Virus record (IMG/VR): IMGVR_UViG_3300023281_001103
Coordinates: 1 to 28,465 of that record
DNA: 28,465 nucleotides
DNA from: a virus
Reading direction: 5' to 3' (one strand)
Positions 1-28,465 of this stretch are shown here, one piece after another. The first letter of the stretch is position 1; the number at the start of each line of letters is the position of its first letter. The notes below the pieces were generated by a model that worked only from the letters and a program-made list of their open reading frames with translations, had not been told where the DNA came from and did not search any database. The translations under genes and the position numbers were made by a program.

Positions 1-1
1 C

Positions 2-166
2 AAACCTCACGATTTAATCGTTTACAACGACAGAATTCAAATTGGTTGTTTAAATAACAGTATAAAACATTGGAAGGATAATTATAAAACTATTGGTTTG
101 GAAAACAAAATAAACGATGAAAATATAGAAGAATATGGTGAAATTATAAAAGGAGAAGGATTATGA
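2..166 (+). CDS. C-terminal 54 residues of an unidentified protein (partial)
   Basis: An open frame runs from the left edge of the window to a TGA at 164-166 and encodes the last 54 residues of a protein whose start lies outside the window. The tail is rich in Lys, Asn, Glu and Ile and ends in GEIIKGEGL. Its stop overlaps the polymerase start as ATGA, so the two genes are probably translationally coupled and in one operon. The Shine-Dalgarno sequence of the polymerase (AAAGGAGAAGG) lies inside this gene's last codons. I do not recognise a domain in the visible part. By position it may belong to the replication module, but that is inference. Confidence 0.6.
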   Translation, partial: KPHDLIVYNDRIQIGCLNNSIKHWKDNYKTIGLENKINDENIEEYGEIIKGEGL

Positions 167-1869
167 TTTACATACCATATGATATAGAGATTTACCCTGA
201 TAGATTCATGCTCGGTTTAAAATGGAAAGGTAAAAATATAATTTATGATAAGCTAGAAGATATCAGAAAAGTACCTTTTTTAGATAAAAAATATAAATTT
301 GTAGGATTTAATAATAGACGATATGATCAACCTATCTTAGATAAACTAAACCAAGGATATAATAAAGATAAATTATATAAATTATCAAAATCTATAATTT
401 CAGGAGAAGATGCAATATCTTGGAATGATAATATAATTGACCTCTTAGAAATATGCCCTAAAAGTAACAAATGTTCATTGAAAGAATTTGGCCATAGAAT
501 GGGTTATAAAACATTAGCTAACCTTCCTTATCCTTATGATAAACCCTTGAGTGAAGAAGAATGGGAAGAAGTTAAGAAATACAACATTCATGATTTAAAT
601 ATAACAGAAATGTTGTGGGAGAAACTAAAACCTGAATATGACGCTAGACAGTCTTTAAAAGTATTTTTTGATATAAAAACAGAATTTGGAGGTGCTCCAA
701 ACTTAGCTGCCAAATGCATATTGTCAAAATTAAGTGAAGAAAGTGTAAGTGAAGAATTTAAATTAATTAAAAAAAACAATTTAGTATTAAATGATAACAC
801 CCAAAATCTATACAACAAAACGTTTGACTTCCATTTAACAGATTATTTAAAAGGTAAAAAACCTGAATTGATGGAGATTGTAGATGAAAAAAATATAAAA
901 CGAGCTACTAAATATACAATAAACGATGTAAAAATTAAAATTGGTATAGGAGGTTTACATGGAGATACTATCCCAGGAGTTTATCATAATGTGTATGATT
1001 ATGACGTCACATCTTATTACCCTTCTATAATATTGAATTGTAAACTTGGTTCTGAGAAGTTCAGAGATATATATGAATGGATTTATAATAAAAGGTTAGA
1101 GTTCAAAAAAGAAGGATCTAGATATTCAAACACTTTAAAGCTTATTTTAAACTCATTTTTTGGAAAAACATTAGATAAATATTCTAAAGAGCAAATTTAT
1201 GCTCCTAATATAGGATTAAGTATTTGTTTTCTTGGGCAATTTTATTTAATAGATTTACTTGAGAAATGTGGTGATAATAATTGTTTGAGTGCTAATACAG
1301 ATGGTATTGTGTGCAAAAACGAAATTGACTACCCAATAATTAAAGAATGGGAAAATAGAACAGGTTTTAAATTAAACAAAACTAAATATAAAACATTTAT
1401 TATGCGAGGTTGTAATAGTTATTATGCTGAAACATCAGAGGGGCTCATAAAACGTAAGAAAGATTTCCTAGAACCCATATGGAAAAATACTGTTAAATTT
1501 CCAATAATACAAAAAACTGTAATAGATAATATAACTAAAGGTAAAAGCATTGAACAAAGCATTAAAAATGAAAAAGATATTTACAATTTCACTCACTTTG
1601 TAAAGAGTATAAAAAACGGTAAACTTTTGTTAAATGGTGAAAGCTTAGATGACCCTAAAATAAGATACTATGTTTCAACTGATGGATCTGTTTTGGAGCG
1701 ACAAACTCCAAAACAAAGAGCTAGAATCATAGCGGACTCAAAGATAAATTTGATAATGGATTTAGAATGGAGAGAAGACATAAATTATGATTGGTATATT
1801 GAACAATGTTATAGATTAAGAAAACGGTTAAAAATTAACGATCCTACACAATTAGAGATGGAGGTTTAG
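163..1869 (+). CDS. Family B DNA polymerase with 3'-5' exonuclease, compact phage type
   Basis: This 568-residue protein is a DNA-directed DNA polymerase that probably copies the phage genome. Exonuclease motifs are visible: Exo I YDIE (D7, E9), Exo II FNNRRYD (N50/N51, D55) and Exo III YNIHD (Y140, D144). A GIGGLHG segment (261-267) resembles the YxGG linker. Polymerase motif A is YDVTSYYPS (D281), motif B is KLILNSFFG (K326, N330, G334) and motif C is ANTDG (378-381). Motif C departs from the usual DTDS: the first Asp is Asn378, while the second (D380) is kept. Motifs A and B are only about 45 residues apart, leaving no room for the TPR1 insertion of protein-primed phi29-type enzymes, so I infer nucleic-acid priming. 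The size fits phi29 polymerase (about 570), but the fingers region is short. The ATG follows a strong Shine-Dalgarno sequence and overlaps the upstream stop. Confidence 0.88.
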   Translation: MIYIPYDIEIYPDRFMLGLKWKGKNIIYDKLEDIRKVPFLDKKYKFVGFNNRRYDQPILDKLNQGYNKDKLYKLSKSIISGEDAISWNDNIIDLLEICPKSNKCSLKEFGHRMGYKTLANLPYPYDKPLSEEEWEEVKKYNIHDLNITEMLWEKLKPEYDARQSLKVFFDIKTEFGGAPNLAAKCILSKLSEESVSEEFKLIKKNNLVLNDNTQNLYNKTFDFHLTDYLKGKKPELMEIVDEKNIKRATKYTINDVKIKIGIGGLHGDTIPGVYHNVYDYDVTSYYPSIILNCKLGSEKFRDIYEWIYNKRLEFKKEGSRYSNTLKLILNSFFGKTLDKYSKEQIYAPNIGLSICFLGQFYLIDLLEKCGDNNCLSANTDGIVCKNEIDYPIIKEWENRTGFKLNKTKYKTFIMRGCNSYYAETSEGLIKRKKDFLEPIWKNTVKFPIIQKTVIDNITKGKSIEQSIKNEKDIYNFTHFVKSIKNGKLLLNGESLDDPKIRYYVSTDGSVLERQTPKQRARIIADSKINLIMDLEWREDINYDWYIEQCYRLRKRLKINDPTQLEMEV

Positions 1870-2022
1870 ATGATGATATGGCTTAAAGATATTTCTTTCA
1901 TATTAATGTATATTTGTATTGATATGGTGTTTCTTATAGCATTAATCTGTTTATTATTTACTACAATAAATTTCATAATGATTGAATACCAAGAATGTGT
2001 TCAAAAAAAGGAGGATAACTAA
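1870..2022 (+). CDS. Small single-pass membrane protein, 50 aa
   Basis: The ATG directly follows the polymerase stop codon (TAG-ATG) and has GGAGGT a few bases upstream, so translation is likely coupled. The product has 50 residues. Residues 8-37 or so are almost wholly hydrophobic (Ile, Leu, Phe, Met, Val), enough for one membrane span or a hairpin. The C-terminus is polar and basic (ECVQKKEDN). There is no recognisable family. Its place between a polymerase and a DUF6948-like protein gives no firm role; small phage membrane peptides can be superinfection-exclusion, lysis-related or host-modulating factors. The second in-frame ATG is the next codon, so the exact start makes little difference. 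Confidence 0.6.
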   Translation: MMIWLKDISFILMYICIDMVFLIALICLLFTTINFIMIEYQECVQKKEDN

Positions 2023-2079
2023 ATTTAATAAAATGGCTTAACTTTAGATTTAACTTAAACTTTAAAATAGGAAAATATA

Positions 2080-2502
2080 ATGAATAAAATAGAAACTTTA
2101 ATTGAAAATTTATTAGAAAAAAAATTAACAGAAATGCTTGATGGCAAAGAGATAAAATCTACAAATACAAGTTCAGTTAAATACCCAATCGGTAAACATG
2201 TTCTTCTATCAACTGATAATACAAAGCGTGGAGTTTTTAAAGGAATCTTAAAATCATATGATGAAGATAAAAAAATAGCAGTCTTAGATGAGGCTCAAAT
2301 GGTTATAAGCTGGTCTTCAAACTGTAAAGGTTATTTGGGTCTAAAAAAATACGGACCAGTATCTAGCAAAAACGCATATAGTTCTACTAAAACTAAAGTT
2401 ACAGAAAAATGTGGTGAAGTTATTTTAGAAGGTGTAACTAACATAGGAGAGTGCACAAAAGAGGCAGTTAAGCAGTTTGATACTTTAATTTGGGAAGAAT
2501 AG
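2080..2502 (+). CDS. DUF6948-like phage protein of unknown function
   Basis: The product has 140 residues. The first 20 or so form a probable amphipathic helix (ETLIENLLEKKLTEML). A linker follows, then a compact beta-rich domain from about residue 35. Its pattern is GVFKGIL, then VLDEAQMVISW, a small Gly-rich turn, KCGEVILEG and a C-terminal CTKEAVKQFDTLIW. That order (AGVFaGtL, dAr-i-yW, eiil, ct-eA, W) matches my memory of phage DUF6948 proteins, whose function is unknown. An AGGAA Shine-Dalgarno sequence precedes the ATG. The gene lies downstream of the 50-aa membrane peptide and upstream of a perfect 14-bp stem-loop. The family call comes from pattern memory, not a search. Confidence 0.6.
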   Translation: MNKIETLIENLLEKKLTEMLDGKEIKSTNTSSVKYPIGKHVLLSTDNTKRGVFKGILKSYDEDKKIAVLDEAQMVISWSSNCKGYLGLKKYGPVSSKNAYSSTKTKVTEKCGEVILEGVTNIGECTKEAVKQFDTLIWEE

Positions 2503-2511
2503 GAAAATAAC

Positions 2512-2547
2512 TCAGATCATAAGGTAACTTCTAACCTTATGATCTGA
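2512..2547 (+). repeat. Perfect 14-bp inverted repeat (stem-loop) between two genes
   Basis: Arms 2512-2525 (TCAGATCATAAGGT) and 2534-2547 are exact reverse complements around an 8-nt loop. The structure starts 9 nt after the stop of the DUF6948-like gene. No U-run follows (the next bases are ATTTACACC), so it is not a classic intrinsic terminator. It could stabilise a processed 3' end, act as a factor-dependent terminator, or be a protein-binding palindrome. The ribosome-binding site of the next gene begins about 13 nt after the stem, so it could also affect translation of that gene. Confidence 0.75.
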
Positions 2548-2570
2548 ATTTACACCTTTGAGGTGATGTA

Positions 2571-2699
2571 ATGGAAAATTGGACTGAAGAATTTAAATAT
2601 GGTTACGGTGACGGTTACGGTTACGGTGACTGTGATGCGGGATACAAAGCATGTAAAGAAAATAGAACTTTTTATATAATTGACAAAAAAGGAGTATAA
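2571..2699 (+). CDS. Gly/Tyr/Asp-repeat small protein, 42 aa
   Basis: A 42-residue frame begins with ATG after a good Shine-Dalgarno sequence (GAGGTGAT). It starts MENWTEEFKYGYGDGYGYGD, so residues 10-20 are a tandem GY/GD repeat. A Cys-containing middle (CDAGYKAC) and a polar C-terminus ending IIDKKGV follow. The repeat is encoded by near-identical GGTTACGGTGAC units, suggesting expansion by slippage. The stop lies 4 nt before the next gene's ATG, and that gene's Shine-Dalgarno sequence (AAAGGAG) overlaps the last codons, which fits a real operonic gene. The two Cys residues, C21 and C28, are separated by six residues and might bind metal or form a disulfide, but nothing proves this. No family is recognised. 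Confidence 0.55.
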   Translation: MENWTEEFKYGYGDGYGYGDCDAGYKACKENRTFYIIDKKGV

Positions 2700-2703
2700 C
2701 TAA

Positions 2704-3114
2704 ATGAGGGAATACCAAGAACAATCATCATGGATAAAGTGGGTAAGATTAAATTATCCCAATCTAACAGTATATCATATACCAAATGGTGAGAAAAGAG
2801 ATATTAAAACAGGAGTTAAATTAAAGAACATGGGGGTTTTACCAGGAGTATTTGACTTATATTGCATGGATTATAAATTGTACATCGAGTTCAAAACTGA
2901 AACTGGTAAATTATCAGATGATCAGAAATGGTTTTCTTCAAAAGCTAAAGACACAGGACATGATACAATGGTGTGTTTTGGGTTTGAAGATGGAGTTAAG
3001 AAATTTACGGAGTATGTTTTGAATATAAGTATGAATACTTATAAAAGCATTGAGGTTGGGTTTAAGTATGATACCAAAGATCTCCGATGTCCTTCGGAAG
3101 TAAAGGTAGATTAA
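2704..3114 (+). CDS. VRR-NUC domain nuclease
   Basis: The 136-residue product fits the VRR-NUC branch of the PD-(D/E)XK nucleases, stand-alone versions of which are common in phages and probably act on branched DNA such as Holliday junctions. Visible features are an N-terminal EYQEQSSWIKWVR helix, HIPNGEKR (25-32), a basic KLKNMGVLPGVFD segment with the first catalytic Asp at D51, then YIEFKTETG with E62 and K64 as the E-x-K pair, and LSDDQKWF with Q74. The length is typical for the single-domain form. Start: AAAGGAGTATAACTAA precedes the ATG. It follows the 42-aa peptide with a 4-nt gap. A role in resolving replication or recombination intermediates before packaging is inferred from the family. 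Confidence 0.8.
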   Translation: MREYQEQSSWIKWVRLNYPNLTVYHIPNGEKRDIKTGVKLKNMGVLPGVFDLYCMDYKLYIEFKTETGKLSDDQKWFSSKAKDTGHDTMVCFGFEDGVKKFTEYVLNISMNTYKSIEVGFKYDTKDLRCPSEVKVD

Positions 3115-3115
3115 T

Positions 3116-3148
3116 TTAAATATAAATAGATAAGGAGTATGTTAATGA
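3116..3148 (+). repeat. 33-bp direct repeat, copy 1 (promoter-proximal/RBS block)
   Basis: These 33 bases are identical to 3787-3819. The block holds an A/T-rich leader, the Shine-Dalgarno sequence AAGGAG and the start codon of the downstream gene, so each copy supplies the translation start of the gene after it. The two copies enclose a gene of visibly different base composition, which suggests insertion or duplication by homologous recombination. Confidence 0.9.
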
Positions 3149-3804
3149 ATAATTTTTGGCCTGAGGAAATAGCTAAGCTATGGTACTGGGAGAAGTTCTT
3201 TGGTGACCATGGTCAAGACTGGCAGATCAATTTTGTAAAATATTTTACTGACTCTACCTGGAGACTCTACCTTATTGGGGAGGATGGGGAGGAATCCTTA
3301 TGGTTCTCCTGCGTAGCTGATAGAGTGCCCTTCGTATTTAGCGATGAATCCTTATTTACGTCAATATGTAAACAGTATCAATCGGTTAAATTAATGAGAG
3401 TTAAAAGCGAGCCATTTGAAACAGTCTGGAATAGTGGAGATCAATCTCCTACTGTTACAATTATTCCACTGCCAACACCCTATTCCCAACTTAAATCAGC
3501 GGATATCAGAATTGAACTCCCTTTGTTGCATTGTCGAGAGTGGGGATATGGGGTGGCAGATACCTCAGATATTGGCAGCTTACACAACCCCACAACAGAG
3601 GCTCAGTTTAGAGGCTTACTAGAGTATATTAGTATTAGTTCTTACGACCGTTTTATCAAAAACCATTTTAAGAACACATATCAGTTAAATGAGCAAACAA
3701 GGGTTGATATAAAAGCATATGAACACCGTAGAAATAAGTTAGCCGACCAAGTCAAAAGACAGCAAATAATTTATGATTATGAGAAATTAAATATAAATAG
3801 ATAA
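3145..3804 (+). CDS. Unidentified protein, probable moron or recently acquired gene
   Basis: From the favoured ATG at 3145 the product has 219 residues. An in-frame ATG at 3139 is only 1 nt from AAGGAG and is less likely. No family is recognised. The sequence is rich in Trp and aromatic residues (FWPEEIAKLWYWEKFF near the start, DSTWRLYL), soluble, and ends in a charged helical segment (EHRRNKLADQVKRQQ). Base composition differs from its neighbours: 3241-3300 has 27 of 60 G+C, against 15 of 60 at 3841-3900. The gene lies between exact 33-bp repeats, and the second repeat encodes its last residues (KLNINR). This fits a moron acquired by recombination; such genes often serve host defence or counter-defence, but here that is speculation. 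Confidence 0.65.
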   Translation: MNNFWPEEIAKLWYWEKFFGDHGQDWQINFVKYFTDSTWRLYLIGEDGEESLWFSCVADRVPFVFSDESLFTSICKQYQSVKLMRVKSEPFETVWNSGDQSPTVTIIPLPTPYSQLKSADIRIELPLLHCREWGYGVADTSDIGSLHNPTTEAQFRGLLEYISISSYDRFIKNHFKNTYQLNEQTRVDIKAYEHRRNKLADQVKRQQIIYDYEKLNINR

Positions 3805-3819
3805 GGAGTATGTTAATGA
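3787..3819 (+). repeat. 33-bp direct repeat, copy 2
   Basis: Identical to 3116-3148, 671 bp downstream. This copy encodes the C-terminus and stop of the preceding gene, and provides the Shine-Dalgarno sequence (AAGGAG) and ATG for the next. After the repeat both copies continue with TAATT-like sequence, offset by one base, so the original similarity may have extended a little further. Confidence 0.9.
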
Positions 3820-4175
3820 TAATTGAAGAAGGTTACCGACCTAAAGAGAAATTAAATACAGATAAACCACCTAAATTTCATACAAAAGATGCAAATAATG
3901 TGGAAGTTGAAGTTGAAGAAATTCAAAAAAATAGAGAAATTCTTGCTGAAATATTATCTTATGAAGATTTTTTGAAGGAAAAATTTGCAATAAATGCTGT
4001 AAAGAAATTTTATGATTCCTGTCAAAATAATAATATAGATAGGAAAAATCTAGAAGAAATATTTGAACATATAGAATATATTCTGTCCCGTATTAATGAA
4101 AAAAGACATTCTTATTATGATTTGAAAGAATGGGTTTGTAAAAAACTAGGGTTTGGAAAACCATTCCTTCAATAA
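3816..4175 (+). CDS. Small charged helical protein, unknown function
   Basis: The favoured ATG at 3816 gives 119 residues; the in-frame ATG at 3810 sits too close to AAGGAG. The protein is acidic in its first half (EVEVEEIQKNREILAEIL) and predicted mostly helical, with no signal peptide or membrane segment. The last third is basic and aromatic (RRINEKRHSYYDLKEWVCKK-like region near residues 93-111). No domain is recognised. Its start lies inside the second copy of the 33-bp repeat, the same leader used by the preceding gene. If the preceding gene is an insertion, this one was probably the original partner of that leader, placed directly after the VRR-NUC gene. Confidence 0.6.
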   Translation: MIIEEGYRPKEKLNTDKPPKFHTKDANNVEVEVEEIQKNREILAEILSYEDFLKEKFAINAVKKFYDSCQNNNIDRKNLEEIFEHIEYILSRINEKRHSYYDLKEWVCKKLGFGKPFLQ

Positions 4176-4253
4176 CTAAACTTAGTAGAAAATAAAAAAA
4201 CAAAAATCAAAAATTATCAAATTAAACAGTAAAACTAAAACAGGAGAAAACAA

Positions 4254-4763
4254 ATGAAAAAACTATTAACACTTTTACTATTAGCGCCAACATTAACTTT
4301 AGCTGCAAACGGATTTTTTGTTGGAAGTAGTATTTATACTAATTCTAGCGAATCTAATGTAAGTCTAAAATCACGTCAGCTTGGGTACAATATTAATGTA
4401 GGTTATAATTTCAACGATAAGTTCTATATGAACAACACCATATCAAGACATTCTGACGGACGATATGGGTATGCAATTGATTATGGTGTACATGATAGCT
4501 CAGGATATCTAAGACCATATGCAGATATGTCTTACGACGCTTATGATGATTCTATAGGGTATGATGTAGGTTCAACTATTAACCTAACTAAATGCCTTGT
4601 CCCATACATAGAAATTGATAACTTTCTGGACAAATACAATAAATCTGTAATTTTAGGTGTTCAAGTTAAAATATACAAACACATGTATCTAAAAGCATCT
4701 TATGAGGTTACTAAAGAAACAAAAAGTAACAATTATAAATTGGGGTTGAGTTATATTTTATAG
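4254..4763 (+). CDS. Phage-encoded outer-membrane beta-barrel protein (OmpX/Lom-like)
   Basis: The 169-residue product starts with a clear Sec signal peptide (KK, then a Leu-rich core at 4-10, cleavage near A17/A18). Alternating polar and hydrophobic strands rich in Tyr, Asn and Ser follow: GFFVGSSIYTN, GYNINVGYNF, FYMNNTISR, YGYAIDYG, YLRPYADMSYDAY, VILGVQVKIY, YLKASYEV, YKLGLSYIL. The length and strand count suit an 8-stranded barrel of the OmpX/Ail/Lom type. The terminal residue is Leu, not the usual Phe, but the final strand otherwise resembles a beta-signal. By analogy with lambda Lom it may alter the surface of the infected or lysogenic host, for example receptor masking; that role is inferred. 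Shine-Dalgarno AGGAGA precedes the ATG. Its stop overlaps the convergent holin-like gene by 6 nt. Confidence 0.7.
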   Translation: MKKLLTLLLLAPTLTLAANGFFVGSSIYTNSSESNVSLKSRQLGYNINVGYNFNDKFYMNNTISRHSDGRYGYAIDYGVHDSSGYLRPYADMSYDAYDDSIGYDVGSTINLTKCLVPYIEIDNFLDKYNKSVILGVQVKIYKHMYLKASYEVTKETKSNNYKLGLSYIL

Positions 4764-5159
4764 TTTTGGCTTAACTAAAGCATCTTTGACTGCACTTACA
4801 GTTGATCCCACTAGCTGTGGGATCTTCTTTAACCCGAACACAGCTAAACACATACCCGATAACACATTTGACTGCCAAGATGGTAGAGATGACCATCCCT
4901 GCGCTACCCAAGCCCCCCAGCTAGGGGATATTAAACCAGCAATTAAAGGTGAAGCAAACAGAACAAAAGCTGCCCATCGCAAAACTTTATCTTTGTCAGT
5001 TAATTGAGCAATTTCCCACTCGCTATTTGCAGTTTCCTTTGATAAAATTATATCCTTTTTAGCTTGTATTTCTGCCAATTTTAAATCAGATTTGGCTTTT
5101 TTACTCTCCGTCCATCCTTTGAAGAGATGAGAAGCTAATGATACTAATTCACTTATCAC
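4758..5159 (-). CDS. Holin-like membrane protein (possible 3TM holin family)
   Basis: The 133-residue product starts with GTG, overlapping the upstream stop as GTGA, after GAGG. An amphipathic, charged N-terminal part (residues 10-60, SKKAKSDLKLAEIQAKKD) is followed by hydrophobic segments at about 61-80 and 96-113 and a short basic tail. This resembles the 'holin of 3TMs, for gene-transfer release' pattern (charged helix, conserved Trp, R-W-A-A before the first span). A holin would form the inner-membrane lesion that releases or activates the murein hydrolase encoded just upstream. It is the last gene of the leftward late operon. The family assignment rests on pattern memory; a spanin-like or other lysis membrane role is possible. 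Confidence 0.6.
   Translation of the reverse strand: MISELVSLASHLFKGWTESKKAKSDLKLAEIQAKKDIILSKETANSEWEIAQLTDKDKVLRWAAFVLFASPLIAGLISPSWGAWVAQGWSSLPSWQSNVLSGMCLAVFGLKKIPQLVGSTVSAVKDALVKPKL
4804..4830 (+). terminator. Intrinsic terminator for rightward transcription, inside the antisense holin-like gene
   Basis: GATCCCAC (4804-4811), loop TAGCT, and GTGGGATC (4817-4824) form a perfect 8-bp GC-rich stem followed by TTCTTT on the + strand. This is a good Rho-independent terminator for rightward transcripts, 40 nt beyond the stop of the outer-membrane protein gene. The minus strand lacks a U-run after the stem, so it should not stop the leftward late transcript that crosses it. Confidence 0.65.
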
Positions 5160-5557
5160 ACTAATCCCTCACAAGATTTAATAAACTTAATATTCAATGG
5201 GTTTTTGCCATTCTCATGAAAAATAATTGCTTCTACAATTTTAAAAAAATCTTTATGTTCAATAATTTCATGAGGGATTATCTTTGAACGGTATGATACT
5301 GAGTCAATGTAAGATTGAGTATCGTTCTCTATTTCAGGTGCCCACCTAGAAACGATATCTTCTATAGTTTTTAATTTATAAACTTTAGAATAAGTGTTTA
5401 AAATTTTAAAAATAGCTCTTATGCCATATTCCACAGTTTCAAACTGACAGAAACTTTTATCACTCTGTTTCTTACTTAAACCTTTCCAACCTTCACCAGC
5501 TCGAATGTTGCCTGGGTTATTGTTCCTAAACCCTCTACTTTCTTGAATTATATTCAT
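5156..5557 (-). CDS. Peptidoglycan hydrolase (endolysin), RGxRNNNPGNIR type
   Basis: The 133-residue product carries the hallmark RGFRNNNPGNIRAGEGWKGL at 8-27, then a QFETVEYGIRAIFKILNTY block and TIEDIVSRWAPEIENDTQSY, a pattern shared by small phage muramidase/transglycosylase-like proteins often annotated as virion protein P5-like or endolysin. It most likely cleaves peptidoglycan at lysis. There is no signal peptide or SAR segment, so export would depend on the neighbouring holin. It overlaps the membrane-protein gene upstream by 23 nt and the holin-like gene downstream by 4 nt (GTGA), forming a compact lysis cassette. I cannot assign the catalytic Glu with certainty. A virion-associated hydrolase is the alternative, but the lysis position argues for endolysin. 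Confidence 0.75.
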   Translation of the reverse strand: MNIIQESRGFRNNNPGNIRAGEGWKGLSKKQSDKSFCQFETVEYGIRAIFKILNTYSKVYKLKTIEDIVSRWAPEIENDTQSYIDSVSYRSKIIPHEIIEHKDFFKIVEAIIFHENGKNPLNIKFIKSCEGLV

Positions 5558-5996
5558 TGTATATTATAAACCCCATTGTTATGTTACATAAAATAACCAT
5601 AGCTATGTGGAACGGTAAATTATTAAGTTGATATTGTGGCAGAACTAAACAATCAACAAAGAAATAACCGAAAAACCACCCACATATGCCATCTGTTAAA
5701 AAACGACTTATTTTACCTAAAAATTTCTTTTTATAATACTTATTATAAAAGAAATATGAGAATGTAGCTAAATCTATTCCCATATAAATAAATTGTGTAT
5801 TTGGTTGGGTTGATAAATGATTAGTTATTAATCCACCAAGAACTCCGTCCCAAAATGTATACCAACCTATTAATAATAAACCCACCATCGATATAAATTT
5901 ATCTGATTTTTTGGAAACCATCATATACACACCTCCTATTAAAGTAGATATTACGGCCTGTTGTATTGTTAATTCGTATTTTTTATCTTGACTCAT
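5535..5996 (-). CDS. Multi-pass membrane protein of the lysis region
   Basis: This 153-residue protein has about five hydrophobic segments: near 11-28, 34-58, 68-86, 98-119 and 127-147. They are separated by short, often basic loops (SKKSDK, NKYYKKK). There are no enzymatic motifs. It lies between the fibre genes and the endolysin gene, overlapping them by 14 and 23 nt, so it is co-translated with the lysis cassette. It could be a second holin, an antiholin or an unrelated membrane factor; five spans is more than typical holins have. No family is recognised with confidence. Confidence 0.6.
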   Translation of the reverse strand: MSQDKKYELTIQQAVISTLIGGVYMMVSKKSDKFISMVGLLLIGWYTFWDGVLGGLITNHLSTQPNTQFIYMGIDLATFSYFFYNKYYKKKFLGKISRFLTDGICGWFFGYFFVDCLVLPQYQLNNLPFHIAMVILCNITMGFIIYNEYNSRK

Positions 5997-6837
5997 ATAC
6001 TTGTATCGAAAAATCTACAGTCTGGGCAAATTGCTCAACCGCAGGAAAAGCTATATTAGTATAAGTATTAACTGTTACATAATTAACAGAATTAGTTTCG
6101 AACTTAAGGCTGTACGCCATGGTATTAGCCGCTCCAGCTATCAAAACAGCTCCTGTTACTATATAATTAGTTGTATCCATAGGTTGATCAAAATAAATGT
6201 TGGTTACGCCTGTACTTACTAACTCAGCAGAAATTATATTTTGCCCAACTGCACTGTCTAAATTAAAATTTACAAATTTAACAGTGGCAAAAGCTCTAGG
6301 CGCAGCATTATTAACTGTAGTATTAGTGTGACCCACTAATAAGCTTCCCTCTGACCCTGGAGTTTGATCAGCTAAATTATTTAAAAGGTTGACATCTTTA
6401 CTTATTACATTTATTAAAAAAAATGATCCCCCACTATATATAGCTCTAGTTAATAGAGTAGTAACTAATTCTCCTCCTATCAAAGGAGATCCTCCAGAAT
6501 CCACTAAAGGAACTGCGCCAATACTCTCTACATTTAAAGTGGTTGCCCCAGTATTATCGGCCAAAGGTAAGAATATAACCACCATACCTTCAAAATAAGA
6601 TATTGGTGGAACTGGGTTAAGTGAAGACAAAACATATACATTAGCCCCTCCACTATCTAGATATTCTCTGGCAGATGAGGACAAATTAGTTACAGCTTGA
6701 CTTAATTGTGTTAAATCTGTGCTGCTAAACGTCAGCCCAGTTAAAGTTATCATATTCTGCAACTCATTCAATGGTAGATCATTAAACTCATCAGCGGTGT
6801 AGGTGTCACCTGCTACTTTAACAGCAACTTCTTGCAT
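5983..6837 (-). CDS. Tail fibre protein, paralogue 3 (most distal)
   Basis: Third of three tandem paralogues; 284 residues from ATG at 6837. An in-frame GTG at 6840 is less likely: GGAGGG lies 5 nt before the ATG, and the paralogues also begin MQ. The N-terminal block (DTYTADEFNDLPLNELQNM, then DLTQLSQAV) is the common attachment region of phage and prophage tail proteins. The middle has NTGATTLNVESIGAVPLVDSGG and TPGSEGSLLVGHTN. The C-terminal domain (STGVTNIYFDQPMDTTNY, ending FSIQVYESR) diverges most from its sisters and probably carries receptor specificity. Position after the gp48-like gene matches Mu gp49 and downstream fibre genes. Host binding is inferred; no chaperone gene is evident next to it. 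Confidence 0.7.
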   Translation of the reverse strand: MQEVAVKVAGDTYTADEFNDLPLNELQNMITLTGLTFSSTDLTQLSQAVTNLSSSAREYLDSGGANVYVLSSLNPVPPISYFEGMVVIFLPLADNTGATTLNVESIGAVPLVDSGGSPLIGGELVTTLLTRAIYSGGSFFLINVISKDVNLLNNLADQTPGSEGSLLVGHTNTTVNNAAPRAFATVKFVNFNLDSAVGQNIISAELVSTGVTNIYFDQPMDTTNYIVTGAVLIAGAANTMAYSLKFETNSVNYVTVNTYTNIAFPAVEQFAQTVDFSIQVYESR

Positions 6838-7661
6838 CACAACCCTCCATATATAGTGAATGAAAAACCAGTATCAACAGATACCCCAAGGGTATTTTTT
6901 ATAACAATAATAAAACTGGTAGTGTTTATTGATTTTGCATTTATAAAATAAACATTTGTTCCACCATCAACAGAATACCCAATACTATAATTGTCTGAAC
7001 TCAATTCATCCTGAAAAGTAACTTGTATTATCCCTGTGCTTTCTTCACTTATAGAAGCTATGTTGTATGAATTTTCTAATGTATACCCGCTGCTGTAACT
7101 TATATACCCAAAGGCTATTGGGAGATAATCATACAATACCGCATTAGTGTTGCCTACAAGACGAGTTCCTTCTGAGCCTGACGTTTCTGAAGCATACAAA
7201 CCAGCACTTACAGAATCAACGTCATTAAAATTATATAATATAAAGTTACCTCCGATGTTAATAAGAGTTACATACTCACCCTCTATTAATTCATTCCCAG
7301 TAAGAGCAGCTCCAGTTGAATCTAATATACTTACTGCACTCAGCCCATTGACAGATATGGTGGATGCGGTTGTGTTAGTTGAATTAGCAAAAAATCTAAC
7401 TGTATCCCCTGTGGTAAAACTTAACATTTTAGCAAAACTATTTATAGAATTAACCACATAAGCATTAGCACTCCCTGAATCTACAAAATGTAAAGATGTT
7501 GAATTTATTATGGCAATACCCTTATGTAATTGATCTAAATCATCTGAATTTAGAGTTTGACCAGTATTTATTACTAAATTCTGCATCTCTTGAGAAGCTA
7601 ACGTATTAAACTCATCTGCAGTATAAGTGTCTGTAGCAACTTTATCAGCAATTTCTTGCAT
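6837..7661 (-). CDS. Tail fibre protein, paralogue 2
   Basis: The middle copy of the fibre triplet has 274 residues. It shares the N-terminal DTYTADEFNTLASQEMQNL block, a DSGSANAYVVNSI segment, TTASTISVNGLSAVSILDSTG and TSGSEGTRLVGNTN with its neighbours. Its C-terminal part (YTLENSYNIASIS, STGIIQVTFQDELSSDNY) is closer to paralogue 1 than to paralogue 3. The genes for paralogues 1 and 2 also share long near-identical DNA around 7061-7086 and 7885-7912, evidence of recent duplication or gene conversion. The ATG directly follows the upstream stop (TAA-ATG). The product probably trimerises at the baseplate or fibre tip; the oligomeric state is not visible from sequence. Confidence 0.7.
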   Translation of the reverse strand: MQEIADKVATDTYTADEFNTLASQEMQNLVINTGQTLNSDDLDQLHKGIAIINSTSLHFVDSGSANAYVVNSINSFAKMLSFTTGDTVRFFANSTNTTASTISVNGLSAVSILDSTGAALTGNELIEGEYVTLINIGGNFILYNFNDVDSVSAGLYASETSGSEGTRLVGNTNAVLYDYLPIAFGYISYSSGYTLENSYNIASISEESTGIIQVTFQDELSSDNYSIGYSVDGGTNVYFINAKSINTTSFIIVIKNTLGVSVDTGFSFTIYGGL

Positions 7662-8489
7662 TTATCTAACCTCCATCACTGAAAATGAAAAACCTTGTTC
7701 GCTTCTACCTGTCCCTTCCCCAATATTTATAGTAAATCCAGTAGTAGCTAAATTAGATGTGGATATTGTGACAGGTAAAATTCCTCCATTATCTTCTAAT
7801 AAAAGAAGAGTATTATAAGTAGCTGTACTCATATCTTCATCAAATGTTATATCCACTACACCTGTACTACTTTTGCTAATCGACGTTATGTTATATGAAT
7901 TTTCTAATGTATACACACCAGATGCTTCAGAAACCCTCCCAAAAGCTCTAGGTAAAACATTATATAAACTTTCATTTGTATGCCCTATTAACTTAGACCC
8001 TTCACTACCTGGAGTATCATCTGAGAAATCAACTGCTAATGCTGCATCAGTTGTAGATTCATTTACTAATACAAATACATTATTTAAATAAATTATTTCA
8101 GCAGATAAATCAGCTACAAGTTCACCTCCCAATAAATCATTACCATTACCATCCATTAATGGTGCCACACCTAACCCATCTACATTAACTGTAGAAGCTC
8201 CGGTATTTGTGTTAACAACTTTAAAAATACAAGTCATACCCTCCACATAAAAAGGTAACGCAATAAAACCTATTTTAGTTAAAACATAACTATTAGTTGT
8301 CCCAGAATCATTATATTCTAAAATAGCTGAAGCTGTTTTAACTACACCTTGAGCCAATTGTTCTGAATCACCAGGGTCAAAGGTTTGATCAGTGTTGGAA
8401 ACTACACTCTGTAATTCCTGTGATATAGTGTTATTAAATTCATCTACACCGTACACATCACCAGTTTGTTTTAAAGCTGTTTTTTGCAT
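7662..8489 (-). CDS. Tail fibre protein, paralogue 1 (proximal)
   Basis: First gene after the baseplate genes; 275 residues. N-terminal block: DVYGVDEFNNTISQELQSV, then DSEQLAQGVV and DSGTTNSYVLTKI. The middle has NTGASTVNVDGLGVAPLMDGNG and TPGSEGSKLIGHTN, followed by PRAFGRV. The C-terminal domain (NITSISKSSTGVVDITFDEDM, ending FSFSVMEVR) is a probable receptor-binding beta-domain. The start overlaps the stop of the gp48-like gene as TAATG. Its place directly after gp48 matches the first fibre gene of Mu-like tails, so this copy is the best candidate for the fibre that attaches to the baseplate. Whether all three copies are present on one virion cannot be told. Confidence 0.72.
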   Translation of the reverse strand: MQKTALKQTGDVYGVDEFNNTISQELQSVVSNTDQTFDPGDSEQLAQGVVKTASAILEYNDSGTTNSYVLTKIGFIALPFYVEGMTCIFKVVNTNTGASTVNVDGLGVAPLMDGNGNDLLGGELVADLSAEIIYLNNVFVLVNESTTDAALAVDFSDDTPGSEGSKLIGHTNESLYNVLPRAFGRVSEASGVYTLENSYNITSISKSSTGVVDITFDEDMSTATYNTLLLLEDNGGILPVTISTSNLATTGFTINIGEGTGRSEQGFSFSVMEVR

Positions 8490-9031
8490 TATATAAATAC
8501 TACCTCTTGATAAGCTGGTTTCTGTTTCAATACTATTTGTTGAAATAATCCACTGACATCAGTCCCAAATGTCATGGTAAATGTATATGGAAATTCTGGC
8601 TCAGTTAAACCAGCTATATCTATTGTTGTAGTAAACCCAGAATTACTTATACTTATAGATAAATTTAATAAATTAGCTAAATCAATGTAATCTTGTTCAG
8701 TTTGTAAATTCATATAAGCCAGTTTAATTATTATATTACGTCTTCTTTCCGTATTAGTTCCTGTATTATCAAATATATCGTCAGGTATACCAAGTTCTTT
8801 CTCCCATTGTTCAATAAAAGAATCATTAAAATTTGGAATATACGATGTAATTATTTCATACAGTAAAGTTTGATAACGCCCTAATTCTATAGCAATTGAC
8901 TTAAATGTATTGCGCAAAACGCTTCCTGTTATATTCCGTGCATCAGTAACTCGACCGTTGAAAAATAAATCAGCGAAACTTTGTGTATTATTATTTTCAG
9001 TATTTGGTGAATAATCTGTAATATTTGCCAT
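8489..9031 (-). CDS. Baseplate wedge protein, Mu gp48-like (DUF2313/YmfQ family)
   Basis: The 180-residue product fits the Mu gp48/YmfQ family, which links the baseplate wedge to the tail fibre. Visible features are an LRNTFKSIAIELGRYQTLLYEII helix-rich N-terminus, a Trp-Glu motif (FIEQWEKELGIPDD, about 74-87), TERRRNIIIKLAYMNLQTEQDYIDLANLL in the middle and a beta-rich C-terminus (FPYTFTMTFGTDVS). Order and size agree with the position between gp47 (J) and the fibres. No strong Shine-Dalgarno sequence is seen before the ATG; the 7-nt gap after the J gene suggests reinitiation. The large overlap of features with family proteins makes this reliable, though the numbering with Mu is by homology of order. 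Confidence 0.8.
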   Translation of the reverse strand: MANITDYSPNTENNNTQSFADLFFNGRVTDARNITGSVLRNTFKSIAIELGRYQTLLYEIITSYIPNFNDSFIEQWEKELGIPDDIFDNTGTNTERRRNIIIKLAYMNLQTEQDYIDLANLLNLSISISNSGFTTTIDIAGLTEPEFPYTFTMTFGTDVSGLFQQIVLKQKPAYQEVVFI

Positions 9032-9038
9032 GGTTTTT

Positions 9039-10352
9039 TTAACTGTAGGTTACCGAATTTAACAAAGCTATCTCATTACTAGCAACTGCTACATCTCCAG
9101 ATGGGGAGGATAGCGTAAAATCACTCACTGTATCCCCAGTCGTCAAATCTATTGTGTTATAAATAACAGAATTATAAGCTAACTCTAATACATCATCATT
9201 AACTCCTAACTTATCTTCAAAATATTGCTGTAAATTAGCTGTTATAGAATCTTGCATTGTTGTTGTACTTGGGTCTAGGAATGTGAATATAAAATCAACA
9301 TCAACTTGCGTAGGCGCGCTCACCACAACATCTGAATCATTGATGGTAGCAGGTTTAATTTCTAAAATTGAGTTTTTAACTTCAGTAATTTCAGCAGTAG
9401 TAGGTATTATAACAGCATCATTATCTCTCACAAAATAAATAGTCACTTGTCCAGTAGCTGGAGTTTCTTCTTGAACCCAAACTCTAGTGACTCCATTTAT
9501 AAGAAAAGCTTGGTCTTCTATAGCACTCGTACTAAATTGAGCAACTGGGTTCTGTATTCTATTAGTTATTCTAGTTCGATAATCATCGTCAGATTCTGAA
9601 TCCGCTCCTCCGCTTAAACCATCCGTTTGAACATAACCCACGCCGTCGTCCACCCCTCCGATGACAGATAAAAATGTTAATTTATCTCCGCTATCGGCAT
9701 CAGTATCTTCTCCAAAATCCACAGCGGTTACTGATATAGATGCTAAATCAATCGAAGCTGTTATTGTACCTGTAGCCGGTGTACTTGGAGTCGTTGAAAT
9801 AGTATACGTAAATGTGGTTGAATCACTCACTACGATAACAAAATCTCCATTGTAATCAGTTTCATTAACTCCTGCTATTGTAACAGTTATGCCGGATGCT
9901 AAATTATGATCATTAGCTGTGGTGGCTGTAACAGTTGACCCTGAACGAGTTAAAGTTGAGATACTGTAAGATACTGCCGAAATAGAAGCGTCTGAATCAA
10001 CTTCATATTGATCCCCTGAACTATTTTGTAGCAACTCCCCAGCTGAAATAACAGTAGAAACTGTACCTGTGGCTGTAACTAACCCAGCAGCTTGAGTTGC
10101 TGAAAGACGTGTTATCCCATATAAAGAACCATAACTATCTAAAAAATCATCAGTTGAGGTGCTGAGAAATAAAGAATTAAATACAAAATTTAACTGTATA
10201 TAATTTTCATAATAACGACCTGCATTGGCCGTCAACAAAGATTGCATAAAAGAATTATCCAAAAAAGGATTAGAATTATCTAATTCAGTTTGAAAATCGT
10301 TTTGCATTCTCTGTACTATTTCTTGTGCTGTTGGAAAATCAAAATCTGCCAT
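9039..10352 (-). CDS. Baseplate J-like wedge protein, Mu gp47-like, with inserted beta-domain
   Basis: The 437-residue product forms the baseplate wedge. The N-terminal part (FPTAQEIVQRMQNDFQTEL, LDSYGSLYGITRL) and the region around 245-262 (GLSGGADSESDDDYRTRI), followed by a DQAFLINGVTRVWVQEETPATG segment, are diagnostic of the baseplate assembly J family. Residues about 127-202 hold an extra beta-rich domain (TVTATTANDHNLASGITVTIAG, then TDYNGDF, FTYTI, TPATGTI). It splits the usual fold and recurs in the tail terminator gene at 17785. This domain resembles the small FCCH-like repeats annotated in phage tail proteins. The C-terminal part continues the J fold (ATINDSDVVV, VDVDFIFTF). The insertion is probably surface exposed. 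Confidence 0.82.
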   Translation of the reverse strand: MADFDFPTAQEIVQRMQNDFQTELDNSNPFLDNSFMQSLLTANAGRYYENYIQLNFVFNSLFLSTSTDDFLDSYGSLYGITRLSATQAAGLVTATGTVSTVISAGELLQNSSGDQYEVDSDASISAVSYSISTLTRSGSTVTATTANDHNLASGITVTIAGVNETDYNGDFVIVVSDSTTFTYTISTTPSTPATGTITASIDLASISVTAVDFGEDTDADSGDKLTFLSVIGGVDDGVGYVQTDGLSGGADSESDDDYRTRITNRIQNPVAQFSTSAIEDQAFLINGVTRVWVQEETPATGQVTIYFVRDNDAVIIPTTAEITEVKNSILEIKPATINDSDVVVSAPTQVDVDFIFTFLDPSTTTMQDSITANLQQYFEDKLGVNDDVLELAYNSVIYNTIDLTTGDTVSDFTLSSPSGDVAVASNEIALLNSVTYS

Positions 10353-10353
10353 A

Positions 10354-10827
10354 TTAAGAACTCGCTGCTAAATTAAATGTGTTTTCCCATAAATCAAATG
10401 TTTTTTGTGTTATAACATCACTGTCTTTTATTATTTTAACTGTTATTGAAAGAGTGCTGGTAGATTGTGTCCCAGTAACAACCACATCATCTGCATAATT
10501 ATATGTCAATAACCATTGATAGGCTTTTCTGGTATAATCAATAGCATTATTTAATGTTAATTGCGAGTTAGTTGATTGATATAACAACCACAACTTAGAC
10601 CCAATTTCAAAATCTTCTCTGGTTGAAAATAAATTTCCCCACCATCCGCGTCTATTCTCAGGCTCAGCAACTTCACTTTCATCAGCCCGTTGTTCAGCAA
10701 AAAAAGATACTAAGAGGGATGTGTCTAGAGCATCTGTGAGTTCGAAGTCGCCTGTCGAACCTATGGATATATCATAATACCCAGCAGCATCGTTTAATTT
10801 TAAATCTACATCTTCTCTAGTTGCCAT
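10354..10827 (-). CDS. Baseplate protein, Mu gp46-like (GP46 family)
   Basis: The 157-residue product matches the Mu gp46 family, a small baseplate wedge protein. Key signs are the LEGNTH and order, an N-terminal beta part (YYDISIGSTGDFELTDALDTSLLVS), and the motif NRRGWWGNLF (58-67) followed by EIGSKLWLLYQSTNS and a helix pair ending YTRKAYQWLL. RRGWWG is the family signature. The C-terminal beta strands (STLSITVKII) probably pack on gp47. It sits between gp45 and gp47 homologues, as in Mu. No strong Shine-Dalgarno sequence precedes its ATG, which lies 5 nt after the spike gene's stop. Confidence 0.82.
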   Translation of the reverse strand: MATREDVDLKLNDAAGYYDISIGSTGDFELTDALDTSLLVSFFAEQRADESEVAEPENRRGWWGNLFSTREDFEIGSKLWLLYQSTNSQLTLNNAIDYTRKAYQWLLTYNYADDVVVTGTQSTSTLSITVKIIKDSDVITQKTFDLWENTFNLAASS

Positions 10828-10832
10828 AATGT

Positions 10833-11366
10833 TTACATCTGCTGACTTGGAGGAGAATTGCCTACATGAGTGTGTGTGTTATATATAACCCGCATATCTT
10901 CCATACTAGGTGAACTAGAACTGTCATCACTTACGTCACCTGTGGAAGACTCAATGTTGCCATCAGAAACAGTAACATTACCATCATTAATTGTAACATC
11001 CCCACCATTAATTATTATACCATCTGTACTTTGTATTTCTATTGTACCACTATTTAAGAATTTTATATATATGTTAACTTCTTGATTTCCAACAATAACT
11101 TCACCAACACTCAAACCTGTAAATCTAGTAGTAGGTTCATAAGGTAAAGTTACTTGATTTTCTTCTTGAGCCAATACATTAAATGTTAAACCCCTACTGT
11201 ATGTTGGGGGGCTCGCCGCATACCCATAAGGATAGTACATTTCTGAGACACTACTTTTCCCAAAATAACTTATTTGAGCATTGAAAAAACTATCACCGTC
11301 CTGTTGTGTGTTAACAGTCTTAGATCGTTTAACCAAATGTTTTACTTTATTTAATAAACCTAACAT
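10833..11366 (-). CDS. Baseplate central spike, Mu gp45-like
   Basis: The 177-residue product is the probable membrane-piercing spike under the tail tube. The N-terminal OB-like part (SEMYYPYGYAASPPTYSRG, then LTFNVLAQEENQ) is followed by a beta-helical stretch with tandem imperfect repeats at about 131-155 (GGDVTINDGNVTVSDGN and so on). The C-terminus (YNTHTHVGNSPPSQQM) carries an HxH motif at the predicted apex, where homologous spikes bind iron. It is preceded by AGGAGGTTGA-ATG, with the Shine-Dalgarno sequence inside the last codons of the gp44-like gene. The repeats of DG/N residues at the beta-helix turns are typical of trimeric spikes. Confidence 0.82.
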   Translation of the reverse strand: MLGLLNKVKHLVKRSKTVNTQQDGDSFFNAQISYFGKSSVSEMYYPYGYAASPPTYSRGLTFNVLAQEENQVTLPYEPTTRFTGLSVGEVIVGNQEVNIYIKFLNSGTIEIQSTDGIIINGGDVTINDGNVTVSDGNIESSTGDVSDDSSSSPSMEDMRVIYNTHTHVGNSPPSQQM

Positions 11367-12488
11367 TCAACCTCCTGAGAAAAAAGCATTTCCAGTACTT
11401 TTAGCCAATTCTTGTCTATAGTCTTCTTTAATTATCAAATTATAAGAATCTTGAGGGATCAATCTGAGTTTTGTATAGTTACCTGATAAAGATTGCACAA
11501 ATGTTACAGAATCAATTAAAAGGTATGAATTTACGTTAGCAAAATCGTCAATAACTTTAACTAATCTATTTAAAGGCCAAATATTTGTCCCATCATATGT
11601 ATATTCAGACAACTCACATTCATAAGCAAAACTTTGAGCTTTTTTATAATTGGCTTCCCATAACGCCCGATTATTCCCACCATCAACCACCAAAGGTGTA
11701 TCTGGTAAAAAAACGTACTGGCGTGTAGCTCTTATATCTGAATCAGTTGCTTCTCCTTTACTATTTGTTAAAGCATCTGTTAACGAACTTGCATCATAAT
11801 CTACATTACCAAATAAATTAAAATATTGAGAATATGTAATGTATTTATTAAACCTTTTAGAAATATCTATTGAAGATGATGAACTGACTACATTATTATT
11901 TAAAGAATCAAACTCATTTAGTATTTGAGCATCCAAAATTGACGATGAGCCTCGTTCTATTGTTAAATTCCCACTTCCATCGGTAGCTAATAATACTTGT
12001 TTTTTACGAGCATATCTTTCTAAAAAAGCAAAAGCAGATTCTCCCGTCTGAGCGACTATATAATCCCCACTGTTAAATGTTGTGTCTCCTGAACCAACAT
12101 TATCAATTACACTTATATTAGTTATCCCTAACTTACTTATTACTTGCTCACAAATTGTTTTTAATGTAGTTGGGCCAACAAAAGCCCCAAAAATAGACCT
12201 ATCTACTGTCGAATCTACAAGATCACATATCTTATCACGCCCTTGTGCTGATATTTTAACCTCACCTGAGGATGAATTTACTCGTATAATCTCAATAAAC
12301 CCACTCAAAACACCAGTATCTTCCACCGTTATTTCACAACTTTGCTGAGCCTGCAGAGGATAAGATTCATTGACAATGTCTAAAGGAGATGCTGTGAATG
12401 TAAACTCTCCAACTACATTTAGAAAATGTCTTGTGAATTCTAAATTAGTAAAACCAGTATAATCTTGCCCATCTATTTTAACTTTCAT
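11367..12488 (-). CDS. Baseplate hub protein, Mu gp44-like (gp27/GPD-like)
   Basis: The 373-residue product is the likely trimeric hub that joins the tail tube to the spike, of the gp27/Mu gp44 family. N-terminal: KVKIDGQDYTGFTNLEFTRH, then VEDTGVLSGFIEIIRVNS and SAQGRDKICDLVDST. The middle has ETAFAFLERYARKKQVLLATDGSGNLTIER-like sequence (about 146-176) followed by DILDAQILNEFDSLNNNV, a common hub pattern. The C-terminal part (YKKAQSFAYECEL, NRLVKVIDDFA) closes the fold. It overlaps the gp43-like gene by 11 nt and is coupled to the spike gene. Tail proteins of this kind show little sequence conservation, so the family call rests on gene order as well as motifs. Confidence 0.75.
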   Translation of the reverse strand: MKVKIDGQDYTGFTNLEFTRHFLNVVGEFTFTASPLDIVNESYPLQAQQSCEITVEDTGVLSGFIEIIRVNSSSGEVKISAQGRDKICDLVDSTVDRSIFGAFVGPTTLKTICEQVISKLGITNISVIDNVGSGDTTFNSGDYIVAQTGESAFAFLERYARKKQVLLATDGSGNLTIERGSSSILDAQILNEFDSLNNNVVSSSSSIDISKRFNKYITYSQYFNLFGNVDYDASSLTDALTNSKGEATDSDIRATRQYVFLPDTPLVVDGGNNRALWEANYKKAQSFAYECELSEYTYDGTNIWPLNRLVKVIDDFANVNSYLLIDSVTFVQSLSGNYTKLRLIPQDSYNLIIKEDYRQELAKSTGNAFFSGG

Positions 12489-13713
12489 CAGTCAAAACCT
12501 TATAGTCACCACTAATTTTAGAAGGATCAACAGTATCATTAAGGGAAGCTATTATATCTATTAAATCTATATCTCCATAATAGCTATACACTAATGTTAA
12601 TAACGAATCTCTTTTTACATCTATAGTAATTACCTTTCTAGTATTATTTATTTCATTTCTTAAATATTGATGTGCGTTGTAACGAAGGTTTTGTAACAAA
12701 TCAAAAGTTTCAACAGATACTATATTTGTGCGATTACCAAAAGCATCTACGTATGTATTATTTCCCAAGATGAAAAAGAATTGATCATCTAAAATTTGAT
12801 TTCTTGTCTCAATATCATCCTCAGTATCAAATGAAGTCTGTGTTGTGAATAAGTAAGCATAAGCTAATGCATATACATTTATTATAGCGTTTGCAGATAC
12901 TCTATTTTTCTCTTGTTGTTCACGAGAAACTGTAGTTTGATCGATTTCTGAATCAGGATCATAAGAAAAAAATGAAGAAATAATAGAATACCTATCCTCA
13001 CTGTCGTCAGACAATTCTCCCATATTATCAAAAATAGTATTTATACCATCAGCAACAGAAGTTCCTGTATAAACATTAGAGAATTTATCATCTGTGAAAG
13101 TAGTGACAGATGCATTATAAATATTTAAAGCATCTGTATCACTAGTCGCAATAGAGGTTGCGTTTTCAAAATTATCAATCATATTTTGAAGCAGACTAGC
13201 ACTGTATTCAGCAGAACCTTGGTAAGTAGATGTAGTCGCCCAAGCAGAAGCGAAATCACTGTTGACATCATTTAGAAATGTGTTTATTTGAGCCGCTATT
13301 GTAGTTGCATTAGAAGTAGATGTGGTCGGGAATATTTGACTACCCGTTTCATAAAAAGTCAGATCAAACTCAGCAACCCCTAGTTGTTCAATACTATCAA
13401 TTACTGTGTAAGGCCCTGCAAAAACAGTTTTAACTCCGTCTGTAGGATGTACCAGAACCCCTGAGCCTTCTTGTTCAAGAGCATCTACTAATTGATCTTT
13501 AGAACTTATATAACCCGCATCATTTTGAAATATATATGCCTTTATTCTATAAATACGTTGATATTTACCTAAATCTTGCACATATCTTATATCTTGATTA
13601 GGGTACTCGAATGTGTGAGATTTTCTCCCTCCACTTTGTTCGCTATTATTAAATAGAAAACTAACGCCTCGAAATGAAGATTCTTGATATGTGTCTAAAA
13701 CTAAATTTCTCAT
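12478..13713 (-). CDS. DNA circulation family protein, Mu gp43-like (tail/baseplate adaptor)
   Basis: The 411-residue product has the DNA_circ_N domain at its N-terminus: SFRGVSFLFNNSEQSGGRKSHTFEYP (13-38), DLGKYQRIYRIKAYI, and a VDALEQEGSGVLVHPTDGVKTVFAGPY block. The name is historical. In Mu-like tails it sits between tape measure and hub and is a baseplate or tail-tip component, perhaps a LysM-containing adaptor. The C-terminal half is Asp/Ser/Thr-rich, of low complexity and mostly unrecognised, and ends in a YSYYGDIDLIDIIASLNDT-like segment. ATGA overlap with the tape measure gene shows coupling. No enzyme motifs are visible, so I expect a structural role. Confidence 0.78.
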   Translation of the reverse strand: MRNLVLDTYQESSFRGVSFLFNNSEQSGGRKSHTFEYPNQDIRYVQDLGKYQRIYRIKAYIFQNDAGYISSKDQLVDALEQEGSGVLVHPTDGVKTVFAGPYTVIDSIEQLGVAEFDLTFYETGSQIFPTTSTSNATTIAAQINTFLNDVNSDFASAWATTSTYQGSAEYSASLLQNMIDNFENATSIATSDTDALNIYNASVTTFTDDKFSNVYTGTSVADGINTIFDNMGELSDDSEDRYSIISSFFSYDPDSEIDQTTVSREQQEKNRVSANAIINVYALAYAYLFTTQTSFDTEDDIETRNQILDDQFFFILGNNTYVDAFGNRTNIVSVETFDLLQNLRYNAHQYLRNEINNTRKVITIDVKRDSLLTLVYSYYGDIDLIDIIASLNDTVDPSKISGDYKVLTDES

Positions 13714-15191
13714 GGTAATGCCAAATTTCTACCTAAATTTATATTTAATTTACCTAACCCATCTTGATCAGCATGAGCAGATCTAACATTACCGCCTTTA
13801 TCAGCTATATTAACATGCACATTAACATTATGTTCATTAGATTTCTTATCTGCCCCTCCAAAGAAATGTTTTATCGACATGAATCCTTTAGAAATTGATC
13901 CTCCGACACCAGATGATTTGTCAAATAAATGCATACTTATTTTATGAGTTTTAAATTGTTCTAATTTATCAAGAGCAGAATTCATCATATTTTTAAGACG
14001 TTGGAAGTTCATAACTAAAGCAAAAACCGCTCCTGAAATGGCTAATATAGATGCTGTTAAAGGTAAAGTTTCTAAACTTATTGCTCCGAATACTAAAGCT
14101 GATACTTTCAATATAGCATTCAACGCCTGAAAAGGCATTGAGATCAATCCTACTACTACTCCCAAGCCCATTAGCACTCCTAGAAAAGCTATTCCCCCAA
14201 TTGCAATTTTACCCAATATAACCATCATACCTTTATGAGCTTCTACAAATTTAACTATTTTAGGAGTATATTTACTCAAAACATCTCCATAGAACTTAAA
14301 AGCAGGGACCAAGGAGGACATTATAGTCCCAAATATTTGCTTTAAATTATTGTTTAATATAACCACTTGAGTACTAGCACTTTTAGAATCATCAACCAAA
14401 ATGTTTTTATATCGTTTATCAATTCTATCCAAAGCTTGGTTCAAACGCTCAAAAGCCGACCCCCCGGTAAGTAGAAGATTTATTTTAGACAATTTCCCTG
14501 AGATAACACCTTGAATGAATTGTTGAGCAGCTCCTGTTAAATTCTTAGTCTGCCCAGTAGCCACAGCATATTTCATAATAACAGGAATGGATCTTGTGGC
14601 AGCCTGTATGTTTCCGGTCATAGAACCAACTGTAGCTGCTGCTTGCATAATTTGAGCTACTGAGAATCTGGTTGTGGCAGCATAATCTTTAGCCATTTTA
14701 TTAATTTGAGCTTGAAACTGAGCATAGTTCTTAGTGTGTGAAAATAAAGCTTTCATTTGGATATTAGCGCTCTCTAAAGAGTCAGCATAATCTAATCCAA
14801 GTTTAGCTATTATCCCCATAGGCAATGCAACATTCATGAACTGATAATAAGCTTGCATCCCAAACATATCAGAAACACGAGTCAATCTCTCACCTAGATG
14901 CATTGTACTTTTAGTAGCTGATTTTATTCTAGTGCTAAATCTAGAAAATGCAGTTGAAGCTCTCTCTGTATTTTTAGTTACTTTTTCTATTTTAGGAGAA
15001 ACAACATTAATTTTAGATGTAATATTATTGAACGCTTTGCCAGTTTCGTTCAATTTTTGTTTAGAACATTCTAATTTACTGTTTAATTTTTTAACGGAGT
15101 TATCAATATTCTGAGCAGATTCCGCAATTTTAGCAGCTACAGCGCTAAATTTATCTTCAGCTACAAATGAATATGTTACTTTAAATGACAT
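13710..15191 (-). CDS. Tail tape measure protein (short)
   Basis: The 493-residue product is the ruler for tail length and probably leaves the tail at infection. A coiled-coil-rich N-terminus (about 15-100, many Lys/Asn/Ser helices) is followed by a central TMP core (EDYAATTRFSVAQIMQAA-like at 168-184, LTGAAQQFIQGVISGKLSK) and very hydrophobic segments at about 322-350 and 356-394, common in tape measures. The C-terminus is His-rich (NEHNVNVHVNI, SAHADQDG). At about 0.15 nm per residue the predicted tail is near 74 nm, a short contractile tail. The start is ATG two bases after the stop of the frameshifted chaperone; no clear Shine-Dalgarno sequence is seen, so expression probably depends on translational coupling. 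Confidence 0.85.
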   Translation of the reverse strand: MSFKVTYSFVAEDKFSAVAAKIAESAQNIDNSVKKLNSKLECSKQKLNETGKAFNNITSKINVVSPKIEKVTKNTERASTAFSRFSTRIKSATKSTMHLGERLTRVSDMFGMQAYYQFMNVALPMGIIAKLGLDYADSLESANIQMKALFSHTKNYAQFQAQINKMAKDYAATTRFSVAQIMQAAATVGSMTGNIQAATRSIPVIMKYAVATGQTKNLTGAAQQFIQGVISGKLSKINLLLTGGSAFERLNQALDRIDKRYKNILVDDSKSASTQVVILNNNLKQIFGTIMSSLVPAFKFYGDVLSKYTPKIVKFVEAHKGMMVILGKIAIGGIAFLGVLMGLGVVVGLISMPFQALNAILKVSALVFGAISLETLPLTASILAISGAVFALVMNFQRLKNMMNSALDKLEQFKTHKISMHLFDKSSGVGGSISKGFMSIKHFFGGADKKSNEHNVNVHVNIADKGGNVRSAHADQDGLGKLNINLGRNLALP

Positions 15192-15193
15192 AG

Positions 15194-15801
15194 CTATCTG
15201 CTTTTTAAACGGGCTTTTTTAATCTCATTAGTTTCAGCTTTAATATATTTATCAGCATATTTAACTAACTCAGTTATTTCTGTCATACTCATATTTTGCA
15301 ATTCACTATAAGTCACCCCTCCTTGGTAAAATTTTAACAAACTACAAAATGTTTCATCTAATTTTGGGTTTGAGAAATAACTGAAGGTAACAAAAAATGG
15401 GTTAAATATTCCCCCATTAGCTTATCAGTATCATCCTGATTCATCATCTGCAAATGCCCTTTCTCTAGTTTTTTCTCTAGATCATTTATTTTACAAATAT
15501 TTGCACTCAGGATGAGTGCTTCAAAACGATCATAAAATCTGAAATAAAATTCCTCATCTTGATCTTTCGCCATCATAAGCATAGTTACTAATGATTCCCC
15601 ATCTAACTCAGCACTTCCTTTTGCATCTGAAACCTCAATGTTTTTGCTATTCTCACCTTCTGCTCTTAGAACTTTCATAAGCATAGATTGCATAGGAGCT
15701 GTTAAAGGTCTATGTATATTAGTTGGTGAGAATAAGACCAATTTTTTTATTTCTGTGGTAGGATTATTTAACACAAACTCAAATGATTGTTTATTCATCA
15801 T
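15194..15801 (-). CDS. Tail assembly chaperone, long form made by -1 frameshift (gpGT type)
   Basis: If a ribosome slips -1 on T TTT TTG (15397 to 15391 on the minus strand), it continues in an open frame to TAG at 15194-15196. The result is a fusion of about 202 residues, 137 from the zero frame plus about 65 from the -1 frame. The new part has the gpT/E'-like pattern FCSLLKFYQGGVTYSELQNM followed by an acidic/basic helix ending KKARLKSR, matching the WYGGvtxxelxxM signature of phage extension domains. The -1 frame has no start codon of its own that would explain it, and it ends 2 nt before the tape measure ATG. The conserved frameshift in tail chaperone genes is established for many phages; use of this heptamer here is inferred. 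Confidence 0.8.
15358..15801 (-). CDS. Tail assembly chaperone, short form (Mu gp41-like, gpG type)
   Basis: The 147-residue product reads from ATG at 15801 (overlap ATGA with the tail tube stop) to TAG at 15358. It is helical and charged, with a KKLVLFSPTNIHRPLTAPMQSMLMKVLRAEG N-terminal part, then KDQDEEFYFRFYDRFEAL, consistent with tail assembly chaperones that bind the tape measure during assembly. It sits where lambda gpG and P2 E sit, immediately before the tape measure. Its last residues follow a T TTT TTG heptamer, where part of the ribosomes should shift to -1 and make the long form listed separately. The functional call is by position, length and the conserved frameshift, because chaperone sequences diverge strongly. 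Confidence 0.78.
   Translation of the reverse strand: MMNKQSFEFVLNNPTTEIKKLVLFSPTNIHRPLTAPMQSMLMKVLRAEGENSKNIEVSDAKGSAELDGESLVTMLMMAKDQDEEFYFRFYDRFEALILSANICKINDLEKKLEKGHLQMMNQDDTDKLMGEYLTHFLLPSVISQTQN
15391..15397 (-). promoter_or_regulatory. Programmed -1 frameshift slippery heptamer T TTT TTG
   Basis: On the minus strand CAT TTT TTG is in the zero frame, and the heptamer T TTT TTG fits X XXY YYZ. Both tRNAs can re-pair one base back on TTT and TTT. The -1 frame is then open into a recognisable chaperone extension. No strong downstream pseudoknot is evident by eye, so efficiency cannot be judged. Confidence 0.8.
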
Positions 15802-16178
15802 ACGACTACGTCCCCTTCCATCTCAATATCAATCTCACCATCTACTCCCAGCATTAATGCTGGATCATTAATAATAGCAGAATTTGTCATAGTTTTAGTA
15901 AAGTCATCTTCACTTATTAAAACAGTATTATTATTACTGTTATTTTTAACTGTTATCATATTATTTATATTGTCATCAGTAGAATAAATCTTGAATTTCA
16001 CATTTCCTAATTTTGTAGACCCATCATCAAATAAAACAGAAGTAACTGAGCCACCGCCAGCAGATTGAGCTTTGATTTTAGATGTTCCAAAACCTTGTGT
16101 TACCTCTAAGCTATTTGGAACAATTGAAAAATTTATTCCATTTATTTGTAGAGCCGGTAGTGTTATTGCATTTGCCAT
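15798..16178 (-). CDS. Tail tube protein (Mu gpM-like)
   Basis: The 126-residue product matches the tail tube family (GPM type): a compact beta-sandwich that stacks as hexamers inside the sheath. N-terminal: LPALQINGINFSIVPNSLEV, then TSKIKAQSAGGGSVTSVLFDDG, followed by KLGNVKFKIYSTDDN and a loop with NNMITVKNNSN. The C-terminal SEDDFTKTMTNSAIIND segment is the common 'ftk...n' pattern and the tail is acidic (GEIDIEMEGDVVV). It is the gene directly downstream of the sheath and is usually present in many copies, fitting the GGGG Shine-Dalgarno sequence before the ATG. The tube gene overlaps the chaperone start as ATGA. Confidence 0.85.
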   Translation of the reverse strand: MANAITLPALQINGINFSIVPNSLEVTQGFGTSKIKAQSAGGGSVTSVLFDDGSTKLGNVKFKIYSTDDNINNMITVKNNSNNNTVLISEDDFTKTMTNSAIINDPALMLGVDGEIDIEMEGDVVV

Positions 16179-16188
16179 TAATAAACCC

Positions 16189-17766
16189 CTATGACGTTGT
16201 GGTATCGAATGTTATATTAACTGTCCCATCAATTGTCCTAACTTGACTTACTATGGGGACATCCATAGTAGTAGTTATAGTTCCCGTAGTAAGGTCAAAA
16301 GCTACTGTTAAATTTTCTTTATAGAAACTTAAAGCATCCGACCCAGCTTGAGCTAAAGCATAGTTAGAATCATTAGCTAATGTTGAATACAAACCTACTT
16401 GAAATGCTGTAAACGCACTTGGGTTAACCTGCTTAGCATTTGGTATAATATCTCCTGTAGTCATTACTGCTTGAGCATATTCAGTTAGATTACTGTTATA
16501 ATAAAATTCTCTTATCACACTTCCAGTATCTACAGTATTTAAGAATTTAAAGCTAGTATCAGATTGACCTAATGTGTTTGTTGTATAAGTTGTAATAGCT
16601 TGCCCAGAAATAATACTTGTTAAAGATGCGTTGTTGCCTAAAAACATACATCCATTGTTATTTAAGTCTTCTTGCTCATCTGAGGTCCACCCATATTCAC
16701 TTTCAATAACTTCTAAATTGCTAAATGGGGTGTTTTGATAAGGCACTCCTGCTAACCACGGGCCTCCAAAACTATTTCCTGAACCAGCACTTCCTACTAG
16801 ATAACGAGCTATATTTTGATCCTTAGTAAATCTCTTAGTGCGTATAGCAACGTCCTGAGCACACAAACTCATATCCAACTCAAACAAAGATGATCCTGCA
16901 TAAAAAGTATTTCCAGCATCATCAGTTTTAGATACAGATTTATTAACTAGTAAGAGCATAGAACCTGAGTTCATACTGAGCGCAGTGGCTTGAACAGTCG
17001 TTGAATCTGAAGTTTGACCCATAAACGACACCCCATCTAAAACAACTCCTGTGGAATTAAATCTCCCATCTAAAAATGATTTAACATCAGATAACCCGAA
17101 TAAAGGAGCCAGCACACTCTGATATCTTATATTACTTACTTGAGCACTAAAATTACTAATATCTGGATCAGTGGCCCCCCCATTCATACCTGTAATATCA
17201 AATGCTAAACCTGATACAGAACCTTCCATCCATAAACCTAATGTATTTAATTGAGTTCCCCCATTAACAGCGGTCAAATCGGTAGAATCCACCCCAGAAT
17301 TAAAAACTGCAGTTGCTAATATATCAGACTCAGCATTTATTAAATCAGTGAAATCACTTGCTAAATCATTAGCAGTGGCACCACTAGGAATAGTTAAACT
17401 TAAAGCGTATTTTGTTTTAGATTGTACATATAAAGTCAACACACCATCTTCAGTTGCAGTCCCTGTGAAAGCTATGCTTCCTGTGGCTGCTACAGCACTC
17501 CCATCGTCATTGTATGGAATAGCATCTATCGTAGTTGTAGAATTTATAGCTCTAAATTGGCGAATTGCTTCAGATAAAATACACTGTTCTCCAAATAAAC
17601 TATCTTCTTCTCCACTACTACCTATATCTTTTACTAGCACCCCATCATCACTAGAATCAGTTACTTGTTGACCAATGAATAAAACTCTTTGATCACCTAT
17701 TACCGCGGACGAAGATGTTGTAGCTGTCAAATCCCAAGTAGATTTTGGTAAAATAATAACTGCCAT
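16189..17766 (-). CDS. Contractile tail sheath protein (Mu gpL-like)
   Basis: The 525-residue product is the sheath that contracts to drive the tube into the host. N-terminal SAVIGDQRVLFIGQQV and SLFGEQCILSEAIRQFRAINS (a DVFGxGSxLxxM-like switch) agree with the sheath family. The middle part holds several beta-rich insertions (about 90-200). The C-terminal third has EFYYNSNLTEYAQAVMTTGD, PNAKQVNPSAFTAFQVGLYSTL and SFYKENLTVAFDLTTGTITTTMDVPIVSQVRTIDG, the last being the conserved C-terminal arm region that strands into the neighbouring subunit. Gene order sheath-tube-chaperone-tape measure confirms the call. Shine-Dalgarno AAGGGG precedes the ATG. Confidence 0.88.
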   Translation of the reverse strand: MAVIILPKSTWDLTATTSSSAVIGDQRVLFIGQQVTDSSDDGVLVKDIGSSGEEDSLFGEQCILSEAIRQFRAINSTTTIDAIPYNDDGSAVAATGSIAFTGTATEDGVLTLYVQSKTKYALSLTIPSGATANDLASDFTDLINAESDILATAVFNSGVDSTDLTAVNGGTQLNTLGLWMEGSVSGLAFDITGMNGGATDPDISNFSAQVSNIRYQSVLAPLFGLSDVKSFLDGRFNSTGVVLDGVSFMGQTSDSTTVQATALSMNSGSMLLLVNKSVSKTDDAGNTFYAGSSLFELDMSLCAQDVAIRTKRFTKDQNIARYLVGSAGSGNSFGGPWLAGVPYQNTPFSNLEVIESEYGWTSDEQEDLNNNGCMFLGNNASLTSIISGQAITTYTTNTLGQSDTSFKFLNTVDTGSVIREFYYNSNLTEYAQAVMTTGDIIPNAKQVNPSAFTAFQVGLYSTLANDSNYALAQAGSDALSFYKENLTVAFDLTTGTITTTMDVPIVSQVRTIDGTVNITFDTTTS

Positions 17767-17784
17767 TAATGTTCCCCTTTTAAA

Positions 17785-18879
17785 TCAAACATCTTCATCT
17801 AAATTTATATTAGCTGTTAGATTTTGATCATTTATATTAATACTCAAATCTATATTTAATAATGGAGCATTCTCTCCATTATTATAAGTGTCATAGTATG
17901 TTACGTCAAAATTTACTTGAAAAACCATCTTATAAACCATATAAGCTGCATTATAACTTAACATATCCCCAGACTCATATGTATATACAAAATCTGACGC
18001 TGCATCATAAGGATCAGTAGATTTCAATCTTAAAAATGCTTTAAATATTTCTACTTTAATGTCTTCTAAATCATTATAAGCACCCAAGCCGCTTATCTCA
18101 TCACTAGTTGGTATAAAAATTAACATACCAACATTTTCTATCAACCTAAGTCTATATTCTGTATTTTTACCGTTGTATGTTTTAGTAGCATCATTGAGAA
18201 TGTCCCTATCCTTAGACGTAAATGATGTATCCGGTACGACAAATAACCAATATTGATCATTCCCTTCTTTAGTATACGAATCAAGGCACCTATCATCGGT
18301 AATAGCTCCTGTCACCCTAGGTGAAGAATGTGCTAATATTGTACCTGCTGTATTGGTGGAAGCAGCAGAATCTATATCATATGTGAAAGTAGTAGTATCA
18401 ACTACTGTTATCTGCTTTAACCCCACATATCTATTAAATGTGTGATTATAAAGCACCGGAGAGCCTGTGGCCGGTGTAGTAGGAGATGTGGTTATTTCAT
18501 AAGTAAATATGTTGCGATCTGGTACAGAAACTAATGTGAATGTCCCGTTATAATCCGTTTCTGTTGCATTATCTACAGTAACAGTTACATCAGTTGTTTT
18601 CTTAGTGTTGAAATTTAAAGCTAATGATAAGTTATTATTTTCAGTAGTGACTCCACTAACAGTACCGTCATCAAAAGTTAAAGAATCTATATCTATAAGT
18701 TCAATAGCTCCACTAATGTTAATATAATCCCCAGTAGTAAAGCCATGGTCAGTTGCAGTAATAGCGGTCGCTGTAGTACCCGAAGATGTCAATGAAGTTA
18801 CACTAATTGTATCGGTAAACTTATCACTCAACTGAGGTAAAACCTGAGCCAATTGATTAATTAATGGTTTTAAGTTCAT
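17785..18879 (-). CDS. Tail terminator-like protein (Mu gp37-like) with inserted beta-domains
   Basis: From the preferred ATG at 18879 the product has 364 residues; a TTG at 18885 is the alternative but lacks Shine-Dalgarno spacing (GAG is 8 nt before the ATG). An N-terminal helix (LKPLINQLAQVLPQL) is followed by inserted beta-rich units at about 25-185: SVTSLTSSGTTATAITATDHG, TDYNGTFTL, FTYEITTSPTTPATG, and a second partial unit with TVVDTTTFTYDIDSA. The rest (VENVGMLIFIPTSDE, YNDLEDIKVEIFKAFLRL) resembles gp37-type tail terminators. It lies directly before the sheath gene, as gp37 does in Mu. Its inserts match that in the J protein, at DNA level too, implying one shared module. Terminator function is inferred from position. 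Confidence 0.65.
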   Translation of the reverse strand: MNLKPLINQLAQVLPQLSDKFTDTISVTSLTSSGTTATAITATDHGFTTGDYINISGAIELIDIDSLTFDDGTVSGVTTENNNLSLALNFNTKKTTDVTVTVDNATETDYNGTFTLVSVPDRNIFTYEITTSPTTPATGSPVLYNHTFNRYVGLKQITVVDTTTFTYDIDSAASTNTAGTILAHSSPRVTGAITDDRCLDSYTKEGNDQYWLFVVPDTSFTSKDRDILNDATKTYNGKNTEYRLRLIENVGMLIFIPTSDEISGLGAYNDLEDIKVEIFKAFLRLKSTDPYDAASDFVYTYESGDMLSYNAAYMVYKMVFQVNFDVTYYDTYNNGENAPLLNIDLSININDQNLTANINLDEDV

Positions 18880-19312
18880 TACCAATTCTCAATTTAAAAT
18901 ATGTTTCTGTATTTCTTTCATTATCATTAATTGATTTTATTAAATAGGGGCGTTGCGCCATTCTCGAAGTTCCAAACTCCAAAAACTTAGCATAAAAAGC
19001 ATCATTATTCCCCGCTGAAAAATCTAATTGTTGCCAAGAAGATGTTTTTGTTTCTAAGCTTTTCTCCAGGGTTCCTGTGAACTTGGCCGGAGCTTCACCT
19101 GGGGCAGATGCTTGGTGTCTTACCAAGCGTCCGTTCAATCGTTTTATATAAACTCTTCCTGATTTAGGCGCTCTAAAATCTTTTTTTGTAGTTTTCTTCA
19201 AATTGTTAGACAAATCTCTATAAGCTAAAGATATTCCTTTTTTATAATCTTTAGCTATAGAATCTAACTTTTCATATACATCTTTATTACATTTAGAACT
19301 AACTACAATCAT
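18857..19312 (-). CDS. HK97 gp10-like head-tail connector / tail completion protein
   Basis: The 151-residue product has the HK97-gp10-like signature: a basic N-terminal part (SIAKDYKKGISLAYRDLSNNLKKTTKKDF), then RHQASAPGEAPAKFTGTLEKSL (residues 66-87 approximately) and a C-terminal FYAKFLEFGTSRMAQRPYL with NDAFYA. Family members bridge the completed head and the tail, acting before or at joining. It overlaps the next gene's start by 23 nt (to ATG at 18879) and overlaps the upstream paralogue's stop as ATGA. The Lys-rich N-terminus could contact DNA. There are no other functional motifs. Confidence 0.8.
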   Translation of the reverse strand: MIVVSSKCNKDVYEKLDSIAKDYKKGISLAYRDLSNNLKKTTKKDFRAPKSGRVYIKRLNGRLVRHQASAPGEAPAKFTGTLEKSLETKTSSWQQLDFSAGNNDAFYAKFLEFGTSRMAQRPYLIKSINDNERNTETYFKLRIGNELKTIN

Positions 19313-19713
19313 ACAGTTCGTACTGGTATAGGTTTCACCAATCTCTCAGAAGCTTCTAGAGCATATACTGTCCCAACTCCGTCAGTTGATGTAGCAACTA
19401 CTTTATAATACTGAGCAGTTAAACTTGTTATACCCAATACTAAAGGATATGTTGAATCAGTTGTTATAGTTTTAGTATCGTAAGGGTTTATCAAATTTGC
19501 ATCCGGAACACTAGTATAACTAATGGAGTCATCTGATTCCTGTATGTCGATAACCACATCCGAAGTAATACTGTCCACAAATATAATAAAATTTAGAGAA
19601 AATCCCTGTTTTGCGCCTGATGTAATAATATTACTATCAACATCCCCTACAATTAAGGAATCATTTAGAATTACTTCATATTCTATATCACTTGTAATAT
19701 CTTTTATAGCCAT
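19309..19713 (-). CDS. Small beta-rich head protein, paralogue C
   Basis: The 134-residue product shows one of three copies of a pattern in this region: hydrophobic strands, then DIQESDDSISYTSVPDANL, then strands with LGITSLTAQYYKVVATST and a Pro-rich tail (RLVKPIPVRTV). It has no Cys or recognised catalytic residues. The fold is probably an immunoglobulin-like beta-sandwich, as for many small decoration or connector-region proteins. A Shine-Dalgarno AGGAG precedes the ATG. The role is inferred from place in the connector cluster: a head decoration or fibre subunit is likeliest. Confidence 0.55.
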   Translation of the reverse strand: MAIKDITSDIEYEVILNDSLIVGDVDSNIITSGAKQGFSLNFIIFVDSITSDVVIDIQESDDSISYTSVPDANLINPYDTKTITTDSTYPLVLGITSLTAQYYKVVATSTDGVGTVYALEASERLVKPIPVRTV

Positions 19714-19722
19714 TTTTTTCTC

Positions 19723-20121
19723 CTATGTTTTAGAGGCTTCTTTGTCAGTTGACCCTGTTGTTTGACAGTTTAACTGCAAAAATAAATTATTATCTTCTAA
19801 ATTTATGATATTCATAATATCATATCTGTTATCAGAATATTCCACCCAATTTTCAGAAGTTAAATCGGATTTATAACGTATGTAAAATACAGTATCTATC
19901 ACACGTTCTATACCAACATCATCAAATATAGTTTTGCCCTTTGGAGTTTGTATCATACTCCAAACTTCATAGAGCAAAAGGAATTCTTCTCCAAAATCTA
20001 TATCATCCCCTCCCGGATTAGTAGGCGCACTTATCTCTCGGGTATAAATTCCTATTTTCCTATTCAAACTTCCTGAACAAATCTGAGTCTTCGTTCTTTC
20101 TATGTTTACACAATTTACCAT
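19723..20121 (-). CDS. Head-tail joining / head closure protein
   Basis: The 132-residue product fits the SPP1 gp16/HK97 gp7-like head-tail joining family: an N-terminal part with LNRKIGIYTREIS, an FGEEFLLLYEVWSMIQTPKGK segment, and the motif RVIDTVFYIRYKSDLTSENWVEYSDNRYDIMNI, which is the usual rivy...I...w...g.rYdI pattern. Such proteins form a ring closing the portal channel after packaging. The start overlaps the upstream stop as TAATG. The N-terminal CVNIERTKTQICSG has two Cys. Its position between two copies of a beta-rich protein is unusual; the normal order has it next to the gp6 connector. Confidence 0.72.
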   Translation of the reverse strand: MVNCVNIERTKTQICSGSLNRKIGIYTREISAPTNPGGDDIDFGEEFLLLYEVWSMIQTPKGKTIFDDVGIERVIDTVFYIRYKSDLTSENWVEYSDNRYDIMNIINLEDNNLFLQLNCQTTGSTDKEASKT

Positions 20122-20540
20122 TAGAAGCTACTAGGTGGAACATCTGGTTTCTGTTTTAATTTACCAACTAAAAATATATATGATGAATATCCATTTCCTT
20201 GATTCACTATGGTTATATTAGCTCTTAAATATTGTAAATCTGATAATACTCCAACTTGTAATAGAGTTTCTCCCTGTTGATCGGTGTCATCATGTACAAT
20301 AGGGTAAACTGGAGTTAATAAACGCTCTTCAGGGACTTCAGACCATGTAGTATTATCTTCTGACTCATCAATTGTTATTGTCAATTCATCATTATTAGTA
20401 GCTAAAAACATAAACCCAAATGAAACACCTTCCGAATATCTGGTTATATCTACTCCATCTGTAGTAATGTCGCCAGTTTGTTGTTCAGTTAATGTTAATA
20501 AAATAGCTTCTATATTATATTTTTCACAATGATAAGCCAT
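20121..20540 (-). CDS. Small beta-rich head protein, paralogue B
   Basis: The 139-residue product is similar in pattern to the 20543 and 19309 products: LTITIDESEDNTTWSEVPEERLL in the middle, LLQVGVLSDLQYLRANITIV, and a final GKLKQKPDVPPSSF. Strong Asp/Glu content and a WSEVP motif are shared. No domain of known function is recognised. It probably decorates the head or forms a connector-associated fibre; the strand pattern suggests an Ig-like beta-sandwich. The ATG is 3 nt beyond the upstream stop. Confidence 0.55.
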   Translation of the reverse strand: MAYHCEKYNIEAILLTLTEQQTGDITTDGVDITRYSEGVSFGFMFLATNNDELTITIDESEDNTTWSEVPEERLLTPVYPIVHDDTDQQGETLLQVGVLSDLQYLRANITIVNQGNGYSSYIFLVGKLKQKPDVPPSSF

Positions 20541-20542
20541 AA

Positions 20543-20950
20543 CTATACTCCGCTATCGTCAAACGGTTTATTGGAAACTTCACCTCTAAATACAACATTA
20601 ACGTGTTCATTTGTGTCTGCACTCGCTGTAAAAACCTGTCTTATATATCTTTCATTTGATATTATCCCAACAGACATTAACTCGTCACCATCAATAGATC
20701 CTGTTGTAAATAATAAATCTGAGGTTTTAATAATTTTATCATCTGGCATTGTAGACCATGTAGATGCGTCTTCTGATTCTTCAAAAATAAATGATACATC
20801 TGAACCGAAACCTATATTAGCATAAATAAATGTTATGCTTGTATAACCTTCTGTATCAAAGGTATTGGTAGTGAGTCCACCTGTATTTATTGATTGGTTA
20901 CCTTGTATCTGCACATGCTCGTAATTAGACTTTATATCTTTATCACTCAT
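20543..20950 (-). CDS. Small beta-rich head protein, paralogue A
   Basis: The 135-residue product has the motif VSFIFEESEDASTWSTMPDDKI (about 52-73) and MSVGIISNERYIRQVFTASAD, homologous in arrangement to the two genes downstream. A Thr/Ser-rich N-terminus precedes it. Gene order (capsid, gp6-like connector, then this) places it with head completion. The ATG overlaps the connector stop as ATGA. Unknown function; the most plausible role is decoration or completion of the capsid. Three divergent copies in 1.7 kb suggest repeated duplication with functional division. Confidence 0.55.
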   Translation of the reverse strand: MSDKDIKSNYEHVQIQGNQSINTGGLTTNTFDTEGYTSITFIYANIGFGSDVSFIFEESEDASTWSTMPDDKIIKTSDLLFTTGSIDGDELMSVGIISNERYIRQVFTASADTNEHVNVVFRGEVSNKPFDDSGV

Positions 20951-21636
20951 ACACCACCCCTAAATGAAGCCCCATATAATGATTTTATCTTATATTTTCT
21001 ATAAATCATAGCAGAGTAAGCTGGCCACCCCCCCATATTAGAACAATCACAACTAGAACAATCCCCTCTATTTGCATATAAATCAGTTACTTGTTGTAAG
21101 AGCCCCATCTGAATATCGGATGGTATGTCATCCTCTGAAGTTCCATACCCCGCTGTAAAATCTACTCTAATACTCTGAAATGAATCATCTTTGTCCGTTG
21201 GGATACTGTCTTCTTCCGATATAATTATTCTTGAATAAATAGATTCTTGGGTAGCATAATAAATACTAGATTCAACTGCTATAAAAGTTGAATCTACTGA
21301 ATATTCAAAAGCATCTAATGATTCTAATTTTGATTTCCTTAGTTCAAAAGATTGTCTAAATAAATTAAAAAATGTTCTAAACTGAGTATCTATTAATATT
21401 CTACCTGTGAAGGATTCGAAACAATCTCTAGATGCTTCAATTAAAGTTGTTAAATAAGTATCCTCAGAAGTATCTGATGTATCTAATCTTAACTGCTCTT
21501 TAACTTGATCTAATGTTATAGGAGTAGTAGTTGGAGTAGTTATCACAGTATAGGTTTCAGGTTGTGAATCCCTTACATTAGGATAAGGGATTGCTGAACC
21601 TGAATAATAATCATATCCGTAATAGTTAGACACCAT
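20947..21636 (-). CDS. Head-tail connector, HK97 gp6-like, with a C-terminal Cys cluster
   Basis: The 229-residue product fits the gp6-like connector family: N-terminal PITLDQVKEQLRLDTSDTSEDTYLTTLIEASRDCFE (the first helix block, 39-74), then FTGRILIDTQFRTFF, a beta region, and IRVDFTAGYGTSEDDIPSDIQMGLLQQVTDLYANRGD (157-192). The last part matches the common RLDFtAGyG...vP..i...ll..va.lY.nRgd pattern. Residues 193-198 hold three Cys (CSSCDC), rare in such proteins and possibly metal-binding; other family members usually lack this. The overlap with the capsid gene is 11 nt. A Tyr-rich N-terminus (NYYGYDYYSG) precedes the domain. Confidence 0.78.
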   Translation of the reverse strand: MVSNYYGYDYYSGSAIPYPNVRDSQPETYTVITTPTTTPITLDQVKEQLRLDTSDTSEDTYLTTLIEASRDCFESFTGRILIDTQFRTFFNLFRQSFELRKSKLESLDAFEYSVDSTFIAVESSIYYATQESIYSRIIISEEDSIPTDKDDSFQSIRVDFTAGYGTSEDDIPSDIQMGLLQQVTDLYANRGDCSSCDCSNMGGWPAYSAMIYRKYKIKSLYGASFRGGV

Positions 21637-22939
21637 CAGATATAATCATTCTTTTAATGCTTTGATAATTAGTTACTGCTCCACCCACTCGTTTAGTCGT
21701 GTAATATTCAGTGTACGGTTTAGCAGTGATGTTATCTCTAATGACCCTAAACCCAAGTCTGTCAACAATCGTATACCCTCGTCTAAAATCACCATAAGCG
21801 ATTGGAGTGTCATCAGCAGTAAATGTAGAGCTGAGATCCGAAGCAAAAATAACTCGTTTTCCTAAAAGCATTCTCTCAAACCCATCACGTAAACCATCCG
21901 TAGGATTTATTAATGGGAACTCAGTCGTACTAGCTAATTGGATAACATTTCCCCACATAACTCTATGCATTAACCATACTGCATTAGCTTGATAATCTTC
22001 AAGAAGGGCTGTTTGCAGATTTGTAATACCATTATATGTAAAACCTGTATCTGAACCTGACCATATATCTTCTAAAGAATCTCTCGTGTAAGTAGTGTCA
22101 TCCCCTACTTCTGAGCCCCCACTAACCCATGATCCATAAGCATTAAAACCTTTAGGTTTACTTACCCCATTGCCTGATACAAATGCTGTGTTTTCACCTC
22201 TAGTAATAATATCCTGTACCTTGTTGACTAACCAAGTTTGTAAATCAAACGATGTATCATCAATTAAACGTTGTGTAGCTCTAGGATTTGCATATTGTTC
22301 AAAAATTGGGATTGATAATAAACCAATTTCAGGAGTATCCGTATTAGGACGAGAAGATATTTCTCCTACCCATCCTCCATTAGTTGCTTCATTATCATTA
22401 ATAATCATATCTACTTGATTAACAGAAGTAGTAATTACATTAGAGACTTGACGCATAGGAGAAGTTTCAAAAATACGAGTAATTTCTTCTGAAGATCTTT
22501 CAGGAATAATCCAATAACCCCCATCTGGATTAATTCCTTCCAACATGTCTTTTTTTACCCACCCTGAGTAAGGGTTTGATTTCTTAAATATTTTATTGGT
22601 AATTTCATTGTAAAGACCATTGTCTATAGGGCTTCCTTTACGTAAATACTGATCTAACTCCATACCATATTTCAAACGACATTCATCTATTTTTTCTCCC
22701 CCTACAGAAGGGCGAGTTAATCGTTTTTCAAGCTCTAATAATTTTTTCTCTTGATCTTCTTTTACAGACTTTAGAACATTAATTTGTTCTAATAATTTAG
22801 CTGATTCATCAGCGCTCTTAAGACGATGCTCTTCTAAATCATTTCTATTTTTCTTAGCTACTTCTAATGCGTCGTGCGTTGCTTTACCAAATTTATCAAG
22901 TTTATAGTTTATCTCTTGATCAAGATTAAAATCAGACAT
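21626..22939 (-). CDS. Major capsid protein, HK97 fold
   Basis: The 437-residue product is the HK97-type shell protein. Residues 1-75 or so form a charged coiled coil (DLEEHRLKSADESAKLLEQ and following), the delta domain that serves as internal scaffold and would be removed by the neighbouring protease. The mature part shows GINPDGGYWIIPERSSEEITRIFE (136-159), MRQVSNVITT, YANPRATQRLIDDTSFDLQTWL, then AFVSGNGVSKPKGF and QANAVWLMHRVMW, all typical. GDFRRGYTIVDRLGFRVIRD near the C-terminus is the usual last motif. The exact processing site is not obvious; it should lie between about residues 100 and 135. A GAGGGG Shine-Dalgarno sequence precedes the ATG. Confidence 0.9.
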   Translation of the reverse strand: MSDFNLDQEINYKLDKFGKATHDALEVAKKNRNDLEEHRLKSADESAKLLEQINVLKSVKEDQEKKLLELEKRLTRPSVGGEKIDECRLKYGMELDQYLRKGSPIDNGLYNEITNKIFKKSNPYSGWVKKDMLEGINPDGGYWIIPERSSEEITRIFETSPMRQVSNVITTSVNQVDMIINDNEATNGGWVGEISSRPNTDTPEIGLLSIPIFEQYANPRATQRLIDDTSFDLQTWLVNKVQDIITRGENTAFVSGNGVSKPKGFNAYGSWVSGGSEVGDDTTYTRDSLEDIWSGSDTGFTYNGITNLQTALLEDYQANAVWLMHRVMWGNVIQLASTTEFPLINPTDGLRDGFERMLLGKRVIFASDLSSTFTADDTPIAYGDFRRGYTIVDRLGFRVIRDNITAKPYTEYYTTKRVGGAVTNYQSIKRMIISDGV

Positions 22940-22949
22940 TGTTTACCCC

Positions 22950-23870
22950 TCATCCAAGTATTTTACTTACGTCAAACAAAGTGTTCCATTTTCTTAAACA
23001 CTTCAATAACTCTTGAGCGTGATAATCAAGTCTTTTTCCTGTAAGAGGGCTTGTGCGACCCATTTTAGAATAATATTTATTTATATTAGATATTACTTTA
23101 TCTCTATCAGAGGATGGTATATCAACCCCACCTCTAGCTCCTCCCAATGCTGCAGCTGCAGCAAATATAGCTCGAGGAACAGCTTTTAAACTTCCATCTA
23201 TAACATCTGCGTATGGAAGTTTATATGATCCGAAATCTTCTGGATTATCAGCATCATACCATAGAAATGCGTTTTTGTAAGTAGAAGATGGGGAATCTGT
23301 TGATTTTGTAAACTCCCTTACCCTTGGTATTGCTGAGTTCTTATCCCAACTTCTATCTTGAGGAGCTAGTGTTAAATCCTTAAAAGGAGTAGCAGTTTTA
23401 ATGGATGATATGTTAGCCTCTCTGTTGGCGGGCACATTAACAATAGAAACCTCCATTAAATCAACTTCTTTAAAAATATTACCCCCTCCTCTCCTATAAT
23501 CAAAAATTTTAGGTACAAACCCAATTGAAAAACTGTTCAAGAATCCTTTCTTAAGTAAAGAAAATGCATCTCTTCCACGTTGAGTATCTAAATCTAATTT
23601 TCCTACTACATTCAACCCATTTTCGTCCTCAAATGATCTATCTGGATCCAAACCCCCCAATGGTAAATCTGTGTCATTATGACCAAAAAGAAGAGGTATT
23701 TTTTGTCCTTTAGATCTGAACCTATTGAGCGAAGTAGCAAATGCGCCAGGTAATATAATGTCTTTTACTACATCTTCATTGTTAAATGTGCTGGCAAACC
23801 CTTCTATTATACCTTTATCAACTTCCTTACTTGCTTTATTTACCTTCAGATCAAATACTTTATGTTCCAC
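22950..23870 (-). CDS. Prohead maturation protease, HK97 family
   Basis: The 306-residue product starts with GTG, preceded by AGGGG. The protease domain (about 1-160) carries IEGFASTFNNEDVVKDIILPGAF, then LLFGHND with catalytic-type His64, NSFSIGF with Ser113/Ser115, and DLMEVSIVNVPANREA (138-152), all fitting S78-type prohead proteases that cleave the capsid's delta domain. The C-terminal half (about 165-306: WDKNSAIPRVREF, YKLPYADVIDGSLKAVPRAIFAAAAALGG) is an extra domain found in a subset of such enzymes; its role is unknown to me. It lies immediately upstream of the capsid gene, in HK97-type order. Confidence 0.85.
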   Translation of the reverse strand: MEHKVFDLKVNKASKEVDKGIIEGFASTFNNEDVVKDIILPGAFATSLNRFRSKGQKIPLLFGHNDTDLPLGGLDPDRSFEDENGLNVVGKLDLDTQRGRDAFSLLKKGFLNSFSIGFVPKIFDYRRGGGNIFKEVDLMEVSIVNVPANREANISSIKTATPFKDLTLAPQDRSWDKNSAIPRVREFTKSTDSPSSTYKNAFLWYDADNPEDFGSYKLPYADVIDGSLKAVPRAIFAAAAALGGARGGVDIPSSDRDKVISNINKYYSKMGRTSPLTGKRLDYHAQELLKCLRKWNTLFDVSKILG

Positions 23871-23923
23871 GTGAAACCCCTAAAGTGTAAATAATACAAG
23901 CTTGATTGGTTTTTTACTAAATG

Positions 23924-24682
23924 TCAAGCTCTTGAGAAGGAATGTATAGCAGAGCACCGACAATTTATTATATTAGCGGGTTGACCAGAAGGGTCACCAG
24001 GATACAATAATTGATCAGGACCAACTGTGAATTTAGAGTTATAGATAACACTTTGCCCATTAGCTTCTCTATGCCATAATCTCACACGATCATCCCCTAC
24101 AGTCACCCAAACTTTTTTTGATACAAACTCATTAGCGTAACGGACAATAAGGTATCCATTAATATCTGATTTGATAGTTTCATAAGATGCTTGCACCTGG
24201 GTGTTAGATGTTATAAATTTAGCGTGAGTTTTTTGTTGATTTTTAAAATCGCGTAAGGCTGAGTTCAAAGTTACATCATCTTTGCCTATTTTAAACATAA
24301 ATTCATTTAACTTAGTCTGCATTGTTTTTAAAATTATTGCGGAATTAGATTGAATTTTGTTCACATTATCTGCATTGAGGATGGATGTTAATTTTTCAAG
24401 ATCTTCATCAATTACATTCTCCCTAACTCCCCTTTCAAAATCTCTAATCTCAGTTTTTAAAATACTAGCTTGTATTGTGGAATAACTACGCCCTAATATG
24501 TTTTTCATATTATCCGAAAATTGGTTAACTGATAAAACTTGCTCTGTTAAATTGTAATTAGATTTAGCTTCTCTCACTATTAAATTTATATATCTAATCA
24601 ATGAGTTAAATAAAACAAGTTCAAATTTAATTTTCTTATTTTTTTCTTGCTCAGCTTTATCTTGTTGTACTTTAGTTACCAT
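23924..24682 (-). CDS. Minor head protein, MuF/SPP1 gp7-like domain
   Basis: The 252-residue product has a helical, charged N-terminal two thirds and a C-terminal MuF-like domain (about 191-252): VWVTVGDDRVRLWHREANGQ, FTVGPDQLLYPGDPSGQPAN, IINCRC. The R-x-W-H, PGD and N-C-R-C motifs are diagnostic. MuF-family proteins are packed with or near the portal and may enter the host with DNA. No extra toxin domain is fused, unlike in some relatives, as the protein ends shortly after NCRC. It overlaps the portal gene by 11 nt, and lies between portal and protease in standard HK97-type order. A 53-bp gap follows it before the protease. Confidence 0.82.
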   Translation of the reverse strand: MVTKVQQDKAEQEKNKKIKFELVLFNSLIRYINLIVREAKSNYNLTEQVLSVNQFSDNMKNILGRSYSTIQASILKTEIRDFERGVRENVIDEDLEKLTSILNADNVNKIQSNSAIILKTMQTKLNEFMFKIGKDDVTLNSALRDFKNQQKTHAKFITSNTQVQASYETIKSDINGYLIVRYANEFVSKKVWVTVGDDRVRLWHREANGQSVIYNSKFTVGPDQLLYPGDPSGQPANIINCRCSAIHSFSRA

Positions 24683-26009
24683 TTTCTATTTCAGCTTGTG
24701 TTGGGATGTCTGAAGAAGGTTTGTATATCTCATCTCCATCAGAATAAGAGGGTAAATCTATACGATTTCGTAACTCATTATCTGTCATTACATTTAATGT
24801 TTTTAGTTGAGTTATCTCTAAAATGTTTCTCTGTCTAATAGCATCAATTGTAAAAGGATCATAAGTTAAAATAAGATTTTCTGAATTTTTATAGTAACTC
24901 ATTAAATTATTTGTCAAAAATTCTAACAAAACATTAAGTTGAGGTAAGACAGCATAATCATATAAATTCAAACGAGCTGTTTCCATGTTAGCTAATGATA
25001 ATGATGTAGAATTAATTAAAGCTAAGGGAATCTGAAACCTATTATAAATAGCTTCTGTAACCATAGTTTTCATCCCACTGAAATCCATATCTACATTAGT
25101 CATCCCCATTCGTTCTATTTTATCTACCATATTAGAGGTTAATGTTCTTCCAGCATTGGCTGCCCCTGCATACATATTTTCTATCTGAGAGGTTAAATAA
25201 TTTTTATCTTCATCGCTGAAAATTTCTTCATCTTTTAAACGCAAAAACATCCCTGGGCGAGCACCATTTTTTAATAATCCTAAATTGTGCACTGAAGCCG
25301 CTTCATATTGTAAAAGCTCAAATAAAATACTATTTAACTTAGGTAACCCATATAAGTACATGGAATAAGCGTTTGGATTAAAGTCTTTCAAATGCAGTAG
25401 CTGCTTAGCACCATCTTCACTTATATATTTAAAATCAGCTTGCCTGTTGAATGTTATATTACTTCCTTGGGGAGTGTAAAAATAACTGTCTATATAACCT
25501 TCTCCACCAACAACCCAATTTATATATTGAGGAGGTACAACAAATAATTCCAAAGGTTCATTGGTGGTAGATAATGTAACAATTATAAAATTATTTCCTG
25601 TTATGGAATAAAACTTAGAGTTTTCTGAAATGAAATTACAATAATTAGAGTTTGGAAGTTGATTAGGATTATTTAACAACTCCAAGATTGGATGTTGTTC
25701 TATGTACTCTTTATTTTTTTTATCCCATAATTTCAAATCAATTGATGATATAGATGTAGCTACTGTGTCAACCGCATTACCTAACGGCTCAATTTGAGAG
25801 TAGAGACGTATATAAGTTGAGATCAGAGGCCAAAATGCGCCCGATTTTTGCTGAGCTAAAATAGATAAAATTGAACTTTGATCATTTCCTGTGAAAACAC
25901 TAAAAGTCTTCTCAAGTTTTTTCTCCTGATTCAATACTTTTTGTTCACGAGCTGCTAGCTCATTGTTTATTCTATCAGCTTCTTGTAAAATTTTATTTTT
26001 AAACCACAT
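24672..26009 (-). CDS. Portal protein (HK97 gp3-like)
   Basis: The 445-residue product forms the dodecameric DNA channel at one vertex. The N-terminal helix (QEADRINNELAAREQKVLNQEKKLEK) is followed by portal core motifs: TYIRLYSQIEPLGNAVDTVATSISSIDLKLWDK, HPILELLNNPNQLPNS (about 108-123), NSKFYSITGNNFIIV, GAARPGMFLRL-like sequence with YLTSQIENMYAGAANAGRTL, and FQIPLALINSTSLSLANMETARLNLYDYAVLPQL near the C-terminus. TITQLKTLNVMTDNELRNRIDLPSYSDGDE is the usual C-terminal pattern. It overlaps the large terminase by 11 nt. The family call is firm; oligomeric state is known for the family, not visible here. Confidence 0.88.
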   Translation of the reverse strand: MWFKNKILQEADRINNELAAREQKVLNQEKKLEKTFSVFTGNDQSSILSILAQQKSGAFWPLISTYIRLYSQIEPLGNAVDTVATSISSIDLKLWDKKNKEYIEQHPILELLNNPNQLPNSNYCNFISENSKFYSITGNNFIIVTLSTTNEPLELFVVPPQYINWVVGGEGYIDSYFYTPQGSNITFNRQADFKYISEDGAKQLLHLKDFNPNAYSMYLYGLPKLNSILFELLQYEAASVHNLGLLKNGARPGMFLRLKDEEIFSDEDKNYLTSQIENMYAGAANAGRTLTSNMVDKIERMGMTNVDMDFSGMKTMVTEAIYNRFQIPLALINSTSLSLANMETARLNLYDYAVLPQLNVLLEFLTNNLMSYYKNSENLILTYDPFTIDAIRQRNILEITQLKTLNVMTDNELRNRIDLPSYSDGDEIYKPSSDIPTQAEIENGN

Positions 26010-27240
26010 AAGTAAATGCTCTCGTTTTATTCTTCATCAAATCATAAAGCGCCCATACCAATGCGTCTAATCGGTCAGGGGACATAGTGTTGTCCGTTGG
26101 TACCCACCCTACCATTTGATTTTCCAATTCTTTGAAATGTTGGGTATGTGAAATTCTCTTCTGTTCATATAATGCCACAATAGGTTCAGCTCTTATATTC
26201 TTTCCTCGACTAGCTCTAACTTTAGTTATTGGTAAATTTCTATTCACATTACGTAATGTTTGCTCAACCAAATCCCCTCCTTGGTTGATTTCACACACAA
26301 TTCTATCAGCCTTAAATTCATCATACAATTTGTTAACAATCTGAGCCCATTGGTTAGGCGTGTATCTACCACTTCTATCAGCTAAAACATAACCTTGTTT
26401 GTCTTTCAATCCACATACAATGATGCCTGTCTCATCTGAGGTCTTTTTAGAGCTGACAGCTGGGTCTACCCCAATTACTATCCTTTCTAACTCTGGTGGC
26501 TCCTTACCTCGTTGTATATAGCTAATTTTCCACAATGCGCCTTCTATTTCATTAGCCCACTCACCTTCTAGAAATCTTAGTCGTTTGGCTGCTGATAAAT
26601 TATCTAACGTATTCTCAATATAACCAGAAGGTAAGTTGATTCTATTATGAACAGGGTTCATGACTAAATGTAAATAATCTTTAGAATTTAAATCTAAACG
26701 GCTCTCTGGGTGTATATTTTTTATAAATAGGTCATGTATCCAATGCATTGTGTGTGTAGGATTACAGTCTAATACAATTTGGTTAGTGAAGTTGGGTATA
26801 TTTTGAGCTAAGCGTGTTTTTAGCTTCTCAAATGTTTCAAAGCTAAGTTGGACAGCCTCATTTATATATATTCTGCAATATTCATTCCCTAAGGCTTTCT
26901 CGGCTGAATCATGATTAGCCATTCCCGCAAACCAAATCTCAGAATCATTTGGTAATCGAGCAAACATATATTTACGATTTATTTTTAATTTTAAATCTGG
27001 ATCAATTAGTTTACACATTTTAGGGAATGTGTCTTCAATAATTGAAGGAACTAACTCAGACAGATGTTGGCGTGTTATTAGCTGTCTACAACCTTCATAT
27101 TTTAATGCCGTCGCTATGATAACTATATTATGTAAAGATGTCTTTCCAGAACGGCTACCACCAGCTAAGAGCAAATTTAAAGGATGTTTCTCATAAAGTT
27201 TAAGCGCCTCATATTGTCGCTCTGTTGGTTGAAATGTCAT
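25999..27240 (-). CDS. terL: Terminase large subunit
   Basis: The 413-residue product packages DNA into the prohead. ATPase: Walker A GGSRSGKTS (27-35, K33), a Walker B-like RIYINEAV (123-130) with catalytic Glu128 and Asn127 where Asp is usual, and CNPTHTMHW as the coupling motif (159-167). Nuclease (RNase H-like): VIGVDPA (D259), CEINQGG (E317) and SPDRLDALVWAL (D392). All three nuclease acids are present, so DNA cleavage should be active. It overlaps the portal by 11 nt and the small terminase as ATGA. Length is near the family norm. The packaging type (cos or pac) cannot be decided here. Confidence 0.92.
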   Translation of the reverse strand: MTFQPTERQYEALKLYEKHPLNLLLAGGSRSGKTSLHNIVIIATALKYEGCRQLITRQHLSELVPSIIEDTFPKMCKLIDPDLKLKINRKYMFARLPNDSEIWFAGMANHDSAEKALGNEYCRIYINEAVQLSFETFEKLKTRLAQNIPNFTNQIVLDCNPTHTMHWIHDLFIKNIHPESRLDLNSKDYLHLVMNPVHNRINLPSGYIENTLDNLSAAKRLRFLEGEWANEIEGALWKISYIQRGKEPPELERIVIGVDPAVSSKKTSDETGIIVCGLKDKQGYVLADRSGRYTPNQWAQIVNKLYDEFKADRIVCEINQGGDLVEQTLRNVNRNLPITKVRASRGKNIRAEPIVALYEQKRISHTQHFKELENQMVGWVPTDNTMSPDRLDALVWALYDLMKNKTRAFTYVV

Positions 27241-27725
27241 ACCGCATCCAATATCTCTTTACATAAGAATATTTCCATCTTATCTCGACCTTCATTTTTA
27301 TTGGTGAAGTCAATGTCTTGTTTCAACTTAAGGATATTTAAAGCTCTCTGAGCGTCTAAATAACTTAATCTACCCTTTTGGTACTCCTCTATTACATTCT
27401 CCCCTGTGAGCCTTGAGAGAGGCTTAGAACCAATCTGCAAACGTCGTTCTATTGCATCTAATTGATCAGATGTTAAATCGTCATATTTCAACATTTGATC
27501 AATCACATCTTCGCTGTAATTAAAATCAGGGGTAAAATTAAATGATTTACTCAATTCAACTATTGAATGGGTTGATCCACTTACTGCTTTCTGTACTAAC
27601 AAATGGTGAGCTAATGCTTTTGTCTTTTTTCTGACCTCATTGAAGTCACAAGCATCCCCACTCTTGATATATTTCTTCTGAGCCTTTTCAATTTGCTCAG
27701 TTAATTTTTGTGTAAAATCTACCAT
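27237..27725 (-). CDS. Probable terminase small subunit
   Basis: The 162-residue product precedes the large terminase, overlapping it as ATGA, the usual place of TerS. The sequence is helical and charged: KLTEQIEKAQKKYIKSG, KALAHHLLVQKAVSGSTHSIVELS, then DQMLKYDDLTSDQLDAIERRL and VIEEYQKGRLSYLDAQRALNILK. A 'ltseqlday...lq.g.r......v' pattern fits several TerS-like proteins but no DNA-binding HTH is obvious. The role is inferred from position. A very strong Shine-Dalgarno sequence (AGGAGGAG) sits 2 nt before the ATG, fitting the first gene of a long late operon. No strong leftward promoter consensus is visible upstream, so a phage activator may be needed. Confidence 0.6.
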   Translation of the reverse strand: MVDFTQKLTEQIEKAQKKYIKSGDACDFNEVRKKTKALAHHLLVQKAVSGSTHSIVELSKSFNFTPDFNYSEDVIDQMLKYDDLTSDQLDAIERRLQIGSKPLSRLTGENVIEEYQKGRLSYLDAQRALNILKLKQDIDFTNKNEGRDKMEIFLCKEILDAV

Positions 27726-27749
27726 AACTCCTCCTGGATGTATTTTAAC

Positions 27750-27830
27750 ATATCCACAACCTTATATCTAATGCTTTGATTAATATACGATAAGTGTGTG
27801 GTTAAATAAAAACAGGGGTTTTGTGGATAA
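27750..27830. promoter_or_regulatory. Cluster of three DnaA-box-like 9-mers
   Basis: The consensus box TTATCCACA occurs exactly on the minus strand at 27822-27830. One-mismatch versions lie at 27750-27758 (ATATCCACA, plus strand) and 27797-27805 (TTAACCACA, minus strand). A further ATATCCACA lies at 28363-28371 on the minus strand. Four sites in 620 bp of A/T-rich DNA is more than expected by chance for a 9-mer, but the one-mismatch sites are weak alone. Confidence 0.5.
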
Positions 27831-27838
27831 CTTTAGAG

Positions 27839-27869
27839 TAGTGTAGGGTAAAGGGGTCTCCCTACACTA
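27839..27869. repeat. Perfect 10-bp inverted repeat built from the iteron motif
   Basis: TAGTGTAGGG (27839-27848) and CCCTACACTA (27860-27869) flank an 11-nt loop. The arms contain the same CCTACAC heptamer as the iterons further right, in opposite orientation. On the plus strand it is followed by a few T residues (ATTTTAATTTA), so a weak terminator is possible, but a protein-binding dyad fits the shared motif better. Confidence 0.7.
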
Positions 27870-27939
27870 ATTTTAATTTATTGTTTAAAATCAATAAGTT
27901 TAATGTTAGTTTGGGTAGATAACCCATAGTACTAAAGTG

Positions 27940-27968
27940 TTGATTATAAAGCAACTTTAAAATATAAC
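27940..27968 (+). promoter_or_regulatory. Rightward promoter candidate (TTGATT-17-TATAAC)
   Basis: TTGATT at 27940-27945 matches 4 of 6 of the -35 consensus, and TATAAC at 27963-27968 matches 5 of 6 of the -10, with an ideal 17-bp gap. It would start RNA near 27975, just before an iteron (27978), and lead the long untranslated stretch toward 28458. Confidence 0.35.
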
Positions 27969-28000
27969 TGAAAATTAGTGTAGGTAAACGGCTAGAAAAA

Positions 28001-28033
28001 TTGGTTTGGGTTTTTATAGTGGTATACTACTAT
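28001..28033 (+). promoter_or_regulatory. Rightward promoter candidate overlapped by an operator-like dyad
   Basis: TTGGTT (28001-28006) and TATACT (28023-28028) are 16 bp apart. An 18-bp dyad, ATAGTGGTATACTACTAT (28016-28033), with one mismatched pair covers the -10. A repressor bound there would block the promoter. Evidence is only by motif. Confidence 0.3.
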
Positions 28034-28100
28034 GCAATACTTTAAAATATACCCTATTTTAAAACTGTAACTATAAACTACCTACACTACCTACACTATC

Positions 28101-28125
28101 TTAAATAATATATATATATTAATAA
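28101..28125. other. Pure A/T stretch, possible DNA-unwinding element
   Basis: Twenty-five consecutive A/T bases, including a TATATATATATT run, lie between two iteron groups. Such stretches are easily melted and typical next to iterons in replication origins. It is only suggestive here, because the whole region is A/T rich. Confidence 0.4.
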
Positions 28126-28143
28126 CTTACAACAAACCTTACC

Positions 28144-28360
28144 CTACACTGCCCTACACTGGCCTACACACCTCCTACACAAACCTAGTCAATGTCTCAC
28201 AAACTTGTTCAATCTTCTCTCAACTTTAGAATATTACTCCTGTGAATTATCTTTAGAGTATTGCTTTAGAGTTGAGACCAAATTGAACGATTGTTTAAGA
28301 ACAAGACATTTTCCAAAAAATTAGTGTAGGAGGTGTGTAGGCCAGTGTAGGGTAGTGTAG
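28144..28360. repeat. 217-nt imperfect palindrome with 37-bp near-identical arms
   Basis: Outer arms 28144-28180 and 28324-28360 are reverse complements with one mismatch in 37. Inside them, further paired blocks occur: 28191-28197 with 28304-28310, 28207-28213 with 28282-28288, 28218-28225 with 28270-28277, and 28235-28239 with 28256-28260. A 16-nt loop remains at about 28240-28255. Several inner mismatches are G-U compatible, so a transcript could fold as a long hairpin; as DNA it could form a cruciform. It may work as RNA or as an origin structure. Confidence 0.75.
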
Positions 28361-28399
28361 AGTGTGGATATCCTGTGTATATTGGAAAAAAATAATTTG

Positions 28400-28427
28400 T
28401 TGACACCAGATTAAAACATGTTATAGT
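28400..28427 (+). promoter_or_regulatory. Sigma70-type promoter for the rightward gene
   Basis: A perfect TTGACA at 28400-28405 and TATAGT (5 of 6) at 28422-28427 are separated by 16 bp. Transcription would start near 28434, leaving a leader of about 24 nt with Shine-Dalgarno AAAGGAGAAGG before the ATG at 28458. It lies 40 nt beyond the palindrome and next to the iteron group at 28324-28361. Confidence 0.6.
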
Positions 28428-28457
28428 GATTTTGAATTGACACAAAGGAGAAGGATT

Positions 28458-28465
28458 ATGAGTTT
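28458..28465 (+). CDS. Start of a rightward gene (only 8 nt in the window)
   Basis: ATG at 28458 follows AAAGGAGAAGG and a good promoter. Only MS and part of the next codon are visible, so the product cannot be named. The 18 nt around the start (28444-28461) are identical to 149-166 at the polymerase start, which hints at related leaders in one genome or module. Position at the right of the control region suggests the first gene of a rightward early operon. Confidence 0.5.

Follow-up and report, generated by a model that had tools for sequence, protein, structure and literature searches.

The array of the heptamer CCTACAC (GTGTAGG on the other strand) in the intergenic region near the right end of an incomplete phage genome raises the question of what binds there, and what this binding serves. 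The window, i.e., the whole stretch of DNA analysed, is a linear virus record of 28,465 bp (IMGVR_UViG_3300023281_001103) and, judged from its genes, is that of a myovirus-like tailed phage. Its minus strand encodes the tail sheath, baseplate hub, portal, and prohead protease, followed by terL (25999–27240; Pfam Terminase_6C/3/6N; PHROG 979) and terS (27237–27725), the latter recognized by its homology to the TerS of the closest relative found (23% identity, E 1e-9) and by its synteny with terL. According to the ORF list and the sequence, terS is separated from the first rightward, early gene by 732 bp (27726–28457), which constitute the whole putative origin. The early gene starts on the plus strand with an ATG after AAGGAGAAGG and is cut by the record end (28458–28465), while the phage replisome is represented by a family B DNA polymerase (163–1869, plus strand; PHROG 1252, 3.6e-105) at the opposite end of the record. 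Both gene direction and GC skew switch sign at the intergenic region, the change in skew being confounded with the direction of transcription. We consider it very probable that this region is the replication origin of a tailed phage, of the self-loading-helicase type exemplified by SaPI/PICI elements and the SCCmec Cch2 site. This reading rests on four observations: how the array is arranged, that it is not a product of chance, that relatives have a counterpart, and that arrays of this type go together with D5/VapE helicase genes.

The heptamer is present in 15 copies in the 28,465 bp, versus 1.6 expected from dinucleotide shuffles, and none of 100 shuffles reached 15. Twelve of these copies are found within 511 bp (27841–28351). 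The preliminary description of the locus had reported twelve exact copies on both strands, which is correct, in a span ending at 28361, which is not, as the exact copies stop at 28351 and positions 28355–28361 (minus strand) hold a thirteenth iteron with one mismatch (TCTACAC). Elsewhere in the window, the heptamer is no more frequent than chance would give, with three remaining copies (1843, 6797, and 26754). The two groups that had been described as spaced by 10–11 bp and facing opposite ways are exact: iterons 6–9 (28143, 28153, 28163, and 28174; 28143–28180, plus strand) follow one another in steps of 10, 10, and 11 bp, and iterons 10–12 (28324, 28335, and 28345; 28324–28351, minus strand) in steps of 11 and 10 bp. 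Two oppositely oriented sets of short iterons, as in PICI/SaPI-type origins, are therefore present. The other five, likewise located by motif count, are more loosely placed than these phased groups: iteron 1 (27841–27847, minus strand, read as GTGTAGG on the plus strand), iteron 2 (27861–27867, plus strand, CCTACAC), iteron 3 (27978–27984, minus strand), iteron 4 (28081–28087, plus strand), and iteron 5 (28090–28096, plus strand), the last one 9 bp from iteron 4.

Two further features had escaped the preliminary description. First, an imperfect palindrome of 223 bp (28141–28363; fold z −12.1) contains all seven heptamers of the phased groups in its arms. These 43-nt arms (28141–28183 and 28321–28363) are 93% complementary and enclose a partly self-complementary core, with iterons 6–9 in the left arm and iterons 10–12 in the right one. 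Second, a perfect DnaA-box-like sequence, TTATCCACA, is located at 27822–27830 (minus strand). This box is a consensus match only. With regard to a DnaA-dependent (oriC-like) origin, which would have a cluster of such boxes, the region offers this one perfect box and one-mismatch copies near the array at 27750, 27797, and 28363, and the whole window holds 40 sites with one mismatch at most. A smaller inverted repeat carrying two heptamers (27856–27989; arms 27856–27889 and 27956–27989, 82% complementary) lies further to the left. The palindrome was also considered as a telomere-resolution site, a candidate that was rejected since its centre is too imperfect. The core between the phased groups (28184–28320) has an A+T content of 69%, versus 67% for the window, and the A+T-richest stretches lie to the left of both groups. 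By composition, the best melting candidates are a stretch of 85% A+T between iterons 5 and 6 (28097–28142), which contains ATATATATAT, and one of 80% A+T between iterons 2 and 3 (27868–27977), either of which may act as an unwinding element.

The closest relative found, IMGVR_UViG_3300009788_000237 (loci L394 and L313), is syntenic with the window and shares 54% identity in the family B polymerase (L313), 46% in TerL, and 23% in TerS. Just upstream of its terS (L394, 480–880), the motif TTCACY/RGTGAA occurs 16 times in 473 bp (mean of 0.56 and maximum of 4 in shuffles), arranged as inverted arms that flank an A+T-rich core, and the same array region precedes terS in L419 (3300028610_001596). 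By sequence comparison, these arrays are probably the counterpart origin at the homologous spot, with the architecture kept and the word changed. The preliminary description had taken the absence of the array from close relatives as a counter-argument; architecture and position are kept in these relatives, with the heptamer replaced by RGTGAA. A gene for a D5_N/DUF5906 helicase precedes the polymerase gene in the closest relative, and the structural model of this helicase (mean pLDDT 67) ends in a helix-helix-strand-strand arrangement, so that its C-terminus is predicted to be a winged helix. The top structural matches of the model are the SaPI5 primase-helicase structures 7OM0/7OLA (Z 20.7, 319 residues, 5.6 Å), followed by the D5-type helicases of ASFV and poxviruses. 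A second, truncated D5-type helicase copy with an altered N-terminus is found a few genes downstream of the first one (L313, 1–1074 and 3487–4347). As a possible hint to the host, the polymerase of this relative shares 28% identity with one encoded on a plasmid of the intracellular Rickettsiales member Candidatus Megaera polyxenophila (CP113870.1, 9782–11554).

The heptamer does not characterize these phages in general, since it stays at background level (1.5 per 28 kb), with no further CCTACAC array, in 193 loci that are mostly polymerase relatives. Neither did the terL relatives L126–L128 hold an array, nor did BLASTN of the array region against the phage collection give a useful match. In a separate search, simple coding repeats with 12-bp steps made up many of the hits and were discarded. 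A scan of IMG/VR for three phased CCTACAC copies retrieved 76 loci, 27 with copies on both strands and 49 with copies on the same strand only. A primase-helicase gene (D5_N/DUF5906/Pox_D5 or VapE-like) ends close to 11 of the 27 inverted arrays, which begin between −5 and +22 bp from its stop codon, whereas this holds for no array among the 49 with copies on one strand (Fisher p 2e-6, or 1.5e-5 with duplicates removed); the helicase profiles used in this comparison were derived from the positive loci themselves, a bias towards finding them, whereas the distances to the stop codons are independent of this choice. The helicases adjoining the arrays are at most about 50% identical to each other, so they do not represent one phage sampled repeatedly. 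Some of them carry Prim-Pol, PriCT_2, or NrS-1-type domains (Pfam), and that of L136 matches both the SaPI5 primase-helicase 7OLA (9e-41) and the NrS-1 primase (about 4e-40). The genome set contributed further helicase-linked arrays (L191, L207, and L264), and four additional array contigs encode such a helicase elsewhere on the contig. Like the array of the window, inverted CCTACAC arrays fold as inverted arms, and their core is often A+T-rich and contains TATATA. Separately, a group of related prophages (L115, L124, L139, L141, L158, L162, L164, L166, L167, L179, and L180) holds 6–9 same-strand CCTACAC copies in about 120 bp of non-coding DNA.

The reversed heptamer, intended as a null control for the scan, gave 23 loci versus the 76. 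In three of them (L400, L412, and L416), a DUF5906-helicase gene is followed by an inverted CACATCC array, with iterons of the GTGCGGGAT type. These control loci being helicase origins with CACATCC, it is the architecture, and not one word, that goes with the helicases, and the control is read here as the same architecture with another word rather than as a failure of the test.

Origins of this kind are known from satellites such as SaPIs. In PICIs, two iteron sets flank an A+T-rich region 3' of pri-rep, and the function of pri-rep-ori has been demonstrated by a plasmid test (PMC6092414). SaPI Rep binds short iterons with its C-terminal domain, and the C-terminal domain of the D5_N helicase Cch2 from SCCmec binds in vitro AAGTG direct repeats downstream of the cch2 gene (PMC7581432). 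With the PICI/SaPI systems (SaPI Rep, SaPI5 PriRep, and the E. coli PICI EcCICFT073), the window shares two sets of short iterons; as to A+T-rich DNA, the core between its phased sets has the 69% given above, and the richest stretches lie between other iterons. A self-loading helicase with a C-terminal DNA-binding domain would be a further likeness, its fold (7OM0/7OLA) being that matched by the helicase of the closest relative. However, the window is not a satellite but comes from a tailed phage that has structural genes and a family B polymerase of its own, its iteron word is another one, and its arms form one long palindrome. Moreover, its array is placed between terS and the early genes, and not immediately 3' of rep, the left neighbour being terS on the minus strand and the right one the cut rightward gene, and the cognate D5/SF3-type helicase, encoded in the closest relative, would fall in the missing part of the genome in the case of the window. 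For both reasons, the locus is not filed as a PICI origin, but only as one working like it. The SCCmec Cch2 site is similar in its D5_N-type helicase family and its short GTG-containing iterons, and differs in having three 5-nt iterons after the helicase gene, versus twelve heptamers in inverted groups in the window. In the P4 ori/crr and lambda O origins, a phage initiator also binds direct repeats. Nevertheless, both the P4 iterons and the O/DnaB loading route of lambda differ from the arrangement of the window, in which no O- or P-like gene was seen.

By analogy with these systems, the following mechanism can be proposed. The D5/SF3-type (DUF5906) primase-helicase of the phage itself, whose gene would lie beyond the ends of the record, would bind the CCTACAC iterons through a C-terminal winged-helix domain; we infer this binding, along with the melting and the helicase loading, as the window's own initiator is predicted from relatives. 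The two opposite, helically phased groups would then load two helicase rings in face-to-face orientation, melting would occur in A+T-rich DNA that lies between these groups or next to them, and the primase activity, together with the family B polymerase, would start bidirectional copying.

A comparable arrangement is seen in the Alteromonas phage vB_AmaS-R9Y2 (OM732336), where eight copies of TGTAACG on both strands surround an A+T-rich core in a divergent region (30277–30700). As in the window, inverted iterons occupy the divergent region and the terminase genes are leftward; on the rightward side, the array directly precedes genes for an HTH protein and a D5 primase-helicase. Unlike the window, this phage has TGTAACG as its iteron and a family A polymerase, and its TerL is only about 25% identical. 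This region is presumably an origin too, a role for which no published statement was found.

The site of the array between divergent genes would also suit an operator, at which the divergent terS and early promoters would be controlled by a repressor or an activator; the cut rightward gene might, for instance, encode a small HTH protein with this function. Consistent with this, the first gene to the right of the R9Y2 array encodes a 54-aa HTH_17 protein, and a good sigma-70-like promoter for the rightward gene (TTGACA-16-TATAGT; 28400–28427, plus strand) is predicted 49 bp beyond the last exact iteron, as a consensus match only, with 5 such matches found versus 3.4 expected. An operator would, however, hardly need as many as twelve sites spread over 511 bp and set in palindromic arms, and in many contigs the same array follows a helicase stop codon rather than covering a promoter, so that an operator is unlikely, a double role in origin function and autoregulation being possible. 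The preliminary description had left the choice between a phage initiator and a repressor as the binding protein. Of these, the initiator is favoured by the arrays adjoining D5/VapE genes and by the inverted arrays of relatives, as far as sequence comparison goes, and the repressor becomes the rival reading just described.

A role in packaging, as the pac/cos recognition site of the small terminase subunit, is still less probable. The array is 116 bp upstream of terS, those of L394 and L419 are likewise upstream of terS, and the TerS proteins diverge strongly (23%), like the iterons; but arrays of the same heptamer elsewhere adjoin helicase and not terminase genes, and in R9Y2 the array adjoins the replication genes, with two genes between it and terS. 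Centromeres typically have iterated sites in helical phase as well, yet a parS-like partition centromere of a phage-plasmid is very improbable, given that the window showed no partition gene on inspection and that the association of the arrays is with primase-helicases. The least credible alternative, a palindromic repeat that is merely dispersed and takes no part in replication, draws on the many Prevotella/Bacteroidales contigs (L190–L305; e.g., CAJOLE0100000xx) where inverted CCTACAC arrays occur many times per genome, mostly away from helicases, and conflicts with the single array of the window genome and with the counterpart of the relatives, in which another word occupies the corresponding site.

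As a probable replication origin, the array offers a concrete and testable case for an uncultured phage group with no annotated origin. Satellite-type (SaPI/PICI) origins have been described as common to no other known replicon (PMC6092414), and the present results suggest that they are widespread in ordinary tailed phages. Since the origin word changes while architecture and position stay, these phages would also be a natural system for studying the co-evolution of initiator and site. In the open-licence literature, no description of the CCTACAC/GTGTAGG motif was found in connection with an iteron, a primase, or an origin; one iteron word across two helicase lineages, together with word turnover at a fixed position, may be new, no paper on either having been found there. 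The AEP primase of NrS-1 primes at GTG (PMC8718748). On a more speculative note, GTGTAGG could be an iteron word common to otherwise unrelated phages and elements and used by two initiator lineages (D5_N/DUF5906 and VapE-like), with the GTG core of GTGTAGG, RGTGAA, GTGTAAC/TGTAACG, GTGCGG, and AAGTG kept because the attached AEP primase would also start at these sites, thereby coupling binding and priming, a proposal that we regard as doubtful.

Elsewhere in the window, three paralogous genes of ~275–285 aa are found in tandem at the end of the tail module (5983–8489), and three proteins of ~135 aa from the head/neck region (19309–20950) are apparently diverged copies of each other.

What the first reader, a model, noticed from the sequence alone, without database searches (positions are those of the whole stretch)
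28144..28360. 217-nt imperfect palindrome upstream of the rightward gene
Seen: 37-bp arms with one mismatch, plus four nested paired blocks and a 16-nt loop. Some mismatches would be G-U pairs in RNA, hinting at selection on an RNA. It might be a structured transcript, a hairpin used in priming, or a cruciform at an origin. No known family is recognised.
Basis: partly seen in the sequence, partly recalled or inferred. Interest (0 to 1): 0.72.

Follow-up and report, generated by a model that had tools for sequence, protein, structure and literature searches.

The report
Phage replication origin with palindromic iterons
The 217-base palindrome is most likely the core of a phage's DNA replication origin, built from two facing sets of short repeats of the kind that a helicase-type replication starter protein binds; it is a large example of a known sort of origin, not a structured RNA.

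Summary
The palindrome is real and far beyond chance: 43-bp arms, 93% complementary, and a 137-bp core that is itself partly palindromic. The RNA reading is not supported. G-U type mismatches fall equally on both strands, nothing matches Rfam, and the only strong promoter lies downstream of the palindrome.

The arms are two inverted arrays of an 8-bp repeat, CCTACACT, spaced 10-11 bp. Five more copies, an AT tract and a perfect DnaA box share the same 733-bp intergenic region, where GC skew also reverses. In unrelated phages and bacterial genomes the same repeat forms arrays 0-22 bp from the stop codon of D5/VapE-type superfamily-3 (SF3) primase-helicases. Nine of 15 annotated phages with such a gene carry arrays of their own 8-mer within 500 bp 3' of it. 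Published work shows such initiators bind downstream iterons (SaPI Rep, Cch2) or need a downstream stem-loop (pRN1).

Best explanation: a replication origin for an SF3 initiator encoded beyond the contig's right end (confidence 0.72). It is a new member of a known kind, with the strongest palindrome of 16 regions compared. The missing initiator gene is the main gap. Side finding: one-gene vapE elements with iteron inverted repeats, and gene-less derivatives, in Prevotella-type genomes.

The parts
27726..28458 (.). Divergent intergenic region proposed as the replication origin
   Evidence: 12 CCTACAC copies against 0.13 expected; cumulative GC skew minimum at the right end of the window
28141..28183 (+). 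Left arm: four iterons in direct orientation (start 28143, 28153, 28163, 28174)
28321..28363 (-). Right arm: three iterons in inverted orientation (start 28324, 28335, 28345) and a degenerate fourth (28355)
28184..28320 (.). AT-rich core (31% GC), partly palindromic (28195-28239 / 28256-28300, 71%), 16-nt loop
27841..27867 (.). Two further iterons, 27841-27847 (-) and 27861-27867 (+)
27978..27984 (-). Further iteron
28081..28096 (+). Two further iterons 9 bp apart, 28081-28087 and 28090-28096
28100..28127 (.). AT-only stretch with an alternating AT tract; candidate unwinding element (inference)
   Evidence: sequence
27822..27830 (-). Perfect DnaA box TTATCCACA; one-mismatch boxes at 27750, 27797, 28241, 28363 and 28374
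28400..28427 (+). Sigma-70-like promoter TTGACA-16-TATAGT for the rightward gene, downstream of the palindrome
28459..28465 (+). First 7 bases of the rightward gene, cut by the contig end; the initiator gene is predicted in or beyond this operon (inference)

Best explanation
The intergenic region 27726-28458 is the phage's origin of DNA replication and the palindrome is its core. A hexameric SF3 primase-helicase of the D5 / P4-alpha / VapE kind, predicted to be encoded to the right of the contig end, would bind the CCTACACT iterons through its C-terminal DNA-binding domain. The two arrays face each other, so one hexamer could assemble on each arm and the pair could open the AT-rich core and leave in opposite directions, with host DnaA possibly helping. 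The hairpin look comes first of all from the inverted arrays; the partly palindromic core may also form a cruciform that helps opening. Shown here: the anatomy, the iteron identity with loci that carry SF3 genes, and the recurrence of the architecture. Inferred: the initiator itself, its binding, bidirectional firing and any cruciform.
For: Iteron arrays: 12 copies in 733 bp. The same motif in arrays lies 0-22 bp from the stop codon of D5 or VapE genes in L019, L026, L066, L155, L242, L253 and L058. In 11 of the 12 scanned loci that hold an SF3 gene, it lies within 600 bp of the iterons. DUF5906 occurs in 13 of 25 chosen iteron-cluster records against 4 of 25 shuffled-motif records, and two of those four are themselves arrays beside a D5 gene. 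De novo 8-mer arrays lie within 500 bp 3' of the D5 gene in 9 of 15 annotated phages, each with its own 8-mer and mostly in both orientations. Iterons co-vary with the helicase in one-gene vapE elements. Long palindromes recur at other D5 loci. Literature: PMC7581432 and PMC4234260. DnaA boxes cluster here and cumulative GC skew reaches its minimum here.
Against: No SF3 helicase is in the window (DUF5906, D5_N and VapE all negative); the contig ends 7 bases into the next gene. The palindrome does not sit at the 3' end of an initiator gene, unlike most relatives (L031 and L054, with arrays at or near the D5 5' end, are exceptions). Two sequenced phages with a related polymerase have no DUF5906, D5_N or VapE hit, and the closest terminase relative in the phage collection has no D5_N or VapE hit. 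Most CCTACAC arrays found have no SF3 gene beside them within the fetched DNA (53 of 60 loci); many are gene-less chromosomal palindromes or lie on short contigs. GC skew is confounded by gene orientation.
Confidence: 0.72

Rival explanations
1. An operator or packaging array: a phage regulator binds the repeats to control the divergent promoters, or the small terminase subunit binds them to start packaging.
For: Position between divergent transcription units and directly upstream of the terminase genes; promoter-like sites on both strands.
Against: The same repeat stands beside SF3 helicase genes in unrelated phages, not beside terminases or one repressor family.
Confidence: 0.12
2. An inserted non-autonomous (MITE-like) copy of a vapE-type element, like the gene-less CCTACAC palindromes of Bacteroidales chromosomes.
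For: Near-identical inverted arms with the same repeat, as in L288, L286 and L300.
Against: The five extra iterons lie outside the palindrome on the left only and are not mirrored on the right; the terminal sequences of those elements are absent. Origin features extend over the whole intergenic region.
Confidence: 0.08
3. A structured RNA, or a long hairpin transcript acting as a regulator or primer.
For: Very stable predicted RNA fold on both strands.
Against: Any long palindrome folds this way. G-U type mismatches are balanced between strands; no Rfam match; the main promoter is downstream.
Confidence: 0.05
4. A telomere or protelomerase site, or an assembly fold-back at the contig end.
For: A long palindrome 102 bp from the end of a linear contig.
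Against: The centre is an unpaired 16-nt loop with inner arms only 71% alike, not a perfect central palindrome; mismatches and indels between the arms exclude a simple fold-back artefact.
Confidence: 0.03

Closest known systems
SaPI and SCCmec initiators (SaPI Rep, Cch2) with iterons directly downstream of the helicase gene (PMC7581432)
   Same: Short repeats in an intergenic region; an initiator helicase whose C-terminal domain binds them, thought to act as two hexamers
   Different: The window has long inverted arms and no initiator gene next to it on the available sequence
Satellite phage P4 origin with alpha protein (mentioned in PMC4234260; details from general knowledge)
   Same: Short repeats bound by a primase-helicase through its C-terminal winged-helix domain
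   Different: Different repeat sequence; the window has a long palindrome with a partly palindromic core
pRN1 and phage BIP-1 stem-loop origins (PMC4234260)
   Same: A large stem-loop associated with an SF3 replication protein, required for replication in pRN1
   Different: pRN1 is described as lacking iterons. In a BPP1-like phage (L409), inverted TTGCCTCG pairs frame a palindrome with 48-nt arms, so stem-loop and iterons can coincide
D5-associated iteron regions of L026, L066 and L242 (viral contigs and an Alphaproteobacterial contig)
   Same: Same 8-bp repeat, inverted arrays around a core, beside a D5 gene
   Different: Shorter arms; arrays at the 3' end of the helicase gene; inner arrays point outward rather than inward

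Membership tests
SF3 (D5/P4-alpha/SaPI-Rep type) iteron origin | Tandem short iterons at about 9-12 bp spacing in an intergenic region | tested here: met
SF3 (D5/P4-alpha/SaPI-Rep type) iteron origin | Iterons in both orientations around an AT-rich core | tested here: met
SF3 (D5/P4-alpha/SaPI-Rep type) iteron origin | Iteron shared with loci that encode an SF3 initiator with a C-terminal Pox_D5 domain | tested here: met
   Pox_D5 found in L019, L026, L054, L242 and L253
SF3 (D5/P4-alpha/SaPI-Rep type) iteron origin | Initiator gene next to the iterons | tested here: inconclusive
   none in the window, but the contig ends 7 bases into the next gene
SF3 (D5/P4-alpha/SaPI-Rep type) iteron origin | Drives replication and is bound by the initiator | not testable with these tools
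   needs bench work
Structured RNA family | Match to a described Rfam family | tested here: not met
Structured RNA family | Compensatory changes or strand-specific G-U pairs | tested here: inconclusive
   no homologue for covariation; G-U type mismatches balanced between strands
vapE MITE-like element | Mirror-symmetric terminal arrays, including outer iterons | tested here: not met
   iterons outside the palindrome lie on the left only
Protelomerase (telRL-type) site | Perfect central palindrome | tested here: not met
   16-nt unpaired centre, inner arms 71%

The most novel reading that the evidence does not exclude
Inverted iteron arrays with a palindromic core are a general origin code of SF3 initiators, shared by phages, satellites and one-gene vapE elements. 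The extruded DNA hairpin is itself part of what the initiator recognises, which would unify 'iteron' and 'stem-loop' origins; the window would be the clearest natural example.
Probability: 0.2. Interest if true: 0.7.

Novelty: new member of a known kind. Interest (0 to 1): 0.45.

Why it matters
It turns an unexplained hairpin in an environmental phage contig into a predicted origin with a named class of initiator. It suggests a simple rule for finding such origins: look for inverted arrays of one 8-mer near D5 or VapE genes. It also offers one explanation for published stem-loop origins, since inverted iterons make stem-loops. The matching arrays in Bacteroidales lead to one-gene elements, built from an SF3 helicase and iteron terminal repeats, for which I found no description.

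Tried and rejected
RNA reading: both strands folded, Rfam searched, mismatch classes counted; no support. Direct homologues: terminase, polymerase and portal protein queries gave only distant relatives and the capsid query nothing; the 17-bp arm pattern hit two apparently unrelated loci. A text search for CCTACACT returned only unrelated papers among those listed. An alignment of six D5 proteins was too diverse for the search for related loci. The shuffled control motif CACATCC was not a clean negative: it also hit D5 loci that use that repeat (L361, L376). Some window ORFs between 4758 and 20950 were not scanned against families.

Full report
Observation. The palindrome is in the sequence at the stated place and is far beyond chance. 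The outer arms are 28141-28183 and 28321-28363 (43 nt, 93% complementary); the inner arms 28195-28239 and 28256-28300 are 71% complementary around a 16-nt loop. The RNA fold z-scores are -15.6 and -12.7 on the two strands, the core alone -4.8 and -4.0, and the best inverted repeat scores 35.5 against at most 12 in 12 shuffles.

Surroundings. The window is a 28.5-kb linear IMG/VR fragment of a tailed phage with a contractile tail. Terminase, portal, head, sheath and baseplate genes run leftward (4758-27725), and a DNA polymerase and small genes run rightward (163-4763). The palindrome lies in the divergent 733-bp region between the packaging genes and a rightward gene cut off by the contig end. 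Cumulative GC skew peaks near 4 kb and falls through the structural genes to its minimum at the right end of the window; gene orientation confounds this.

What the arms are. The arms consist of an 8-bp repeat, CCTACACT (core CCTACAC), at 10-11 bp spacing: four on the left, three plus a degenerate one on the right. Five more copies lie to the left of the palindrome. The region holds 12 copies of CCTACAC against 0.13 expected, and the rest of the window 3. A perfect DnaA box (27822) and several near matches lie in the same region, as does an alternating AT tract.

Not an RNA. Mismatches that would be G-U pairs are balanced between strands: 1+4 on the + strand, 1+3 on the - strand, with 7 transversion mismatches. 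There is no Rfam match, and the best promoter, TTGACA-16-TATAGT at 28400-28427, starts downstream of the palindrome. Covariation could not be tested because no close relative was found.

Same iterons elsewhere. A scan of viral contigs for two adjacent CCTACACT repeats gave 98 stretches, a good part of them probably chance. In many of the rest, clusters in both orientations stand beside genes of the D5/SF3 type: DUF5906, D5_N, Pox_D5 or VapE. In L019, L026, L066, L155, L242, L253 and L058 the iterons begin 0-22 bp from the stop codon of that gene. In 11 of 12 scanned loci that hold an SF3 gene, it lies within 600 bp of the iterons. DUF5906 is present in 13 of 25 chosen iteron-cluster records against 4 of 25 records found with a shuffled motif; two of those four are again arrays beside a D5 gene, using the shuffled repeat (L361, L376).

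General architecture. Among 15 annotated phages with a D5-type primase, an unbiased 8-mer search finds arrays within 500 bp of the gene's 3' end in nine: Listeria PSA AAGGTGGA, Gordonia GMA4 CGGGTGCC, Arthrobacter PeggyLeg03 AGTGACAT, Mycobacterium Milly ATCTGTCC, Bacillus phi105 AAGTAACA, Lacticaseibacillus C4.1 GTGACGGA, a BPP1-like Bordetella phage CGAGGCAA, Acinetobacter 4316 ACGTCACT and, weakly, Arthrobacter Liebe ACGTCGCC. The repeat differs between phages, and several (not all) carry a GTG/CAC core. Inverted repeats above shuffle levels occur in most of the regions compared, and in L409 (48-nt arms), L117 (39) and L054 (66, imperfect) the palindrome extends into the core. The window has the highest score of the 16 regions.

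Literature. SaPI Rep recognises, through its C-terminal domain, an origin of short iterons directly downstream of its gene; Cch2 binds direct repeats downstream of its gene and may act as two hexamers (PMC7581432). In plasmid pRN1 a 100-nt stem-loop downstream of an SF3 replication protein is required for replication, and a similar stem-loop was reported in phage BIP-1 (PMC4234260). The BPP1-like palindrome framed by TTGCCTCG repeats suggests that, at least there, iterons and stem-loop are one object; whether it is the published BIP-1 stem-loop was not checked.

Mechanism. Best supported: an origin on which an SF3 primase-helicase assembles, perhaps one hexamer per arm, and opens the AT-rich core. 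Shown: anatomy, shared iterons, recurring layout. Inferred: initiator identity, binding, bidirectional firing, cruciform. The main weakness is that the initiator is not on the contig, which ends 7 bases into the next gene. Nor does the palindrome sit at the 3' end of an initiator gene, as it does in most relatives; L031 and L054, with arrays at or near the D5 5' end, are the exceptions. Two sequenced phages with a related polymerase gave no DUF5906, D5_N or VapE hit, though one distant terminase relative does carry a D5_N gene (G059), without a detectable array in the DNA fetched.

Side finding. Prevotella-type genomes hold elements of about 1.5 kb in which inverted repeats made of iteron arrays (about 120-130 bp in L415 and L423, about 42 bp aligned in L416) flank one vapE-type helicase gene. 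The iteron changes with the protein: CCCTACAC, CCCTTCAC (79% protein identity to L415), ACACTTCA (66%), ACCTATCA (53%), AACCTCA (40%) and TCTACAC (32%). Gene-less palindromes with the same layout are scattered in the same genomes (L300 against L415). This supports helicase-iteron recognition and may be an undescribed kind of element; target-site duplications and movement were not shown, and two paper searches found no description.

Verdict. A new member of a known kind of origin, with an unusually strong palindrome. Interest 0.45.

Noticed in passing
L415 1578-3070; L423 1524-3006; L416 1771-3259; also L430, L434, L446, L454: Small elements with iteron-array inverted repeats flanking a single vapE-type SF3 helicase gene in Prevotella-type genomes; the iteron sequence changes with the protein. 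No other gene lies inside L415, L416 or L423. Possibly a new kind of one-gene element.
   Followed up: partly
L300 4236-4506; L310 375-983; L338 4671-5146; L261 2826-3244; L286 240-496: Gene-less palindromes of CCTACAC arrays scattered in Bacteroidales chromosomes (up to 22 array matches per genome), with a layout like the vapE elements; probably MITE-like derivatives.
   Followed up: partly
L026, L066, L058, L035, L253, L117, L361, L376; window 28107-28123: Alternating purine-pyrimidine tracts, (TA)n or (CG)n/(CA)n, recur inside or next to D5-associated iteron regions.
   Followed up: no
L361 12600-12900; L376 6950-7300: The shuffled control repeat CACATCC turned out to be the iteron of other D5 phages, with arrays beside DUF5906 genes.
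   Followed up: partly
L275 6694-6794; L321 4980-5071; L242 4165-4256: Similar CCTACAC palindromes (triplets 57 bp apart) in marine Alphaproteobacteria (Planktomarina, Amylibacter, one unnamed); only L242 has a D5 gene beside it in the fetched DNA.
   Followed up: no
window 4254-4763: An ORF weakly matching an outer-membrane beta-barrel domain (just below the Pfam cut-off) at the end of the rightward operon of a phage.
   Followed up: no
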